Of a stretch of 64,000 nucleotides of DNA, positions 1 to 64,000 are shown piece by piece (the stretch's first letter is position 1; every line of letters starts with the position of its first letter). The notes under the pieces are model-generated. The model saw only the letters and a program-made list of their open reading frames with translations. It was not told where the DNA came from and did not search any database. Source of the DNA: Variovorax sp. YR216 (lineage in GTDB: Bacteria > Pseudomonadota > Gammaproteobacteria > Burkholderiales > Burkholderiaceae_C). The position numbers and the translations under genes were made by a program. The stretch is taken from positions 186,001 through 250,000 of the forward strand of contig NZ_FNRO01000004.1 of NCBI RefSeq assembly GCF_900107745.1, read 5' to 3'.

Positions 1-1
1 G

Positions 2-757
2 GTGGGCGCTTATGCGGCCGTGCAGGTCATGGCGCGTTTCGATCTGCCGCTGTGGATCGGACTGCTGTTCGCGTTTGCCTTCTGCGGCCTGCTGGGGCTG
101 CTGATCGATTTCCTGGTGCTCAAGCCGCTGCGCGCGCGCAATGCACCACACCTGATTCCGATGATCGCGACCATTGGCGTGGCCATCATCCTGAACAACG
201 GCGTGCAGGGCCTGTTCGGCGCGCAGAACGTGCGCTTCCCGGCGGGCTCGGTGTCGAGCGATTCGCTGAATCTCGCGGGCATTCATCTCACGGCGCTGGA
301 GCTGGGCATCATCCTGCTGTCGTTCGTGCTGATGGCGGTGCTCATGCTGGCGCTCAAGCGCACGCAACTCGGCCGTGCGCTGCGCGCCATTGCTGAATCG
401 CCGAAGGCGGCCTACCTGCTCGGCATCAATGTCGAGGGCCTCTTCTACCTGACCTCGTTCGCCGCCGCCGCGCTGGGCGGGCTCGCGGGCGTGCTGATCG
501 GGCTCTATTCCAACGCGGTGTTTCCGCTCATGGGCCAGCCGATGCTGCACAAGGGCATCGCGGTGATCATCCTCGGCGGCATGGGCGACATCCGTGGCGC
601 GATGCTGGGCGGCCTGTTCCTCGGCTTCGCGGAAGTGCTGTCGGTGGCCTACATCGGCTCGACCATGCGCGACGCGGTGGCGTTCGGCCTGCTGTTCCTC
701 GTGCTGCTGGTGCGGCCCAAGGGACTCTTCGGCACGGTGCAGGAGCGAAAGGTATGA
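2..757 (+). CDS. livH: Branched-chain amino acid ABC transporter permease LivH, 5' partial
   Basis: Inner-membrane permease of a LivHMGF-type importer for leucine, isoleucine and valine or related amides. The visible 251 residues are almost all hydrophobic helices and carry the LivH-like segments MGAYAAVQVM at the start and ILGGMGDIRGAMLGG near residue 190. LivH proteins are usually about 290-310 residues, so some 40 N-terminal residues lie before the window; the GTG at base 2 is probably internal. The stop overlaps the livM start (ATGA at 754), as expected for a translationally coupled operon. The true substrate cannot be read from the permease. Confidence 0.9.
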   Translation: MGAYAAVQVMARFDLPLWIGLLFAFAFCGLLGLLIDFLVLKPLRARNAPHLIPMIATIGVAIILNNGVQGLFGAQNVRFPAGSVSSDSLNLAGIHLTALELGIILLSFVLMAVLMLALKRTQLGRALRAIAESPKAAYLLGINVEGLFYLTSFAAAALGGLAGVLIGLYSNAVFPLMGQPMLHKGIAVIILGGMGDIRGAMLGGLFLGFAEVLSVAYIGSTMRDAVAFGLLFLVLLVRPKGLFGTVQERKV

Positions 758-1620
758 CCGCCGTGCTCGAGAATTTCTGGTCGGTCTACAGCAACCTGGT
801 GCTCACGCTGGGCACCAATGCGCTGCTGGCGCTGTCGATCTGGCTCACGCTGTCGTGCGGCATGCTCGCCATGGCGAATGCCGCCTTCATGGGCATCGGC
901 GCGTACACCTCGGCGATCCTGTCGATGAATTACGGCGCCCCCTTCCCGGTCGCGATCGCGGCGGGCATGGCGGCGCCGGCCCTGACGGCTTTCGTGATCG
1001 GCAAGCCGACGCTGCGGCTGTCGGGCGTGTACCTCGCGATGGCGACGCTCGCTTTCGGCGAGGTGGTGCGCATCGTGGTGCTCAATGCCGAGTCGCTCAC
1101 GGGCGGCGCGCTGGGGCTCAACGGCATTCCGCAGGCCACGCAGTGGTGGCACGTGCTGCTCGCCGTGGTGCTGGTGCTGCTCGCGCTGTGGCGGATGCGC
1201 CGCTCCAAGGTCGGCCGCGCCTTCGAGGCGATCAAGGAAGACGAAACCGCCGCCGGCCTGATGGGCATCGACGTCGGCGGCCACAAGATGCTGGCCTTCG
1301 TGCTCGGCGCCGCGATCGCGGGGCTGGCGGGCGTGCTCAATGCGCATCTGACCTTCTTCATCGGGCCGAACGAATACGGCTTCGACCGCGGCGTGGACAT
1401 CCTCACGATGACCGTCCTCGGCGGCATCAACGGGCTGACCGGACCGGTGCTCGGCGGCGTGATCCTCACGGTGCTGCCCGAGGCGCTGCGCGCGTTCGGC
1501 GATTTCCGGCTGGTGGTCAATGGCGTGATCCTGGTGCTGATCGTGCTGTTCCTGCCGAAGGGCATCTGGGACCCGTCACGTTTCCGCCAATGGTTCGGAC
1601 GCAAGGGAGCGACGGCATGA
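754..1620 (+). CDS. livM: Branched-chain amino acid ABC transporter permease LivM
   Basis: Second membrane subunit of the same importer, 288 residues with about eight to ten hydrophobic helices. It has the family segment around VFEAIKEDETAAGLMGI-like residues 150-170 (here FEAIKEDETAAGLMGID), the cytoplasmic coupling loop that contacts the ATPase subunits. The ATG at 754 overlaps the livH stop and is preceded by AGGAG at 741-745, which fixes the start. Its stop overlaps livG (ATGA at 1617). Confidence 0.92.
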   Translation: MTAVLENFWSVYSNLVLTLGTNALLALSIWLTLSCGMLAMANAAFMGIGAYTSAILSMNYGAPFPVAIAAGMAAPALTAFVIGKPTLRLSGVYLAMATLAFGEVVRIVVLNAESLTGGALGLNGIPQATQWWHVLLAVVLVLLALWRMRRSKVGRAFEAIKEDETAAGLMGIDVGGHKMLAFVLGAAIAGLAGVLNAHLTFFIGPNEYGFDRGVDILTMTVLGGINGLTGPVLGGVILTVLPEALRAFGDFRLVVNGVILVLIVLFLPKGIWDPSRFRQWFGRKGATA

Positions 1621-2413
1621 GCGCCACACCGCTTCTTCAGCTCGACGGCGTCTCGCGCCACTTCGGCGGCCTCAAGGTGCTGCAGGAGGTCAACCTCGAA
1701 GTGCCGCAGGGCGGCGTCTTCGGCCTCATCGGCCCCAACGGCGCAGGCAAGACCACGGTCTTCAACCTGACGACGGGCCTGCTGCCGACCACCGGCGGCT
1801 CGATCCGCTTCGAGGGCCGCGACCTCGCGGGCCTCAAGCCCCACCAGATCACGCGCGCAGGCATCGCGCGCACGTTCCAGAACATCCGCATCTTCAAGGA
1901 GATGTCGCTGCTCGAGAACGTGATGGTCGGCATGCACGCCAAGCTGCGCTATGGCGCATTCGGACTCCTGGCGGGCACGGGGCTCTTCCGCGCCGAGGAG
2001 AAGCGGGCGCGCGATCGCGCACGCGAGCTGCTCTCGTGGGTCCGGCTCGATCACAAGGGCGACGACGCGGCCGACAACCTCTCGTACGGCGACCAGCGCA
2101 AGCTCGAACTCGCGCGCGCCCTCGCCACCGACCCGAAGCTGCTGCTGCTCGACGAACCGGTGGCGGGCATGAACAGCACCGAAAAGACCGAACTGATGCA
2201 CGAGATCCGCAACATCGCGGGCCGCGGCTACACCATCTTCATGATCGAACACGACATGCGCTTCGTGATGGGCTTGTGCGAGCACATCGCGGTGCTGAAC
2301 TTTGGCCGCATCATCGCGCGCGGCAATCCCGACCAGATCCGAAACGATCCCCAGGTGATCGAGGCCTACCTCGGCCGCGAGGAAGACGAAGCGACGATCG
2401 AGGGGGTGACGCC

Positions 2414-2417
<4 letters not shown>
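1617..2417 (+). CDS. livG: Branched-chain amino acid ABC transporter ATP-binding protein LivG
   Basis: ATPase subunit, 266 residues. Walker A GPNGAGKTT is at residues 39-47, the signature is LSYGDQRKLELARAL (LivG proteins typically have LSYGQ), and Walker B LLLLDEP is followed by the switch histidine region FMIEHDM. The ATG at 1617 overlaps the livM stop and has GGGAG eight bases upstream. The same frame is open far upstream, but that part is antiparallel-frame noise over livM. It works as a heterodimer with LivF under LivHM. Confidence 0.94.
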
Positions 2418-3136
<719 letters not shown>

Positions 3137-3292
3137 GGCGCGCCACGCCGCTTCGGACGCAGCTGTATAGGGGGAAGTCCTCAAGGCGAGGGCGTGGGCA
3201 CCCCCCGGAAATTTCGCAACAGAGCGTTACCATCGATGGCTTTCGCGCCCGCGCCGGCGCGACGCCAGAGAGACCCGCGTCCGGAGACAAAG

Positions 3293-3832
3293 TTGTCAGC
3301 CTTCCTCAAATTCACACTCGCCGTGGACTGGGTCAGCGCCCAGCTCGGCAAGGTGGCCGCCTGGGCCGTGCTCGCCGCTTCGGTCATCTCGGCCGGCAAC
3401 GCGACCATTCGCTACGGCCTCGATGTCAGCAACAACGCCTGGCTCGAGATCCAGTGGTACCTCTTCGCCGCGACCGTGATGCTCGGCGCGCCGATCGTCT
3501 TGAAGCTCAACGAGCACGTGCGCGTCGACATCCTCTACGGCCGGCTCAAGCGCAACGGCCCGGTCTACGTCGATCTCTTCGGGCTGCTTTTCTTCCTGCT
3601 GCCGGTGATGGGGCTCCTGTTCTGGCTGACCTTCCCCTTCTTCCTCAACATGCTGCGCACCGGCGAGATGTCCGGAAACATCGGTGGCCTGATCCGCTGG
3701 CCCGCCGCGCTGATGATGCCGCTGGGGTTCGGCGCGGTGTTCCTGCAGGGCGTGGCGGAAATCATCAAGCGCATTGCGTATCTGCGCGGCCTGCTCGAAA
3801 TGGACACGCACTACGAGAAGCCGGTGCAATGA
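3293..3832 (+). CDS. dctQ: TRAP transporter small permease (DctQ)
   Basis: Small four-helix membrane subunit of a tripartite ATP-independent periplasmic transporter, which takes up organic acids using the ion gradient. I chose the TTG at 3293 because GGAGA sits at 3282-3286, seven bases before it, and the product (179 residues, MSAFLKFTLAVDW...) has normal DctQ length. In-frame GTG 3194 and ATG 3236 would add 33 or 19 proline- and arginine-rich residues unlike the family. The ribosome-site context CCGGAGACAAA recurs before the binding-protein gene at 7054. It is followed by dctM. Confidence 0.85.
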   Translation: MSAFLKFTLAVDWVSAQLGKVAAWAVLAASVISAGNATIRYGLDVSNNAWLEIQWYLFAATVMLGAPIVLKLNEHVRVDILYGRLKRNGPVYVDLFGLLFFLLPVMGLLFWLTFPFFLNMLRTGEMSGNIGGLIRWPAALMMPLGFGAVFLQGVAEIIKRIAYLRGLLEMDTHYEKPVQ

Positions 3833-3893
3833 GCACCAGACACCAGAGCCACCAGCGCCTCGCCCGCCTCTCGCGCATCGCAGGATAAGAAAA

Positions 3894-5423
3894 ATGCAAA
3901 TGGAAAACTTTGCCCCGATCATGTTCGCGGGGCTGGTCGTCATCATGCTGATCGGGTTCCCGGTCGCGTTCTCGCTGGCCGCACTCGGTCTCTTCAGCGG
4001 CTTCTACGCCATCGAGATGGGCTGGTTCCCGGCCGGCTTCATGGCCAACCTGCCGCTGAACGTCTTCGGCATCCTGTCGAACGAAACGCTGCTCGCCATC
4101 CCGTTCTTCACGCTGATGGGCGCGGTGCTCGAGAAATGCGGGCTCGCCGAGGACATGCTCGACTCGATGGGCCAGCTCTTCGGCCCGGTGCGCGGTGGCC
4201 TCGGGTACTCGGTGATCATCGTGGGCTTCATCCTCGGCGCGATCACCGGCACCGTGGCCGGCCAGGTGATCGCGATGGCGATGATCTCGCTGCCGATCAT
4301 GATGCGCTACGGCTACAACATGCGCTATTCGACCGGCGTGCTGGCGGCCTCGGGCACCATCACGCAGCTCGTGCCGCCGTCGCTGGTGCTGATCGTGATG
4401 GCCGACCAGCTCGGCACCGACGTCGGCCAGATGTACAAGGGCGCGTGGGGTCCGTCGATCCTGCAGGTGCTGATCTTCGCGATCTACACCTTCCTCGTGG
4501 GCCGCATCCGTCCCGACTATGTGCCGGGCGTGCCCGCATCGGCGCGCACGCTGTCGGGCTGGGCGCTGTGGGGCAAGTGCCTGCGCGGCATCATCCCCTC
4601 GGCCATCCTGATCTTCGCGGTGCTCGGGTCGATGGGCGGCCTGCCCTTCATGGACCACGCGATCGCCACGCCGACCGAGGCCGGCGCGATGGGCGCGGTC
4701 GGTTCGCTGATCCTCGCCGCGATCCATCGCCGCCTGAACTGGCAGATGCTCAAGGAAGCCATGGACGGCACCATGCGCCTCACGGCCATGGTGGTCTTCA
4801 TCCTGATCGGCTCGCGCATGTTCTCGCTGGTGTTCCAGGGCGTCGACGGCGCGAAGTGGATCGAGCACATGCTCTCGGGCCTGCCGGGCGGCCAGATCGG
4901 CTTCCTGATCGCGGTCAACATCTTCGTGTTCTTCCTGGCGTTCTTCCTCGACTTCTTCGAGATCGCCTTCATCATCCTGCCGATGCTCGGCCCGGTCGCG
5001 GCCAAGCTGGGCATCGACATGGTCTGGTTCGGCGTGCTGCTGTGCGTGAACATGCAGACCTCGTTCATGCACCCGCCCTTCGGCTTTGCGCTGTTCTACC
5101 TGCGCGGCATCGCCGACACGCTCTTCAAGAACGGCGCGCTGCCGCGCAAGATCGAGTCGCGCGACATCTACCTCGGCGCGGTGCCGTGGGTGGGGCTGCA
5201 GCTGCTGCTGGTCGGCATCGTGATCTTCTTCCCGCAGACCGTCACCGTGTTCCTCGACAAGCAGGTGGTGGTCGACGTGGACAAGGTCCAGCTGGAGATG
5301 CCTGCAGAGCAGAACGAACCCGACACCGGCGTGAACATGGAGGACCCGTTCAACCAGAAGTCCGATCCCGAAGCGCCTGCAACGCCGGACGCCCCGGCAC
5401 CGGGCAGCGACACCAAGCAGTGA
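3894..5423 (+). CDS. dctM: TRAP transporter large permease (DctM)
   Basis: Large transport subunit, 509 residues (ATG 3894 after AGGATAAG; ATG 3900 is an alternative). About twelve hydrophobic helices with the DctM glycine-rich stretches, for example GAITGTVAGQVIAMAMISLP near residue 120 and TPTEAGAMGAVGSL near residue 260. Usual DctM proteins are about 430-450 residues; this one ends with a hydrophilic, acidic, proline-rich tail of about 50 residues (after VDVDKVQLEMP) that the core fold does not need. Its stop overlaps the next gene (GTGA at 5420). Confidence 0.92.
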   Translation: MQMENFAPIMFAGLVVIMLIGFPVAFSLAALGLFSGFYAIEMGWFPAGFMANLPLNVFGILSNETLLAIPFFTLMGAVLEKCGLAEDMLDSMGQLFGPVRGGLGYSVIIVGFILGAITGTVAGQVIAMAMISLPIMMRYGYNMRYSTGVLAASGTITQLVPPSLVLIVMADQLGTDVGQMYKGAWGPSILQVLIFAIYTFLVGRIRPDYVPGVPASARTLSGWALWGKCLRGIIPSAILIFAVLGSMGGLPFMDHAIATPTEAGAMGAVGSLILAAIHRRLNWQMLKEAMDGTMRLTAMVVFILIGSRMFSLVFQGVDGAKWIEHMLSGLPGGQIGFLIAVNIFVFFLAFFLDFFEIAFIILPMLGPVAAKLGIDMVWFGVLLCVNMQTSFMHPPFGFALFYLRGIADTLFKNGALPRKIESRDIYLGAVPWVGLQLLLVGIVIFFPQTVTVFLDKQVVVDVDKVQLEMPAEQNEPDTGVNMEDPFNQKSDPEAPATPDAPAPGSDTKQ

Positions 5424-5893
5424 ACGACAACGGGGCCGAGGCCCCTCCTGCCCCGGACGACACGCCGGTCTCGCTCGAGAGCCCGGCCTATCCGCGCTTC
5501 GTGCGGATCCTCGCGGTCGTCTTCGTGGTCGACCTGATCGCCTTCGGGCTCTGGAGCATCCCTTCGCTCAGCGACGAATCGTGGACCGCCGGCAGCATCG
5601 CACTGTTCGTCCTCGCCGCGTTGTGCATTGCCTGGATGGGCTACTGGATCGTGAACAGCCGCACCCGCCTCGAAGGTGACGAGCTCACGCAGACCTGGCT
5701 CTGGACCAAGCGCGTACGCGCCTCCGAAGTCGCACAGCTCAAGCTCGTGCACTGGCCATGGCTCCAGAGCGTGATCGCGCCGCGCCTTCTCGTGCGCCGG
5801 CGCAATGGCGCAGTGGGGTGGTTCCATTCGGCGGATGCGCGCCTGTTGACGGAGTTCGCGCAACGCGTTGCTGCGCGCAACTTCAGGGACTGA
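5420..5893 (+). CDS. Small two-helix membrane protein, PH-like C-terminal part, unknown function
   Basis: 157 residues starting at a GTG that overlaps the dctM stop, so it is translationally coupled to the TRAP genes. After about 30 hydrophilic residues come two membrane helices (near RILAVVFVVDLIAFGLW and IALFVLAALCIAWMGYW), then a cytosolic part with strand-rich, tryptophan-containing sequence (GDELTQTWLWTKRV) resembling bacterial PH-like domains. I do not recognise a characterised homologue. Position suggests an accessory role with the TRAP transporter, but this is inference. Confidence 0.7.
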   Translation: MNDNGAEAPPAPDDTPVSLESPAYPRFVRILAVVFVVDLIAFGLWSIPSLSDESWTAGSIALFVLAALCIAWMGYWIVNSRTRLEGDELTQTWLWTKRVRASEVAQLKLVHWPWLQSVIAPRLLVRRRNGAVGWFHSADARLLTEFAQRVAARNFRD

Positions 5894-5912
5894 TCGCTCA
5901 GGAACCTCAACG

Positions 5913-5946
5913 AAAAAGGCCCTGCCGTTGCCGGCAGGGCCTTTTT
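5913..5946. terminator. Bidirectional intrinsic terminator between converging TRAP genes
   Basis: Perfect 15-base stem (AAAAAGGCCCTGCCG at 5913-5927 with its complement at 5932-5946) around the loop TTGC. The A-run on one side and T-run on the other make it a rho-independent terminator on both strands, serving the dctQM operon from the left and dctP from the right. Confidence 0.93.
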
Positions 5947-5974
5947 GATCTGGTGCAGTTTTCGGCCGGACCGG

Positions 5975-7054
5975 TTACAGCTTCTGCGCTTGCATGAAGC
6001 GGTCGAAGGTGCCTTCCGTGAAGCGGAACCAGGCATTCTGGTCGGCCAGGAACTTGGCGTAGTCGCCGTACACCTTCTTCCACTCGGGGTTGGTGTTGTT
6101 CAGGTCGTTGTAGATCTGCTGGGCCGACTTGAAGGCCGCGTCCATCACGTCCTTCGAGAAGGGGCGCAGCTTGGTGCCGGAGCCCACGAGCTGCTTCAGC
6201 GCGACGGGGTTGCGCGCGTCGTACTTCGCGGTCATGCCGACGTTGGCTTGCGCGGCGGCGGCCGACACGATCGCCTTGTATTCGGCCGACAGGCCTTCCC
6301 ACGCCTTGGTGTTGATGTAGAAGTCCAGTTGCGGACCACCTTCCCACCAGCCGGGGTAGTAGTAGTACTGCGCGACCTTGTTGAAGCCGAGCTTCTGGTC
6401 GTCATACGGGCCGACCCACTCCAGCGCATCGAGCGTGCCCTTTTCGAGGGCGGGGTACAGGTCCGCGCCGGGGATCGACTGCGGAATCACGCCGAAGGGT
6501 TCGAGCACGCGGCCGGCGAACGGGTTGGTGCGGAACTTCAGGCCCTTCAGGTCGGCGACCGATTTGATCTCCTTGCGGAACCAGCCGCCCATCTGCGCGC
6601 CGGTGTTGCCGCCCGGCAGGTTGTAGATGTTGTACTTGGCGTAGAAGTCGCGCATGAGCTTCAGGCCGTTGCCTTCGTACATCCATGCGTTCATCTGGCG
6701 GGTGTTCAGGCCGAAGGGCACTGCGCAGCCGAGACAGAAGGTCGGGTCCTTGCCGTAGAAGTAATACGGCGCGGTGTGCGCCATTTCGACCGATGCGTTC
6801 TGCACGCCGTCGACCACGCCGAAGGCCGGCATCAGTTCGCCACCGGCATGCACCGAGATCTGGAACTTGCCGCCCGTCATGTCGCTCACGCTCTTCGAGA
6901 AGGTCTCGGCCGTGCCATAGATGGTGTCGAGCGACTTAGGGAAGCTCGACGCGAGACGCCAGCGCACGGCAGCTTGCGCATGAACCGCAGGCGCGATGCC
7001 CGCGGCGAGAACGCCGGCGATGCCTGCGTTTTTGATGAGGGAACGACGATCCAT
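5975..7054 (-). CDS. dctP: TRAP transporter periplasmic substrate-binding protein (DctP), Tat-exported
   Basis: 359-residue binding protein of the DctP family. The ATG at 7054 is chosen because it follows GGAGAC and begins a clear twin-arginine signal (MDRRSLIKNAGIAGVLAAG, then a cleavage site after VHA). The motif FRTNPFAGRVLEPFGVIPQS is the conserved ligand-loop region, and ALEKGTLDALEWVGPYDD matches family members binding carboxylates. It faces dctQM across a shared terminator rather than sitting in the same operon. An upstream in-frame start at 7129 would bury the Tat motif. The ligand is unknown. Confidence 0.92.
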   Translation of the reverse strand: MDRRSLIKNAGIAGVLAAGIAPAVHAQAAVRWRLASSFPKSLDTIYGTAETFSKSVSDMTGGKFQISVHAGGELMPAFGVVDGVQNASVEMAHTAPYYFYGKDPTFCLGCAVPFGLNTRQMNAWMYEGNGLKLMRDFYAKYNIYNLPGGNTGAQMGGWFRKEIKSVADLKGLKFRTNPFAGRVLEPFGVIPQSIPGADLYPALEKGTLDALEWVGPYDDQKLGFNKVAQYYYYPGWWEGGPQLDFYINTKAWEGLSAEYKAIVSAAAAQANVGMTAKYDARNPVALKQLVGSGTKLRPFSKDVMDAAFKSAQQIYNDLNNTNPEWKKVYGDYAKFLADQNAWFRFTEGTFDRFMQAQKL

Positions 7055-7141
7055 TGATTTGTCTCCGGGGCTTGAAAAACGAGAACGCGGCTTGTGGCCG
7101 CGTCGCTGACCAGTCTGGTCAGACACCATTGTAAAAAATGC

Positions 7142-9028
7142 TTACACAACGCCAGGGCGGGTTTTCCCTGCGGAAACCACGCTGTCGAAGCGCTGCGCGA
7201 TGGAGCGCTCGATCCCTTCCGCATCGAGGCCGATGCCCGAGAGCAGCTTCGCGGGGTCGCCGTGTTCGATGAAGCGGTCGGGCAGTCCGAGTTGCAGCAC
7301 CGGCTTCTGCAGGCCTGCTGCCTGCAGGGCTTCGAGGACCGCACTGCCGGCGCCGCCCATGATCGCGCCCTCTTCCACCGTCACGAGCGCCTCGTGCGAG
7401 CCGGCGACCTTGAGCAGCAGTTCGACGTCGAGCGGCTTCGCCCAGCGCATGTTGACCACGGTGGCGTCGAGCGACTCCGCTGCCTTCAAGGCCGGGTAGA
7501 GCAAGGTGCCGAAGGCGAGGATCGCGATCTTGCGGCCTTCGCGGCGGATCTCCCCCTTGCCGAAGGGCAGGCCGTCGAGCGACTGCGGCGGCGTGACGCC
7601 CGCGCCCGAGCCGCGCGGATAGCGCACCGCCACCGGATGGCTCTGCTCGTAGGCGGTGGTGAGCAACTGGCGGCACTCGGCTTCATCGGCCGGACAGGCC
7701 ACGCTCATGTTGGGAATGCAGCGCAGGAACGAGATGTCGTAGGCGCCCGCATGCGTCGCTCCGTCGGCACCCACCAGCCCCGCGCGATCGAGCGCGAACA
7801 CGACCGGCAGGTTCTGGATCGCGACGTCATGAATGAGCTGGTCGTACCCGCGCTGCAGGAAGGTCGAATAGATCGCGACCACCGGCTTGAGGCCTTCGCA
7901 GGCAAGGCCCGCCGCGAAGGTCACCGAATGCTGCTCGGCGATGCCGACGTCGTAGTAGCGCTCAGGGAAGCGCTTCTCGAATTCGACGAGGCCCGAGCCT
8001 TCGCGCATCGCCGGCGTGATGCCGACGAGTCGGCCGTCCTTCGCGGCCATGTCGCACAGCCAGGTGCCGAAGACTTGCGTGAAGGTCTGCTTGGGCGCGG
8101 TCGCGGGCTTGACGAGGCCAACCGCCGGATCGAACTTCGAAGGCCCGTGATAGGCGACCGGATCGGCTTCCGCGAGCTTGTAGCCCTGGCCCTTCTTCGT
8201 GACCACGTGCAGGAACTGCGGGCCGCGAAGATGCTTGAGGTTCTCGAGCGTGGGCACGAGCGAGTCGATGTCGTGCCCGTCGATCGGACCGACGTAGTTG
8301 AAGCCGAACTGCTCGAACAGCGTGGCCGGCACCACCATGCCCTTGGCGTGCTGCTCCAGACGCTTCGCCAGCTCGAAGAGCGGCGGCGCGGCGCGCAGCA
8401 CGCTCTTGCCGACGTTCTTCGCAGCAGCGTAGAAGTTGCCGCTCATGAGTTGCGCGAGGTAGCGGTTGAGCGCCCCCACCGGCGGGCTGATCGACATGTC
8501 GTTGTCGTTCAGGATCACCAGCAGCTTGCAGTCGTCGCACACGCCCGCGTTGTTCAACGCCTCGAAGGCCATGCCGGCCGTGAGCGCACCGTCGCCGATG
8601 ATCGCGACCGAATGGCGGTCCTCGCCCTTCTGGCGCGCGGCAAGCGCCATGCCGAGCGCAGCCGAGATGCTGGTCGACGAGTGCGCGGTGCCGAAGGTGT
8701 CGTACTCGCTTTCGGTGCGCTGCGGAAAGCCGGAGATGCCGCCGAGCTGGCGCAACGTCGGCATGCGGTCGCGGCGACCGGTGAGGATCTTGTGCGGATA
8801 GGTCTGGTGGCCCACGTCCCACACCAGGCGATCGTGCGGCGTGTTGAAGACGTGGTGCAGCGCGACCGTGAGTTCCACCGTGCCCAGGTTCGAGCTGAGA
8901 TGGCCGCCGGTGCGCGAGACGTTGTCGAGCACGCAGGTGCGCACCTCGTCGGCGAGTTGCTTGAGTTGGGCGCGGTCCATTTGCCGCAGCTGGGAGGGGT
9001 CGTGGATGGTGGGGAGCAGCGGAGCCAT
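7142..9028 (-). CDS. dxs: 1-Deoxy-D-xylulose-5-phosphate synthase
   Basis: First enzyme of the non-mevalonate isoprenoid pathway: joins pyruvate and glyceraldehyde 3-phosphate with thiamine diphosphate. At 628 residues it is normal length. Visible are the [19 protein letters not shown] start region, [16 protein letters not shown], the thiamine-binding [16 protein letters not shown], and the transketolase-like middle domain with [15 protein letters not shown]. It starts 15 bases after ispA ends and is cotranscribed with it and xseB. The same enzyme feeds thiamine and pyridoxal synthesis. Confidence 0.97.
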
Positions 9029-9043
9029 GTGCAGTTCTTGTCG

Positions 9044-9964
9044 TTATCGATCGCGATCGACGACCATGTAGGCGAGCGCGCGCAGCGCGCCCGTGTCGGC
9101 CAGCGCGCTGCGATCCAGCGCTTCGAGAGCCTGGGCCAGCAACTGGCGCGCCTGTGCACGCGCGCCGTCGAGGCCGAGCAGTGAAACGTAGGTGGGTTTG
9201 TCGCTTGCAGCGTCCTTGCCCGCGGTCTTGCCGAGCGTTTCGGAATCGGCAATGACATCGAGGATGTCGTCGACCACCTGGAAGGCGAGCCCGACTGCGG
9301 CGCCGTAGTCGCGCAGCGCGGAGAGCGTTTGCGGCGCGAGCGCATGGCCGCAGGCCGCGCCCATCTCGACGCTGCCCTGCAGCAGCGCGCCGGTCTTGAG
9401 GCGATGCATGTTGCGCAGTTCGGCTTCGGTCAGCGCAACACCGACGCTGGCCAGGTCGATCGCCTGGCCGCCCGCCATGCCCTGGCTGCCCGCGGCGCGC
9501 GCCAGCAGGCGGCACAGGGTCGCCTGCACCGCCGGCGAAATGCTGCTGCCATCCGGCGTGAGCAGCTCGAACGCAAGCGCTTGCAAGGCATCGCCGGCCA
9601 GCAGCGCATCGGCTTCACCGAACTTGACGTGCACCGTGGGCTTGCCGCGGCGAAGCACGTCGTTGTCCATGCACGGCAGGTCGTCGTGCACCAGCGAATA
9701 GGCGTGAATCAGTTCGACCGCGCACGCGGCGCGCAACGCCGCTTCGGCATGGCCGCCGACCGCCTCGCTGGCGGCCAGGACGAGCAGCGGTCGCAAACGC
9801 TTGCCGCCATCGAGCACGGCATAGCGCATCGCGTCGCCCAGGAGCACCGGCGCATCCACGCCGACCCATTCGGACAATGCGGATTCGACGCGCGCCAGCA
9901 GAGGCTCGCTCCACGCGGACAGTCGGGCGGCATCCCACCGCGAGGTTTCGCAGGCCGTCGTCAT
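9044..9964 (-). CDS. ispA: Farnesyl diphosphate synthase (polyprenyl synthetase)
   Basis: Condenses isopentenyl diphosphate with DMAPP and GPP to make farnesyl diphosphate. 306 residues with both aspartate-rich motifs: first DDLPCMDND and second DDILDVIAD, plus YSLVHDD upstream of the first. The ATG at 9964 overlaps the xseB stop (ATGA), and dxs follows downstream. The gene order xseB-ispA-dxs is the common proteobacterial arrangement. Confidence 0.95.
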
Positions 9965-10227
9965 TCGGCCGTCCAGACCTTGAGGCTGCCCGCGTCGAGC
10001 AGCTTGATCTGGTCTTCGACCGCCTGCAGCTTGTCGCGGCAGAACGCCAGAAGCGCCGCGCCGCGCTGGTAGCTGCCCAGAAGCTGATCGAGCGGCAACT
10101 GCCCTGATTCGAGTTCGTTCACGAGTTGTTCGAGCTCCTGCAAGCCGGCTTCATAGGTGGCCGGCAGCGTGCCGGTGTCGGGCACGGTGGACTCGGCCGG
10201 CTGGGGGGAAGAAGGCACCTTGGGCAT
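9961..10227 (-). CDS. xseB: Exodeoxyribonuclease VII small subunit
   Basis: Small subunit (88 residues) that joins XseA to form the single-strand exonuclease VII. The family core is clear in [22 protein letters not shown], here seen as [14 protein letters not shown] followed by [21 protein letters not shown]. The large subunit XseA is not in the window. It is first in the operon with ispA (4-base overlap) and dxs. The proline-rich first 20 residues precede the conserved helix pair. Confidence 0.93.
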
Positions 10228-10418
10228 GCGGCGATCGTGGGTGAAACCCTACATTTTAGGGCGGGGGACCCGATTGCATCCCGAAGGGTACAATCCGCGG
10301 TTCTCCGGGCCGGCAGATGCTGACCCATTTTCTTTTGGGGCCGCCGCGCGACGTCGCACGCTTTCAAGGCGGCCATCCGTTCTTCTTTCTCCCTGTGGGG
10401 AGCTTGGTCAGGTCACCC

Positions 10419-11549
10419 ATGTCTGATTTAAGTCTTCAACTGCAGCAGGCTTCGAGCCAACTTCCGGTTTCCGCATATTTCGACGAGGCGCTCTATGCCC
10501 GCGAGATGCAAACACTCTTTGCCGCCGGCCCGCGCTATGTCGGCCATCGGCTGGCGGTCCCCGAGCCGGGCAGCTTCCATACGCTGCCGCAGGAGCACCA
10601 GGGTCGTGCACTGGTCCACACGCCCAAGGGCGTGGAGCTGATTTCCAACGTGTGCCGCCACCGGCAGGCGCTGATCCTCCAGGGCCGCGGCGAACTCGAC
10701 CCGACCAGCGGCGGCAACATCATCTGCCCCTTGCACCGCTGGACCTATGCAGCCGCGGATCCGCGCACGACCGGCACGCTGATCGGCGCGCCCCACTTCG
10801 AGCAGGACCCCTGCCTCAATCTGCACAACTACCCGCTGACCGAATGGAACGGGCTGCTCTTCGAAAGGAGCGCCCACGCCGGCAGCCGTGACGTGGCCAC
10901 CGACCTCGCGAACCTCGGCGCGCGCGCCGACCTCGATTTCGAGGGCTACGCACTCGATCGCGTCGAACTGCACGAGTGCAACTACAACTGGAAGACCTTC
11001 ATCGAGGTCTACCTCGAGGACTACCACGTCGGCCCCTTCCATCCCGGCCTCGGCAGCTTCGTGACCTGCGACGACCTGCGCTGGGAATTCGGCAAGCACC
11101 ATTCGGTTCAGACGGTCGGCGTGGCCAACCGGCTCGGCCGCGCCGGCAGCCCGGTGTACCAGCGCTGGCAGGAACAGCTGCTGAAGTACCGCGAAGGCAA
11201 GCCGCCGAAGTACGGCGCGATCTGGCTCACCTACTACCCGAACGTCATGGTGGAGTGGTATCCGCACGTGCTCACGGTGTCCACCCTGCATCCGATCGGG
11301 CCGCAGAAGACGCTCAACATGGTCGAGTTCTTCTACCCCGAGGAAATCGTCGCCTTCGAGCGCGAGTTCGTCGAGGCGCAACAGGCCGCCTACATGGAAA
11401 CCTGCGTCGAGGACGACGAGATCGCCGAACGCATGGACGCCGGCCGCCGCGCGCTGATGCTGCGCGGCGACGACGAAAGCGGCCCCTACCAGAGCCCCAT
11501 GGAAGACGGCATGCAGCAGTTCCACGAGTGGTACCGCCGGCAGATGTGA
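10419..11549 (+). CDS. Rieske aromatic-ring-hydroxylating oxygenase, alpha subunit type
   Basis: 376 residues from ATG 10419. The N-terminal Rieske domain has its [2Fe-2S] ligands in C79-x-H81 and C103-xx-H106 (NVCRHRQ and ICPLHRWTY). The catalytic domain has NWKTFIEVYLEDYHVGPFHP, giving the non-heme iron histidines and the bridging acidic residue. Such enzymes add one or two oxygens using electrons from a reductase; none is encoded nearby. Substrate unknown. It is divergent from xseB-ispA-dxs across 191 bp. The frame is open back to 10317, but the family start is at MSDLSLQLQ. Confidence 0.88.
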   Translation: MSDLSLQLQQASSQLPVSAYFDEALYAREMQTLFAAGPRYVGHRLAVPEPGSFHTLPQEHQGRALVHTPKGVELISNVCRHRQALILQGRGELDPTSGGNIICPLHRWTYAAADPRTTGTLIGAPHFEQDPCLNLHNYPLTEWNGLLFERSAHAGSRDVATDLANLGARADLDFEGYALDRVELHECNYNWKTFIEVYLEDYHVGPFHPGLGSFVTCDDLRWEFGKHHSVQTVGVANRLGRAGSPVYQRWQEQLLKYREGKPPKYGAIWLTYYPNVMVEWYPHVLTVSTLHPIGPQKTLNMVEFFYPEEIVAFEREFVEAQQAAYMETCVEDDEIAERMDAGRRALMLRGDDESGPYQSPMEDGMQQFHEWYRRQM

Positions 11550-11553
11550 CTCG

Positions 11554-11789
11554 CCCCCAGGCTCGCGCACTTCGTGTCGCTCTCCACCCCCTACCGGGGG
11601 CGCAGCCCGCGGCCCGGCCAAGCCGGTTCCGCGGCTGCCCCCGCACAGGCGGGCGCTTCGCGCCGCCCTGCATCTCGGCCGGCGCAGCCAGGCCCCTTCG
11701 TGAAACACCGCGGAACCAGCTCCGCCGGGCCGCTGGTGTTGCCCCCTGGAAGGGGGTGCAGAGCCACACGAAGTGGGCGAGGCTGGGGG
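11554..11789. repeat. Full-length copy of the GC-rich post-stop repeat (large imperfect palindrome)
   Basis: Left arm 11554-11591 and right arm 11752-11789 are 38-base imperfect inverted repeats built on CACTTCGTGT / ACACGAAGTG between runs of C and G. Inner arms also pair (CCGGTTCCGCGG near 11631-11642 with CCGCGGAACC near 11709-11718). The left half begins 4 bases after the oxygenase stop codon. The right end touches the start of the next gene and may supply its purine-rich ribosome site (GGGGGTGAG). The only full copy of five. Confidence 0.85.
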
Positions 11790-11799
11790 TGAGCCACTG

Positions 11800-12732
11800 A
11801 TGCAAGCACTGTGGATGGTGCTGGGGGCACTGATCTTCGCCACCATGGGCGTGTGCGTGAAGTTCGCGTCCGCCTGGTTTTCCTCTGCTGAACTGGTCTT
11901 CTATCGCGGCCTGATCGGCATCGTCTTCCTGTGGATCCTCGCGCGCCAGCGCGGTGTCACGCTGGCCACGCGCTATCCCGGCATGCACGCATGGCGCAGC
12001 CTGATCGGCGTGGTGTCGCTGGGTGCGTGGTTCTACGCGATCGCGCACATGCCGCTCGCGACCGCGATGACGCTCAACTACATGAGCAGCGTGTGGATCG
12101 CGGCTTTCCTCGTCGGCGGAGCGCTGCTGGCGTGGGTGCCGGTGCCGGGCCGCGATGGGCGCGCGCCGCGTCCGCCGTTGCAAGGTCCGCTCGTGCTCAC
12201 CGTGCTGGTGGGCTTCGGCGGGGTGGTGCTGATGCTCAAGCCATCCGTCGAAGGCAGCCAGGGCTTCGCCGGCATGCTGGGCCTGCTGTCGGGACTGACG
12301 GCCGCCTTCGCCTACATGCAGGTGGTCGCGCTGTCGCGCATCGGCGAGCCGGAATCGCGCACGGTCTTCTACTTCGCCGTGGGCTCGGCTGTCGCTGGAG
12401 GACTCGGCACGCTGGTCGGCCCCTCGACGCCCTTCAGTGAATGGACCTGGGGCCACGCCGCGTGGCTGCTGCCGGTCGGCGTGCTGGCCGCGCTCGGCCA
12501 GCTTTGCATGACGCGCGCGTACGCCACCGCCAAGACCGAAAGCGGTACGCTCTTGGTCGCGAATCTCCAGTACTCGGGGATCGTGTTCGCCGCGATGTAC
12601 AGCGTGCTGCTGTTCGGTGACCCCATCGACGCGACCGGCTGGCTCGGAATGGCGCTGATCGTGGCGAGCGGAATTGCGGCAACGGTGCTGCGGCAACGCT
12701 CGTTGCCGAAGGCGCCCGCCGAGGAACATTGA
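11800..12732 (+). CDS. EamA/RhaT-family (DMT) transporter
   Basis: 310-residue inner-membrane protein with ten predicted helices in two EamA repeats; the first starts at MQALWMVLGALIFATMG and the second near residue 160. This superfamily mostly exports amino acids and metabolites; the substrate here is unknown. ATG 11800 is preferred over GTG 11773, which lies in the repeat. The only plausible ribosome site is the G-rich end of that repeat. A tail of charged residues ends the protein. The next gene starts 10 bases downstream. Confidence 0.85.
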   Translation: MQALWMVLGALIFATMGVCVKFASAWFSSAELVFYRGLIGIVFLWILARQRGVTLATRYPGMHAWRSLIGVVSLGAWFYAIAHMPLATAMTLNYMSSVWIAAFLVGGALLAWVPVPGRDGRAPRPPLQGPLVLTVLVGFGGVVLMLKPSVEGSQGFAGMLGLLSGLTAAFAYMQVVALSRIGEPESRTVFYFAVGSAVAGGLGTLVGPSTPFSEWTWGHAAWLLPVGVLAALGQLCMTRAYATAKTESGTLLVANLQYSGIVFAAMYSVLLFGDPIDATGWLGMALIVASGIAATVLRQRSLPKAPAEEH

Positions 12733-12742
12733 AGGACTTCAC

Positions 12743-13648
12743 ATGTACACCACCCTGATTTCCGTCGAGCAACTCCAGGCCCTGAAGGCCAGCGAGGCGC
12801 GGTTGATGGTGTTCGACTGCACCTTCGACCTGATGAAGCCCGATGCCGGCGCGCAGCTGTACCGCACCGCACACATCCCGGGCGCGGTGTATGCCAACCT
12901 CGATACCGCGCTCAGCGCGAAGCACGGCGTGGCCGGCGCGCATGGCGTCGTCGTCGCGAAGGAAGAAGGCCCGCCCGCATCCGGCGGCCGCCATCCCCTG
13001 CCCAGCCGCGAGAAGTTCGCCGCATGGCTCTCCAGCGTCGGCTTCGCCAACGACATGCAGGCGGTGGTCTACGACCGCAACGGCGCCAACTACTGCGGCC
13101 GCCTCTGGTGGATGCTCAAGTGGATGGGCCATGAGGCGGTGGCCGTGCTCGACGGCGGCCTGCAGGCCTGGCAGGCCGCAGGCGGCGCCGTCACGGACCG
13201 CGAGGAGCCCTCTCACTTCCAGTCGAACTTCGTCACCGGCGAGCCGCTGATGCGACTCGTCGACACGAGGACGGTGGCCGCACGACTCGCACAGGCTGAC
13301 CAGACGCTGATCGACGCACGCGCACCGCAGCGCTATCGCGGCGAAGTGGAACCACTGGACCCGGTTGCCGGTCACATCCCCGGGGCCCTGAACCGGCCCT
13401 TTTCCGAGAACCTCGGACCTGACGGGAAGTTCAAGCCGGCCGCGCAACTGCGTGCCGAATTCGAATCGTTGCTGGCGGGCCGGGAGCCGTCCACGGTGGT
13501 CCACCAATGCGGCAGCGGCGTGAGCGCGGTGCCCAACCTCCTCGCGATGCAGGTCGCAGGACTCGGACCGACCGCGCTCTATGCCGGCAGCTGGAGCGAG
13601 TGGAGCAACACGCCGGGGCTGCCGACCCGGCAAGGCGCAGAACCATGA
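12743..13648 (+). CDS. sseA: 3-Mercaptopyruvate/thiosulfate sulfurtransferase (tandem rhodanese)
   Basis: 301 residues with two rhodanese domains. The first (residues about 1-145) lacks the active cysteine, as usual. The second carries the active loop CGSGVSA, cysteine near residue 255. A CG(S/T)G loop is typical of 3-mercaptopyruvate sulfurtransferases, while thiosulfate enzymes tend to have CRKGV. It transfers sulfur to cyanide, thiols or cofactor pathways. ATG 12743 follows AAGGA. Its stop overlaps the start of the DUF2796 gene, which hints at coupled expression. Confidence 0.9.
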   Translation: MYTTLISVEQLQALKASEARLMVFDCTFDLMKPDAGAQLYRTAHIPGAVYANLDTALSAKHGVAGAHGVVVAKEEGPPASGGRHPLPSREKFAAWLSSVGFANDMQAVVYDRNGANYCGRLWWMLKWMGHEAVAVLDGGLQAWQAAGGAVTDREEPSHFQSNFVTGEPLMRLVDTRTVAARLAQADQTLIDARAPQRYRGEVEPLDPVAGHIPGALNRPFSENLGPDGKFKPAAQLRAEFESLLAGREPSTVVHQCGSGVSAVPNLLAMQVAGLGPTALYAGSWSEWSNTPGLPTRQGAEP

Positions 13649-14190
13649 AACTGATGAGCCGGCCGCTCATTTCGCTCGCACTGACCGCAGTCGTCGCCAT
13701 CCCGCTCGGCGCGCTCGCGCAGGCCCAGCACGCGCATGTGCATGGACAGATCAAGCTCGACGTCGTCGTCGAAGGCCCCACCGTGGTGATCGAGATGGAA
13801 TCGCCGCTCGACAACTTCACCGGCTTCGAGCGCGCGCCGCGCACCGATGCCGAGAAGAAGACCGCGGAATCCGTCATCGCACAGTTGCGCGCGGCGGACC
13901 AGATCTTCCGCATCGACCCGGTCGCCAATTGCAAGCTCGGCCCCGTCACCCTGCGTTCGCCCGCACTGGGCCTCGGCAAGGCCGAGGGTGAATCGACCGA
14001 AGGCCATGCGGATCTCGACGGCACCTTCGCCTTCAATTGCACCAACGCGGCGGCGGCGAAGTTCATCGACATCGGGCTGTTCAGCGCGTTCAAGGGCCCG
14101 CGCCAGATCGATGCACAGATCGCATCGCCCCAAGGCCAGTTCAAGCGGGCGCTGAAGCGGCCCACCGAACGGCTCGTATGGAGCAAGTGA
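13645..14190 (+). CDS. Periplasmic DUF2796 (ZrgA-like) protein
   Basis: 181 residues with a Sec signal peptide (MKLMSRPLISLALTAVVAIPLGALAQA) of the kind cut after ALA or AQA, then the short metal-like motif HAHVHGQIK typical of DUF2796. Vibrio ZrgA, a zinc-repressed protein of the same family, is thought to bind zinc in the periplasm; whether this one does is inference, since only three histidines cluster here. It starts inside the sseA stop and leads a four-gene set with an ABC ATPase, a permease and a DUF3299 protein. Confidence 0.75.
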   Translation: MKLMSRPLISLALTAVVAIPLGALAQAQHAHVHGQIKLDVVVEGPTVVIEMESPLDNFTGFERAPRTDAEKKTAESVIAQLRAADQIFRIDPVANCKLGPVTLRSPALGLGKAEGESTEGHADLDGTFAFNCTNAAAAKFIDIGLFSAFKGPRQIDAQIASPQGQFKRALKRPTERLVWSK

Positions 14191-14197
14191 CCCGCCC

Positions 14198-14902
14198 GTG
14201 AGTTCCGTTCTTTCGGCTGAATCGCTCCGATTCCAATGGCCAGGCGCCAAGGCGCCATGCATCGACATCGAGCGGCTCGACATCGCCGCCGGCGAAGCCG
14301 TGTTCCTGCACGGCCCGAGCGGATGCGGCAAGAGCACGCTGCTCTCGCTCCTGGCAGGCGTGCTGGTGGCCCAGCATGGGCGCACCACGCTGCTCGGGCA
14401 CGACTGGGCCGCGCTTTCGGGCGCGAGCCGCGACCGTCTGCGGGTCGCCCATGTCGGCTACATCTTCCAGCAGTTCAACCTGCTGCCCTATCTGAGCGTG
14501 CTGGACAACGTGCTGCTCCCCTGCCGCTTCTCGGCGCGGCGAATGGCGCAGGCCGCGCGCGAAGGCACGGCGCAGGCGCAAGCCGAGCACCTGCTCGCAC
14601 AGATGGGCCTGGATTCGAGCCTCTGGCGGCGGCAGGCCCTGCAGTTGTCCGTCGGACAGCAGCAGCGCGTGGCCGCTGCGCGTGCGCTGATCGGCCACCC
14701 CGAAGTCGTGATCGCCGACGAACCCACCTCGGCGCTCGATGAAGACCGCCGCGAAGCCTTTCTCGACGTGCTGCTCTCGGCCTGCGAGGCGAACCGCAGC
14801 GCGCTTGTCTTCGTGAGCCACGACCAGCGGATCGCCGAGCGCTTCGCGCGCCACATCCTGCTTCCCGAGATCAATCGCGCAGCCGTGGGAGAGGTTGCAT
14901 GA
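14198..14902 (+). CDS. ABC transporter ATP-binding protein, LolD/MacB type, with altered signature
   Basis: 234 residues from GTG 14198, seven bases after the DUF2796 gene. Walker A is GPSGCGKST near residue 40, the Q-loop is FQQFNLLPYLSV as in LolD/MacB, and Walker B is VVIADEPTSALDE with a switch histidine in FVSHD. The C-motif reads LSVGQQQR instead of LSGGQ, an unusual change at a conserved glycine. Its partner is the FtsX-type permease that overlaps it by four bases. Probably powers a mechanotransmission-type complex rather than classical import. Confidence 0.88.
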   Translation: MSSVLSAESLRFQWPGAKAPCIDIERLDIAAGEAVFLHGPSGCGKSTLLSLLAGVLVAQHGRTTLLGHDWAALSGASRDRLRVAHVGYIFQQFNLLPYLSVLDNVLLPCRFSARRMAQAAREGTAQAQAEHLLAQMGLDSSLWRRQALQLSVGQQQRVAAARALIGHPEVVIADEPTSALDEDRREAFLDVLLSACEANRSALVFVSHDQRIAERFARHILLPEINRAAVGEVA

Positions 14903-16158
14903 GGGCACTCTTCGGCATCGCCTGGCGAAGCGCGTGGAACCGCCGCTTCACGCTCGCACTGACCGTGTTGTCGATCGCACTGTCGACCTTCCTGTTGCTC
15001 GGCGTCGAGCGCATCCGCACCGAGATGCGCGAGAACTTCGCGTCGTCGGTGTCGGGCACCGACCTGATCGTCGGCGCGCGCACCGGCTCCACGCAGCTGC
15101 TGCTGTATTCGGTGTTCCGCATCGGTTCCGCGACCAACAACATCCAGTGGAAGAGCGTGCAGGCGCTTGCCGCGCATCCCGGCGTGAGCTGGGTGGTGCC
15201 GCTGTCGCTCGGCGATTCGCACCGCGGCTTTGCGGTGCTCGCGACCACGCCGGAGTATTTCGAGCACTTCCGCTACGGCGACCGCCAGCCGCTGCGCATC
15301 CGCGAGGGCAAGCCGTTCGGCGAGCTCTTCGATGCGGTGATCGGCGCCGAAGTCGCGGACCGCCTCGGCTATCGCGTCGGCCAGAAGATCACGCTCGCGC
15401 ACGGCAGCGGCGAGCTGGTCGCGGAACATGCCGACAAGCCCTTCACGGTGGTCGGCGTGCTCGCGCGCACCGGCACGCCGGTCGACCGCACGGTGCACAT
15501 CGGCCTCGGAGCGATGGAAGCCATCCACCTCGAATGGGCAGGCGGCGCGCCGATGCCCGGCCTCAAGATCCCGGCCGACCAGGTGCGCAAGTTCGACCTC
15601 ACGCCGAAGAACGTGACCGCCGCGCTGGTCGGCCTCAAGAACCGGGCGGCGGTGTTCGCGGTGCAGCGCTGGGTGTCGACCTATGCCGGCGAGCCGCTGA
15701 TGGCCATCCTGCCGGGCGTGGCGCTGGATGAGCTCTGGAGCGTGATCGGCGTCGGCGAGAACGCGCTGCTGCTCATGTCCGCGCTCGTTGCGCTGGTGAG
15801 CCTCGCCGGGCTGGTGTCGGTGGTGATGGCGGGGCTGAACGAGCGCCGCCGCGAACTCGCGGTGCTGCGCGCGGTCGGCGCGAATCTCCGGCATGTGCTC
15901 ACGCTGCTCGCGCTCGAAGGCGGGCTGGTCACGCTGCTCGGCGTGGTGATCGGCGTGGCGCTCGCGGCGCTGGGCATCGCCGTGCTGTCGCCCTGGCTGC
16001 AGTCCCAATTCGGATTGGCCCTGCGCCTGTCCGAACCTACACTGAACGAATGGCTGCTGCTGGCAAGCCTGATCGCAGCGGGCTGGCTCGCGAGCCTGCT
16101 GCCCGGCATTCGCGCCTACCGGCTGTCGTTGGCCGATGGCCTTTCTCCAAGGATCTGA
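14899..16158 (+). CDS. ABC transporter permease, FtsX/MacB type
   Basis: 419 residues. One N-terminal helix (SIALSTFLLLGVERI region), a large periplasmic MacB-PCD-like domain of about 230 residues, then three C-terminal helices with the FtsX coupling motif ERRRELAVLRAVGA. This four-helix plan is that of LolC/E and MacB. The ATGA overlap with the ATPase gene shows they act together. With DUF2796 and DUF3299 proteins around it, a role in envelope metal or lipoprotein handling is likely but unproven. Confidence 0.88.
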   Translation: MRALFGIAWRSAWNRRFTLALTVLSIALSTFLLLGVERIRTEMRENFASSVSGTDLIVGARTGSTQLLLYSVFRIGSATNNIQWKSVQALAAHPGVSWVVPLSLGDSHRGFAVLATTPEYFEHFRYGDRQPLRIREGKPFGELFDAVIGAEVADRLGYRVGQKITLAHGSGELVAEHADKPFTVVGVLARTGTPVDRTVHIGLGAMEAIHLEWAGGAPMPGLKIPADQVRKFDLTPKNVTAALVGLKNRAAVFAVQRWVSTYAGEPLMAILPGVALDELWSVIGVGENALLLMSALVALVSLAGLVSVVMAGLNERRRELAVLRAVGANLRHVLTLLALEGGLVTLLGVVIGVALAALGIAVLSPWLQSQFGLALRLSEPTLNEWLLLASLIAAGWLASLLPGIRAYRLSLADGLSPRI

Positions 16159-16160
16159 AG

Positions 16161-16760
16161 ATGACTCTGCGCCTTCCTCTTTCGTTTCTTCTCGCCGTGG
16201 TCATTGCGGGCAGTGCGCTTGCGGCCGAGCCCTCCCCCTCGGCCACCTCGCCGACCAATCCGCTCGGCGGCAAGGCGGGCAGCGAGAAGGTCGCCCCCGG
16301 TCAACCGCGCGTCATTTCGTGGGAAGAGCTGGTGCCCAAGGACTGGGATCCGATGAAGGAACTCAAGGGCATGGACCTGAGCAAGCTCGACGACAGCGAC
16401 CCGCGCGCGAACGAGCTGCTGATGAAGCTGCAGGATGTGTCGAACAACGCGCCCACCAATACGGCGATGAACGGGGTCGAGGTCAAGATCCCGGGCTTCA
16501 TCGTGCCGCTCGAGGAGAACAAGGGCGAGGTCACCGAGTTCCTGCTGGTGCCCTACTTCGGCGCCTGCATCCACACGCCGCCACCGCCGGCCAACCAGAT
16601 CCTGCACGTGCGCCCGAAACAGGGCGCGAAGTTCCGTGCGATGGACACGGTCTGGGTCACCGGCAAGCTGCAGACCCTGCGCAACGATTCGATGATGGGC
16701 GTGAGCGGCTATCACATCACTGCCGACAGCGTCACCAAGTACACCGGCGGCGCGAAATAG
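16161..16760 (+). CDS. Periplasmic DUF3299 protein
   Basis: 199 residues with a clear signal peptide (LSFLLAVVIAGSALAAEP). The DUF3299 hallmarks are GFIVPLEENKGEVTEFLLVP and the strict CIHTPPPPANQ motif near residue 135, which contains a lone cysteine and histidine that may bind a metal. It starts 2 bases after the permease ends and closes the module. Its function is not established. Family members commonly sit with the same ABC pair and DUF2796, supporting a shared envelope pathway. Confidence 0.82.
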   Translation: MTLRLPLSFLLAVVIAGSALAAEPSPSATSPTNPLGGKAGSEKVAPGQPRVISWEELVPKDWDPMKELKGMDLSKLDDSDPRANELLMKLQDVSNNAPTNTAMNGVEVKIPGFIVPLEENKGEVTEFLLVPYFGACIHTPPPPANQILHVRPKQGAKFRAMDTVWVTGKLQTLRNDSMMGVSGYHITADSVTKYTGGAK

Positions 16761-16772
16761 CCGCCGGCGGTC

Positions 16773-17234
16773 CTAGAGCTCCTTCGTCATGAAGAGGCTG
16801 TTCGGGTCCGGGGCGTAGTCGCCGAAGGGCCCGCAGCGCGTGAACCCGAACGACTCGTAGAGCCGGTGCGCAGGCGCGAAGGCCTGCATGCTCCCCGTTT
16901 CCAGGCTCAGCCGCTGATAGTCGCGCGCCTTTGCTTCCGCGACGATGTGATCCAGAACGGCGCGCGCCACGCCTCGACCGCGATGGGCTTCGGCGGTGCG
17001 CATCGACTTGATCTCGCCATGCGTCGAAGACAGCGCGCGGAGCGCGCCGCAACCGAGCAGGTCACCGCCTTCCCACACCGTCCAGAACGAGATGTCCGGC
17101 TGACGCAGCTTGTCGAGGTCGAGTGCGTGCACGCTCTCGGGAGGCGACACCGCGTGCATGTTGCGCAGATGCTCTTCGAGCAGCGCACGGATCTCGGGGC
17201 CGGAGAGGTCGTCCTGCCGGATCTCCATGGTCAC
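16773..17234 (-). CDS. GNAT-family N-acetyltransferase
   Basis: 153 residues. The acetyl-CoA loop is visible in AEAHRGRGVARAVLDHIVAEA (R/Q-x-x-G-x-G/A form: HRGRGVA) near residue 80, followed by the typical LSLETGS strand and LYESFGF near the end. The substrate is not predictable. GTG 17234 overlaps the stop of the upstream peptidase (GTGA), while ATG 17228 is an equally plausible start. Probably translated together with that peptidase. Confidence 0.85.
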   Translation of the reverse strand: MTMEIRQDDLSGPEIRALLEEHLRNMHAVSPPESVHALDLDKLRQPDISFWTVWEGGDLLGCGALRALSSTHGEIKSMRTAEAHRGRGVARAVLDHIVAEAKARDYQRLSLETGSMQAFAPAHRLYESFGFTRCGPFGDYAPDPNSLFMTKEL

Positions 17235-18496
17235 TGCTTGCCGATTTCGGTCAGGAGCCGCGTGACGAGATACAGGCGCGGCACGATCGAGTCGACCTCG
17301 ATGTATTCGTCCTTCGCGTGATAGCCGAAGCCGGCGAGGCCGAAGCTCTCGACCACCGTGGCCTTGCCCGACCGGCCCGCGAAGCCCGCGTCGGTGCCAC
17401 CGCCCGTCATCGGCGCCAGGGCGAGGTCGCGGTCGATCTCCTTGTAGATCGCCTGCGCCTTCGCGGCGAGCGCCGCACCCTTCTCGCCGGCCAGGAAGGC
17501 CGGGCGGCCCACCTCGACCTTCAGGGTGGTTTCGGTATCGGGGATCAGCTTGCTGCTGTCGATCTTGCTGCGCAGCGCGGCTTCGAGCTTCTTTTCCGCA
17601 CCGGGCTGGGTGATGCGGATATCGCCCAGCGCCTGCGCCTTGGCGGTGATCTGGTTGAGCGGGCCGTTGGCGCTCGCCACGGTCCAGTTGAGCGTGGCAC
17701 CGGGCGTTTCCTTCGGCACGTCCTTGGTCTGCAGCATCTGGTAGGCCAGTTCGTAGAGCGCATTGCGGCCAAGCTCAGGCGCGGCCCCGGCATGCGCTGC
17801 GCGCCCTTTCACCTCCAGCGTGGCGGTCGCGATGCCCGCGGCACCGAGCAACAGCGCCTCGCCCTTGGCCACCGATTTCGCCGCCGTGGGCTCGAAGGAC
17901 AGCACGACGTCGTGCTGGTCGGCCAGCGTGGAGATCAGCTCGCCCGAACCGACGGAGCCGACCTCCTCGTCGGGATTGAACAGCACGGTGAGCGTGTCGT
18001 AGTCGCGCCAGCCGGCATCCCCGAGGATCCTGAGCGCGGCGAGCATCACCGCGATGCCGCCCTTGTCGTCGGCAATGCCGGGGCCGTAGATCCGGCCGCC
18101 ATCGACCTTGTACGGCTGCGTGCCCAGGATGCCGGCCGGGTAGACGGTATCCATGTGCGCCTGCAGCATGATCTTCCGCTTGCCGGTGCCCTTGAGCGTG
18201 CCGACCACGATGTCGGCACCCGCACCGGCCGTCGCCTTGCGCCGCTCGGTCTTGAAGCCCGTGCTCTTGAGCTGGCCCTCGACCACATCCGCCATCTTCG
18301 TCAGTCCATCGACATTGAGGCTGCCCGACTCGATGAGCACCATGTCCTTGAGGTTGTCGATGACCGCGGGCTGCGCCTTTTCGGCCGCCGCGAGCAGCCT
18401 GGCGTCGGGTGCGGCCTGCGCCACCGAGCTTGCAAGAACAAAACTGCAGGCCACCGCAAGGGCCGAGAGTGCACCGGGAAGACGTCGATTCATCAT
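17231..18496 (-). CDS. M20 metallopeptidase, glutamate carboxypeptidase (CPG2-like), exported
   Basis: 421 residues beginning at ATG 18496 (a second Met follows at once). A Sec signal runs to about SSVAQAAP. Metal ligands of M20 enzymes appear as [19 protein letters not shown], and [11 protein letters not shown], with the dimerisation (lid) domain in the middle. Best resemblance is to carboxypeptidase G2, which removes C-terminal glutamate from folates and peptides in the periplasm. There is no purine-rich ribosome site before the start, so the exact start is less certain. Confidence 0.88.
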
Positions 18497-18677
18497 GAGG
18501 AAGGGGAGGTTGAAAAGCGTGGAGAAGCATATTTCACACCTCGCCCGGCACAAGCACATCCGGGACATGCGCGCTTGGCCCCATGCACGGGTTTCAACTA
18601 GGCACCCTTCAACCGCTCGACGTGCCACCATGGCGGCGCCATCGCATCGAATCCCAAACGACAGCAAGGAGAACGCC

Positions 18678-18887
18678 ATGACCAGCCACGTCTACAAGCT
18701 CATCGAACTCACCGGCTCCTCCCCCAACAGCAGCGACGACGCTGTCCGCCGAGCCATCACCAAGGCCAGCGAGTCGGTCCGCAACATCCAGTGGTTCGAA
18801 GTCACCGAAACCCGCGGCCACGTCACAGACGGCAAAGTCGCCCACTGGCAAGTCACCCTGAAAGTAGGCTTCACCCTGGAGGACTGA
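18678..18887 (+). CDS. Dodecin
   Basis: 69-residue flavin-binding dodecin. The single beta-alpha-beta-beta unit is recognisable: [20 protein letters not shown], then the helix and [14 protein letters not shown] with the flavin-stacking tryptophan, then the strand [10 protein letters not shown]. Twelve copies form a hollow sphere that stores flavin. A strong AAGGAG at 18666-18671 sets the ATG at 18678. It converges on the acidic-protein gene with a repeat copy between. Confidence 0.93.
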
Positions 18888-18903
18888 AAGGAAAGCGCGA
18901 TCT

Positions 18904-19019
18904 GGGCGGCGCAAAGCGCCCGCCCGTTCGTGAGCCGCCGCGGATCCGGCTCCGCCGGTCCGCCGGAGGCGCCCCCTCGCAGGGGGTGGAGAGCGACACG
19001 AAGTGCGCGAGCTTGGGGG
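18904..19019 (-). repeat. Half-length copy of the GC-rich post-stop repeat
   Basis: Read on the minus strand it begins 5 bases after the stop of the acidic-protein gene: a C-run, CTCGCGCACTTCGTGTCGCT, a C5-TGCGA-G5 hairpin, then the inner arm containing GGAGCCGGATCCGCGG. The conserved 38-base arm occupies 18982-19019 on the plus strand. It lies between converging genes, where it could end transcription. Confidence 0.82.
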
Positions 19020-19024
19020 TGGTC

Positions 19025-19267
19025 TTAATCAGGCGCTTGAATCACCCGATCGAACTCCTCGTCCGCCAGCACATTGTCCGCGTCGAGTTCGCTCGCATCG
19101 GTCAGATCGATGCCCGTCTCCTCCGAGAGCTCGTCCGTCGCCTCGGCCTCGAGCTCGTCATCCTCGAATTCCTCCTCCGCGTCTTCGGACACGTTGTCAT
19201 CGGTCTCGTCGATCTCGGGTTCGTCTGCGGCTTCTCCGGTACGCAGAGGGGGGTCGGCGCTCTTCAT
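19025..19267 (-). CDS. Small highly acidic protein, unknown function
   Basis: 80 residues, roughly 40 per cent aspartate and glutamate (stretches such as SEDAEEEFEDDELEAEA), with no helix-forming hydrophobic segment and no signal. The ATG at 19267 has AGGAG eight bases upstream; the frame is open to 19402 but that extension is arginine-rich and has no ribosome site. Such proteins may be cation- or nucleic acid-mimic-like, but nothing specific can be claimed. It follows the ZIP transporter on the same strand with a 131 bp gap. Confidence 0.65.
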   Translation of the reverse strand: MKSADPPLRTGEAADEPEIDETDDNVSEDAEEEFEDDELEAEATDELSEETGIDLTDASELDADNVLADEEFDRVIQAPD

Positions 19268-19398
19268 GATCGGACTCCTGGCTGACTGACTGGCGCATCG
19301 CAACGATGCACATCCCGAGTGTGGGCCCAACCGTCGAAGCCGTCCTGTCAGAAAAGACGCAACAAGCGTTTCAGAACGTGCATGACCCGGGCGGTCGC

Positions 19399-20280
19399 TC
19401 AATCGGCGTGGTCATGGCCCTCGTGCGCCTCATGCGCGTGGTCGGCGTCGCCATGCGCATGGGCATGCTCGCCGTGGGCAAGGCGGCTGACGAGCGTGAC
19501 CAGCAGGATACCGATCGCCAGCCATACGATCTGCATGGCCGTCTGGCGCGCGGGCAGGCGTTTTTGAAGCTGCGGGATCAGGTCGGCAAGCGCCACGTAG
19601 ACGAAGCTGCTGGACGCCAGCACCAGGAAATACGGCAGCCATTCGTGCAACCGGTCCACCAGCCACCAGCCGACCACGCCACCGAGCGCGGTCATGGTGC
19701 CGGCCAGCGATACCTTGACCAGCGCCGCGCGCTGATTGGCAGAGCTCTGGCGCAGCACCACCAGGTCGCCGATATGGTGCGGCACCTCATGCGCCAACAC
19801 CGCGACCGCAGCGACCAGCCCGAGCCGCAGGTCGGCGATGAAGGCCGATGCGATCAGGATGCCGTCGCCGAAGCAGTGCACGCTGTCGCCGGTGAGCACT
19901 GCCCAGCCGCCGCCCTTGGCGGTCGGGGCGTGGGAATGACCGTGCGCGTGGTGATGGTCGTGATCATGATCGTGGGCGCCTTCATGGTGATGCTCGTGCC
20001 CGTGATGCCACAGCTCGGCCTTGTCCAGCAGGAAGAAGAAGACCAGCCCGAACAGCAGCACGGCAAAGAGCACGCCCGGCGCAATGTGGCTTTCGAAGGC
20101 TTCCGGCAGCAGGTGCATGAAAGCGGTGGCGAGCAGCGCCCCGGCCGCGAGGCTCAGCAGATGCTGCGGGTTGACGCCACCTTCGCCGGTGCGAACCCCG
20201 ACGCGCAGCAGCAATGCGGCGATCCACACACTTCCGATACCGGCGACGAGGGTCGCGGCGATGATGGCTAGCAAATTCAT
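19399..20280 (-). CDS. ZIP-family divalent metal (zinc) transporter
   Basis: 293 residues from ATG 20280 with eight membrane helices. Helix IV has HCFGDGILIASAF and helix V HEVPHHIGDLVV, the paired metal-binding motifs of ZIP proteins. The loop between helices III and IV is extremely histidine-rich (about 15 His in 26 residues, near residue 120-145), and the C-terminus is another His/Asp-rich tail, both zinc-sensing or zinc-delivering features. Likely imports zinc into the cytosol; some bacterial homologues move other divalent metals. Confidence 0.9.
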   Translation of the reverse strand: MNLLAIIAATLVAGIGSVWIAALLLRVGVRTGEGGVNPQHLLSLAAGALLATAFMHLLPEAFESHIAPGVLFAVLLFGLVFFFLLDKAELWHHGHEHHHEGAHDHDHDHHHAHGHSHAPTAKGGGWAVLTGDSVHCFGDGILIASAFIADLRLGLVAAVAVLAHEVPHHIGDLVVLRQSSANQRAALVKVSLAGTMTALGGVVGWWLVDRLHEWLPYFLVLASSSFVYVALADLIPQLQKRLPARQTAMQIVWLAIGILLVTLVSRLAHGEHAHAHGDADHAHEAHEGHDHAD

Positions 20281-20307
20281 GACGGGTTGACGCTGTTTGG
20301 CAAAACA

Positions 20308-20330
20308 AAAGCCGTCCATCGGACGGCTTT
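20308..20330 (-). terminator. Hairpin with T-rich tail between racemase and ZIP genes
   Basis: Ten-base perfect stem AAAGCCGTCC / GGACGGCTTT around ATC. On the minus strand it is followed by TTTTGTTTTG, so it reads as a rho-independent terminator for the upstream racemase operon. It also lies in the leader of the ZIP gene and could act as an attenuator. Confidence 0.6.
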
Positions 20331-20427
20331 CGGTGGAAAGCGGCTGGAGGATGCGGCTTGCCCACACCTTTGGCTCTTGGCAGCCGGTCAGCCGGCTGCC
20401 AGTTCGCTTTTCATCTTATCAACCGTG

Positions 20428-21186
20428 TCAAGCGGGATGTGCGGGAAGGATGGAAGCCCCGTCGTAGGCGCGGTTTGCCAATGCGGAAGCGAGCACCCGT
20501 GCCGGGTCGACGAGCCGCAATCCACTCACGGCCTCCGAGTCTTTCAGGCCGAGGGGGATCTCGGTGCATCCCATCACGATGGCCACGTCACCGTGCCGAC
20601 GCCCCAGTTGCAGCGCCACCTCGCTGAAGCACGCCTGCGCCAGCGCCATGTCGCCGGCCTTCACGCCGTCGTAGATCCCGCGCATGAGCTGGCGCCGCTC
20701 GGCGGCCAGCGGCAGGTGACAGCGCAGGCCCGCGCCGGCCATGGCGTGTTCGTAGAGACCGATCCGGTAGGTGCCCTCGGTCGCCATCAGCGCCACGTCA
20801 CGCACGCCCTGCGCCGCGAGATGCGCCGACACCTCGCGCGCCACGTGCAGCAGCTCGATGTTTGGGAAGCGTGCCTGCAGCGTGTCATGCCAGGCATGCG
20901 CGGTGTTGCAAGCGATCGCGACCGCGCGGCTGCCGAGCGCAGCCAGCCGCCCCAGCGCCTGCAGCATCGGCTCGAGCGGCTGGTGCGCGCCCTGCGCGCT
21001 GGAGTCGATCGCGCCGGTGCGATCGGGAACCGGCACCTGCGCCAGCCAGTGCTCCGGGAAAGCCTGGTCCCGCACTGGCTCGCCACGCGCCCGCATCAGG
21101 CCGGCGCAGGCCTCGACGAAGAGCCGCACGAAATCCGCGCCGGCCGCCGGCCCCATGCCTCCAAGAATGCCAACCACATGCGTCAC
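20428..21186 (-). CDS. Aspartate/glutamate racemase family protein
   Basis: 252 residues from GTG 21186. Both catalytic cysteines of the two-base racemases are present: IACNTAHAW and VMGCTEIPL, plus the N-terminal VGILGGMGP motif typical of the RacD (aspartate racemase) subgroup. It interconverts L- and D-acidic amino acids without cofactor. It sits 12 bases after a glutamate/aspartate binding-protein gene and faces a D-amino acid dehydrogenase, which together suggest use of acidic amino acids through the D-form. Confidence 0.88.
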   Translation of the reverse strand: MTHVVGILGGMGPAAGADFVRLFVEACAGLMRARGEPVRDQAFPEHWLAQVPVPDRTGAIDSSAQGAHQPLEPMLQALGRLAALGSRAVAIACNTAHAWHDTLQARFPNIELLHVAREVSAHLAAQGVRDVALMATEGTYRIGLYEHAMAGAGLRCHLPLAAERRQLMRGIYDGVKAGDMALAQACFSEVALQLGRRHGDVAIVMGCTEIPLGLKDSEAVSGLRLVDPARVLASALANRAYDGASILPAHPA

Positions 21187-21198
21187 AGCAAATTGTGC

Positions 21199-22080
21199 TC
21201 AGGTCGCCGGCTTGTCGCTGGGCGTCTTGATGTTGTCGCGCAGCTGCGGGCTCATCGGCAGGCCCAGCGCAGTGCCCCTGGGCGGGATCGGCTGCATGAA
21301 CCACTTGTCGTACATCTTCTCGAAACGGCCGGACTTCATGAGATCGATGATGGTGTCGTCCACCACCTTCTTGAAGGCCGGGTCGTCCTTCGGCAGCATG
21401 CAGCCGTAAGGCTCGACCTGCAACGAATCGCCGACGACCTCGAAGTCGCCAGGGTTCTTGGCGTTGGCGATCTGGCCGAACAGCAGGATGTCGTCCATCG
21501 CGAACGCGACGGTGCGATCGGTCTCGACCAGCAGGAACGCGTCGGCATGGTCCTTCGCAAGGACGATGTCCATGTCGAGGTTCTTCTCGGTGTTGTACTT
21601 GCGCATGACGAGCGCATTGGTGGTGCCGGTGGTGCTGGCCACCTGCTTCTTCGCCAGGTCCGCGTAGTTCTTGATGTGGGAGGACTTCTTCACCAGAAGC
21701 CGCGTGCCGGTGTAAAAGTGATTGATCGCGAACGCGACATCCTTGCCGCGCGCCGTGTTGTTGGTGGTCGAGCCGCATTCGAGATCGACGGTGCCGTTCT
21801 GGATCAAGGGGATGCGGTTGGCCGAGGTCACCGGCATCAAGGCGACTTCGAGATTGGGCTTGTTGAGCTTCTTCTTGACCGCATCGACCACCGCATTCGA
21901 CAGCTCGACCGAGAAGCCGATCGGCTTGCCGCCATCCAGGTAGCTGAACGGCACCGACGACTCGCGATAGGCCAGCGTGATCTTGCCGGACTCGGCGATC
22001 TTGGCCAGGGTGTCGGCCGCCTGCGCGCCCGTCGCGGCGGCGGCGAGCAGGACGGCGGTCATCAATGCGGATAGCTTCAT
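21199..22080 (-). CDS. gltI: Glutamate/aspartate ABC transporter periplasmic binding protein (GltI-like)
   Basis: 293 residues with signal peptide (LSALMTAVLLAAAATGAQAA) and the GltI pattern: ITLAYRESSVPFSYLD, PIGFSVELSNAVVDAV, and DLECGSTTNNTARGKDV. These residues bind acidic amino acids in E. coli GltI. ATG 22080 follows AAAGGG. The transporter's permease and ATPase genes are not here, so it either uses a system elsewhere or is an extra binding protein. It shares an operon with the racemase. Confidence 0.9.
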   Translation of the reverse strand: MKLSALMTAVLLAAAATGAQAADTLAKIAESGKITLAYRESSVPFSYLDGGKPIGFSVELSNAVVDAVKKKLNKPNLEVALMPVTSANRIPLIQNGTVDLECGSTTNNTARGKDVAFAINHFYTGTRLLVKKSSHIKNYADLAKKQVASTTGTTNALVMRKYNTEKNLDMDIVLAKDHADAFLLVETDRTVAFAMDDILLFGQIANAKNPGDFEVVGDSLQVEPYGCMLPKDDPAFKKVVDDTIIDLMKSGRFEKMYDKWFMQPIPPRGTALGLPMSPQLRDNIKTPSDKPAT

Positions 22081-22291
22081 GCGAGCCCTTTCGGTGGATT
22101 GAATGTGAAACGGAGTGTAGGAAGCATTGACCTGCTGCTCACAATTCCTTTTACAGGGACGGCCATGACCAAAAGTTATGGGCAGGGTATCCCATGAGGT
22201 TTGGCTATGGGCCGCGGCGCTTTTGGCATTTCACGGCGCAGGCGGTGCGGCCTAGAGTCGGCGCATCCAAGACAAGAGAGAGGAAAGCGTC

Positions 22292-23512
22292 ATGCACGTG
22301 TGCGTGCTGGGAGCCGGCATCGTCGGCCTGGCCACCGCCTGGCAGCTGAACCGCCAGGGTTTCGAGGTGACCGTGATCGACCGTGCAGCGCCCGGCGCCG
22401 GGGCCAGCGGCGGCAACGGCGCGCAGCTCAGCTACTCGTACGTGCAGCCGCTGGCCGATCCTTCCATCTGGAAGCAGCTGCCCAAACTGCTCCTGTCGCC
22501 CTCCTCGCCGTTGAAGCTGCGTCCTCAGCTCGACCCGCTCCAGTGGCGGTGGGGCCTGGCTTTCCTCGCCGCCTGCAACGCGACGACTTCGCGAGAGACC
22601 ACCGCGCAGCTCCTGGCATTGGCGGCGCGCAGCCGGGTCGCCTTCGAAGAGATGCGCGCCGAGCTCCAGCCCGATTGCGACTTCTCGGCCACCGGCAAGC
22701 TGGTGCTGTACGCGAGCGAGGCATCGCTCGAAGGCGCACGCCGGCAGCTCGAGCTGCAGCGCGCCCTGGGCAGCGAGCAGCGGCTGGTGACGCCGGACGA
22801 ATGTGTCGCCATCGAGCCGGCGCTCGCGGACTATCGCGACCAGATCGCCGGCGCGATCCACACGCCGAGCGAATGCGCGGCCGACTGCCTCAAGGTGTGC
22901 ACGGCGCTCGAGCAGGCGCTGCGCGCGCGGGGTGTGCGCTTCGTTCTTGGCGCCGAGGTGAACGGGTTCGACCTGCGCAGCGGCCGTGTCGCTGCAGTCC
23001 GGACTTCAGGCGGGGATGTACCCGCAGATTTCTTCGTGATGGCGCTGGGCACCGCATCGCACAAGCTCGGCGCGCAGCTCGGCACCTACCTGCCGGTCTA
23101 CCCGCTCAAGGGCTACAGCATCACGCTGGATGTGGACCCGGCGCCGGGCGCCGCGCCGTGCGTGAACGTGACCGACAGCGCACGCAAGGTGGTCTTCGCC
23201 CGAATCGGTTCGCGACTGCGGGTGGCCGGGATGGCGGAGCTCGTCGGCCACGATGTGAGCATCCCCGCGACGCGCATCGAGACGCTCGCGGAAGCGACGC
23301 GCGCCGTGTTCCCTAAGGCGAGCCGGATGGAATCGCTCCACCCGTGGACCGGCATGCGCCCCGCGACACCGACGGGGTTGCCGATCATCGGCAAGGTCGC
23401 GGGGGCACCGTCGAACATGCTGTTCAACACCGGCCATGGTGCATTGGGCTTCACGCTGGCCTTCGGGTCAGCGCAGCAGATCGCCCAGGTACTGCAGACG
23501 AAGCGAAGCTGA
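22292..23512 (+). CDS. dadA: D-amino acid dehydrogenase small subunit (DadA family)
   Basis: 406 residues, FAD-dependent. The dinucleotide fold is at the very start (VCVLGAGIVGLATAWQL) with the family SGGNGAQLSYSYVQPLADP segment and the C-terminal FAD loop GMRPATPTGLPIIG and FNTGHGALGFTLA. It oxidises D-amino acids to keto acids, passing electrons to the respiratory chain. AGAGAGGAAAG before ATG 22292 is a good ribosome site. Divergent from gltI-racemase across 211 bp, which contains ATGGG-N8-CCCAT (22178-22195), a possible operator. Confidence 0.9.
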   Translation: MHVCVLGAGIVGLATAWQLNRQGFEVTVIDRAAPGAGASGGNGAQLSYSYVQPLADPSIWKQLPKLLLSPSSPLKLRPQLDPLQWRWGLAFLAACNATTSRETTAQLLALAARSRVAFEEMRAELQPDCDFSATGKLVLYASEASLEGARRQLELQRALGSEQRLVTPDECVAIEPALADYRDQIAGAIHTPSECAADCLKVCTALEQALRARGVRFVLGAEVNGFDLRSGRVAAVRTSGGDVPADFFVMALGTASHKLGAQLGTYLPVYPLKGYSITLDVDPAPGAAPCVNVTDSARKVVFARIGSRLRVAGMAELVGHDVSIPATRIETLAEATRAVFPKASRMESLHPWTGMRPATPTGLPIIGKVAGAPSNMLFNTGHGALGFTLAFGSAQQIAQVLQTKRS

Positions 23513-23542
23513 GAACAACGCGCCCCGGGGCGCGCCGCGCGC

Positions 23543-24070
23543 TCACTTGGCGGGCGCGCTGCCCGGCGGGAAGCCGGCGAACATCTTGTCGAGCGCGGTC
23601 TGCAGCATCGCGTTCATGCGCGCCGGGTCGTCCTGCAACGTGCCGCTCGCGGTGCCGCGCCACAGTCCGCGCTTGGTGGTGCCGTCGAACAGGTCGACGA
23701 CGAGCGTGCCCACCTCGAAGGTGTCGACTGTCGTCGTCGAGTTCGGCGCGGCCGGCCCGAAGCCGCCCCAGCCGAGGTAGCCCACGCTCGTCGTGTTGAA
23801 GACCTGGCGTTCCTGGCTGGTCACATGCGCGGCCACGTGGACATCGCCGTTGGGCGCGAGCTTCCATCCCCGGGCCTGCAGGCGCGCGTCGATGCCGTCG
23901 ACGATGCGCTGCTGCATCAGCGGCGATCCGCCATCGGGCTTCGTCACCCAGTTGTAGGTCTTGAACCGCGAGAAGTTCACACCGGGATCGAAATCCGTCT
24001 TGACCGTGGGGGTGGCTGCGCAGGCCGATAGAAGCACTGCGAAGACCAGTGCAACGAAGCGTCCGATCAT
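23543..24070 (-). CDS. DUF4136 lipoprotein
   Basis: 175 residues. ATG 24070 gives a lipoprotein signal with lipobox LLSAC at residues about 13-17, so the mature protein is anchored in a membrane, probably the outer. The DUF4136 pattern follows: TDFDPGVNFSRFKTYNW near the start and the repeated strand GTLVVDLFDGTTKRGLWRG in the second half. Function unknown for the family. It precedes nothing obviously related; a G+C palindrome (GCGCCCCGGGGCGC) at 23520-23533 lies beyond its stop. Confidence 0.85.
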   Translation of the reverse strand: MIGRFVALVFAVLLSACAATPTVKTDFDPGVNFSRFKTYNWVTKPDGGSPLMQQRIVDGIDARLQARGWKLAPNGDVHVAAHVTSQERQVFNTTSVGYLGWGGFGPAAPNSTTTVDTFEVGTLVVDLFDGTTKRGLWRGTASGTLQDDPARMNAMLQTALDKMFAGFPPGSAPAK

Positions 24071-24142
24071 GTTCACTCCAATAGCTGGTTGCGAAGGCTT
24101 GGGCAGTTTAGCCCGGCGTCCCCGCAACTCGAACCCGCGCGT

Positions 24143-25354
24143 TCAGGCGCGCGCGAAGACAAGGACCGAGTTGGTGCCGCCGAAGGCGAATGAATTGCTG
24201 ATCGCCGCCTCGAGCTGCGGCGCCGCGGCACCGGCCTGCGGAACGAGGTTGAGGCTGCAGGCTGGATCCATTTCGGCGCAGTTCGCATTGGGCGGCAACT
24301 CGCGCCGCTGCAGCGCCATCACGGTGACGACGGCCTCGAGCGCGCCGGCCGCGCCGAGCAGGTGCCCGTGCAGCGCCTTGGTCGAACTGACGCGCAGTTG
24401 GTCGAGATCGTCGCCCCACACCTGCGCCAGCGCGTCACGCTCGACCACGTCGCCGATGCGGGTGGCCGTACCGTGGGCATTGCAGTAGCCGATGTCCCGC
24501 GGCTGCAGGCCGGCCTGTCGCAAGGCCTGGCGGAGCGCGCGCGACTGGCCCGCCGCGTCGGGCTTGGTGAGGTGGGTGGCATCGCAGCTCTGGCCCCAGC
24601 CAGTCAGCAGTGCACGCAGATTGGCGCCGCGCCGGCGGGCACGCTCGGCGGACTCGATCACCAGGAATGCCGCACCCTCGGCGAGCGCGAAACCGCTGCG
24701 GTCGCTCGCGAACGGTCGAACCGCCGCCGCTTCATCGCCGGGCGCGAAAGACGCGAGCGTCTGCATCGCCTGCCATGCGAGAACGACGCCGGGCACGATC
24801 AGCGCTTCGCTTCCGCCGGCGATCGCCAAGTCGACTTCGCCGCGCTGGACTGCTTTCGCGGCCTCGGCGATTGCGAGGCTCGACGAGGCGCATGCGACCG
24901 AATAGGTCAGCACCGGCCCGTACACGCCCTGGCGCATCGCCACATGCGAGGCCGGCGCGCTGGGCATGAAGGCCGGGATGGTCAGCGGCGGCACGCGTCC
25001 GTTGCCTCGATAAGCGGTCTCCAGCGCAGTCGCACCGCCCATGCCGCAGCCGGCGAACACGCCGATGCGCTCGGGGTCCACGTCGGTGGCCTCGCCGGCA
25101 TACCCCGCGTCGCGCATCGCCAGGTCGGCGGCGGCAACGGCCAACTGGCTGACCCGGTCGACGCCGGCGAGTTGCAGCTTGGTGAACCAGCGCAACTCGT
25201 CGAATGCTGCGGTGGCCGCGGCCGCGGGCTTGGGGAGTTCAGGGAAGACGGGGTGCAGCGCGGATTCACCGCGCATCAGCGCATCGAACATGGCCTGGGG
25301 CTCGTCCCCATGCGGCGAGACGATGCCGATTCCGGTGACGGCGACTTCGCTCAC
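24143..25354 (-). CDS. Beta-ketoacyl-ACP synthase II-like condensing enzyme
   Basis: 403 residues with the complete Cys-His-His triad of decarboxylating KAS enzymes: SVACASSS (Cys near residue 155), CNAHGTATRIGD and STKALHGHLLGAAG. It condenses acyl chains with malonyl-ACP. The GTG start at 25354 overlaps the stop of the adjacent acyl carrier protein gene (GTGA), so the pair is coupled and this is probably a dedicated pathway and not housekeeping fatty acid synthesis. Product unknown. Confidence 0.9.
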   Translation of the reverse strand: MSEVAVTGIGIVSPHGDEPQAMFDALMRGESALHPVFPELPKPAAAATAAFDELRWFTKLQLAGVDRVSQLAVAAADLAMRDAGYAGEATDVDPERIGVFAGCGMGGATALETAYRGNGRVPPLTIPAFMPSAPASHVAMRQGVYGPVLTYSVACASSSLAIAEAAKAVQRGEVDLAIAGGSEALIVPGVVLAWQAMQTLASFAPGDEAAAVRPFASDRSGFALAEGAAFLVIESAERARRRGANLRALLTGWGQSCDATHLTKPDAAGQSRALRQALRQAGLQPRDIGYCNAHGTATRIGDVVERDALAQVWGDDLDQLRVSSTKALHGHLLGAAGALEAVVTVMALQRRELPPNANCAEMDPACSLNLVPQAGAAAPQLEAAISNSFAFGGTNSVLVFARA

Positions 25355-25617
25355 GCTGATGCGGATTGCGCGGCTTTCACCTTGTCGACCAGGGCCGCGA
25401 GTTGGGCCAGCGTGTCGATCGTGGGATCGTCGTCGGGCATGCTGATGCCGAAGTGGTCTTCGATCGCGAAGACGAATTCGACCAGCGCCAGTGAATCGAA
25501 GCCCTTCTCGCGCATGGAAGCGTTCGGGTCGAGCTCCGCCGGCTCGATGCCGTATTTCTCTTGGATGAGGTCCTGCAGTTCTTTGAGCGAACTCATTTGT
25601 GCGGTGTCAGTCGTCAT
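25351..25617 (-). CDS. Acyl carrier protein
   Basis: 88 residues of acidic four-helix ACP with the phosphopantetheine attachment serine in GFDSLALVEF (near residue 45). ATG 25617 is chosen, but ATG 25596 (MSSLKELQ) would also leave the whole fold; neither has a strong ribosome site. It is more diverged from housekeeping AcpP and is coupled to the ketosynthase, so likely carries intermediates of a special lipid or polyketide. Confidence 0.9.
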   Translation of the reverse strand: MTTDTAQMSSLKELQDLIQEKYGIEPAELDPNASMREKGFDSLALVEFVFAIEDHFGISMPDDDPTIDTLAQLAALVDKVKAAQSASA

Positions 25618-25671
25618 GTTCTGTCCATCGACCGGTCCTGTCGATGGCAATGTTGGTGGTTGCTACGTGGC

Positions 25672-26427
25672 TCAACCCCTCCTGGGAAGGCCGCGATCGA
25701 CCCGCTGGCCATGCATTTCCATGATATCCGCTTCAGCACGCGGACTTGGCGTCGGACGCGGCCGCCAATACAGCGACGGGATCGCGAAAGCAATGCCAAG
25801 AACGGCGCCCGCGACCGCGTCGAGCACCACATGCTGGCGGGTCGCGAGCGTCGAATAGACGATCGCGAGAAACCACGCCCCGTTGATGCTCCGCAGCCAG
25901 GTCGGCACGCGGATCGCCCTGAAGACATGGTCGATCCAGATGGCCGTGAAGATCGCCACGGCCACGTGCATCGAGGGACATGCATTGCCCGCGGCATCGA
26001 CGCCGAGAAGGATCTCGAAGCCGGGAAATTCGGTCGGGTCCTTGGGAATCGTCGGGATCTGGGTGGGCCAGAGATAGAAGAAGCCGAGACCGGTCAGGCA
26101 CAACGCGCCGACCCATATGCCGTAGGACAGCAGTTCCCTGAACGTGAGCTGCAGCCCCGGCGCGACGCCGACATAGACCCAGAGCGAGAAATACGCGATC
26201 AATGCCGGTGGCTGGAACGGAATCCAGCTGTCCAGCGCAGTGAGCGGCATCACCGTCACCGGACCGGCCGGCTCGCGCAGCAAGTGGAAGTAGCCGATGA
26301 AGAAAATCCAGGTCCATGCCGTGGTGCCGACCACCTTCAGCGGCAGGTAGCGGCGCAACCGCAACCCGAGGTCGGAAACCCAGCGCGGGGACGGATGGGG
26401 CGCGAGCCCCGGTCGGGATGGGTTCAT
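25672..26427 (-). CDS. PAP2-family membrane phosphatase
   Basis: 251 residues with about six helices. Phosphatase motifs: CPSMH (in GNACPSMHVAVAI) and STLATRQHVVLD, the second and third PAP2 signatures, while the first K-x6-RP motif is not evident, as in the inositol-phosphoceramide synthase-like branch. It probably removes or transfers lipid phosphate. It lies 54 bp upstream of the ACP gene in the same direction, so may supply the same pathway. The start ATG 26427 is preferred over an upstream frame extension to 26490. Confidence 0.82.
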   Translation of the reverse strand: MNPSRPGLAPHPSPRWVSDLGLRLRRYLPLKVVGTTAWTWIFFIGYFHLLREPAGPVTVMPLTALDSWIPFQPPALIAYFSLWVYVGVAPGLQLTFRELLSYGIWVGALCLTGLGFFYLWPTQIPTIPKDPTEFPGFEILLGVDAAGNACPSMHVAVAIFTAIWIDHVFRAIRVPTWLRSINGAWFLAIVYSTLATRQHVVLDAVAGAVLGIAFAIPSLYWRPRPTPSPRAEADIMEMHGQRVDRGLPRRG

Positions 26428-26496
26428 GCAGGTCGGCGTGTTCGTTCGGTCAGGCACAAAGCATGCCCGTTGCACCGTCCGAACGAGCACGCAGAA

Positions 26497-27831
26497 CTAC
26501 AGGATCAACAGCGCACGAAAGTCGTTCACGTTGGTGTGCGTCGGTCCGGTGACCAGCAGGTCCCCGATCGCATCGAAGTAGCCATAGGCGTCGTTGCGAT
26601 CGAGGTGATCCGCAAGCTTGCGGCCGGCGGCTTCCGCGCGGCTGAGCGTGTCGGGCGTCACAAAGGCACCGGCATTGTCCTCGACACCGTCGATCCCGTC
26701 CGTGTCGGCGGCCAGTGCCCACACGTTCTCTCGACCGGCGAGCGCGCCCGCGAGGCCCATGCAGAACTCGCCGGCGCGGCCGCCGCGGCCCTTCGGCTGG
26801 CCGGGTTGACGCGGACGTATCGTCACCGTGGTTTCGCCGCCCGAGATGATCACGCAGGGACTGGCGAACGGCTGGCCGTGCATCGACACCGCACGCGCCA
26901 GGGCGCCGTGGACTTTGCCGACCTCGCGCGATTCGCCTTCCATCTCGTCGCTCAGGATGTGCGCCGCGATGCCGGCGGCGCGCGCCGCGGCGGCAGCGGC
27001 TTCGAGCGACTGCTGCGGCGTGGCGATCAGATGCGTGGCGTGATGCCTGAAGACCGGGTCGTTCGGCTTGGGGGTTTCGAGCGCGCCGCTTTCGAGCCCG
27101 GCCCGCACCGCGGCGGGCACCTCGATGCGATAGCGGTCGAGAATCGCCAGGGCCTGCGCGCAGGTCGAGGCGTCGGGCACGGTCGGTCCGCTGGCGATCA
27201 CCGCCGGATCGTCGCCCGGCACATCGCTGATGGTGAGCGTGACCACCTGGGCCGGCCCGCAGGCCGCCGCGAGACGGCCGCCCTTGATGCGCGACAGGTG
27301 CTTTCGCACGCAGTTCATTTCGCCGATGTGGGCGCCGGATTCGAGCAGCTGCGTGTTGATGCGCTGCTTGTCGGCCAGCGTCAGGCCTTCGGCCGGCAGC
27401 GTCAGCAGCGCCGACCCGCCGCCGGAGATCAGGCACAGCACGAGGTCATCCGCCGTGAGCCCTTCCGTGAGCGCGAGGATGCGCTCAGCCGCCTTCATGC
27501 CGGCCTCGTCGGGCACCGGATGCGCGGCTTCCACGATGTCGATGCGCTGCGGCAACCCTTCGGGTCGCGGAGGAATGTGCCCGTAGCGCGTGACCACCAG
27601 GCCCGACAGGGATGCATCGGCCGGCCACAGCGCCTCCAGTGCCTGCGCCATCGACGCGCCCGCCTTGCCGGCACCGAGCACCAGCGTGCGGCCCTTCGGC
27701 GGCTTGGGCAGGCATGGCCCCATGCTGGCAAGCGGCAGGGCGCGCTCGACCGCTACGCGATAGAGATGTTCCAGGAATTCGCGCGGCGCACGTTGCGGAT
27801 CCGGGGCGGGTGATGTGTTCAGCGGGTTCAT
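26497..27831 (-). CDS. Glycerate 2-kinase (GckA/TtuD, MOFRL family)
   Basis: 444 residues; phosphorylates D-glycerate at C2 to feed glycolysis. ATG 27831 follows AGGTGA. Family motifs are GAGKAGASMAQALE, LVLCLISGGGSALLTLP, ISDVPGDDPAVIASGPTVPD and the C-terminal MOFRL domain with GGETTVTIR and AADTDGIDG. Older annotations call it hydroxypyruvate reductase. In this setting it would use glycerate made from the glyoxylate released by allantoin breakdown, linking the purine island to central metabolism. Confidence 0.92.
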   Translation of the reverse strand: MNPLNTSPAPDPQRAPREFLEHLYRVAVERALPLASMGPCLPKPPKGRTLVLGAGKAGASMAQALEALWPADASLSGLVVTRYGHIPPRPEGLPQRIDIVEAAHPVPDEAGMKAAERILALTEGLTADDLVLCLISGGGSALLTLPAEGLTLADKQRINTQLLESGAHIGEMNCVRKHLSRIKGGRLAAACGPAQVVTLTISDVPGDDPAVIASGPTVPDASTCAQALAILDRYRIEVPAAVRAGLESGALETPKPNDPVFRHHATHLIATPQQSLEAAAAAARAAGIAAHILSDEMEGESREVGKVHGALARAVSMHGQPFASPCVIISGGETTVTIRPRQPGQPKGRGGRAGEFCMGLAGALAGRENVWALAADTDGIDGVEDNAGAFVTPDTLSRAEAAGRKLADHLDRNDAYGYFDAIGDLLVTGPTHTNVNDFRALLIL

Positions 27832-27880
27832 GATTTCACCTTGTCTCCGTAAAAGACCAGTATCCCTCCCAGCGCGCAAA

Positions 27881-27975
27881 CCCAGGGGGCCGCCGCGCCC
27901 GGCCGCCCGAAGCGGCCGGCCCGCCCCCAGCAGGGGGGTGGGCGAAGCGACACGAAGTGCGCGCAGCCTGGGGGG
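27881..27975 (-). repeat. Half-length copy of the GC-rich post-stop repeat
   Basis: On the minus strand it begins at the very next base after the puuD stop codon (TAA at 27978-27976): C6-AGGC, then GCGCGCACTTCGTGTCGCT, a C-run, a CTGCT loop, a G-run, and a GGCCGG-rich inner arm. It separates puuD from glycerate kinase in the same transcription direction. Confidence 0.8.
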
Positions 27976-29181
27976 TTACTTTGTCGCAGCGCCGCCTTCG
28001 AACCACTTGGCGATCAGTGCGCGTTCGGCGTCCGTGATCCCGGTGGCGTTGTTCATCGGCATGATCTTGGTGACCACCACCTGCTGGTACACCGCCTGCG
28101 CGTGCGCAGCCACCTGGTCAGGCGCGTCGAGCCGCACGTTCTTCATCTGCACCTGCGCACCGTGGCACATGTAGCAGCGCTGCTCGAGCACCTTCTGCAC
28201 ATCACCGAACGAGACCTTCTGCGCGGCGGCGCCCGGCGCCGGCGCAGCGGCCGGCTCGGGCTTCATCCAGACGATGGTCAGGCCCAGCACCGCGATGCCG
28301 AAAAGCGCATACGGAAGCGGATTGCGCGCATTGCCCAGCTTGAAGCGATGGCGCACCACGAAGAATTGCCGGATGGCCGCGCCGCCGAGCATGATCAGCA
28401 GCAGCACGATCCAGTTGTACTGGTTCGTGTAGGTGAAGCTGTAGTGGTTGCTCAGCATCGCGAACAGCACCGGCAGCGTGAAGTAGGTGTTGTGCACGCT
28501 GCGCTGCTTGCCGCGAGCGCCGTGGATCGGATCGACCGGCTTGCCCTCGCGCAGCGCCGCGACGTTCTTGCGCTGGCCCGGAATGATCCAGAAGAAGACG
28601 TTGCCGCTCATGGTCGTGGCCATCATCGCGCCCACCAGCAGGAAGGCCGCGCGGCCCGCGAACCAGTGGCAGGCGAGCCACGCCGCGAAGGCGATGAAGA
28701 TCGCCACCAGCACCCCGACGATGGTGTCGCCGTTCTTGCGCTGGCCGAAGATCTGGCAGATGCCGTCGTACACCATCCAGAAGACGACGAAGAAGGCCAG
28801 CGCCACCGCGATCGCGGCGCCGGGCTGCCAGTCCATCTTCGATTTGTCGATGAGGTAGGTGCTGGCGTTCCACAGGTATGACACCGTGAAGAGCGCGAAG
28901 CCGGTGAGCCAGGTCGAATAGCTCTCCCAGTACGACCAGTGCAGGTGATCGGGCAGTTTCTTCGGCGCCAGCGCGTACTTCTGCATGTTGTAGAAGCCGC
29001 CGCCGTGCACGGCCCACTGCTCGCCGCCGACGCCCTTGTCCAGTGATTCCTGGTCCTGCGGCTTCTCGAGGCTGTTGTCCAGCATCACGAAGTAGAACGA
29101 CGCGCCGATCCACGCGATCGCGGTGATGACGTGGACCCAGCGCAGCAGGAGATTGGCCCAGTCGAGGTAATAGCTTTCCAT
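27976..29181 (-). CDS. puuD: Membrane urate oxidase (urate hydroxylase) PuuD with cytochrome c domain
   Basis: 401 residues. The N-terminal part has eight or so helices; the C-terminal 75 residues, after a proline/alanine linker, form a cytochrome c with heme motif CYMCH near residue 335 and the axial methionine likely in TKIMPMNN. PuuD oxidises urate to 5-hydroxyisourate and passes electrons to the respiratory chain instead of making hydrogen peroxide like cofactor-free uricase. The next steps (hiuH, uraD) are nearby. An operator-like GTATAC site lies about 137 bp before its ATG. Confidence 0.9.
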   Translation of the reverse strand: MESYYLDWANLLLRWVHVITAIAWIGASFYFVMLDNSLEKPQDQESLDKGVGGEQWAVHGGGFYNMQKYALAPKKLPDHLHWSYWESYSTWLTGFALFTVSYLWNASTYLIDKSKMDWQPGAAIAVALAFFVVFWMVYDGICQIFGQRKNGDTIVGVLVAIFIAFAAWLACHWFAGRAAFLLVGAMMATTMSGNVFFWIIPGQRKNVAALREGKPVDPIHGARGKQRSVHNTYFTLPVLFAMLSNHYSFTYTNQYNWIVLLLIMLGGAAIRQFFVVRHRFKLGNARNPLPYALFGIAVLGLTIVWMKPEPAAAPAPGAAAQKVSFGDVQKVLEQRCYMCHGAQVQMKNVRLDAPDQVAAHAQAVYQQVVVTKIMPMNNATGITDAERALIAKWFEGGAATK

Positions 29182-29317
29182 TTGGCTTCAACCCTTACGG
29201 CGTGTGGGAACGCCGTGGTGTTCCGGCCTGCTCACCACTGCGGGCGCTGTAAGCAGAGTTATTGCCGCGAACGAAAGGCACCTGATGGCTCCTCGCTCCG
29301 CTGCGGCTTGTGAACTG

Positions 29318-29331
29318 AAGTGTATACACTT
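29318..29331. promoter_or_regulatory. GTATAC operator upstream of puuD
   Basis: Perfect 14-base palindrome AAGTGTATACACTT in the otherwise plain 209 bp between puuD and xdhC. The same core occurs at 31174, 38360 and 46775, always before purine genes. FadR-subfamily GntR regulators bind such short palindromes; two are encoded in the island (31206 and 40780). Confidence 0.7.
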
Positions 29332-29390
29332 TTCAAGGAAAATCATCGGGTTCTGGCACTGGGATGCGTGCAGGAAAACCCTGATCACCC

Positions 29391-30203
29391 TCAAGCGGAA
29401 TAGAGGGATTGCAACAACTGTGCCGCCACCGCGACGGCGATGACCTCCGGCTCCTTGCCCGTGACGCCCGGGACGCCGATGGGGCAAGTCACACGATCCA
29501 TCTCGCCGGCGGTGAAGCCGCGCGCTTCGAGACGATGACGGAAGGTGGCCCACTTGGTCTTGCTGCCGATCAGGCCGACGTAGGGCAGATCGCTGCGCTC
29601 GCGCAGGCGCTTCAGGCAGGCGATCACGATGTCCAGATCCTCGGCGTGGCTGAAGCTCATGATCAGCACGCGAGAGCCGGGTGCCAGGTCGGCGACAGCC
29701 TGCTGCACGGGGTCGGAATATTCGGTCTCGATCTGCGCTGGCAGCGCATCTGGAAAGACGCCGTCCCGGCTGTCGATCCAGCGCACCGAGAACGGCAGCG
29801 TCGACAGCAACCGCGCCAGCGCCGCGCCGACGTGGCCACCACCGAACAGCGCGACCGGTTCAAGGTGCGCAAGCAGTTCCTTCTGCAGCGCCTGCGCATC
29901 GGAAGCCTCGATGCGCCGGTACGACAGAAACACCACGCCGCCGCAGCACTGTCCGAGGCTCGGCCCGAGTGGATAGCGACGGATGCCTTCGATGGCCGGC
30001 CCGCCCGCGAGCCAGGCTCGCGCTTCCTCGGTCGCCTGGAATTCGAGCTGCCCGCCGCCGATGGTTGCAGTCAGGCTGTCGGCCCAGACGGCCATCCATG
30101 TTCCGGCCTCGCGCGGCGCCGAGCCCTGCGTCGATTCGACCCGCACCAGAATGCCGTGCTCGCGCTTCAGCCGCGCGAGGAGTTCGTCAACCGCGCCTGT
30201 CAT
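29391..30203 (-). CDS. xdhC: Xanthine dehydrogenase accessory protein XdhC
   Basis: 270 residues. XdhC inserts the sulfurated molybdenum cofactor into xanthine dehydrogenase. Visible are TATIGGGQLEFQA-like (here ATIGGGQLEFQATEEA), LGQCCGGVVFL near residue 100, and a C-terminal Rossmann part with LFGGGHVGAALARLL and YVGLIGSKTKWATF. ATG 30203 is chosen; the start has only a weak ribosome site. The dehydrogenase subunits XdhA and XdhB are not in this window, so here it is a solitary maturation gene upstream of puuD. Confidence 0.92.
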   Translation of the reverse strand: MTGAVDELLARLKREHGILVRVESTQGSAPREAGTWMAVWADSLTATIGGGQLEFQATEEARAWLAGGPAIEGIRRYPLGPSLGQCCGGVVFLSYRRIEASDAQALQKELLAHLEPVALFGGGHVGAALARLLSTLPFSVRWIDSRDGVFPDALPAQIETEYSDPVQQAVADLAPGSRVLIMSFSHAEDLDIVIACLKRLRERSDLPYVGLIGSKTKWATFRHRLEARGFTAGEMDRVTCPIGVPGVTGKEPEVIAVAVAAQLLQSLYSA

Positions 30204-30256
30204 CGGCGATACCTCCGGTTTCGGCGCCCATTGCCCGCCACGGTATAACCGCGCCA

Positions 30257-30763
30257 ATGAATTTCAAGCTCACGCCGCGCCGCCTTGCATTGGCGGGCGC
30301 CCTTCTCTCCAGCCTTTGGCTTGCCGGTTGCGGCACCAGTCCGACCGCTCCAGGCGCCGTCCCCGGCCAACTCAGCAACGCGACGCCCGAGCGCGGCGAC
30401 ACCAACCGCCCCCGTCCCACGCCGTCGAACGCAACGACCGCACGCGACTATCGCAAGGACGCCGCGCGCTACGTCTACCAGCTCAACAAGCGGCGCATCT
30501 ACGAAGGCAAGCTGCCGCCGATGCTCTACGCGGTCGGAACGCTCCAGGTCGAACTCGACGCCAACGGCAAGGTGCTTTCGATGCATTGGATGCGCGCGCC
30601 GAAACACGCGCCCGAGGTGATCGCGGAAATCGAGAAAGCCGTGCTCGAAGCGTCGCCCTTCCCAGCACCGACACGGCTCGGCAAGGTGACGTGGACGGAC
30701 ACGTGGCTGTGGGATGAGGAAGGCCATTTCCAGCTCGATACCCTGAGTGAGGGGCAGCTCTAG
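30257..30763 (+). CDS. Lipoprotein with TonB C-terminal-like domain
   Basis: 168 residues. Lipobox LAGC within LLSSLWLAGCGTS gives a membrane-anchored protein; then a threonine/proline-rich spacer of about 40 residues and a fold with RDYRKDAARYVYQLNK and VGTLQVELDANGKVLS that resembles the TonB carboxy-terminal domain, but it lacks TonB's own N-terminal transmembrane helix. Proteins like this are often labelled energy transducer TonB, although energy coupling is doubtful. It faces hiuH tail to tail, 5 bases apart. Confidence 0.75.
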   Translation: MNFKLTPRRLALAGALLSSLWLAGCGTSPTAPGAVPGQLSNATPERGDTNRPRPTPSNATTARDYRKDAARYVYQLNKRRIYEGKLPPMLYAVGTLQVELDANGKVLSMHWMRAPKHAPEVIAEIEKAVLEASPFPAPTRLGKVTWTDTWLWDEEGHFQLDTLSEGQL

Positions 30764-30768
30764 CCGCT

Positions 30769-31131
30769 TCAGGAGCCTCTGTAGGTCGAATAGCTCCAGG
30801 GGCTCACCAAGAGCGGCACGTGGTAGTGCTGGTCGGCGCGCGCGACGCCGAAGTCCAGCGACACGCGATTGAGGAAGTTCGGCTCCGGCAGCGTCACGCC
30901 GCGGGCCTTGAAATAACCAGCCACATCGAACACGAGGCGGTAAGTCCCCGTCTTGAGCGTGGTGTTGTCGTAGAGCGGGCCGTCGCTGCGCCCATCCGCA
31001 TTCAACGTGAAACGCCGCACCAGCGTGGCGCGCGCGTCTTCGCCCGTGCCGTCGGTGGTGTACAGCGCAACCTCCATGCCGGCGGCGGGCGTGCCGTGCA
31101 TCGTGTCCAGTACGTGGGTGCTCAGGCCCAT
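30769..31131 (-). CDS. hiuH: 5-Hydroxyisourate hydrolase (transthyretin-like)
   Basis: 120 residues; hydrolyses the product of PuuD to OHCU. Transthyretin-fold signatures: LSTHVLDTMHGTPAAGM at the start (His and the MHG/TPA pattern) and the invariant C-terminal tetrapeptide YRGS. GAAGGAG precedes ATG 31131. The gene is divergent from a GntR regulator, with a GTATAC operator in the 74 bp between them, so both are probably controlled by that regulator. Confidence 0.95.
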   Translation of the reverse strand: MGLSTHVLDTMHGTPAAGMEVALYTTDGTGEDARATLVRRFTLNADGRSDGPLYDNTTLKTGTYRLVFDVAGYFKARGVTLPEPNFLNRVSLDFGVARADQHYHVPLLVSPWSYSTYRGS

Positions 31132-31173
31132 GGATTCGCTCCTTCAGTGCATTCGGGAAATTCCGGTCGACAA

Positions 31174-31187
31174 AAGTGTATACAGTT
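31174..31187. promoter_or_regulatory. GTATAC operator between hiuH and the first GntR gene
   Basis: AAGTGTATACAGTT, the same core as at 29318 and nearly the left half of that site. It lies 43 bp from the hiuH ATG and 19 bp from the regulator ATG, a position suited to repression of both promoters and autoregulation. Confidence 0.68.
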
Positions 31188-31205
31188 CCTGGCTTTCGGT
31201 CTATC

Positions 31206-31880
31206 ATGAAAAACATGGAATCGACCACCACCCGTGCCATCGTCGACGCACTCACCAAGGCCATTGTGGAGCACCGGCTCCAGCCGGGCAGCAAGCTGGC
31301 GGAGCAGAAGCTCGCGGACCATTTCGGCGTCTCGCGCACGCTGGTGCGGCAGGCCCTGTTCCAGCTTTCGCAGAACAAGCTGATCCGGCTCGAACCTGCA
31401 CGCGGCGCCTTCGTGGCGGCGCCGGCGGTCGACGAGGCCAAGCAGGTCTTCGCGGTGCGCCGCATGCTCGAAGCCGAAATGACGCGCGCCTTCGTGCGCA
31501 GCGTGACGCCGGCCAAGATCAAGGCGCTCAAGGAGCACGTGGCCCTCGAGAAGGCCGCCGTCTCCGGCGAAGACATCTCGGGCCGCACCGAGCTGCTCGG
31601 CGACTTCCATGTGCGCATGGCCGAGCTCATGGGCAACCAGGTGCTGGCGCAGCTCCTCGGCGAGCTGATCTCGCGCTGCGCGCTCATCACCCTCATGTAC
31701 CAGAGCGCCAGCGCCGCCGAGCACTCCAACGACGAGCACGCCGACATCGTCAAGGCGCTCGCCGCCAAGGACGAGGAGCGCGCGGTTCGCCTCATGACGG
31801 AACACCTCGAACACGTCGAGGCCAACCTCACCTTCGACCGCAAGGTCCCGACGCACGACATCTCGCTCGCGCTGGCCTGA
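31206..31880 (+). CDS. GntR-family regulator (FadR/FCD subfamily), likely purine-catabolism regulator
   Basis: 224 residues from ATG 31206 (31215 also possible). N-terminal winged helix with LADHFGVSRTLVRQALFQLSQ as the recognition helix region; C-terminal FCD helical domain with the metal-site pattern DFHVRMAEL and MTEHLEHVEANL that typically binds a small acid with Ni or Zn. It is flanked by hiuH and puuE, so a urate- or allantoin-derived ligand is likely. The GTATAC site just upstream argues it binds these operators. A paralogue is at 40780. Confidence 0.88.
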   Translation: MKNMESTTTRAIVDALTKAIVEHRLQPGSKLAEQKLADHFGVSRTLVRQALFQLSQNKLIRLEPARGAFVAAPAVDEAKQVFAVRRMLEAEMTRAFVRSVTPAKIKALKEHVALEKAAVSGEDISGRTELLGDFHVRMAELMGNQVLAQLLGELISRCALITLMYQSASAAEHSNDEHADIVKALAAKDEERAVRLMTEHLEHVEANLTFDRKVPTHDISLALA

Positions 31881-31896
31881 ACCCTCCCTCATCATC

Positions 31897-32832
31897 ATGA
31901 GCACCTACGACTCCACCTTGCCCTACCCGCGCGACCTCGTTGGCTACGGTCGCAATCCGCCGCATGCGCAATGGCCCGGCCGCGCGCGAATCGCGGTGCA
32001 GTTCGTCCTGAACTACGAGGAAGGCGGCGAGAACTGCGTGCTGCACGGCGACGCGGGCTCCGAGCAATTCCTCTCGGAGATGTTCAATCCGGCGAGCTTC
32101 CCCGATCGCCACATCAGCATGGAAGGCATCTACGAGTACGGCTCGCGCGCCGGCGTGTGGCGCATCCTGCGGGAGTTCGAAAAGCGCAATCTGCCGCTCA
32201 CGGTCTTCGGCGTCGGCATGGCGCTGCAGCGCTATCCCGAACTCGCGATTGCCTTCAAGGAGCTCGGCCATGAGATCGCATGCCATGGCTGGCGCTGGAT
32301 CCACTACCAGGGCATCGACGAAGCCACCGAGCGCGAGCACATGCGCCTGGGCATGGAAGCGATCGAGAAGCTCACCGGCGAACGCGCACTCGGCTGGTAC
32401 ACCGGCCGCGACAGCCCGCGCACCCGCCGGCTGGTCGCCGACTACGGCGGCTTCGAATACGACAGCGACTACTACGGCGACGACTTGCCGTTCTGGATGA
32501 AGGTGCAGAAGACCGATGGCGAAGTCGTGCCACAGCTCATCGTGCCCTACACGCTGGACTGCAACGACATGCGCTTCGCATTGCCGCAGGGCTATTCGCA
32601 TGCCGACCCCTTCTTCCAGTACATGAAGGACACCTTCGACGCGCTATACGCCGAAGGTGACGAGGCACCGAAGATGATGAGCATCGGCATGCACTGCCGC
32701 CTGCTCGGACGGCCAGGGCGCATCACCGCGCTGCAGCGCTTCCTGGATCACATCGCCGCGCATGACCGCGTCTGGGTCTGCCGCCGTGTCGATATCGCGC
32801 GACATTGGAAGGCGACGCACCCATACGCATGA
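31897..32832 (+). CDS. puuE: Allantoinase PuuE (polysaccharide-deacetylase fold)
   Basis: 311 residues of the metal-independent PuuE type, not the amidohydrolase AllB type. Recognisable: VQFVLNYEEGGENCVLHGD near residue 35, the acid/histidine pairs of the NodB fold degraded, and HEIACHGWRWIHYQG with WYTGRDSPRTRRL. It opens allantoin to allantoate. It starts 16 bases after the GntR gene, so is transcribed with it. Next downstream is a repeat copy, then the UraD-AllC fusion gene. Confidence 0.9.
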   Translation: MSTYDSTLPYPRDLVGYGRNPPHAQWPGRARIAVQFVLNYEEGGENCVLHGDAGSEQFLSEMFNPASFPDRHISMEGIYEYGSRAGVWRILREFEKRNLPLTVFGVGMALQRYPELAIAFKELGHEIACHGWRWIHYQGIDEATEREHMRLGMEAIEKLTGERALGWYTGRDSPRTRRLVADYGGFEYDSDYYGDDLPFWMKVQKTDGEVVPQLIVPYTLDCNDMRFALPQGYSHADPFFQYMKDTFDALYAEGDEAPKMMSIGMHCRLLGRPGRITALQRFLDHIAAHDRVWVCRRVDIARHWKATHPYA

Positions 32833-32838
32833 AGCTCA

Positions 32839-32923
32839 CCCCCAGCCTCGCCCACTTCGTGTGGCTCGGACACCCCCTCTCCGGGGGGCGATCCCGGCGG
32901 CCCGGCAAAGCCGGTTCCGCGGG
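32839..32923 (+). repeat. Half-length copy of the GC-rich post-stop repeat
   Basis: Starts 6 bases after the puuE stop codon in the sense direction: C5-AGCCTCGCCCACTTCGTGT, C-run, a TCTCC loop, G-run, then CGGCGGCCCGGCAAAGCCGG and TTCCGCGGG. It lies inside the puuE-to-uraD gap in the same operon direction, so it may lower downstream transcription or stabilise the puuE message end. Confidence 0.82.
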
Positions 32924-32983
32924 ATCTCTGGCCTGGCGGCAGCGAGTGACGCCGGCTCGGCAACAAACACAGGAGCAACAGAC

Positions 32984-34762
32984 ATGGCCCTCACCATCGA
33001 CCAACTGAACACCGCCTCGGGCGCCGAACTCGTCGCGCTGCTCGACGGCGTCTACGAGCATTCACCGTGGATCGCGGAGCGCGCGGCCAAGACGCGCCCC
33101 TTCCGCTCGCTGCCGCACCTCAAGCACGCGCTGGTGCAGGCCGTGACCAGCGCATCGCGCGACGAGCAGCTCGGTCTGATCCGCGCCCACCCCGAGCTCG
33201 CCGGCAAGGCGATGGTCGCCAAGAACCTCACAGCGGAATCGACCAACGAACAGAACAAGGCCGGGCTCACCAACTGCACGCCCGAGGAGTTCGCGAAGAT
33301 TCAGCAGCTCAACGCGGACTACAACGCGAAGTTCGGCTTTCCGTTCATCCTGGCGGTGCGCGGCCCGCGCGGCACGGGGCTCGCCAAGCAGGAAATCATC
33401 GAGACCTTCGAACGCCGGCTGCACAACCATCCGGACTTCGAGCTCGGCGAAGCGCTGCGCAACATCCATCGCATCGCCGAGATCCGCCTGAACGACAAGT
33501 TCGGCGTGGATCCCGCGCTCGGCAACGAGGTGTGGGACTGGCAGGAAAAGCTCTCGGTGCACACCGACCCGGGCTACGCTGAAAAGGGCCAGCTCACCGT
33601 CACCTACCTGACCGATGCGCATCGCGCGTGCGCCCAGCAAATCGCGCAGGACATGCGCGAAGCCGGTTTCGACCATGTCGAGATCGATGCGGTCGGCAAC
33701 GTGGTCGGCCGCTACGAAGGAGCGACGCCGGGTGCGAAGACGCTTCTGACCGGCTCGCACTACGACACGGTGCGCAACGGCGGCAAGTACGACGGCCGCC
33801 TCGGCATCTTTGTGCCGATCGCCTGCGTGCGCGAGCTCAAGCGCCAGAACCGTCGCCTGCCCTTCGGCTTCGAAGTGGTCGGTTTCGCGGAGGAAGAAGG
33901 CCAACGCTACAAGGCGACCTTCCTTGGCTCGGGCGCGCTGATCGGCCATTTCGATCCGACGTGGCTGGACCAGAAGGATGCCGACGGCATCACGATGCGC
34001 GAAGCGCGCCGCAACGCCGGCCTGAAGGACGAGGACATTCCGAAGCTGCAGCGCGATCCGTCCAAATACCTCGGCTTCGTCGAAGTGCACATCGAGCAGG
34101 GCCCGGTGCTCACCGAGCTGGATGTGCCGCTGGGCATCGTCACGTCGATCAACGGCAGCGTGCGCTATGTCGGCGAAGTCATCGGCATGGCCAGCCACGC
34201 CGGCACCACGCCCATGGACCGCCGCCGCGATGCGGCTGCCGCCGTCGCCGAACTGATCCTCTTTGCCGAAAAGCGCGCGGCGAAGGACGGCGATTCGGTC
34301 GCCACCGTCGGCATGCTCGAAGTGCCGAGCGGCTCGATCAACGTCGTGCCGGGGCGCTGCAAGTTCAGCCTGGACCTGCGCGCGCCGAACAACGCGCAAC
34401 GCGATTCGCTTGCGAAAGACGTGCTCGATGCGCTCAAGGAAATCTGCGAGCGGCGCGGCGTTCGCTACACGCTCGAAGAGACCATGCGCGCCGCTGCAGC
34501 CCCCAGCGCGCCCGAATGGCAGAAGCGCTGGGAGAAGGCCGTCGACACACTCGGCGTGCCACTCTTCCGCATGCCAAGCGGCGCCGGCCACGACGCGATG
34601 AAGCTGCACGAAGTCATGCCTCAAGCCATGCTCTTCGTGCGCGGGATCAACTCCGGCATCAGTCACAACCCGCTCGAATCGAGCACCAACGACGACATGC
34701 AGCTGGCGGTGCAAGCCTTCCAGTTGCTGCTCGATGACCTCGCCACCGAACAAGCCCATTAA
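32984..34762 (+). CDS. Fusion protein: OHCU decarboxylase (UraD) joined to allantoate amidohydrolase (AllC)
   Basis: 592 residues; ATG 32984 after AGGAG at 32971-32975. Residues 1 to about 165 are UraD: HPELAGK with the catalytic histidine near residue 69, and FGFPFILAVRG. After a linker of about 30 residues, AllC begins near 195: GSHYDTVRNGGKYDGRLG, FAEEEGQRY, HIEQGPVLTE, and SHAGTTPMDRR carry the metal ligands, and GINSGISHNPLE the last histidine. UraD makes (S)-allantoin; AllC works after PuuE on allantoate, so the two fused steps are not consecutive. Confidence 0.93.
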   Translation: MALTIDQLNTASGAELVALLDGVYEHSPWIAERAAKTRPFRSLPHLKHALVQAVTSASRDEQLGLIRAHPELAGKAMVAKNLTAESTNEQNKAGLTNCTPEEFAKIQQLNADYNAKFGFPFILAVRGPRGTGLAKQEIIETFERRLHNHPDFELGEALRNIHRIAEIRLNDKFGVDPALGNEVWDWQEKLSVHTDPGYAEKGQLTVTYLTDAHRACAQQIAQDMREAGFDHVEIDAVGNVVGRYEGATPGAKTLLTGSHYDTVRNGGKYDGRLGIFVPIACVRELKRQNRRLPFGFEVVGFAEEEGQRYKATFLGSGALIGHFDPTWLDQKDADGITMREARRNAGLKDEDIPKLQRDPSKYLGFVEVHIEQGPVLTELDVPLGIVTSINGSVRYVGEVIGMASHAGTTPMDRRRDAAAAVAELILFAEKRAAKDGDSVATVGMLEVPSGSINVVPGRCKFSLDLRAPNNAQRDSLAKDVLDALKEICERRGVRYTLEETMRAAAAPSAPEWQKRWEKAVDTLGVPLFRMPSGAGHDAMKLHEVMPQAMLFVRGINSGISHNPLESSTNDDMQLAVQAFQLLLDDLATEQAH

Positions 34763-34766
34763 GACC

Positions 34767-36026
34767 ATGACCGACTACAGCAAGCTCGACGCCTGGATCG
34801 ACGCCCACTTCGACGAGGAAGTGCGCTTCCTGCAGGAAATGGTGCGCGTACCCACCGACACGCCGCCCGGCAACAACGCCCCGCATGCCGAACGCACCGC
34901 GGAACTGATCAAGGCTTTCGGCTTCGAGGCCGAGAAGCATGCGGTGCCCGAGCAGGAAGTGAAGGACTACGGCCTCGAGTCCATCACCAACCTGATCGTG
35001 CGCCGCAAGTACGGCGAAGATGGCGGCCGCAAAGATGGAGAACGACCAAGCAAAGGCTTGGTCGTGGCACTCAACGCACACGGCGACGTCGTGCCGCCCG
35101 GCGAGGGCTGGACACACGACCCGTACGGCGGCGAGATCGAAGACGGCAGCCTCTACGGACGCGCTGCCGCTGTCAGCAAGAGCGACTTCGCGAGCTTCAC
35201 CTTCGCGCTGCGCGCGCTCGAGGCGGTCGCCAAACCCACGCAAGGCAGCGTCGAGCTGCACTTCACGTACGACGAGGAATTCGGCGGCATCCTCGGCCCG
35301 GGGTGGCTGCTCAAGAACGGCCTGACAAAGCCCGACCTGATGATCGCCGCGGGCTTCAGCTATGAGGTGGTCACCGCGCACAACGGCTGCCTGCAGATGG
35401 AAGTCACTGTGCACGGCAAGATGGCACACGCGGCCATTCCGACCACCGGCGTCGATGCACTGCAGGGCGCGGTGAACATCCTCAATGCGCTCTATGCGCA
35501 GAACAAGATCTACCAGGACGTCACATCCAAGGTCGAGGGCATCACGCACCCCTACCTCAACGTGGGCCTGATCGAAGGCGGCACCAACACCAACGTGGTC
35601 CCCGGCAAGGTGGTGTTCAAGCTCGACCGGCGGATGATTCCCGAAGAGAACCCGGTGGAAGTCGAAGCCAACATCCGCAAGGTGATCGCAGACAGCGCCG
35701 CGCAGATGCAAGGGATCACGGTCGAGATCCGGCGCATGCTGCTGGCCAATTCGATGAAGCCGCTGCCCGGCAACAAGCCGCTGGTCGATGCGATCCAGAA
35801 GCACGGCCAGGCGATCTTCGGCGAGCCGATCAAGGCCATGGGCACGCCGCTCTACACCGACGTGCGGTTGTACGGCGAGGCCGGCATCCCCGGCGTGATC
35901 TACGGCGCAGGGCCGCGCACGGTGCTCGAATCGCACGCCAAGCGCAACGACGAGCGCGTGGTGCTCGAGGACCTGCGCCGCGCAACGAAGGTGATCGCGC
36001 GGACGCTCAGCGATCTGTTGTCCTGA
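34767..36026 (+). CDS. M20/ArgE/DapE-family metallohydrolase in the purine cluster
   Basis: 419 residues, starting 4 bases after the fusion gene. Metal-site motifs: NAHGDVVPPGEGW, then YGRAAAVSKSD, HFTYDEEFGG and the second-half VHGKMAHAAIP with NTNVVPGKVVFKLDRRM. It is close to acetylornithine deacetylase-like enzymes but its position after AllC suggests a related ureide substrate such as ureidoglycolate or ureidoglycine. The substrate assignment is inference only; no ureidoglycolate lyase or urease gene is present in the window. Confidence 0.8.
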   Translation: MTDYSKLDAWIDAHFDEEVRFLQEMVRVPTDTPPGNNAPHAERTAELIKAFGFEAEKHAVPEQEVKDYGLESITNLIVRRKYGEDGGRKDGERPSKGLVVALNAHGDVVPPGEGWTHDPYGGEIEDGSLYGRAAAVSKSDFASFTFALRALEAVAKPTQGSVELHFTYDEEFGGILGPGWLLKNGLTKPDLMIAAGFSYEVVTAHNGCLQMEVTVHGKMAHAAIPTTGVDALQGAVNILNALYAQNKIYQDVTSKVEGITHPYLNVGLIEGGTNTNVVPGKVVFKLDRRMIPEENPVEVEANIRKVIADSAAQMQGITVEIRRMLLANSMKPLPGNKPLVDAIQKHGQAIFGEPIKAMGTPLYTDVRLYGEAGIPGVIYGAGPRTVLESHAKRNDERVVLEDLRRATKVIARTLSDLLS

Positions 36027-36271
36027 TCGGCATCGATTGAATCCGGCACGCGGCGTGCGGTCATTGAACGAGACCGCATCGCCCCGGCCTACACTCGCCC
36101 GCATGCACACCGTGACCGTCCATCTTCGCTCCCTGCGCTTCGCAGCAGATTCCTGAGCCCGGCGGTCCGTTTCCCTCCCCTTCTTGCGCAAACCATCGAC
36201 CGCCGGGCATCCCTCCCGCGCGGCAGCGGTCGCCCCGCATCCGGGCCATCGCATTCGACTGGAGTGCGTCC

Positions 36272-37243
36272 ATGCATGCAACGAATTCCGGCGAACCCGT
36301 GTTCGCCGTTCCTCATCACACCCTTCACGGCAGGCCGGCGGAAATCCGCTCGATCCTCGCGGTGACCGATTTCTCCGCACAGGCGGATTGCGCAGTGGAT
36401 CGCGCGGCCCGACTCGCGGTGGAGCACGGCGCAACGCTCAAGCTCATGGTCGCCTCGATGGGAGGCGCACCGCCGAGACCCGATGCGGCAAGCCTGCTGG
36501 CACAGTCCGCCCGCGCGTTGAGCGCGCGCTTCCCGCTCGCGGTGAGAACCGTCGACCAGGCGGCCAACACCCTGGCGCACGTTGCCGACGAGGGTCAGTG
36601 CGCAGACCTCGTCGTGCTGGCGGCCTTCCGCGAGAGCCCGCTCGCGACGTTCGTGCGCGGCCACGCCGCCGAGCGGCTGGCGCGCCTCGTGCGCTGCCCG
36701 GTCCTCGTGGTTCGGCGGGCGGCACACAGGTCGTACGACTGGATCCTCGTCGCGGTCGACTTCAGCGCCGAGTCGAAGCATCTGGTGCGCCTGGCGTGCG
36801 ACCTCGACCGCCACGCGGACATCCAGCTCTTCCACGCCATCAGCTCGCGCGACGAGGCGAAGCTGCGCTCCGCCGAAGCCTCGGCCCACCAGATCCGCGC
36901 GTACAGGCAGGAGTGCCTTCGATACGCCCGCAACCGCATCCTGTGGCTCACCGATTCGTTCGATGCGAGGCGCAATCGCGTGATGTCCACGATCGGCCAC
37001 GGCGATCCGGCGCGCCAGGCGGTCGTGCAGCAGGAATACCTGCGCGCGGACCTCCTGGTGGTCGGCCGGCGCCGACGGTCACCGGTGGCGGATTTCTTTC
37101 TGGGGAATGTGGCGGAGCGGGTGCTCCGCTGGGCGACGAGCGACGTGTTGATCGTGCCCCGTGACGCGCGGGCCGCGACGGGCGTCGCGGCCGGGCAAAG
37201 ATTGAGGGCCGAGGGCCTGCGTCTTCCGGCTCAGGCGCGATGA
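36272..37243 (+). CDS. Tandem universal stress protein
   Basis: 323 residues with two UspA folds. The first begins at SILAVTDFSAQADCAVDRAA; the second at DWILVAVDFSAESKHLV near residue 155. The second contains an ATP-binding-like loop region VVGRRRRSPVADFFLGNVAERVLR with a G-x(9)-G-S/N-like pattern altered to GNVAERV. The ribosome site GGAG is about 8 bases before ATG 36272. Not obviously related to purine genes. The preceding 245 bp hold no recognisable gene; I see no clear promoter there. Confidence 0.85.
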   Translation: MHATNSGEPVFAVPHHTLHGRPAEIRSILAVTDFSAQADCAVDRAARLAVEHGATLKLMVASMGGAPPRPDAASLLAQSARALSARFPLAVRTVDQAANTLAHVADEGQCADLVVLAAFRESPLATFVRGHAAERLARLVRCPVLVVRRAAHRSYDWILVAVDFSAESKHLVRLACDLDRHADIQLFHAISSRDEAKLRSAEASAHQIRAYRQECLRYARNRILWLTDSFDARRNRVMSTIGHGDPARQAVVQQEYLRADLLVVGRRRRSPVADFFLGNVAERVLRWATSDVLIVPRDARAATGVAAGQRLRAEGLRLPAQAR

Positions 37244-37425
37244 CCGCTGGGCAGCAGGTAGCCGTTGCGATAGACACCGATGACGAGCCCGCTGACGGCG
37301 TCGGTGGGGCGGGCCGTGACATACCTGCCCGCGCCGGCCTGGTAGACGACGATCGTGCAGGCGGAACTCTTGCTCAGGGTGCGGGCAACGCCGACGGCCT
37401 GGTTCGCGGTCTGGTAGGTGTTCAT
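37231..37425 (-). CDS. Small conserved-looking hypothetical protein, 64 residues
   Basis: ATG 37425 with GAGGAACCGAAG just before it. The product (MNTYQTANQAVGVARTLS...) is rich in valine, tyrosine and alanine, ends with VIGVYRNGYLLPSGHRA, and has no signal peptide or membrane helix. It overlaps the stress protein's 3' end on the other strand by 13 bases. Function unknown; the composition looks like a small soluble beta-rich domain. Confidence 0.55.
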   Translation of the reverse strand: MNTYQTANQAVGVARTLSKSSACTIVVYQAGAGRYVTARPTDAVSGLVIGVYRNGYLLPSGHRA

Positions 37426-37457
37426 CTTCGGTTCCTCGGGCGATTCGCAAGTCGACT

Positions 37458-37706
37458 TCAGGCGCGGGCGACGGACAGGAGGCCGTCGATCGCGAGCACG
37501 ACACCTTCCTGGGCGTCCTGGCTCGGCGGGCCTTCGGTCAGCAGCTTGCGGATCAGGCCCAGGGTGTTGAGCAGCTCCGCTTCCATGTCGGTCAGGAGCG
37601 GGATGACTTCGAAATTCGGGTACTTGCCCCGCGCTCCCATCGGCCGACCGGGGCCTGAAAGATCGACGTTGTAGCCTTCGCTGATCGCTTCGTTCTGGGT
37701 TTTCAT
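37458..37706 (-). CDS. Small hypothetical protein, 82 residues
   Basis: From ATG 37706: MKTQNEAISEGYNVDLSGPG then PMGARGKYPNFEVIPLLTDME and two amphipathic helices ending in GVVLAIDGLLSVARA. No signal or membrane segment. No ribosome site stands out, so translation may be coupled or the start different. It lies 32 bp upstream of the 64-residue gene and 101 bp downstream of the 107-residue gene in one direction, suggesting a small operon. Confidence 0.5.
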   Translation of the reverse strand: MKTQNEAISEGYNVDLSGPGRPMGARGKYPNFEVIPLLTDMEAELLNTLGLIRKLLTEGPPSQDAQEGVVLAIDGLLSVARA

Positions 37707-37807
37707 GGCGTTGGGAGTGGGTTGAACAAACTGGAACGGAAGGGTCCGGCATCGCATCCTTCGGATCCGCTCCAGGCGGCGCGCAACGCGACGGACATGC
37801 AGGCGAC

Positions 37808-38131
37808 TCAAGGCAGCCTCATCAGATCGGAAAGACGCTTGCCCATCGCCTGGATGCGGCTCTGCTTCTCGGCGCGGCGGCGCGCGACCATCTCGAGCGC
37901 CTGAGCGACGGACTCGGCACCGAGATCTCCAAACGAGCTGCGATCACGCCAGGCACTGGCCACTTCGGCGAGCTGATCGCTGTCCAGACGCTCGGGCGGC
38001 GGATTGGCGTTCACATGGGTGGCCACGGCCCGCGCGCGATCAGAAGGCGGCAGGCTTGCGCGAAGGAGTCCCAGAAGCCCGGTGCTCGTCCACTGCGGTT
38101 TGGAGATGTTTCGTGCGTCCATGTAATACAT
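37808..38131 (-). CDS. Hypothetical protein, 107 residues, first of three small genes
   Basis: Starts at ATG 38131 (MYYMDARNISK) or, one codon set later, at 38122. A helix-rich, arginine-rich soluble protein: LDSDQLAEVASAWRDRSS, then EMVARRRAEKQSRIQAMGKRL. No known domain is recognised. The upstream start overlaps the dyad ATGTAATACAT, so the gene may be controlled by a protein binding its own 5' end. Confidence 0.5.
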   Translation of the reverse strand: MYYMDARNISKPQWTSTGLLGLLRASLPPSDRARAVATHVNANPPPERLDSDQLAEVASAWRDRSSFGDLGAESVAQALEMVARRRAEKQSRIQAMGKRLSDLMRLP

Positions 38132-38149
38132 TGTGCCTATGTAAACATA
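38121..38149. promoter_or_regulatory. Two AT-rich dyads at the 5' end of the small-gene operon
   Basis: ATGTAATACAT at 38121-38131 (ATGTA-A-TACAT) and TATGTAAACATA at 38138-38149 (TATGT-AA-ACATA) are spaced about 19 bases centre to centre, on an unusually AT-rich background. Together they look like a double operator for the minus-strand genes. The remaining 38150-38439 region is promoter space for the NCS1 permease and holds no gene. Confidence 0.45.
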
Positions 38150-38347
38150 AAGTTACAAGCGATCGCATTCAACTTTCTTCTTACGTTTTTGCCGCCCGGA
38201 ACTAATTCACGGAATCCGGTCATCGGCCCGTCACAAACGCCCTCGCCATCCGGGGCGCGCCTCCCCTCCACAGCGCAAGCCTGCCAGCCCGCCCCGCGAT
38301 TGGCAGCAAGGGTAAATACCGACCTTCGAGCGACATGTGGCGCTTGT

Positions 38348-38377
38348 TTGCACTCATTTTTTGTATACAAATATAGG
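38348..38377 (+). promoter_or_regulatory. Candidate NCS1 permease promoter with GTATAC operator in the spacer
   Basis: TTGCAC at 38348-38353 and TATAGG at 38372-38377 with an 18-base spacer resemble a sigma70 promoter. The palindrome TTTGTATACAAA (38360-38371) fills the spacer, the ideal place for repression. Its flanks differ from the three other island sites, but the GTATAC centre is the same. Confidence 0.6.
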
Positions 38378-38439
38378 GTGCAACCTACGAGCCGAACCCG
38401 GTGTTCGGAGATCCGCCATCCGCCACGAGGAGACAACCC

Positions 38440-39930
38440 GTGAACACAGCCATCCACCCTGTCGGCATCGAGATGCCGGCACCGGCCGCCACGCCGCAGC
38501 CGGAGTCCCACGCACTGATCAAGCCGGGCTACGACCCGCGCCTCACCAACGAAGACCTCGCCCCGCTGAAGAAGCAGACGTGGAGCCAATACAACATCTT
38601 TGCCTTCTGGATGTCGGACGTGCACAGCGTCGGCGGCTACATCACCGCAGGCAGCCTGTTTGCGCTCGGTCTGTCGAGTTGGCAGGTGCTGGTGTCGCTG
38701 CTGGTCGGCATCTGCATCGTGCAGTTCTTCTGCAACCTGGTCGCCAAGCCGAGCCAGCAGACGAGCACGCCTTACCCGGTGATCTGCCGCGCCTCGTTCG
38801 GCGTGCTCGGCGCCAACATCCCGGCGGTGATCCGCGGGCTGATCGCGGTCGCGTGGTACGGCATCCAGACCTACCTCGCCTCCGGCGCGTTCATGCTGCT
38901 GGCGCTGCACTTCTTCCCCAACCTCGCCCCCTACGCGGATGTGCAGCAGCACGGCTTCGTGGGCCTCTCGGCGCTGGGCTGGGTCGCCTTCATGACGATG
39001 TGGGTGCTGCAGGCCTTCGTGTTCTGGCACGGCATGGAAGCGATCCGCCGCTTCATCGACTGGGCCGGACCCGCGGTCTACGTCGTGATGATGGTGCTGT
39101 GCGGCTGGCTGGTCTGGAAAGCCGGATGGAACAACATCGACATGCGCCTGGGCGGCCTCAAGTTCAGCGGCTGGGACGCACTGCCAGTGATGCTCAGCGC
39201 GATCGCGCTGGTGGTCAGCTACTTCAGCGGCCCGATGCTCAACTTCGGCGACTTCTCGCGCTACGGCAAGAGCTTCGACGCAGTGAAGAAGGGCAACTTC
39301 TGGGGCCTGCCGGTCAACTTCCTGTTCTTCTCGCTGCTGTCGGTGGTCACCTCAGCCGCGACGCTGCCCGTCTTCGGCGAGCTCATCACCGACCCTGTCC
39401 ATACCGTCGCGCGCATCGACAGCAGCACCGCCGTCGTGATCGGCGCGCTGACCTTCATGATCGCCACCGTCGGCATCAACATCGTCGCGAACTTCGTCTC
39501 GCCGGCATTCGACTTCTCGAACGTCGCACCGCAGAAGATCAGCTGGCGCACCGGCGGGATGATCGCCGCGGTCGGCTCCGTCTTCATCACGCCGTGGAAC
39601 CTCTACAACAACCCCGAGGTGATTCACTACACGCTCGACATCCTGGGCTCGTTCATTGGCCCGCTGTTCGGCATCCTCATCGCCGACTTCTACGTGGTGA
39701 GCCGGCAGCGCGTGAACGTCGATGCGCTCTACACGCTCAGCCCCAAGGGCGACTACTGGTACACCAACGGCTACAACCGCCGCGCCATCTTCGCCATGGT
39801 CCCGGCTGCGCTGATCCCGGTGATGTGCGTGCTCCTGCCCAACCTGCACGCCGCGGCGAACTACGCGTGGTTCATCGGCACCGGGCTCGCCTTCGTCTTC
39901 TACCTCGCGCTCAACGCACGCAAGCGCTGA
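38440..39930 (+). CDS. NCS1-family permease (allantoin/hydantoin/cytosine-type)
   Basis: 496 residues. GTG 38440 is selected because GAGGAGA lies at 38427-38433; an earlier in-frame GTG at 38401 lacks one. About twelve helices with NCS1 hallmarks: SVGGYITAGSLFALGL, KPSQQTSTPYPVICRASFG and PMLNFGDFSRYG near residue 260. NCS1 proteins carry nucleobases or hydantoins by cation symport; placement before an allantoin/hydantoin racemase and GntR gene makes allantoin the best guess. Purine-type operator in its promoter. Confidence 0.88.
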   Translation: MNTAIHPVGIEMPAPAATPQPESHALIKPGYDPRLTNEDLAPLKKQTWSQYNIFAFWMSDVHSVGGYITAGSLFALGLSSWQVLVSLLVGICIVQFFCNLVAKPSQQTSTPYPVICRASFGVLGANIPAVIRGLIAVAWYGIQTYLASGAFMLLALHFFPNLAPYADVQQHGFVGLSALGWVAFMTMWVLQAFVFWHGMEAIRRFIDWAGPAVYVVMMVLCGWLVWKAGWNNIDMRLGGLKFSGWDALPVMLSAIALVVSYFSGPMLNFGDFSRYGKSFDAVKKGNFWGLPVNFLFFSLLSVVTSAATLPVFGELITDPVHTVARIDSSTAVVIGALTFMIATVGINIVANFVSPAFDFSNVAPQKISWRTGGMIAAVGSVFITPWNLYNNPEVIHYTLDILGSFIGPLFGILIADFYVVSRQRVNVDALYTLSPKGDYWYTNGYNRRAIFAMVPAALIPVMCVLLPNLHAAANYAWFIGTGLAFVFYLALNARKR

Positions 39931-39980
39931 ACTGCAATTCCCCTTTCGACTGACTCCACGGACCCCGTTCCGCCTTTCCC

Positions 39981-40745
39981 ATGCGCATCAAGATCATCAA
40001 TCCCAACACGACCTGGAGCATGACCGAGAAGATCGGCGCCTGCGCCCGTTCGGTCGCGCGATCCGGCACGGAGATCGTCGCCGTGAGCCCCTCCATGGGG
40101 CCGGCCTCGATCGAGAGCCACTACGACGAGGCGCTCGCGGTGCCGGGACTGCTGCAGGAGATTGCCGCCGGCGAGCGTGACGGCTTCGACGGCTACGTGA
40201 TCGCCTGCTTCGGCGACCCCGGCCTCAAGGCGGCGCGCGAACTCGCGCGCGGGCCGGTGGTCGGCATCGCCGAAGCGGCCATGCACCTGGCTAGCCTCGT
40301 GGGCAGCAGCTTCAGCGTGGTGACCACCCTGGGCCGCACCGTGGGGCAGGCATGGCATCTTGCCGAGGCCTACGGCATGAAGCGCTTCTGCGCCAATGTG
40401 CGCGCGTGCGAGATCCCGGTGCTCGAACTCGAAGCGCCCGGCTCGCGTGCACGTGACCGCATCATCGACGAATGCCGCCGCGCGCTGGACGAAGACGGCT
40501 CCGACGTCATCGTGCTCGGTTGCGCCGGCATGGCCGACTTCTGCGAGCACATCGGGCAGGTGCTCGGCGTGCCGGTAGTCGACGGCGTCGCTGCCGGCAC
40601 GCAGCTGATCGAATCGCTGGTCAGCCTGCGCCTGGCCACCAGCAAGCGCGGGGAACTCGCGCGTCCGCTTCCCAAGCCGATGACCGGGCTGCTTCAGGAC
40701 TTCGCCCTTGCACCGCAACCGCCGTCACTCAAGCGCGCAGCCTGA
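39981..40745 (+). CDS. Hydantoin/allantoin racemase (Asp/Glu racemase superfamily)
   Basis: 254 residues. Both catalytic cysteines are visible: VIACFGDPGLKAARE and VLGCAGMADFCE, with the opening IKIINPNTTWSMTEKI typical of hydantoin and allantoin racemases (HpxA, HyuE). It lets the stereospecific PuuE pathway use R-allantoin made by spontaneous chemistry. It follows the NCS1 permease by 50 bp in one operon. A related, more aspartate-like racemase is at 20428. Confidence 0.9.
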   Translation: MRIKIINPNTTWSMTEKIGACARSVARSGTEIVAVSPSMGPASIESHYDEALAVPGLLQEIAAGERDGFDGYVIACFGDPGLKAARELARGPVVGIAEAAMHLASLVGSSFSVVTTLGRTVGQAWHLAEAYGMKRFCANVRACEIPVLELEAPGSRARDRIIDECRRALDEDGSDVIVLGCAGMADFCEHIGQVLGVPVVDGVAAGTQLIESLVSLRLATSKRGELARPLPKPMTGLLQDFALAPQPPSLKRAA

Positions 40746-40779
40746 GGCGTCAGCGGCGCGGGTCGTCCACAATCGTGGC

Positions 40780-41523
40780 ATGCCCCGCGCACCGAAGACC
40801 CCCACGCCGTCCACCGCAACGACCGACGACACCAACATGCCCGACAAGGGCGCGACCATCGAAGGCATTGCGCAGGACATCGCGACCGCCATCGTCGAGA
40901 AGCGCCTGCCGCCCGGCACCTGGCTGCGCGAGGAAGCGCTGGGCCGGGTCTACGCGGTCAGCCGAACCAAGATCCGCGCCGCGCTCCTCACGCTGTCCAA
41001 GGACAAGCTGATCGAGATCATTCCCGACAAGGGCGCCTTCGTGAGCAAGCCCAGCGTGCAGGAGGCGCGCGAAGTGTTCGGCGTGCGGCGCATCCTCGAA
41101 AGCGAAGTGGTCCGTCTGTTCGTCGCGCGTGCCACGGCGACCGACTACCAGGCGCTGGAGCAGCAAATCCAGTTCGAGCGATCCACGCTGCGGTCCACAG
41201 CGACCACCGGGACGGTGCGCGAAAGGCTCCTGGGCGACTTCCACGTGGCGCTGGCCGAAGCCACCGGCAACCACACGCTGGCCGAGCTGGTCCGCGAACT
41301 GGTCGCCCGCAGTTCACTGATCGCGATGCTCTATCACTCGTCGAACGACCCGCACTGCTCGTCCGACGAACACTCGGACTTCCTGCGCCTGTGCCGCAGC
41401 GGCAATGTCGACGCGGCGGTCGCGAGCATGACCGAGCACCTGACGCGGATCGAAGCGAATCTTCAGTTGGACAACGGCGCGCCGGACCGGCAGCTCGACC
41501 TGATCAAGGCGCTGCTGGCCTGA
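40780..41523 (+). CDS. GntR-family regulator (FadR/FCD subfamily), second of the island
   Basis: 247 residues from ATG 40780, with about 25 threonine- and proline-rich residues before the domain; ATG 40837 (MPDKGATIEG) is an alternative. The winged helix has LGRVYAVSRTKIRAALLTLSKDKL, and the FCD domain has DFHVALAEATGNHTLAELVREL and MTEHLTRIEANLQ. It resembles the regulator at 31206 throughout, so the two are probably paralogues sharing operator type. It may control the NCS1-racemase operon just upstream. Stops adjacent to the AsmA gene's stop. Confidence 0.86.
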   Translation: MPRAPKTPTPSTATTDDTNMPDKGATIEGIAQDIATAIVEKRLPPGTWLREEALGRVYAVSRTKIRAALLTLSKDKLIEIIPDKGAFVSKPSVQEAREVFGVRRILESEVVRLFVARATATDYQALEQQIQFERSTLRSTATTGTVRERLLGDFHVALAEATGNHTLAELVRELVARSSLIAMLYHSSNDPHCSSDEHSDFLRLCRSGNVDAAVASMTEHLTRIEANLQLDNGAPDRQLDLIKALLA

Positions 41524-43572
41524 TCAGCGCATCGACTCGAAGGGCCGCAGCAGCCTGAACTTGCGCCCTTCCGGCTGCGACGCCTTGCCGCCTTTCGCAG
41601 CGCCGGCTTCCAGTCCGCAATCCGTGGCGACGCCCGCTTCGCCGAGCAGCGCGGGCGCGAGCAGCGACAGGCCGCCCGTCGCCGCGGCCACGCCATAGGT
41701 CGCTGCCTGCCGCACGGTGCCCCTGGGATCGATGCTCAGCTCGGGACTCTCCAGCGGGCCCTTCAGCAGCATGAGTTGCACGAGGCTGCCCGGGTTCAGA
41801 TCCAGCCCCTTCTTCACACGCGGCCGGAACTCCAGCTCGACCGTCTGCTTCGCCAGATCGATCCGGCCGATCGCCGCGACCGCGATCTGCCGTGTCTCCA
41901 TCGCGATCGACCGGTCGATCGGCGCGACGCCGTTGCGCAGCGGCAGGCGCGCCACCGCGCACTGCACGATGAGGTCTTCGCGCGAAGCCTGCCTGGGCAG
42001 CAGCACGTCGACCAGGCGCGCGACGATGTCACGATCGAGCGCCGCAGCCCGCCCCGCCAGCGCCACATCGCGGACCGAGAACTGCACCTCGCCGTTCGAT
42101 GATGCGGCCAGGCTGCGCGGCGTGCGGCCGGTCATCGACAACCTGGCCGCGAGGCTCGCGCGGCCGCCCTTGAACTGCTTGCCCCCGCTCCACAATTCAT
42201 CGAGTGCATCGAGCGACAGCGAGCGCGCCGCCAGTTGTACTTCGGTCCGTGGCGCGGTCCCTTTGCTCAACGCGATCGCCAGACTGCCCTTGACCTCGCC
42301 GCCGGCCGCGCCAAAGGAAACCGGCTCGATCGTCAAGCGTCCCGCGTCGGACACCGCACGGGCCTTCACGCCCGACAGCGCCGGCAGGCCCGGCACCGTC
42401 AGCCGATCGATGTCGAGCGCAACCCGCAGCGCAAACGCCGGCAACGATTCGAACGTGAACAGCGGCACATCGCCGAAGACAGGCTTGCGCGATCCCGTCT
42501 CGGCCGAAGCCGGCTTGCCCGTGGATCGTCCGACACCCCATTTGCCGAGGTCGATCTCCGCGCCCGAAAGCGCCACATCCACGCTGGGCGCCGGCCGCGT
42601 GGCCATCCATGTGACCCGGCCCTTCAGGAGTTGCCCTGCGAGCGACAGCGTCAGCGCATCGAAGCGCCATTCGTCCCGGTTGCGCCGCAGGTCGGCACTG
42701 GCCTCGACCGGCATCGGCAGCCCGGCCGCCACTTTCGACAGCTGCGACAACTGCGACAGCGGCTGGGCGCTGTCGGCGCGCACCGTCAGCTTGGCCGACA
42801 GTGTTCCGGTGCGCGGGCCGACGCCCATCCCGCCGCTGGCGGTCATCAGCGCACCGCCGGTCGCGAAGCGCAGGTTGAACGGCCAATCGTCCGTGCCCGA
42901 CAGCAGGGTCGACAGACGGCCGACGTCGCCTTCCACCGTCCACTGCTGCGGCCCGAGCTTGAAGCCAGCGCTCAAGCGGTTCCGATCACCCTGCCCCGCG
43001 AGGTCGAGCGACTCGATATCGATCTCGCGCGACGTCCCCTTGCCCGCGTTGCGATAGGCGAAGTGCACCTGCGAAAGCACGAGCCGATCCAGCGCCAGCG
43101 CCAGCGGCGCCGACGCCTTGCCGGTGGATGGCGCACGCGGCGCCATCTGCCAGTTGTAGCGGCCGGCGCCATCCGTTTCGAGCAGCACGTCGGCACCATC
43201 CACCTCGATGCTGAGGATGCGGATCCTGCGATCGAGCAGATCCCTGAGCGACACATTGAACGCCGCGCGCCGGAAGCGGAGCATGTCCGGCCGCGAACCC
43301 CACTCTGCATTGGCCAGTGCGACATCGTCCGCGCGCACCGCGATCGACGGCAGCAGGCGGATCGACAGGTCACCGTCGATGCGGAACGCACGACCCGTGG
43401 CGGCCGTGATCTGCTCGGCCAGCAGCGCAGAGATGCGCGCCGGCGGAAAGGCCATGCGCAACCCGACGGCCGCAACCACCAGCAGAACCACGACGACCAC
43501 CAGCACGATGCCGGCGATGCGCCAGCCACGCCGGCTGCGCTTCGGGACCGTGATGCTGGTGGTGCCGGCCAT
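41524..43572 (-). CDS. AsmA-family protein
   Basis: 682 residues. A positively charged start (RSRRGWRIAG) and one long membrane helix (IVLVVVVVLLVVAAVGLRM) are followed by the AsmA-type FPPARISALLAEQITAATGRAF and repetitive beta-strand sequence in the periplasm. AsmA-like proteins are large bridges thought to move phospholipids toward the outer membrane. It follows a DUF2939 gene 15 bp upstream on the same strand. Stop codon directly abuts the GntR gene's stop from the other side. Confidence 0.85.
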   Translation of the reverse strand: MAGTTSITVPKRSRRGWRIAGIVLVVVVVLLVVAAVGLRMAFPPARISALLAEQITAATGRAFRIDGDLSIRLLPSIAVRADDVALANAEWGSRPDMLRFRRAAFNVSLRDLLDRRIRILSIEVDGADVLLETDGAGRYNWQMAPRAPSTGKASAPLALALDRLVLSQVHFAYRNAGKGTSREIDIESLDLAGQGDRNRLSAGFKLGPQQWTVEGDVGRLSTLLSGTDDWPFNLRFATGGALMTASGGMGVGPRTGTLSAKLTVRADSAQPLSQLSQLSKVAAGLPMPVEASADLRRNRDEWRFDALTLSLAGQLLKGRVTWMATRPAPSVDVALSGAEIDLGKWGVGRSTGKPASAETGSRKPVFGDVPLFTFESLPAFALRVALDIDRLTVPGLPALSGVKARAVSDAGRLTIEPVSFGAAGGEVKGSLAIALSKGTAPRTEVQLAARSLSLDALDELWSGGKQFKGGRASLAARLSMTGRTPRSLAASSNGEVQFSVRDVALAGRAAALDRDIVARLVDVLLPRQASREDLIVQCAVARLPLRNGVAPIDRSIAMETRQIAVAAIGRIDLAKQTVELEFRPRVKKGLDLNPGSLVQLMLLKGPLESPELSIDPRGTVRQAATYGVAAATGGLSLLAPALLGEAGVATDCGLEAGAAKGGKASQPEGRKFRLLRPFESMR

Positions 43573-43587
43573 GACGTTGCGGGCTCG

Positions 43588-44193
43588 CTATTTCCTGAGT
43601 GCCGAAGCCGGCATCCTGATTTCGGTCAGCTTCCAGTCAACAAAGCCGCTGCGCTCGAACACCAGTCCGAGCCGCTCCGAATTGGGCTCGTCGGGCTTTG
43701 CCGGGTCGATCGCGAAGGCCGTGATGCGACTCGCGCCTTGGCGGTCGATGATCCATCGAGGCTTGTTGTCCGTCTGCTCACCTTCGGCTCGCGGCGGCGA
43801 ACTCTCCGGTGCAGCCTGGCCCGGTGCCGGTGTCGGGGCAGGCGCAGGCTGGGCCAGCCTCCCGTGGCTCATCGCGGCCATGACCGTTTCCGGCCGCACC
43901 ATCACGTCCACGAGCTGGTTGACCAAGCCCAGCCCGATCATGCTGCCGAGCGCCGCCAGCGGATTGCCCGGATCCTTCGGCGTGCCGAGCTTCTGTGCGA
44001 CCAGTGCCGAAAACTGGTCCTTCAGGCTTTCGCGCAGCTTCGGGTAATCCACGTGCCGGTTGAATTCCTCCGCCTCACCGTTGCGCGCCGCCGTCTGGAG
44101 CTGCCGCAAGGCCAGAAATGGCGACCAATACCAGTACGCCGCGACGCCCAGGAGGAGGACCAAAACAACCGCGACGAAACTTTTGGATTTCAT
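43588..44193 (-). CDS. DUF2939 membrane-anchored protein
   Basis: 201 residues from ATG 44193, one N-terminal helix (SFVAVVLVLLLGVAAYWYW) then a periplasmic or cytosolic domain with FLALRQLQTAARNGEAEEFN, the DUF2939 start. A proline/alanine-rich stretch near residue 125-140 (PAPAPTPAPGQAAPES) links to a C-terminal beta-rich part ending in LTEIRMPASALRK. Family function unknown. It is transcribed with the AsmA gene; both look like envelope proteins. Confidence 0.82.
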   Translation of the reverse strand: MKSKSFVAVVLVLLLGVAAYWYWSPFLALRQLQTAARNGEAEEFNRHVDYPKLRESLKDQFSALVAQKLGTPKDPGNPLAALGSMIGLGLVNQLVDVMVRPETVMAAMSHGRLAQPAPAPTPAPGQAAPESSPPRAEGEQTDNKPRWIIDRQGASRITAFAIDPAKPDEPNSERLGLVFERSGFVDWKLTEIRMPASALRK

Positions 44194-44304
44194 GCAAGAG
44201 ATTCTGCAACGTGTCATCCGACTTCGAAGTCGTGCGTTGAACCCTTTGACCAGCTCGGAATTTCGGGTTGGCCAATCTCAAAACCGTCACAACACCGATC
44301 TTTC

Positions 44305-44478
44305 ATGAAACGCACTCTCATCGCTCTCATCGCTGCAGGCTTCGCACTCGCCGCCGGTTCGTCCTTCGCCCAGGCGCCTGCCGAACCCACCGCTGCGCCG
44401 GCTGCCAAGACCAAGTCCAAGCACAAGACGTCGCACAAGACGGCACACAAGAAGTCCACGAAGGCACACGCAGCCTGA
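44305..44478 (+). CDS. Small exported lysine/histidine-rich protein
   Basis: 57 residues. Signal peptide MKRTLIALIAAGFALAAGSS ends near SFAQA, leaving a mature part of about 34 residues made of Ala, Pro, Thr, Lys and His (KSKHKTSHKTAHKKSTKA). Acid-shock protein Asr has the same kind of composition, and small basic periplasmic proteins may buffer or bind polyanions. No ribosome site is obvious. A strong terminator follows at 44494, supporting a real short gene. Confidence 0.65.
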   Translation: MKRTLIALIAAGFALAAGSSFAQAPAEPTAAPAAKTKSKHKTSHKTAHKKSTKAHAA

Positions 44479-44493
44479 GATGAACAAAAACAT

Positions 44494-44517
44494 GAAAAGC
44501 CCCTTCGGGGGCTTTTC
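44494..44517 (+). terminator. Intrinsic terminator with UUCG tetraloop after the small basic protein gene
   Basis: Ten-base perfect stem GAAAAGCCCC (44494-44503) and GGGGCTTTTC (44508-44517) with loop TTCG, the most stable RNA tetraloop. It is 15 bases after the stop codon and may also end transcripts coming from the minus strand (A-rich on one side, T-rich on the other). Confidence 0.88.
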
Positions 44518-44529
44518 TGTTTCTGGCGC

Positions 44530-45213
44530 CTAGCGGATCACCGCGGTCGCGATGCCCGCGAGGCCCGCAGCGATGAGCCCGAGCGCCCACACGAGGTCGA
44601 GGTCGAGCCACGCGCCGCGCAGCGCGCGCAGGCCAAGGTAGCGATAGACGATCCACGCGGCGCCCAGCCCCGCGCCGATCATGGCGGCCGTGTGCACCAG
44701 CGAGACGGTGACGGCAATCCCGACGCTGGAGCGCATCAGTTCCATCACCGCCGCGTGATCCCGGACCCCGGGCGATGCCACCGAAGGCGCGGACGGCGAC
44801 GAATCGCACAGGCCCAGGAGGATGGGCAGCAGCATGAGCGCCGCCCCATGCGCAGTCGCCATCAGGAACGACCACAGTGCCAGTTGCGTCGGCCGCACCC
44901 GGTTCAGCCAGCGATGGCGATGCCGCCGTGCCAGCCGCCATACGCCGAACGACAGCACCAGCAGGCCCGCGCCGATACGCAGCTCCTGGTTCCAGCGCAG
45001 CATCCACGCCAGGGCGGCGAAAGGCACGAGCACCAGTGCCATCGCGAGCAGATGGCCCGCCCCGAGCGGCAGCCAGGTCGCGAAGACCGCGGTGTCGCGC
45101 TTTTCGCCGAGACCGTTCGCCACGGCCAGCGGCCAGCCCATCGCCGGATTCAGCCCGTGAAAGACCCCGACCGCCACCACCCCGGCCCAAAGCGAAACGG
45201 TGGCTGCGTCCAC
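44530..45213 (-). CDS. Multi-helix membrane protein paired with SBP56, unknown function
   Basis: 227 residues from GTG 45213, 4 bases after the SBP56 stop, so co-translated. Six or seven helices. The first helix has GVFHGLNPAMGWPLAVAN, and a later helix has MATAHGAALML, a His-containing pair reminiscent of metal transporters of the NiCoT/HupE sort without matching their exact motif. No characterised homologue is recognised. A metal or volatile-substrate transport role next to a metal-binding oxidase is plausible but unproven. Confidence 0.7.
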   Translation of the reverse strand: MDAATVSLWAGVVAVGVFHGLNPAMGWPLAVANGLGEKRDTAVFATWLPLGAGHLLAMALVLVPFAALAWMLRWNQELRIGAGLLVLSFGVWRLARRHRHRWLNRVRPTQLALWSFLMATAHGAALMLLPILLGLCDSSPSAPSVASPGVRDHAAVMELMRSSVGIAVTVSLVHTAAMIGAGLGAAWIVYRYLGLRALRGAWLDLDLVWALGLIAAGLAGIATAVIR

Positions 45214-45217
45214 GTCG

Positions 45218-46621
45218 TCAGGCCGATGGATAGCAGAACGAATCGGTCGAGCAGTCGCCGCCCTCCAGCCGAACCTGGTGCGATCCGTAGTCGGCGCCGA
45301 AGTCCACGAGGAACTTGCTGTCCAGCGCGATCCCGCCATCCGCGCCCACATTGCACATCGCCATCCGCCCGGGAATGCCATCCGGATAGAACTGCGCATC
45401 CCAGCGGCTGTAGAGCGAGTTGGTGAAGTACACGCGCTTGCCGTCGCGGCTGATCTCGGTCATCTGCGGACCGCCGCCGAAGCTCGTTCCGTTGGGGTGC
45501 GGCGCGTGCTTCGCGATGCCGCCGATGCGCACGCTGCCGGCGAGCTTCGGGTTCATCGGATCCGTCACGTCGTACTGGCGCAACTCGCCCGTGCCCCAGC
45601 AGGCCACGTACAGGAAGCGGTCGTCCATCGAGAGATCGATATCGCTGATCAGCGGCGGCACCGCGCCGAAGCCCTTCAACAGCGGCGGAAGCACCGATGC
45701 ATCCGCGGGCTCGGGCGGAATCACCACCGTCTTCTTTGCATGGAACTGGCCGCCTTCGCGCCACCAGGTCCAGATCGAGCCTTCGAGGTTGGTGGTGTCC
45801 ACCACCACGCCGACGAAGCCGTACTCGCGGGTCGGATCGTGCGCGGGGCGCACTTCAAGCGCCATCTGGTGATTCGCGCCCAGGTCGATGGTCTGCACAT
45901 GCCGGCGCGCGCGCAGGTCCCAGAAGTGCAGCTGGTGCCCGTAGCGATTGGCCAGCAGGTCCTCGGCCACGATGCCGTTCTCGAACTGCGGCGGCAGCCC
46001 CCATTCGCTCGACACCATGTAGTCGCGCGGCAGGTTCCACCAGAAGTCGTAGTGCAGCTTCTGCGGCCCGCGTTCGATCTCCCATTGGCCGAGGACTTCG
46101 AAGCTCTCGCAGTCCATGAGGAACACACCCGGCGGCCCCTGCGTGCCGTCGCCCGCGCCGCCGAGCGTGCTGATATAGAGGCCCTCGGGGCCGCAGTGCA
46201 CCGTGTGCGGGCGCGAATACCCCGTCTTTCGAATCACTTCCTCGGGCTCGATCACGCGGCTGATCGTCGGCTTCTTCGGGTCCGGCTGCGTGTCGACCAC
46301 ATAAATGCGAGACGAGCGGATGCCCGGAATGATCAGGTAGCGCCGCTTGAGGAATGCATGCCCCGACATCGGCGACAGCGCGGAGCTGCAGGCATTCCAG
46401 CCGAAATGATGGAACTCGTCGCCCTTGTTCGGCATGTCGAGCCGGTACAGCACGCTGCCGTAGCTGGCAGAAGCTGGATCGACATCCACCACCGCGATCG
46501 CATCGGGCCGCGAGGCATCCGGCGAAAGGAGTGCCGTGTAGGCGATGTGCTCGGGCTCGGCCTCCATGGCGAGCTTCGGCGAGGGGTGGAAGGTGGGATC
46601 GGTACGCAGAGATTCGAGCAT
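45218..46621 (-). CDS. Selenium-binding protein SBP56 / methanethiol oxidase family
   Basis: 467 residues, normal for SBP56. ATG 46621 is chosen for AGGAG upstream. Beta-propeller family motifs: EFHHFGWNACSS, SRPHTVHCGPEGLYIS, HYDFWWNLPRDYMVSSEWG and SDIDLSMDDRFLYVACWGTGELRQYDV, with histidines that bind copper or other metal in methanethiol oxidases. These enzymes turn methanethiol into formaldehyde, sulfide and peroxide; human SBP56 does likewise. The gene is divergent from the urate/xanthine permease across a GTATAC site, which is unexpected. Confidence 0.87.
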   Translation of the reverse strand: MLESLRTDPTFHPSPKLAMEAEPEHIAYTALLSPDASRPDAIAVVDVDPASASYGSVLYRLDMPNKGDEFHHFGWNACSSALSPMSGHAFLKRRYLIIPGIRSSRIYVVDTQPDPKKPTISRVIEPEEVIRKTGYSRPHTVHCGPEGLYISTLGGAGDGTQGPPGVFLMDCESFEVLGQWEIERGPQKLHYDFWWNLPRDYMVSSEWGLPPQFENGIVAEDLLANRYGHQLHFWDLRARRHVQTIDLGANHQMALEVRPAHDPTREYGFVGVVVDTTNLEGSIWTWWREGGQFHAKKTVVIPPEPADASVLPPLLKGFGAVPPLISDIDLSMDDRFLYVACWGTGELRQYDVTDPMNPKLAGSVRIGGIAKHAPHPNGTSFGGGPQMTEISRDGKRVYFTNSLYSRWDAQFYPDGIPGRMAMCNVGADGGIALDSKFLVDFGADYGSHQVRLEGGDCSTDSFCYPSA

Positions 46622-46774
46622 AGCGGACTCCTGCAAACACACGGCCACATGCCGGGGATGCGGCGGCAAGTCGGGCCAGTATGCGCCTCGCCGGTCGGCC
46701 CCATGAAGTCCCCACCCATATCGTTGAAAAGCGGCGTGGGGACCCGGGTTTTCCGCCATACAGCGCGCCGGCTC

Positions 46775-46788
46775 AACTGTATACAGTT
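46775..46788. promoter_or_regulatory. GTATAC operator between SBP56 and the NCS2 permease
   Basis: Perfect 14-base palindrome AACTGTATACAGTT, in the 253 bp separating two divergent genes (154 bp to the SBP56 ATG and 87 bp to the NCS2 ATG). Shares GTATAC and the flanking CTG/CAG with the right half of the 31174 site. Confidence 0.68.
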
Positions 46789-46874
46789 TGGCGTACAGAC
46801 TCGTGAACGCTCTCGGCGGGCACGAGTCCTGCAAGCCTTTCCCTCACTCTTCCGCCGCCCCAGGAGAACCCGAA

Positions 46875-48356
46875 ATGACGGCTGCCGCCTCCGTTCACCC
46901 TGTCGACCAGCGACTGCCGCTGGGCAAAGTCACCGCCCTCGGACTGCAGCACGTGCTGGTGATGTATGCCGGCGCAGTGGCCGTGCCGCTCATCGTCGGC
47001 CGCGCGCTCAAGCTCAGCCCGCAGGAGGTCGCACTTCTCATTTCCGCCGACCTCTTCTGCTGCGGGATCGCCACGCTGATCCAGTCGCTCGGCGCGACGC
47101 AGTGGTTCGGCATCAAGCTGCCGGTGATGATGGGCGTGACCTTCGCCTCCGTCGCGCCGATGGTGGCGATCGCCAACGCCAATCCCGGCCAGTCGGGCGC
47201 GCAACTGCTGTTCGGTTCGATCATCGGCGCGGGGGTCATCTCGATCATCATCGCGCCGATGGTCTCGCGCATGCTGCGCTTCTTCCCGCCGGTGGTGACC
47301 GGAACCATCATCGCGGTGATCGGCATCAGCCTGATGCGCGTGGGCATCAACTGGATCTTCGGCAACCCGGTCGGCCCGACCGCGCCGGCGATCGTCGACC
47401 CGGTCTACGCCAAGTGGCTCGCCGACGTGACTTCGCCCGGCTCCGCGGTGCCGCCGATGCCCAAGGGCCTGTCGATCGTGCCCTCGGTGCCCAACCCCAA
47501 GTACGCCGACCTCGGCGGCCTCGCCATCGCGGCGCTGGTGCTGGTGTCGATCCTTCTCATCGTGAAGTACGCCAAGGGCTTCGTCGCCAATATCTCGGTG
47601 CTGCTCGGCATCGTCATCGGCGCCGTCGTCGCCACGCTCTTCGGCTTCATGACCTTCGAGAAGGTCGGCAACGCGGCCTGGGTGGACGTCGTGCTGCCCT
47701 TCCACTTCGGCATGCCGAAGTTCGACCCGATCCTGATCCTGACGATGTCGCTGATCATGATCGTGGTGATGATCGAATCGACCGGCATGTTCCTCGCGCT
47801 CGGCGAGATGACCGACCGAAAGATCTCGCAGGAAGACCTTGCACGGGGCCTGCGCACCGACGGCCTCGGCACGCTGATCGGCGGCGTGTTCAACACCTTC
47901 CCCTACACCAGCTTCTCGCAGAACGTGGGCCTCGTGGCGGTCACCGGCATCAAGAGCCGCTTCGTGTGCGTGGCCGGTGGCGTGATCCTGATCGTGCTGG
48001 GCCTGCTACCCAAGATGGCGGCGCTCGTCGAGTCGCTGCCGACCGTGGTGCTCGGCGGCGCGGGCCTCGTGATGTTCGGCATGGTCGCCGCGACGGGCAT
48101 CCGGATCCTCTCGGGCGTGGACTTCAAGACCAACCGGCACAACGCGATGATCGTCGCGGTGTCGATCGGCATCGGCATGATTCCGCTCATCGCACCCAAC
48201 TTCAAGCAGTGGATGCCGCATGCGATCCACTCGCTGGTGGAGTCGGGCATCCTGCTCGCATCAGTGGCCGCGGTGGCGCTCAACCTCTTCCTCAACGGTG
48301 CGAAGCACGACGAAGCAGCCATCGTCGCCGCCGCGAAGCAAGCGGAAGCCCACTGA
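46875..48356 (+). CDS. NCS2-family urate/xanthine permease
   Basis: 493 residues from ATG 46875 after AGGAGA at 46862-46867. Fourteen-helix NCS2 transporter; the key helix VIII-X signatures are present: ALGEMTDRKIS, NTFPYTSFSQNVGLVAVTG, and GLVMFGMVAATGIRIL. The QNVG-x4-TGI motif is the substrate-specificity region of urate and xanthine proton symporters. It feeds the purine pathway. Its stop (48356) is immediately next to the aldo/keto reductase stop (48357) with no spacer. Confidence 0.92.
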   Translation: MTAAASVHPVDQRLPLGKVTALGLQHVLVMYAGAVAVPLIVGRALKLSPQEVALLISADLFCCGIATLIQSLGATQWFGIKLPVMMGVTFASVAPMVAIANANPGQSGAQLLFGSIIGAGVISIIIAPMVSRMLRFFPPVVTGTIIAVIGISLMRVGINWIFGNPVGPTAPAIVDPVYAKWLADVTSPGSAVPPMPKGLSIVPSVPNPKYADLGGLAIAALVLVSILLIVKYAKGFVANISVLLGIVIGAVVATLFGFMTFEKVGNAAWVDVVLPFHFGMPKFDPILILTMSLIMIVVMIESTGMFLALGEMTDRKISQEDLARGLRTDGLGTLIGGVFNTFPYTSFSQNVGLVAVTGIKSRFVCVAGGVILIVLGLLPKMAALVESLPTVVLGGAGLVMFGMVAATGIRILSGVDFKTNRHNAMIVAVSIGIGMIPLIAPNFKQWMPHAIHSLVESGILLASVAAVALNLFLNGAKHDEAAIVAAAKQAEAH

Positions 48357-49205
48357 TCAGATCATCGCCAGCGGCTCCTTGCGGCTGGGCGGCGGATGCA
48401 GGCGGTCGATTTCGGCCAGCGTTTCGGCGCTCAGTTCGAGGTCGGCCGCCGCGAGGTTTTCGCGCAGATGGTTTTCGCGCACGGCCTTCGGAATTGCGAC
48501 CACGCCAGTCCGCGAGATGACCCAGGCCAGTGCCAGTTGCGCAGTCGTGACGCCGAGCTTCTGCGCGAGCTTGCCCAGCGCCGGATCGGCAGCCAGCGCG
48601 CCCTGGTCGATCGGGCTGTAGGCCATCAGCGGCATTCCACGTTCGCGTTGCCACGGAAGAAGGCTGAACTCCGCGCCACGTTCGCGGACCGAGAAGTAGA
48701 CCTGGTTGGCCGCGCAGCCGCCGTCCATTGCCTCCAGCTCTTCCATGTCGTCGACATCGAAGTTGCTCACGCCCCAGTGCCGGATGCGACCATCGGCCAC
48801 CAATGCGCGCATCGCGTCGCAGGTCTCGGCCAGCGGATGGTCGCCGCGCCAATGCAGCAGATACAGGTCGACGTGGTCGAGCCCCAGCCGTGAAAGGCTG
48901 CGTGCGCAAGCCGCCGGCGTGCCACGCAAGCTCGCGTTGTGCGGATAGACCTTGCTGACGATGAAGAGCTCTTCGCGCTTCACATCACCGGCGCGCAGCG
49001 CTTCGGCCACCGCCTGCCCGACGACCTGCTCCGCACCACCCTCGCCGTACATCTCGGCGGTGTCGATGAGCCGGTAGCCCATCTCGATCGCGAGACGCAC
49101 CGCTGCCACTTCGGCGGCGCGACGGCCGGACGATTCGCCCATGTGCCAGGTGCCAAGGCCGAGCGCGGGCATCGCTCCGCCACCGGGGATTTGCAGACTT
49201 TGCAA
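48357..49205 (-). CDS. Aldo/keto reductase
   Basis: 282 residues. The catalytic tetrad is complete: Asp and Tyr in LIDTAEMYGEGG, Lys in FIVSKVYP, and His in DLYLLHWRG; the NADPH-binding end has AVRENHLRENL. The start is a TTG at 49205 (MQSLQIPGGG), supported by AGGAG and a 6-base spacer; no ATG is nearby in frame. Likely reduces aldehydes or ketones with NADPH; the substrate is not predictable. Confidence 0.9.
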   Translation of the reverse strand: MQSLQIPGGGAMPALGLGTWHMGESSGRRAAEVAAVRLAIEMGYRLIDTAEMYGEGGAEQVVGQAVAEALRAGDVKREELFIVSKVYPHNASLRGTPAACARSLSRLGLDHVDLYLLHWRGDHPLAETCDAMRALVADGRIRHWGVSNFDVDDMEELEAMDGGCAANQVYFSVRERGAEFSLLPWQRERGMPLMAYSPIDQGALAADPALGKLAQKLGVTTAQLALAWVISRTGVVAIPKAVRENHLRENLAAADLELSAETLAEIDRLHPPPSRKEPLAMI

Positions 49206-49214
49206 TGCAGGCTC

Positions 49215-50843
49215 CTAGTCGTGTCTTGCCGGCGCCTCGAACCAGCGTGACTGAGGCACGATCTTCGCCTCGTCCGGATCGCCGAGGTAGTGCGGCGACA
49301 TGATCTGTACGCCGTGCTCGTTGAAGACATCCTGGACGTTCTGGTGCAGCCGGCCAAGGATGTCGATGCGCGGGAAATCCTGGCTCAGCAGGCCGTGCGC
49401 CACCAGCCGGTACTCGACGTAGAAGTCCGACAGCGCGGTCTGGTAGACCTCAGGCGCCGGCTCGGCGAGCACGTCCGTCGTGCGCCGCGCCGCCTCCTTC
49501 AGCATCTCATGGACCTGCCGCCACGGCGTGTCGTACCCGATGGTGGCGCTGGTGTCGAGCACCACGATGCTCCGGTCCGCGGTGTTGCGCGAGAAGTTGC
49601 GCGTGGGCGTCTCCAGCACCATCGAATTGGGCAGCGTGAGCTCTTCGCCGATGCCGGTCCGAAGGCGGGTGCGGTACATCCCGAGCTCGACGACCACGCC
49701 TTCGTGCTCGCCGATGCGCACGTACTCGCCGACGCGAAAGGTGCGCGTGTAGGTCAGGATGGTGCCGCTCAGCATCTGCCCGACCACGCTCGCGCCGCCG
49801 ATGGACACCATCAGGCCGACGAGCACCGACAAGCCCTTGAACGCATCGGTGCTCGCGCCCGGCAGGTACGGATACGCCATCACCAGCGCGAGCAGCCAGA
49901 CCACGATCGTCAGCAGCCTGCGCGTCGGCCGCGCAGTCTCCGGGTCGACCCATCCGAAGTCGACGCGCCCGCTCGCCACGCGGTCGAAGAAGCGATGCAG
50001 CAGGCCGACGACGAAGCGCGCGAGCACGAAGATGACCGCCGCGATCAGCAGCTCCGGTATCGCTCCGGCGATCCCGCCGACAAGCTTCGCGGCCGTGTCG
50101 ACGAGAAAGCCGTTGAGCCGCTCGCCCCATGGCCGCGTGTACGGGAAGAGCTCCAGCACCCGACCGGTCCACTCGTAGGTCAACAGCAACGCAAGCGCCC
50201 AGAACAGGAACGCGGTCAGGCGGCGAACGAGATCGAGTGCCCAGTCGCTCTCGATGAGCTGCACGCCGTGCAGGTGCAGTTGCTCGGTCTTCGCCTTCGC
50301 GATGCGGCCCAATCGATAGCCGATCCGCCGCCGCGCCAGGGCGAGCAGCCACAGCAGCGCCAGATAGCCGAGCGTGAGCGCGACGGCGATCGCACCGGAC
50401 TTCAGGAGGCTGCGGGTGTCGCGCAGTTCCCGCGTCTCGTTGATGGCGCCGCGCAGCGCGTCGGCGGCCCGCGATGCCGTGGTCTCCAGCGTGTCGTTGT
50501 GCAGCGTGTTGACGTCCCCGGACGTCACGCCGAAAGCCAGCGCGTCGTCGATCTTCACCAGGATGCCCTGTGGGATCGCCTGCATGCTGACGTCCGCCGG
50601 CCCCTGGCGGGCGAGCAGTTCCTCGATGCGTTCACGAGCCTCCCGCGCCCGGTCCGCGGGCTCGAAGCCCAGGAAGGGCACGCGGAAAGTCACGATGGTC
50701 CGGTTCATTACCACCAGCGGCGCGGGGTTGGAGTGCGGCGCTTCCGGCTGCGCCTGCGCATGAAGCGGCGCGACCCAAAGGCACAGAAGCGCGACGCACG
50801 CGCTCTCCCCAAGCCACGACAAGAAGCGGCGGGACAAGAACAT
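49215..50843 (-). CDS. MscS-type mechanosensitive ion channel with N-terminal extension
   Basis: 542 residues: signal-like start (MFLSRRFLSWLGESACVALLCLW), a periplasmic or loop domain of about 120 residues, then about five to six helices, and the MscS pore and beta domain (GASVVGQMLSGTILTYTRTFRVGEYVRI, then LPNSMVLETPTRNFSR). It releases solutes under osmotic stress. Larger than E. coli MscS (286), closer to the YnaI/YbiO class. GGAG lies 9 bases before the ATG at 50843. Confidence 0.87.
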   Translation of the reverse strand: MFLSRRFLSWLGESACVALLCLWVAPLHAQAQPEAPHSNPAPLVVMNRTIVTFRVPFLGFEPADRAREARERIEELLARQGPADVSMQAIPQGILVKIDDALAFGVTSGDVNTLHNDTLETTASRAADALRGAINETRELRDTRSLLKSGAIAVALTLGYLALLWLLALARRRIGYRLGRIAKAKTEQLHLHGVQLIESDWALDLVRRLTAFLFWALALLLTYEWTGRVLELFPYTRPWGERLNGFLVDTAAKLVGGIAGAIPELLIAAVIFVLARFVVGLLHRFFDRVASGRVDFGWVDPETARPTRRLLTIVVWLLALVMAYPYLPGASTDAFKGLSVLVGLMVSIGGASVVGQMLSGTILTYTRTFRVGEYVRIGEHEGVVVELGMYRTRLRTGIGEELTLPNSMVLETPTRNFSRNTADRSIVVLDTSATIGYDTPWRQVHEMLKEAARRTTDVLAEPAPEVYQTALSDFYVEYRLVAHGLLSQDFPRIDILGRLHQNVQDVFNEHGVQIMSPHYLGDPDEAKIVPQSRWFEAPARHD

Positions 50844-50953
50844 GGCAGGACGCTCCTCCACGCGAATTCTTCGAGCCCGCATCATGAAGGCAATCGCCCT
50901 CGAAATCCATGTTCCGTCGCTGGCGGGCGATCGGATGTAGAGTGCCCGGCGAC

Positions 50954-51631
50954 ATGCAGAAGCTCTCGATTCAGGTCGGCGACGACATCACCGTCTCAGG
51001 CATCCTCCAGGCCCCGCACGATCCCGTGGCCTGCTACGTTTTCGCGCACGGCGCGGGCGCAGGCATGGAGCACGCCTTCATGACGGCTGTGGCCGACGGG
51101 CTTGCCGAGCGCCGCATCGCCACGCTGCGCTATCAGTTCCCGTACATGGAGCGCGGCAGCAAGCGGCCGGACACGCCACCGGTGGCCCATGCCGCGGTCC
51201 GTGCGGCGGTCGCACTCGCGGCGCGCGAGTTCGGCTCGCTGCGGCTGCTCGCCGGCGGCAAGTCGTTCGGCGCGCGCATGACCTCCCAGGCGCAGGCGAT
51301 CGAGCCGCTGCCGCAGGTCGCGGGCCTGGTGTTCCTCGGCTTTCCTCTGCATCCGGCCGGAACGCCCTCGACCTCGCGCGCGGACCATCTTTCGAAGGTG
51401 CAGATCCCGATGCTCTTCGTGCAAGGCACGCAGGACAAGCTCGCCGATCTCGACAAGCTGCATCCCGTGGTCGCCGGGCTCGGCGCACGCGCCACGCTGA
51501 TGACCATCGAGCACGCCGATCACTCCTTCCACGTGCCCAAGCGCTCCGGGCGCGACGACGAGGCCGTGCTGAAGGACGTGCTCGACGGCGTCGCCCAGTG
51601 GGCTGACGGACTTCGCACCGGATCGCGCTAG
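50954..51631 (+). CDS. Alpha/beta hydrolase of the KANL3/Tex30 type
   Basis: 225 residues. The nucleophile elbow appears as GGKSFGAR (serine near residue 105, G-x-S-x-G), with the oxyanion region FAHGAGAGMEH early and the acid/histidine in VQGTQDKLAD and IEHADHSFH. Such bacterial proteins are annotated as alpha/beta hydrolases of unknown substrate. ATG 50954. Its stop overlaps the MFS gene's stop by four bases on the opposite strand (51628-51631), a tightly packed convergent pair. Confidence 0.85.
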   Translation: MQKLSIQVGDDITVSGILQAPHDPVACYVFAHGAGAGMEHAFMTAVADGLAERRIATLRYQFPYMERGSKRPDTPPVAHAAVRAAVALAAREFGSLRLLAGGKSFGARMTSQAQAIEPLPQVAGLVFLGFPLHPAGTPSTSRADHLSKVQIPMLFVQGTQDKLADLDKLHPVVAGLGARATLMTIEHADHSFHVPKRSGRDDEAVLKDVLDGVAQWADGLRTGSR

Positions 51632-53280
51632 GAAGCCTGCACGGCAGCCGCCTCGCCGGCTTTCTGGTCCAGCGCAAGGAAGTGATGCGCCACAGGCCGC
51701 TCGGGCCCGATGTGGAAGCGCAGCACCTCGGCCTGCAGGTCGGCATCGGCCTTGGAGACGCGCCGGTGCTGGCGCATGTGCTCGGCCCATGACTCGACCA
51801 GGAACCACTCGATGACGCGCTCCGGCTCGCCGGTGTGCCCGGCGACGCCCCAGGCATAGGCACCGTCGCGCCGGCGCTCCAGGGAAAGGCGCTGCATCGC
51901 GGCGAGGAAGGCCGGCTGATCGCCCTTGCGCACGCGGTATTCGACCTGCACCATCACCGGCCCGCGGTCATTGGCGACCGGCTCGACCAGCATCGGTTCC
52001 GGCCAGTGGTTGGAGGGTTGCAGGTCGGCCTCGCCCGCTGGCAGCTTCACGCGATGGAAGACCAGCGCCACCACCGCGAGCCCTCCCGCGCCGACCAGCA
52101 GTGCCCCGGGGATACCCACGGGCTGCGCCACCAGGCCCCAACCGAGGCTGCCGGCCGCCATCGCGCCGTTGAACACCGTCAGGTAGATCGCCAGTCCGCG
52201 CCCGCGCACCCAGTTGGGCAGCACCGCCTGCGCCACGCCGTTGAGGGTGGTGAGCGCGATGATCCATCCCACGCCCAGCACCACCATCAGCACCACTGCG
52301 GCCCATCGCGGCGGCGCGATGGCCAGCGCTGCCATCACGCCTGCGGTGAGCAGCGACGCGGTGAGCACCAGGCCATCGGCGTCGAGCCACTGGCGCAGCT
52401 TCGGCAGCAGCACCGCACCAAGGATCGCGCCGCCCCCCACCGCGCCCAGCAGCACGCCATAGAAGCCCGCGCTGCCCCCAAGCATGCCGCGCGCAACCAG
52501 CGGCAGCAGCGCCCACACCGAGCTCGCGAACAGGAAGAACACCGCCGCGCGCAGAAGCACCCGATGCAGTTCCCGGCTGGAACGCGCATAGCGCAGGCCC
52601 GCACGGAAGGCGCCGAAGAACTGCTCGTCGAGGCCCTTCGATTCGGCCGGCGGACGGCGCCACCACAGCAGCGCCCCGATGACGATCACGTAGCTCAGCA
52701 CGTCCACGCCGTAGACCAGCGCCGCACCGAACGCCGCGAGCAGCAGGCCGCCGGTCGCGGGACCGATGGCGCGCGCGATGTTGATGCCCAGCGAATTGAG
52801 CGCCACCGCGTTCTTGAGGTCGCCGCGCGGCACCAGCTCCGGCACGATGGACTGCCAGGTCGGTCCCATCAGCGCCGCGCCGATGCCGCCGACGAAGGTG
52901 AGCCCGATGAGCGCTTCCACCGTCAGCGTGTGCGTGCGCGCCATCACCAGCAGCGCGATGCTGACCGCGCCCAGCAGGATCTGCACGCCGATCAGGAAGC
53001 GCCGCCGGTCGAGGATGTCCGACAGCACGCCGGCGGGAATCGCGAGCAGGAAGATCGGCAAGGTCGCGGCCGTCTGCACCATCGCGACCGCGGCGGGGCT
53101 GGTGGACAGCTCCGTCACCATCCACGCGCTCGCGACGTCGCGCATGAAGCTGCCGATGTTGCCGACGACGGTCGCGGCCCACAGCACCGCGAACACCGGC
53201 AACCGAAGCGGCGCGAAGCTGCCGCCGCCGTTCGAAGGCGCTGCGGGCGCAGCCGCGGCGCGTGACGATTCATCCGCCAT
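51628..53280 (-). CDS. MFS transporter fused to a C-terminal monooxygenase-like (ABM) domain
   Basis: 550 residues. The first about 410 are a twelve-helix MFS of the EntS/MFS_3 type (VVGNIGSFMRDVASAWMVTELS, GVLSDILDRRRFLIG). The last about 110 form a soluble dimeric alpha/beta barrel of the antibiotic-biosynthesis-monooxygenase kind (VQVEYRVRKGDQPAFLAAMQ and GVAGHTGEPERVIEWFLVESW). Such fusions are a recognisable family but the small-molecule substrate is unknown. It overlaps the DoxX gene start region by 11 bp and is last in the cluster. Confidence 0.85.
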   Translation of the reverse strand: MADESSRAAAAPAAPSNGGGSFAPLRLPVFAVLWAATVVGNIGSFMRDVASAWMVTELSTSPAAVAMVQTAATLPIFLLAIPAGVLSDILDRRRFLIGVQILLGAVSIALLVMARTHTLTVEALIGLTFVGGIGAALMGPTWQSIVPELVPRGDLKNAVALNSLGINIARAIGPATGGLLLAAFGAALVYGVDVLSYVIVIGALLWWRRPPAESKGLDEQFFGAFRAGLRYARSSRELHRVLLRAAVFFLFASSVWALLPLVARGMLGGSAGFYGVLLGAVGGGAILGAVLLPKLRQWLDADGLVLTASLLTAGVMAALAIAPPRWAAVVLMVVLGVGWIIALTTLNGVAQAVLPNWVRGRGLAIYLTVFNGAMAAGSLGWGLVAQPVGIPGALLVGAGGLAVVALVFHRVKLPAGEADLQPSNHWPEPMLVEPVANDRGPVMVQVEYRVRKGDQPAFLAAMQRLSLERRRDGAYAWGVAGHTGEPERVIEWFLVESWAEHMRQHRRVSKADADLQAEVLRFHIGPERPVAHHFLALDQKAGEAAAVQAS

Positions 53281-53671
53281 GAAAACCTCCCAGGTCGATC
53301 CAGGCGATCAGCAGCAGCCCGCCGACCAGTCCCCAGTGTTCGAAAAACGCATTGGCCTTGTGCTGCCGCTGCGAATGCGGCCCGCGCCAGAAGCGGTCGG
53401 CCAGAAAACCGGCGAGCACCGTGAAGCCCGCCAGCGCCAGCGCACCGAGCCAGCGATACCAGCCCGTCAGCACCAGCGCCGACGCGCCAAGCTGCAACAC
53501 GATGGTCGCGGCGGCGATCGGCGCGGCGGGCGCGAGGCCGAGTTGCCTCACCTCGGCCACGGCGCCGGCGAAATCGCGCACCTTGTCGAAGCCGCCCTGC
53601 AGGTAGGCCGCGCACAGGCACAGCAGCGCCAGCCAATGCAGCCACGGCGATGTGAAAGCGGCATGCAGCAT
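53270..53671 (-). CDS. DoxX-family membrane protein
   Basis: 133 residues from ATG 53671, with GGAGG strongly placed before it. Four helices with DoxX pattern: LHWLALLCLCAAYLQGGFDKV, the conserved FDK turn, then AAATIVLQLGASALVLTGW and a C-terminal WGLVGGLLLIAWIDLGG. DoxX proteins are small redox-linked membrane proteins. Overlaps the MFS gene by 11 bp and follows the amidohydrolase by 10 bp, one operon. Confidence 0.86.
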   Translation of the reverse strand: MLHAAFTSPWLHWLALLCLCAAYLQGGFDKVRDFAGAVAEVRQLGLAPAAPIAAATIVLQLGASALVLTGWYRWLGALALAGFTVLAGFLADRFWRGPHSQRQHKANAFFEHWGLVGGLLLIAWIDLGGFHGG

Positions 53672-53681
53672 CTGCGCCTCC

Positions 53682-55571
53682 TCAAACCGCCCAGCAGGCG
53701 CATCCGAGCGCGCCCCAGAAGCCCTTGAGGTCGGACACCGGCAGCTTGCTCGTCCATGCGGTTGCGTGCTGGTGGCCATGCACGTTGCAGCTGCTTGCGC
53801 AGCCGCAGGCGGCCGCCGCCTGGCGCATCACCGACTGCAGCGGTGCGCCTTCGCGCTCGCCCCACGCACCGTAGCCGCCGTAGCGCCGCACCGGCGACCA
53901 ATCGGGCATCGCGGGTGGCGGCGCCGCATCGTCGAACGCGGCGAAGGAGCCTGCACCGTAGACCACGCGACCACCGACGAGGGTGAGCAGCGAGGTCGTG
54001 TCAGCGATCTCCGACTCGGCGCACGCGAAGAAGTCGCGGTCGGGCACGATCAGGTCCGCCATCTGGCCCGCCTGGATGCTGCCCTTCCTGCCTTCCTCGT
54101 TGGAGAACCAGGTGACCTTCTCGGTCCACATGCGCAGCGCCGTCTCGCGATCGATCAGGTTGCGCTGCGGCGTGATCTGCATGCCGCCGACAGTCTTGCC
54201 GGTGATCAGCCACGACAGCGACACCCACGGGTTGTACGAAGCCACTCGCGTGGCGTCGGTGCCCGCCGAGACCTTCACGCCCATCTCCAGCATGCGCTTG
54301 ACCGGCGGTGTCGCTTCGGCCGCGCCGGGGCCATAGCGTAGGGCGAAGTACTCGCCCTGGTAGGCCATGCGATGCTGCACCGCCACCCCGCCGCCCAGCG
54401 CCGCGACGCGCTCGATGGATTTTTCGGAGATCGTCTCCGCGTGGTCGAAGAACCAGTTCAGCCCCGCCAAGGGCGTGTCCTTGTTCACCTTCTCGAAGAC
54501 ATCGAGCGCGCGCGTGATCGTCTCGTCATAGGTCGCATGCATGCGCCAGGGCCAGCGATTCTGCGCGAGGATGCGCACCACCTCTTCCAGATCGCCCTCC
54601 ATCTCCGGCCCCATCTCGGGCCGCGGCTGGCGGAAGTCCTCGAAGTCGGCGGCGGAGAAGACGAGCATCTCGCCCGCGCCGTTGTGGCGGAAGTAGTCGC
54701 TGCCTTGCTTGTACTGCGAGCTCGCGGTCCACTTCAGGAAGTCGTCCTTCTCCTGCTTCGGCTTCTGCGTGAAGAGGTTGTAGGCCAGGCGGATCGTGAG
54801 CTGGTTCGCGTCGGCCAGCTCCTGGATCACCGCGTAGTCTTCCGGGTAGTTCTGGAAGCCGCCGCCGGCATCGATCGCGCCGGTCACGCCGAGGCGGTTG
54901 AGTTCGCGCATGAAGTGGCGCGTCGAATTGACCTGGTACTCGTGCGGCAGCTTCGGCCCCTTCGCGAGCGTCGCGTAGAGGATCGCCGCGTTGGGCTTGG
55001 CCAGCAGCAGCCCGGTCGGCTGGCCCGAGGCGTCGCGGACGATCTCTCCGCCGGGCGGCGCGGGCGTGTCCTTCGTGTAGCCCACGGCGCGAAGTGCAGC
55101 CGCGTTGAGCAGCGCGCGGTCGTAAAGATGCAGGATGAACACCGGCGTATCCGGGGCGACTGCATTGAGTTCCTCGATGGTGGGCAGCCGCTTCTCGACG
55201 AACTGGTGCTCGGTGAAGCCGCCCACGACGCGCACCCATTGCGGCGCGGGCGTGATGGCCACCTGTGCCTTGAGCATCGCCATCGCATCCGCGAGGCTGC
55301 GCACGCCATCCCAGCGCAACTCCAGGTTGAAGTTGAGACCGCCGCGGATGATGTGCAGGTGGTTGTCGATCAAGCCCGGCAGCACGCTGCGACCGCCGAG
55401 GTCGATGCGCCGCGTCTGCGGCCCGGCGAGCGCCAGGACCTCGCGGTCGCCGCCCACCTGGATGAATCGCCCTTCGGCGATGGCCACCGCGCTGGCCGTG
55501 GGGTTGGCGCGGTCCAGCGTGGTGAAGCGGCCGTTGTGAAGAATCAGGTCCGGGGTGCCGGGCTGTGTCAT
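53682..55571 (-). CDS. YtcJ-type metal-dependent amidohydrolase with unusual Cys/His-rich tail
   Basis: 629 residues, longer than most YtcJ-like enzymes (about 540-570). Metal and catalytic region: GLIDNHLHIIRGG (HxH) near residue 70, WRMHATYDET, LNWFFDHAETI and AGTDATRVASYNP. The last about 45 residues include AACGCASSCNVHGHQH and end with ALGCACWAV; these cysteines and histidines could bind a metal. It lies with DoxX, MFS, isochorismatase and pirin genes, all minus, divergent from a LysR gene. Confidence 0.86.
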   Translation of the reverse strand: MTQPGTPDLILHNGRFTTLDRANPTASAVAIAEGRFIQVGGDREVLALAGPQTRRIDLGGRSVLPGLIDNHLHIIRGGLNFNLELRWDGVRSLADAMAMLKAQVAITPAPQWVRVVGGFTEHQFVEKRLPTIEELNAVAPDTPVFILHLYDRALLNAAALRAVGYTKDTPAPPGGEIVRDASGQPTGLLLAKPNAAILYATLAKGPKLPHEYQVNSTRHFMRELNRLGVTGAIDAGGGFQNYPEDYAVIQELADANQLTIRLAYNLFTQKPKQEKDDFLKWTASSQYKQGSDYFRHNGAGEMLVFSAADFEDFRQPRPEMGPEMEGDLEEVVRILAQNRWPWRMHATYDETITRALDVFEKVNKDTPLAGLNWFFDHAETISEKSIERVAALGGGVAVQHRMAYQGEYFALRYGPGAAEATPPVKRMLEMGVKVSAGTDATRVASYNPWVSLSWLITGKTVGGMQITPQRNLIDRETALRMWTEKVTWFSNEEGRKGSIQAGQMADLIVPDRDFFACAESEIADTTSLLTLVGGRVVYGAGSFAAFDDAAPPPAMPDWSPVRRYGGYGAWGEREGAPLQSVMRQAAAACGCASSCNVHGHQHATAWTSKLPVSDLKGFWGALGCACWAV

Positions 55572-55596
55572 TCGTTTTCTCTCTCGGTTCGGTTGA

Positions 55597-56268
55597 TCAG
55601 CCTTCGTGCGCGCCGAACATGGTCTTGGCGTAGTTGATGCCGATGCCGTAGGCGCCGCCCACCTTCTTCGCGATGCCGGTCGTCAGGTCATAGGTCTCGG
55701 CGCGGGCCCAGTCGCGCTGTAGCTCGAGCAAGTATTGCAGCGAAGTCATCGGGCGCGCACCGGCCTGCACCATGCGCTCCATCGCGCGGTTGTGCGCTTC
55801 GGCCGAGACGTCACCGCAGGCATCGGCGATCACGTAGACCTCGAAGCCTTGATCGAGCGCCGACAGTGCCGGACCGACGATGCACACGCTGGTCCAGAGG
55901 CCCGCGAGCACGATGCGCGGCTTGCCGATCTCGTTGATGCGCCGGATCACGGCTTCGTCTTCCCACGTGTTCATCGAGGTGCGGTCGAGCAGCGCCTGGC
56001 CGGGAAAAGGCGCGGTGACTTCCTCGAACATCGGGCCGCTGAAGCTCTTCTCGGCCACCGTGGTGAGCACGGTCGAGACACCGAAGCCCGCCGCCGCACT
56101 CGCCACGAGGCTCGCGTTGTTGCGCAAGGTAACCGCATCGATCGAGTGCGTCGCAAAGGCCATCTGCGACTGGAAGTCGATCATCACCAGCGTGTGGTCC
56201 TTCGGATCGAGCAGCGTGGCGCCGGGAACGGCTTTGGCGACGGGCTTGGCGGTGGTGGCGTTGGTCAT
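55597..56268 (-). CDS. Isochorismatase-like (YcaC-type) hydrolase
   Basis: 223 residues. The catalytic Asp-Lys-Cys triad is visible as VMIDFQSQM (Asp31), VAEKSFSG (Lys near 73), and LWTSVCIVGPAL (Cys near 128). YcaC-like cysteine hydrolases act on small amides or isochorismate-like compounds; the real substrate is unknown. AGGAG precedes ATG 56268. Between pirin and the YtcJ gene in the same direction. Confidence 0.9.
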   Translation of the reverse strand: MTNATTAKPVAKAVPGATLLDPKDHTLVMIDFQSQMAFATHSIDAVTLRNNASLVASAAAGFGVSTVLTTVAEKSFSGPMFEEVTAPFPGQALLDRTSMNTWEDEAVIRRINEIGKPRIVLAGLWTSVCIVGPALSALDQGFEVYVIADACGDVSAEAHNRAMERMVQAGARPMTSLQYLLELQRDWARAETYDLTTGIAKKVGGAYGIGINYAKTMFGAHEG

Positions 56269-56338
56269 GATGAAGCTCCTCGTTGAAAAAAGATGAAGAA
56301 GGGGTCGAGCAAAAAAGATACCGAAGGGACGTGACGCT

Positions 56339-57058
56339 TCAAAGCGTCGGCAGCTCGCGCGGCCGCAGGTCGAAGACCAGCACCTCGGCCTGATCGCCCT
56401 TGTCGAAGCGCAGCGCGCCGGCGTTGCGGATGCGGGCGCCGTCGCCTTCGGAGAGGCGTTCGCCGTTCACTTCGAGACTGCCGCGCGCCACATGCACATA
56501 GACGTGGCGGTCGGGGCCGACATCGAGTTCGGCGGATTCGTTGCCGTCGAACAGGCCCGCATGCACGCGCGCATCCTGACGCACCGAGAGCGAACCGTCG
56601 GCGCCGTCGGGCGAGATGATCAGGCGCAGACGGCCGCGCTTCTCGTCCTGGCCGTATTGCTTCTGCTGGTAGCGCGGCTGGGCGCCGCGTTCGTTCGGCA
56701 CGATCCAGATCTGCAGGAAGTGCACCGGCTCGTCGTCGGAATGGTTGAACTCGCTGTGCTGCACGCCGGTGCCGGCGCTCATCATCTGCACGTCGCCCGG
56801 ACGGATGACCGAGCCGGTGCCCATCGAGTCCTTGTGCGCCAGGGCGCCTTCGAGCACGTACGAAAAGATCTCCATGTCGCGATGGCCGTGGGTGCCGAAG
56901 CCTTGCGACGGCGCGACCCGGTCGTCATTGATGACCAGCAGGTCCGAGAAACCGACCTGCCGCGGATCGCGGTAGTGGCCGAACGAGAAGGTGTGGCGGG
57001 AGTTCAACCAGCCGTGGTTGGCGTGGCCCCGATGGTTGGCTCTGCGGATTTCGATCAT
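56339..57058 (-). CDS. Pirin-family protein (YhhW/YhaK type)
   Basis: 239 residues, two cupin domains. The metal-binding histidines are in QGFGTHGHRDMEI and GTGVQHSEFNHSDDE. YhhW-like pirins degrade quercetin in vitro and may sense redox state. AAGGAG is well placed before ATG 57058. First gene of the minus cluster, divergent from the LysR gene, with 161 bp between. Confidence 0.92.
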   Translation of the reverse strand: MIEIRRANHRGHANHGWLNSRHTFSFGHYRDPRQVGFSDLLVINDDRVAPSQGFGTHGHRDMEIFSYVLEGALAHKDSMGTGSVIRPGDVQMMSAGTGVQHSEFNHSDDEPVHFLQIWIVPNERGAQPRYQQKQYGQDEKRGRLRLIISPDGADGSLSVRQDARVHAGLFDGNESAELDVGPDRHVYVHVARGSLEVNGERLSEGDGARIRNAGALRFDKGDQAEVLVFDLRPRELPTL

Positions 57059-57219
57059 GTTGCTTCTCCTTGATGGATTCGATGGAATTCACGCTGGTGA
57101 ACGAGAAGGGGAAATCTCTTTGTCCTCAATCACTTAAGCGCTGCGATGGCGGAAGTATCGAAGCCCGCGAATGGGTTCATGTTGAAAGGTTTCGACATCC
57201 ATCATCGATAATTTCGACG

Positions 57220-58122
57220 ATGCTGAAACTCACCCTCGAAGCCATCGAACTGGTGGACGCGATCGCCCGCCACGGCTCCTTCGCCGGCGCGTCGGAGCGG
57301 CTGCACAAGGTGCCCTCCACCATCTCTTATGCCGTCGCCAAGCTCGAGGAACAACTCGGGCTCGCGCTGTTCATCCGCAACGGGCCGCGCGTCACGCTCA
57401 CGCCTGCCGGCGAGGAACTGATCAAGGAGGGCCGCTGGCTGCTCGCGGCGGCGCGGCAGCTCGAATCGCGCATGCGGCAGATCGCCACCGGCTTCGAGAC
57501 CGAGCTGCGGCTGGTGCATGACTCGCTGATCCCCACTTCCGCGTTGAACGAGGACGTCCGCGCCTTCGAGGACCTGAATTGCGGCACGCGGCTGCGCATC
57601 GGCTGCGAGGCGCTCACCGCCACCTGGGAGGCGCTGCGCGACGGTCGCGCCGACATCGTGATCGCGGCAGGCGAAGGGCCCGCGGGCGGCGGCTACAAGG
57701 CGGTGCCGGTGGGCACGCTCGATTTCGTCTTCTGCGTGACGGCCACGCATCCCCTGGCGCTCCTGCAACGCCCGCTCACGCGCGGCGACCTGCTGGAACA
57801 CACGGCCATCGTGGTCGGCGACGGCGCGCGTTCGCTGACCGACCGCACCGTCGGCCTGCAATCGGGCCAGCGCCGCATCACGGTGCCCTCGATGCAGGCC
57901 AAGATCGCCTGTCAGGCCGCGGGCCTCGGCCATGGCTTCGTGCCCCGGGCCTGCGTGCGCGTGGAGCTGGAGACCGGCATCCTGGTCGAACTCCAGGTCG
58001 AGGAACCGCGCCCGCCCGAGACCTTCTGGCTCGGCTGGCGCACCGAGCACATGGGCGAGGCGCTCAAATGGTGGCGCAACCGGCTCGACCGGCCGCTGCT
58101 GCCGGGCATCCTGCCGTACTAG
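57220..58122 (+). CDS. LysR-family transcriptional regulator
   Basis: 300 residues starting MLKLTLEAIELVDAIARHGS; a frame open to 57070 adds an unlikely leader. The helix-turn-helix is GSFAGASERLHKVPSTISYAVAKLEEQLG, followed by a typical periplasmic-binding-like effector domain. It reads away from the pirin cluster and probably activates it. A dyad CATCG-N10-CGATG (57203-57222) overlaps its own start codon, a likely autoregulatory site. No ribosome site upstream, so the message may be leaderless or nearly so. Confidence 0.88.
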   Translation: MLKLTLEAIELVDAIARHGSFAGASERLHKVPSTISYAVAKLEEQLGLALFIRNGPRVTLTPAGEELIKEGRWLLAAARQLESRMRQIATGFETELRLVHDSLIPTSALNEDVRAFEDLNCGTRLRIGCEALTATWEALRDGRADIVIAAGEGPAGGGYKAVPVGTLDFVFCVTATHPLALLQRPLTRGDLLEHTAIVVGDGARSLTDRTVGLQSGQRRITVPSMQAKIACQAAGLGHGFVPRACVRVELETGILVELQVEEPRPPETFWLGWRTEHMGEALKWWRNRLDRPLLPGILPY

Positions 58123-58130
58123 GATGAAAA

Positions 58131-58222
58131 CACCCCCCGAGCCGCTTCGCGGCTCCCCCCTCTCTCGCCTTCGGCGGGAGGGGGGCGCACCCGGCGGCCC
58201 GGCGAAGCCGGTTCCGCGGGGG
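58131..58222 (+). repeat. Diverged half-length copy of the GC-rich post-stop repeat
   Basis: Begins 8 bases after the LysR stop codon, same direction. First hairpin GAGCCGCTTCGCGGCTC, C-run and G-run hairpin (CCCCCC ... GGGGGG), then CGGCGGCCCGGCGAAGCCGG and TTCCGCGGG, near-identical to the copy at 32839. It lacks the CACTTCGTGT core. It lies between the LysR gene and the phosphatase gene, which end facing each other. Confidence 0.75.
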
Positions 58223-58299
58223 CCCTGGACTTGGACGCGCCGGTTTCATGGGTCGCGGGTGGCGCGCAGCGCCATGGAAAACTGACATCGATACCCGGC

Positions 58300-59514
58300 C
58301 TACAACGCCATGCGGATGATGGTGAAGTCGTCGTCCAGCGGGCCGGGCCCGTGCGCGTCGCGCGCCAGCACCAGCAGGTCGTCGAGCTCCGAATGTCCCT
58401 CGGCGACCGGCCGCGCGAGGAGTTCGCTCATCGCGGAGAACGGCTGCATCGAACCGTCGGGCCGGGTGATCTCGTAGGTGCCGTCGCTGAAGACGAAGAG
58501 CCGCGCCGGCGATTGCAGCGTGCACGCTTCCTCCTGATAGCGGGCCGCCGGCATGATGCCGATGCAGGGGCCGCCGGCCGGCAGGGCGTGGCTTTCGCAC
58601 GCGCCGCCCTGCGGCCCGTTCACCAGCAACGCGGGCGGATGGCCGGCGGATGCGTACCGAAGCTGTCCGCTCGCGCGGTGATAGACGCCGTACCAGACCG
58701 TGGAGAACAACTCCCCGTGGCGCTCCATCTGGTAGGCCTGGTTGAGCGCCGCCAGTACCTCGCCGGGACGGTGGAAATCGGTGCGCGAGAGCGCCTCGGA
58801 ACGCAGCGTGTTCGCCACCGCCACCGACAGCAGCGACGAACCCACCCCATGCCCGCACACATCGACCAGGTAGATCGCGAAATGCTCGTCGTCCACCCAG
58901 TGGTAGCCGAAGGAATCGCCACCAAGCTCGGTCGAGGGCACGAAGCGCCAGTCCACATCCAGCGGCACGGACAAGGGTTCCGGCAGCGTGGCGCGGACGT
59001 AGCGCTCGGCGTCGCGCAGCTCGTGCTGGAGCCGGTCGTGCGTGGCCTGCAACGCCTCGCGCGACGCGGCGAGGTCGCGATGCGTGCGCGTCAGCTCGCC
59101 ATTGGCCGCTTCGAGCTGCGCGATGAGCCGCGCCTCGCGCTGGCTGAGCAGCGTCATGTCGTAGGCCTTCTGCTGCACGAGGCGGGCTTCCTCCCACTCC
59201 GCCGTCACGTCGAGGAGCAGCACCCAGACCCGGTCGTCGTCCGCGAAGAAGTGCACGTCCGCGACGCGGCCGCTGGGCATCGCGAGCGAGCGGATCAGGA
59301 ACGGCGTCTCCACCAGCGGCAGCAGCCCCTCGATGAATGGCAACTGGTCGGAAGCCGGACCGCCGGCCTGCAGGCCATCCAGCCCGTAGTGCGCCAGATG
59401 GCCGCCGGACTGCACCAGGTTCTGCGCCTCGTCGATGACCAGGTGCGCGAGCACGCGCTGACCTTCGAGCAGTTGCAGCAGCGAATCCGCGACGCGCGTC
59501 GGCAGGTCGAACAT
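58300..59514 (-). CDS. SpoIIE/PP2C-type serine phosphatase with PAS-like and coiled-coil input
   Basis: 404 residues. The N-terminal about 110 residues look like a PAS-type sensor (VHFFADDDRVWVLLLDVTAE), then a coiled coil of about 60 residues, then the SpoIIE/RsbU phosphatase: LGGDSFGYHW, DVCGHGVGSSLL, SDGTYEI and DDDFTIIRM carry the manganese/magnesium aspartates. It should dephosphorylate a STAS protein (the one at 63089 is the obvious partner). Starts 3 bases after the GTPase gene stop and is last in the operon. Confidence 0.9.
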   Translation of the reverse strand: MFDLPTRVADSLLQLLEGQRVLAHLVIDEAQNLVQSGGHLAHYGLDGLQAGGPASDQLPFIEGLLPLVETPFLIRSLAMPSGRVADVHFFADDDRVWVLLLDVTAEWEEARLVQQKAYDMTLLSQREARLIAQLEAANGELTRTHRDLAASREALQATHDRLQHELRDAERYVRATLPEPLSVPLDVDWRFVPSTELGGDSFGYHWVDDEHFAIYLVDVCGHGVGSSLLSVAVANTLRSEALSRTDFHRPGEVLAALNQAYQMERHGELFSTVWYGVYHRASGQLRYASAGHPPALLVNGPQGGACESHALPAGGPCIGIMPAARYQEEACTLQSPARLFVFSDGTYEITRPDGSMQPFSAMSELLARPVAEGHSELDDLLVLARDAHGPGPLDDDFTIIRMAL

Positions 59515-59516
59515 GG

Positions 59517-60011
59517 CTATCGCGCAAGGCGCGCCGCGAGGTCCCGAAAGGCTTCCTCGACGCCGGTGCCGGTCTTCGCGCTGGTGCGGTGGAAGGTCCA
59601 GCCTTCGGCCTCCAGCGCTTCGATGCGCGCCGGCGGCAAGGCCCAGTCTTCCACCAGGTCCGACTTGTTGAGCAACACGAAGAACGGCACCTGGCCCAGC
59701 TCCGCGACGATGCGCCGCTGGATCGACTCGGCGGTGTCCAGCGTCTCGGGCCGTGTGCCGTCGACCACCAGCAGATAGCCGGCCGCGCCGCGCAGGTAGG
59801 TCACGCGCACCGCGGCGACCTCGTCCTCGCCGGCGATGTCCCAGAGGATCAGCGCCATCTCCTCGGCACCGACGGTCACCATCTTCTTGTCGATCTTCAC
59901 GCCGACGGTGGTGAGGTAGGTGTCCGAGAAGATGGTGTCGACGAATCGCCGCACCAGGCTGGTCTTGCCGACGCCGAACGCGCCGAGGAGGCAGATCTTC
60001 TTTTGCAGCAT
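59517..60011 (-). CDS. Ras/Rab-like small GTPase (prokaryotic)
   Basis: 164 residues, eukaryote-sized. All five G motifs align with Ras numbering: G1 GAFGVGKTS (10-18), G2 threonine 35 in TTVG, G3 WDIAGED (58-63), G4 NKSD (115-118), G5 SAK (144-146). Two normally critical positions differ: Phe12 (Gly12 in Ras) and Glu62 (Gln61). No lipid site. AAGG precedes ATG 60011; a tight fit with OmpA-domain and phosphatase genes on either side. Possible switch controlling the neighbouring proteins. Confidence 0.92.
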   Translation of the reverse strand: MLQKKICLLGAFGVGKTSLVRRFVDTIFSDTYLTTVGVKIDKKMVTVGAEEMALILWDIAGEDEVAAVRVTYLRGAAGYLLVVDGTRPETLDTAESIQRRIVAELGQVPFFVLLNKSDLVEDWALPPARIEALEAEGWTFHRTSAKTGTGVEEAFRDLAARLAR

Positions 60012-60026
60012 GGGCGCCTTGTTCTC

Positions 60027-61886
60027 CTAGTCCCCGGTGCTCACGCCGAACGACACGCGCCGGTTCATCGAGAGCTCGTCCTCGCTCGCGCCGGGACTCA
60101 GCGGCTCCAGCGGGCCGGCGCCGCGCACGAAGAGCACGCTCGGGTCCACGCCGCGGGCGCGCATCATCGAGCGCACGACCTCCGCGCGGCCGACGCTGAG
60201 CGCGAGGTTCGACATGTCCTTGCCGGTCGCATCGGCGTGGCCGACGATCGTCACCTTCACCGGGAAGCCATGGTCGCGCGCCACCTGCACCAGGTCGCGC
60301 ATCTGGGCGGCGAGCTCTTCGATCTTGGCTTCCTGCCCCGCAGCGGGCCGCGGCACGCTGAAGTCGAAGTGGATGAGCTGGGCCTGGATGGCATCGCGCA
60401 GGCGCACATAGTCGGGGTCCTGCACATCCTTGACCGCGCTGATGTCCACCTTGGGCGCACCGGCGGGCATGCTCAGCAGGTAGGCCCGGGCCTTGTCCAG
60501 CCAGCGCTGCGAGGCGCTGCCGGTGACGCGGATGCTGCCCGCGTCCTGCACCATGCCGATGGTCTCCGGCGGCTCGAGCGTCGCCTGCAGGCGCTTGAGC
60601 ACCATCGCCGGATGCAAGGCCTGGTAGGGCTCCCAGCGGCCGGTGACATGCGACGGATCCAGCTTGTCCGGCAGCAGGGTTTCGGGCAGCACCGCGAGCG
60701 GATCGCGCAGCCCCGAGACCAGCCACTTGCCGTCGCGGCGCTCGAAGCCGGTGACGACGATGCCCGGCTGGTCCTGCAACGCGGCAACGTAGGTGTTCAC
60801 GCGGCTGCGCTCGACGAGGCGTTCGCCGACCCACCACCCCAGCACGGCCAGCAGCGCCAGCGGAATGAGCCACATGAACGGCGAGACCTTCCGGTGCGCG
60901 TCGGCGGTCTGCGAGAGCAGGCAAGGCCGCAGGCGCGACTCCACTTCCTCGAAGGGCGCGGTGTCGCCGCTGAACGCTTCCAGCGGCGCATGCCAATGGT
61001 CGTGAATCTGCCCGAGCGTTTCGTTGAGCCTCGCGCGCACCATCGGCGGCGGGCTGCCATGGATCACGGCGGCAAGGAACGCCGACGGTCCTTCCTCGCA
61101 CCACAGCAGCAGGTCGCCGAGCCGCAGGCTGTCGACGCTGCGGCCGCCCGTGCCGCCAGCGCCGGACTCGTCGAACGAGTCGCGCACGAAGTCCTGGATC
61201 GCGGACAGCATCGCCGAGACGAGTTGCGGATCGCGCGTGGTCGCGTCGTCGCGCGCCACATGCGCGATCAAGAGGCCCGTCGCGCGATGGATCAGGAACA
61301 GGTGCTCGACGCTGAACTCGGCCGTGTGCTTGAGCACCACGTCCGCGAAGGTGCTGCCGGTGCGCCACGCCTCGATGCGCCACTTGAACCCGCGCCACGA
61401 CAGGCTGTGCTTGAACGCGAGATTGAGCGACTGGAAGGTGCCTTCGAGCGTCTCGGCGATGGCCTTGCGGATGGCCGGCCCCATGACCGGGTACAGGATG
61501 TCAACCATCGTGCGCGGGTTCTTCTGGATCGACGCCTGCGTGGCGCGCTCCATGGCCGGCGCGATGGAGTGGCCCAGCCGCTCGTCGCGCACCGCCACCG
61601 AAAAGGCTTCGGGCAGCACCGCGCCGATCGCGTCGGCGAATTCCCGGGGATCGTCGACCTTGCGCTGCAGGTGCGCGAGCACGGCCTGTTCGCGCTCGAA
61701 CAGCATGTCGCGCATCGCATCCAGGCGCGGGTCGGCCTGCAGGCGGCTCGGCATGTCGGCCGTCACCGTCGGATCGACGCAGCGGGCCAACTCCAGCAGC
61801 AGCCCGGCGAGCCGTTTGCTGGGATCTTCCTCGTTGGCGGCGTCACCGGGCGCACGCGTCGCGGCCGGCGACAGGCGGGCGTTCAC
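60027..61886 (-). CDS. OmpA-domain protein with large N-terminal cytosolic region and one membrane helix
   Basis: 619 residues from GTG 61886. No signal peptide. Residues about 1-336 are soluble and helix-rich (RLDAMRDMLFEREQAVLA; FLIHRATGLLIAHVAR), then one helix near residue 337-358 (FMWLIPLALLAVLGWWVGERL), a periplasmic region of about 140, and an OmpA peptidoglycan-binding domain from about residue 500 (VTIVGHADATGKDMSNLALS; NRRVSF). This gives a bridge from cytosol to cell wall. The start is the best guess; an upstream frame runs to 62015. Confidence 0.86.
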   Translation of the reverse strand: MNARLSPAATRAPGDAANEEDPSKRLAGLLLELARCVDPTVTADMPSRLQADPRLDAMRDMLFEREQAVLAHLQRKVDDPREFADAIGAVLPEAFSVAVRDERLGHSIAPAMERATQASIQKNPRTMVDILYPVMGPAIRKAIAETLEGTFQSLNLAFKHSLSWRGFKWRIEAWRTGSTFADVVLKHTAEFSVEHLFLIHRATGLLIAHVARDDATTRDPQLVSAMLSAIQDFVRDSFDESGAGGTGGRSVDSLRLGDLLLWCEEGPSAFLAAVIHGSPPPMVRARLNETLGQIHDHWHAPLEAFSGDTAPFEEVESRLRPCLLSQTADAHRKVSPFMWLIPLALLAVLGWWVGERLVERSRVNTYVAALQDQPGIVVTGFERRDGKWLVSGLRDPLAVLPETLLPDKLDPSHVTGRWEPYQALHPAMVLKRLQATLEPPETIGMVQDAGSIRVTGSASQRWLDKARAYLLSMPAGAPKVDISAVKDVQDPDYVRLRDAIQAQLIHFDFSVPRPAAGQEAKIEELAAQMRDLVQVARDHGFPVKVTIVGHADATGKDMSNLALSVGRAEVVRSMMRARGVDPSVLFVRGAGPLEPLSPGASEDELSMNRRVSFGVSTGD

Positions 61887-61944
61887 CCTCGCCTCTCGCC
61901 GGCCGTGATGGCGTCCGGTCGCACGGAGCGGCTCGCCCGCCCTT

Positions 61945-62568
61945 TCAGCCCGTCTGGCTGCCGTTGACGCCCTTCGGCGCGACGTCCTGATTGAGGCATT
62001 TGGCAATCTCCACAAACAGGCCGGCGAGCAGGTTGCGATCGGTCTTGACGTTGCCGAGCTCGGCGAACATGCGCTCGGTGGTCGCGCGCATGTCGTCCTG
62101 GCGCCGCCGCATCTCGTCGCGCAGGGCCTGCACCTCGTGGTTCAGGCGTTCGGTGAAATCGCGCTCCTGCCGGGCAAGCTGGTCGGAGACCTGCGCGAGG
62201 CGCTTCTCCAGCGCCTGCGTGTGCTCGCGCAGGCTGCGCTCGAGTTCCTTGTCGGCATCGGCACGCAGGTCCTTTTCCTCGCGGAACTGGCCGGCGACCG
62301 ATTCGAGCTGCTTCTTGATCGTCGTTTCGAGGCCGCCGAGGCTTCGCGTCGACTCCGATTCGAGATCGCGCAATCGCAGCTGGAAGCGTTCCTCCATGAC
62401 GGAGAAGCGCTTGTCGTAGTCCTGCATCTGGTTGCCGAACAGCAATTCGCGCATCTTGTCGACACCGGAGGCATCGGCAGAGCCGTTGCCACGGGTCGCC
62501 ATGGCGGCCTGAGCTGCCAGCGCGGCTTGCGGATCAATGCTTGGTACGGGCTTGGCTGTAGTTCCCAT
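61945..62568 (-). CDS. Coiled-coil protein of the GTPase operon
   Basis: 207 residues starting at ATG 62568, with GAGGAGA ideally placed. About 40 low-complexity alanine-rich residues, then a near-continuous heptad-like charged helix (RFQLRLRDLESEST to RDEMRRRQDDMRATTERM), ending with a hydrophobic FVEIAKCLNQDV. No enzyme motif or membrane segment. Probably a structural or scaffolding partner for the GTPase and the cytosolic part of the OmpA-domain protein. No named family recognised. Confidence 0.78.
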   Translation of the reverse strand: MGTTAKPVPSIDPQAALAAQAAMATRGNGSADASGVDKMRELLFGNQMQDYDKRFSVMEERFQLRLRDLESESTRSLGGLETTIKKQLESVAGQFREEKDLRADADKELERSLREHTQALEKRLAQVSDQLARQERDFTERLNHEVQALRDEMRRRQDDMRATTERMFAELGNVKTDRNLLAGLFVEIAKCLNQDVAPKGVNGSQTG

Positions 62569-62651
62569 CGACGTATCTCCTCGGTTGCGTATTGAACGGA
62601 TCGAAAACGGATCGAACAGTGACGGACATCGGGCTGCGGTCCCGGCGGCGG

Positions 62652-63089
62652 TCAGGGCGGCGCCGGGGCACGGAAAAACAGCGTCAGGCGATTGCACCCG
62701 TCCTCGTGGCGGTAGCGCACGCCGTCGGAAAAATGCCGGACCATCGGAATGCCCCAGCCGCCGACCTTCGCGTCGCGCAGGCTGGTGGCTCGAGCGGGCT
62801 CGGGGACCTGCCGCAGGTCGAACTCGCGCCCTTCGTCCACCACTTCGAGGGCCACCTCGTCGCCCTGCCACCCAAGGCGCAGCAGGATGCTCTGCGCGCC
62901 CTCGCCGGCCGCGTGCGTCACGATGTTCGTGACCACCTCGGTCGAGCAGAGATCGAGGTTGTGCGCCAGCCGCTCCGGCAGGTGCTGGCCCTCGGCCCAG
63001 TCGTGCACCCAGGCGCTGATGCGCGGGAGCTCGCGCAGGGCGTTGTCGACGATGAGGGAAGCACCCGGCTCCCCGGCGGCGGCGTCCAT
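62652..63089 (-). CDS. RsbW-like anti-sigma/serine kinase (HATPase_c domain)
   Basis: 145 residues. GHKL ATPase motifs: N-box NLDLCSTEVVTNIVTHA, then VALEVVDEGREFD and the lid GGWGIPMVRHFSDGV. Such small kinases phosphorylate a STAS partner and can sequester a sigma factor or other target. Its ATG (63089) overlaps the STAS gene stop by one base (TGATG), showing coupled synthesis. No sigma factor gene is nearby, so the kinase target is probably something else, perhaps the GTPase system. Confidence 0.9.
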   Translation of the reverse strand: MDAAAGEPGASLIVDNALRELPRISAWVHDWAEGQHLPERLAHNLDLCSTEVVTNIVTHAAGEGAQSILLRLGWQGDEVALEVVDEGREFDLRQVPEPARATSLRDAKVGGWGIPMVRHFSDGVRYRHEDGCNRLTLFFRAPAPP

Positions 63090-63448
63090 CAGCGGCTTTC
63101 GGCAGATGACGCCATCAGCGCGCTGAAGGCGGAATCGACGTCGGGGTACACCGGGATGATCGAATCGATGCCTGCCATCTTGAGCACCTCCGCCACCACG
63201 GGTTGTGGATTTGCCAGCGCCATCGCGCCGCCGCGCAGCGACTGCGCCCTCGCGTTGACGACAAGGGTGCGGATGCCGATGGAGGCCAGGAACGAGACTT
63301 CGGACATGTCCACCACGGCGAGCATCTTGCGGCTCGCCACCAGCGCGGCGAGTCGCGTGTTGATGTCGTGGCCGCCGACGCTGTCCATTCGGCCGACGAG
63401 GCTGATCTTCTCGATGCCCTCGGCCAGTTGTTCGCTCCTCAGATCCAT
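63089..63448 (-). CDS. STAS-domain anti-anti-sigma factor (RsbV-like)
   Basis: 119 residues from ATG 63448 (GGAG five bases upstream). The STAS fold shows VVDMSEVSFLASIGIRTLVV, in which a serine of FLASIG is the expected phosphorylation site. The extra upstream residues of an earlier start (63493) are disordered. Partner of the RsbW-like kinase and substrate of the SpoIIE phosphatase, completing a partner switch. The 198 bp before it contain no gene. Confidence 0.9.
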   Translation of the reverse strand: MDLRSEQLAEGIEKISLVGRMDSVGGHDINTRLAALVASRKMLAVVDMSEVSFLASIGIRTLVVNARAQSLRGGAMALANPQPVVAEVLKMAGIDSIIPVYPDVDSAFSALMASSAESR

Positions 63449-63646
63449 ACACGCTCCGCGGTCGATATCGATGGTGCTGAACCGGTCTGCCACCGCAGGG
63501 ATGAACTGCTTCGCAAGTTCGTCTTGTTCTGATACGAAAACAAGCGCTTCTTGCGTATCGGGAGGTAGAACCTTCTTCTAGCTTACGCTGAAATTTCCGG
63601 CGCGTCGATCACCCCTTTTTAGGGGGGGAACTCACGGACAGTGGGA

Positions 63647-64000
63647 TCAGCGGTCGTTGCGCGCGGGCACGTTGCCCAGGGCCTCGACCAGCCGCTCGAC
63701 CCGGATCGGCTTGGTGACGTAATCGTCCATGCCGGCGGCGAGGCAGGCCTCCTGGTCGCCCTGCATCGCGTTGGCGGTCATCGCGATGATGTGCGGCCGC
63801 TGGCCGGGGCCGAGCAGCGCGCAGATGCGCCGGGTGGCGTCGAGGCCGTCGAGCTCGGGCATCTGCACGTCCATGAGCACCACGTCGTAGACCTGGCGCT
63901 GCACCGACTCCACCGCCTCGATGCCATTGGAGGCCAGGTCGGCGCGATACCCCATCTGCTGGAGCAGGCGCAGCGCGAGCTTCTGGTTCACCACGTTGTC
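63647..64000 (-). CDS. C-terminal receiver domain of a hybrid histidine kinase, 5' end outside window
   Basis: The reading frame enters from the right edge, with the preceding residues DNVVNQK running into the visible part. Receiver motifs: phosphoacceptor Asp in VVLMDVQMPELDG, Thr in IIAMTANAMQG, and Lys in YVTKPIRVERL. The absence of a start or output domain after it and the typical order suggest the end of a hybrid sensor kinase. It lies directly upstream of the partner-switch genes and may be their sensory input. Confidence 0.85.
   Translation of the reverse strand, partial: DNVVNQKLALRLLQQMGYRADLASNGIEAVESVQRQVYDVVLMDVQMPELDGLDATRRICALLGPGQRPHIIAMTANAMQGDQEACLAAGMDDYVTKPIRVERLVEALGNVPARNDR

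What the first reader, a model, noticed from the sequence alone, without database searches (positions are those of the whole stretch)
58300..63994. Small GTPase, partner-switch and cell-wall anchor in one operon
Seen: on one strand, tightly spaced, are a STAS protein, an RsbW-like kinase, a coiled-coil protein, an OmpA-domain bridge with a 330-residue cytosolic part, a Ras-like GTPase and a SpoIIE phosphatase, preceded by a hybrid kinase receiver. Established: STAS/RsbW/SpoIIE sets control sigma factors or other targets; prokaryotic Ras-like GTPases such as MglA control polarity. Inference: the switch controls the GTPase or the OmpA bridge, linking signals to the envelope. I know of no described system with this exact set, though I cannot search.
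Basis: partly seen in the sequence, partly recalled or inferred. Interest (0 to 1): 0.85.

Follow-up and report, generated by a model that had tools for sequence, protein, structure and literature searches.

The report
Rab-like GTPase module wired to phosphatase
A soil bacterium carries a gene cluster in which a Rab-like switch protein, placed between a cell-wall-binding receptor and an output enzyme, appears to control a phosphatase-based signalling relay; the core was noticed in 2014 but I found no test of it, and this phosphatase version and a predicted eukaryote-like 'longin' regulator domain appear to be new.

Summary
Six genes lie on one strand: STAS, RsbW-like kinase, coiled coil, OmpA bridge, Ras/Rab-like GTPase, SpoIIE phosphatase; a hybrid kinase lies just upstream. 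Close STAS, RsbW, bridge and GTPase genes occur in the same 28 of 101 genomes of the genus (Variovorax).

The core is not undescribed. Coiled coil + OmpA bridge + GTPase + output is the 'Group 1 Rup' neighbourhood of Wuichet & Søgaard-Andersen 2014 (no experiments). The GTPase lacks the catalytic Gln (46 of 46 aligned). The output's N-domain carries an invariant Gln: Q115 here, the only invariant column in 20 outputs. Elsewhere the output is a kinase, GGDEF-EAL, HD-GYP or cyclase protein.

The parts
63647..64000 (-). 3' end (second receiver) of a hybrid histidine kinase, 1287 aa in all, the rest outside the window; probable extra partner
   Evidence: Pfam GAF (several copies), HisKA, HATPase, REC x2; within about 1.6 kb upstream of STAS in 20 of 23 Variovorax-type loci, inverted in 4 of them
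63089..63448 (-). STAS protein (anti-anti-sigma type), phospho-Ser site FLASIGIR
   Evidence: Pfam STAS 3e-13; TIGR00377 1.1e-15, over cut-off; motif FLASIGIR in 23 of 24 aligned rows
62652..63089 (-). RsbW-like serine kinase (HATPase_c_2)
   Evidence: Pfam 5.4e-23; N/G1/G2 boxes conserved; best of 12 HATPase_c_2 matches in the genome at 2.5e-22, the next at 2e-7
61945..62568 (-). Coiled-coil protein, with conserved N-terminal LDxxRDILFG and C-terminal DRxxLAxLFxExA motifs
   Evidence: alignment of 22; beside the GTPase gene in 40 of 42 loci
60027..61886 (-). OmpA bridge, GTG start: helical N-part, longin domain, TM helix, periplasmic unit, OmpA peptidoglycan-binding domain
60906..61316 (-). 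Predicted longin domain of the bridge (residues 191-327)
60825..60878 (-). Inner-membrane helix FMWLIPLALLAVLGWWVG (residues 337-354), assigned by inspection
   Evidence: sequence, aligned
60063..60311 (-). OmpA peptidoglycan-binding domain (residues 526-608)
   Evidence: Pfam OmpA 5.3e-9
59517..60011 (-). Rab/Ras-like GTPase (Rup Group 1 type), G3 WDIAGEDE without Gln
   Evidence: Pfam Ras 4.9e-30; best PDB sequence relative Rab-23, 3e-26; no Gln at position 62 in 46 of 46
58300..59514 (-). Output protein: PAS-like Rup N-domain + coiled coil + SpoIIE PP2C phosphatase
   Evidence: Pfam SpoIIE 8.5e-38; N-domain model pLDDT 92
59206..59514 (-). PAS-like N-domain (residues 1-103)
59170..59172 (-). 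Codon of Q115, the invariant Gln proposed to act in trans on the GTPase
   Evidence: only invariant column among 20 output N-domains

Best explanation
This is a Group 1 Rup GTPase module whose output is a partner switch. The bridge binds peptidoglycan through its OmpA domain, crosses the inner membrane, and presents a longin domain (with the coiled-coil protein) that binds and regulates the Rab-like GTPase, most likely as a nucleotide-exchange or scaffold platform. The GTP-bound GTPase docks on the PAS-like N-domain of the SpoIIE protein. Q115 of that domain replaces the missing catalytic Gln, so the output protein would be both effector and GTPase-activating protein. The state of the complex sets PP2C activity, hence the phosphorylation of the STAS protein, and hence whether STAS or the RsbW kinase is free to act on a target elsewhere. 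Shown: gene content, co-occurrence, motifs, variable outputs. Predicted by model: longin and PAS folds. Inferred: every interaction, the direction of flow, the exchange and activating roles, and the target.
For: The set is co-inherited: identical 28 of 101 genomes for GTPase, bridge and close RsbW and STAS; all six genes in 23 of 23 Variovorax-type loci. A constant core with variable outputs supports 'SpoIIE = output' (GTPase tree of 26 rows: 8 changes among 6 output classes). G3 Gln absent in 46 of 46 GTPases, and the only invariant column of 20 output N-domains is a Gln, matching the trans-Gln proposal of PMC4316618. In L036-L038 the N-domain is a separate 120-135-aa protein just after the GTPase, as expected for a GTPase-binding unit. 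Longin fold of the bridge; longins are Rab-GEF platforms (PMC6864590, passages), and the closest solved GTPase sequence is Rab-23. No Roadblock match in the genome, so another regulator is needed. No Cys in the last 6 residues of 46 GTPases, consistent with membrane recruitment by the bridge. Partner-switch parts lie beside Rup cores in other lineages. On a Nostoc plasmid (L046) the output is a hybrid kinase with Hpt, followed by an HATPase_c_2 gene, a receiver piece and a SpoIIE piece, and a STAS gene. In L029 (Acidobacteriota) the output kinase with Hpt is followed by a receiver-HATPase_c_2 protein.
Against: I found no report of a measured interaction for any Rup system. The longin call rests on one AF2 model of middling overall confidence (mean pLDDT 73, pTM 0.49, 35 rows), with no longin family among the Pfam matches displayed (25 of 51). 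The predicted longin helix 220-242 is not the single most conserved stretch (rank 17 of 257 windows). Q115 sits at the start of the long helix after the PAS core, and no complex model could be made. Homologues of the window's STAS and RsbW do not flank the SpoIIE-type cores outside the genus as far as the contigs reach: none in L026 or L047 (short or cut); L025 has a more distant, opposite-strand pair 2-3 kb away beside a permease. In L046 the SpoIIE gene is in two pieces with an opposite-strand ORF between, and HATPase_c_2 and STAS are on the other strand, so that linkage is looser. Feedback of STAS/RsbW on the GTPase is not excluded.
Confidence: 0.6

Rival explanations
1. One reading: the STAS/RsbW/SpoIIE switch is the controller, and the GTPase, coiled coil or bridge is its target (STAS or RsbW binds or phosphorylates a core protein), so that cytosolic signals change the envelope link.
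For: Within the genus, close STAS and RsbW homologues are found only in carriers of the core, and apart from the hybrid kinase no further gene family is shared by more than 4 of 23 loci, so no separate target gene belongs to the block. Kinases next to some cores could also act on the core.
Against: Several outputs elsewhere are second-messenger enzymes (GGDEF-EAL, HD-GYP, cyclases: L030, L039-L045), which make most sense as outputs. Most cores outside the genus have no recognised STAS/RsbW relative in the held contigs: of 23 loci examined, only L025, L029 and L046 show partner-switch parts apart from SpoIIE outputs (other HATPase_c_2 or STAS proteins could be missed by that search).
Confidence: 0.15
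2. A conventional sigma-factor partner switch: RsbW is an anti-sigma factor (or STAS binds an anti-sigma factor) for an alternative sigma such as RpoS or FliA, with the Rup module as the upstream sensor. This is a sub-case of the best explanation that names the target.
For: NCBIfam places the STAS in the anti-sigma antagonist superfamily over cut-off. In Pseudomonas the HsbR-HsbA switch acts on RpoS and FlgM/FliA (PMC6482189, abstract).
Against: No SigB/F/G-type sigma over the family cut-off in this genome (15 matches at E<=1, best 126.8 of 234 bits). No sigma gene was noticed in the conserved block, though the flanks were clustered, not annotated. Other Gram-negative STAS switches act on non-sigma targets such as diguanylate cyclases (recalled, HsbD and SiaD).
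Confidence: 0.3
3. The genes are merely co-transferred as an island without working together.
For: Patchy distribution, 28 of 101 in the genus and nearly absent in the family and order samples; apart from the hybrid kinase no flanking gene family is shared by more than 4 of 23 loci.
Against: One order and strand in 23 of 23 Variovorax-type loci, overlapping or close-set genes, no carrier in the genus that lacks one of the four genes searched, and the hallmark Gln on the SpoIIE N-domain tying it to the GTPase.
Confidence: 0.05

Closest known systems
Group 1 Rup GTPase neighbourhood (Wuichet & Søgaard-Andersen 2014, PMC4316618)
   Same: Coiled-coil gene, OmpA-ended membrane protein, Rup GTPase without G3 Gln, and an output protein with an invariant N-terminal Gln
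   Different: Outputs named there were typically GGDEF/EAL or histidine kinases. Here the output is a SpoIIE phosphatase with an added STAS + RsbW pair and usually a hybrid kinase. Betaproteobacteria are not in the Rup taxon list of section 16. The 'unknown' domains are here predicted to be longin (bridge) and PAS (output). Its supplementary table was not seen.
MglA/MglB polarity module and actinobacterial conservons
   Same: Bacterial Ras-like GTPase with a longin/Roadblock-superfamily partner; conservons combine it with a kinase
   Different: No Roadblock match in the genome; a predicted longin-type, wall-anchored partner instead; Rab-like G motifs; G3 Gln missing
Longin-domain Rab GEFs (Mon1-Ccz1, Inturned-Fuzzy for Rab23, TRAPP)
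   Different: Eukaryotic; no sequence-level relation found; here fused to a TM helix and an OmpA domain; exchange activity untested
HsbR-HsbA partner switch of Pseudomonas (SiaABCD, recalled, is of the same kind)
   Same: PP2C phosphatase + STAS + serine-kinase-type switch in Gram-negatives
   Different: The phosphatase there is a response regulator (HsbR) or, recalled for SiaA, a membrane sensor, not the effector of a small GTPase; kinase and phosphatase are separate proteins here

Membership tests
Group 1 Rup GTPase system | Ras-superfamily single-domain GTPase with canonical G1-G5 | tested here: met
   Pfam Ras 4.9e-30; motifs
Group 1 Rup GTPase system | No catalytic Gln in G3 | tested here: met
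   0 of 46 aligned GTPases have Gln; 41 have Glu
Group 1 Rup GTPase system | Coiled-coil gene and TM-OmpA gene as neighbours | tested here: met
   window; bridge relative in 41 of 42 loci, coiled-coil relative in 40 of 42
Group 1 Rup GTPase system | Output protein with invariant N-terminal Gln | tested here: met
   Q115, only invariant column of 20. That it is the same Gln as in the paper's logo is inferred; figures are not held.
Group 1 Rup GTPase system | Output is a c-di-GMP enzyme or histidine kinase ('typically') | tested here: not met
   SpoIIE phosphatase; 'typically' makes this not strictly defining
Group 1 Rup GTPase system | Falls in the Group 1 clade of the published tree | not tested
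   the published alignment was not at hand; a Nostoc plasmid relative keeps the neighbourhood at 42% identity
RsbW/STAS/SpoIIE partner switch | Phosphorylatable Ser in STAS, ATP-binding boxes in the kinase, metal-binding motifs in PP2C | tested here: met
   (motif roles and the position of the STAS Ser are recalled from SpoIIAA/RsbV)
RsbW/STAS/SpoIIE partner switch | Kinase phosphorylates STAS, phosphatase reverses it, kinase binds an alternative partner | not testable with these tools
   needs biochemistry
RsbW/STAS/SpoIIE partner switch (sigma-B/F/G type) | Cognate SigB/F/G-type sigma factor | tested here: not met
   none over the TIGR02980 cut-off in the genome
MglA/MglB system | Roadblock (MglB) partner | tested here: not met
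   0 matches to PF03259 at E<=1 in the genome
[quoted passage not shown]
Longin-domain protein | Sequence-level match to a longin family | tested here: inconclusive
   no longin family among the 25 of 51 Pfam families displayed for 35 members at E<=10; none at all for the window's own 338 residues
Longin-type Rab GEF | Nucleotide-exchange activity on the GTPase | not testable with these tools
   needs biochemistry

The most novel reading that the evidence does not exclude
Bacteria possess a wall-anchored receptor whose cytosolic domain is a true longin that acts as exchange factor or platform for a Rab-like GTPase encoded next to it, and whose interchangeable PAS-domain output proteins serve as effector and trans-Gln GTPase activator at once. 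In Variovorax this Rab/longin module drives an STAS/RsbW partner switch, giving the first small-GTPase-controlled partner switch and a bacterial counterpart of longin RabGEF-Rab pairs.
Probability: 0.4. Interest if true: 0.85.

Novelty: new variant of a known kind. Interest (0 to 1): 0.66.

Why it matters
Rup GTPases were named for unknown function in 2014, and my searches of the held open-access library showed no later experiment on them (most subscription journals are not held). The anatomy makes their mechanism directly testable: a regulator with a recognisable GTPase-platform fold, an effector with a marked catalytic residue, and, in this variant, an output with a simple readout (STAS phosphorylation). 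If the longin prediction holds, bacteria have longin-type as well as Roadblock-type GTPase partners, which bears on where Rab-longin pairs came from. It would also show a new way to control partner switches from the cell wall.

Tried and rejected
Defence system: the PADLOC scan gave matches to the coiled coil (ZorA, LeoA-type), weak MotB-like ZorB matches in the OmpA domain, weak P-loop matches to the GTPase and one weak match to the phosphatase; none to STAS or RsbW. Rejected, and with it a Zorya-like motor reading of the bridge. MglA-type polarity module: no Roadblock in the genome; rejected as a family, kept as analogy.

Promoter/terminator scan of 58100-64000: no promoter-like site and one terminator-like site, below the shuffle mean of 2.4: uninformative. 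Homology between the coiled-coil protein and the bridge N-terminus: a shared LRxLLxG motif, but hhalign probability only 5.8%; not claimed. Search for a conserved extra target gene around 23 loci: none but the hybrid kinase; ORF calls in GC-rich loci include antisense frames, so may miss genes. Foldseek/VIA lists: for the bridge only residues 191-328 were effectively compared, and the helical N-part (1-190) stays unassigned. MglC/MglB appear at Foldseek ranks 17-18 but not among the 50 VIA rows shown. A complex model of the GTPase with either partner could not be run (single chains only, 2 jobs).

Rows left out: the output alignment used 3 of 23 Variovorax-type outputs; L028 (contig end), L032 (no coiled coil, no bridge, no N-domain hit) and the plasmid loci and L047 (fetched later) gave no row; the L046 output was not checked for the N-domain. 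The GTPase tree used 26 of 46 rows. Only the best 120 of 1863 and of 505 protein hits were seen.
Full report
What is there. The receiver at the window's edge ends a 1287-aa hybrid kinase with GAF repeats, HisKA, HATPase and two receivers. The host falls among Variovorax. The GTPase found only itself in its own genome (1 match at E<=10).

Is the set real? In 42 loci (the window's and 41 from named genomes) a relative of the bridge lies next to the GTPase in 41 and a relative of the coiled coil in 40. The exceptions are L032 (neither) and L031 (no coiled coil; contig start). In L027 the pair is on the opposite strand. All 23 Variovorax-type loci (L002-L024) hold all six genes in the same order. 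The hybrid kinase lies within about 1.6 kb upstream of STAS in 20 of 23 (not in L015, L016, L018) and is inverted in 4 of the 20, so it is probably its own transcription unit. Across 101 genomes of the genus, GTPase, bridge and close RsbW homologues occur in the same 28 genomes. Close STAS homologues (71% identity or more) occur in the same 28, and four others have only a 31% relative. In 27 of the 28 the four share a contig; the exception is a 960-contig draft. Outside the genus the GTPase is rare: the family sample gave 1 of 399, the window's own, and the order sample 2 of 300. The operon is thus tightly kept but patchy, as expected for a horizontally mobile accessory system (inference).

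What it is. Wuichet and Søgaard-Andersen (PMC4316618; sections 16 and 18 and passages read) described Group 1 Rup GTPases: no Gln in the G3 motif, a coiled-coil neighbour, a neighbour with a domain of unknown function + TM helix + OmpA, and an output protein (typically GGDEF/EAL or histidine kinase) with an invariant N-terminal Gln that might act in trans. The window meets these: position 62 is Glu in the window and not Gln in any of 46 aligned GTPases. In an alignment of 20 output N-domains, including the window's SpoIIE protein and outputs ending in kinases, GGDEF-EAL, HD-GYP and cyclase, the only invariant column is Q115 of the window protein. So the core is a known kind; the paper says no Rup member had been characterised, and I found no later experimental work in the held library, which lacks most subscription journals.

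Variable outputs. Following the GTPase I find SpoIIE proteins (23 Variovorax-type loci, L025, L026, L047), histidine or hybrid kinases (L027, L029, L031, L034, L046), GGDEF or GGDEF-EAL (L041-L043), HD-GYP (L030, L040), and nucleotide cyclases (L039, L044, L045). In L033 and L035-L038 a protein with the N-domain but no recognised catalytic domain is followed by GGDEF-EAL, a kinase, a sigma-54 activator, a CheB-CheR kinase and a PAS kinase respectively. L028 ends before an output and L032 is unclear. On a GTPase tree of 26 rows the six classes need 8 changes (least possible 5). The SpoIIE class needs one origin, weakly supported (55/29), with rhizobial cyclase systems nearby. A constant core with exchangeable enzymes argues that the enzyme is the output.

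Partner switches elsewhere. Of 23 non-Variovorax loci searched with nine partner-switch queries, L025, L029 and L046 showed such parts besides SpoIIE outputs. On the Nostoc plasmid (L046) the Rup output is a kinase with receiver and Hpt. Within about 4.5 kb of its end lie an HATPase_c_2 gene (opposite strand), a receiver piece and a SpoIIE piece separated by an opposite-strand ORF without Pfam match, and a STAS gene (opposite strand). In L029 the output kinase with Hpt is followed by a receiver-HATPase_c_2 protein. These would fit a phosphorelay from a Rup output kinase to a partner switch (inference), and they suggest that the pairing is not confined to Variovorax.

How it most likely works. 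Cell-wall or membrane status sensed by the OmpA/TM bridge alters the longin-coiled-coil platform. This loads or positions the GTPase. GTPase-GTP binds the PAS domain of the SpoIIE protein, and Q115 completes the active site, so output engagement also times the switch off. PP2C activity dephosphorylates STAS, which then captures RsbW or its own target. Shown: genes, motifs, co-occurrence, variable outputs. Model-based: folds. Inferred: all contacts, direction, target. The target is open: no SigB/F/G-type sigma is present over the cut-off, and no extra gene is widely conserved beside the operon except the hybrid kinase. RpoS/FliA control as in Pseudomonas HsbR-HsbA (PMC6482189, abstract only), a diguanylate cyclase (recalled), or the hybrid kinase are candidates.

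What counts against it. Nothing here measures an interaction. SpoIIE-type cores outside the genus do not carry close STAS/RsbW relatives within the held contigs: L025 has a more distant pair on the opposite strand next to a permease, and L026 and L047 are short or cut. The tight six-gene operon is therefore documented in one genus. Feedback from STAS/RsbW on the core cannot be excluded.

Verdict. This is a new variant of a known, uncharacterised kind, with two fold assignments that make the whole class testable.

Noticed in passing
L046:8521-15329 (Nostoc sp. UHCC 0926 plasmid pn1): Beside a Rup core with a kinase-receiver-Hpt output lie an HATPase_c_2 gene, a receiver piece and a SpoIIE piece separated by an opposite-strand ORF (looks like an insertion), and a STAS gene: a second lineage with Rup and partner-switch genes together.
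   Followed up: partly
L029:12542-13375: In an acidobacterial relative the Rup output kinase (with Hpt) is followed by a receiver + HATPase_c_2 (RsbW-type) protein.
   Followed up: partly
window 61945-62568 and 61660-61886: The coiled-coil protein and the bridge N-terminus share look-alike motifs (LDxxRDILFG / LxxLRxLLLG, and DRxxLAxLFxExA / LAxLLxEIA); hhalign support is weak (5.8%).
   Followed up: partly
P0084, P0094 (rhizobial and metagenomic bridge proteins): The periplasmic unit between TM helix and OmpA domain (about 125-150 aa) is repeated three to four times in the 883- and 1021-aa relatives, once in Variovorax: a variable-length spacer across the periplasm?
   Followed up: no
L032 (cyanobacterial MAG): A GTPase 55% identical stands without a recognised coiled coil or bridge; a hybrid kinase lies about 0.5 kb downstream.
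   Followed up: no
L025:11152-12067: More distant STAS and RsbW-type pair on the opposite strand beside a xanthine/uracil-type permease, 2-3 kb from a SpoIIE-type Rup core.
   Followed up: partly
L002:13630-17316 (outside the window): Large ORF next to the hybrid kinase that by eye joins a Dyp-type peroxidase motif and a cytochrome P450-like C-terminus; not tested.
   Followed up: no
G000:C4:7352-7903: A second strong SpoIIE domain in the same genome (8.5e-34), context not read.
   Followed up: no
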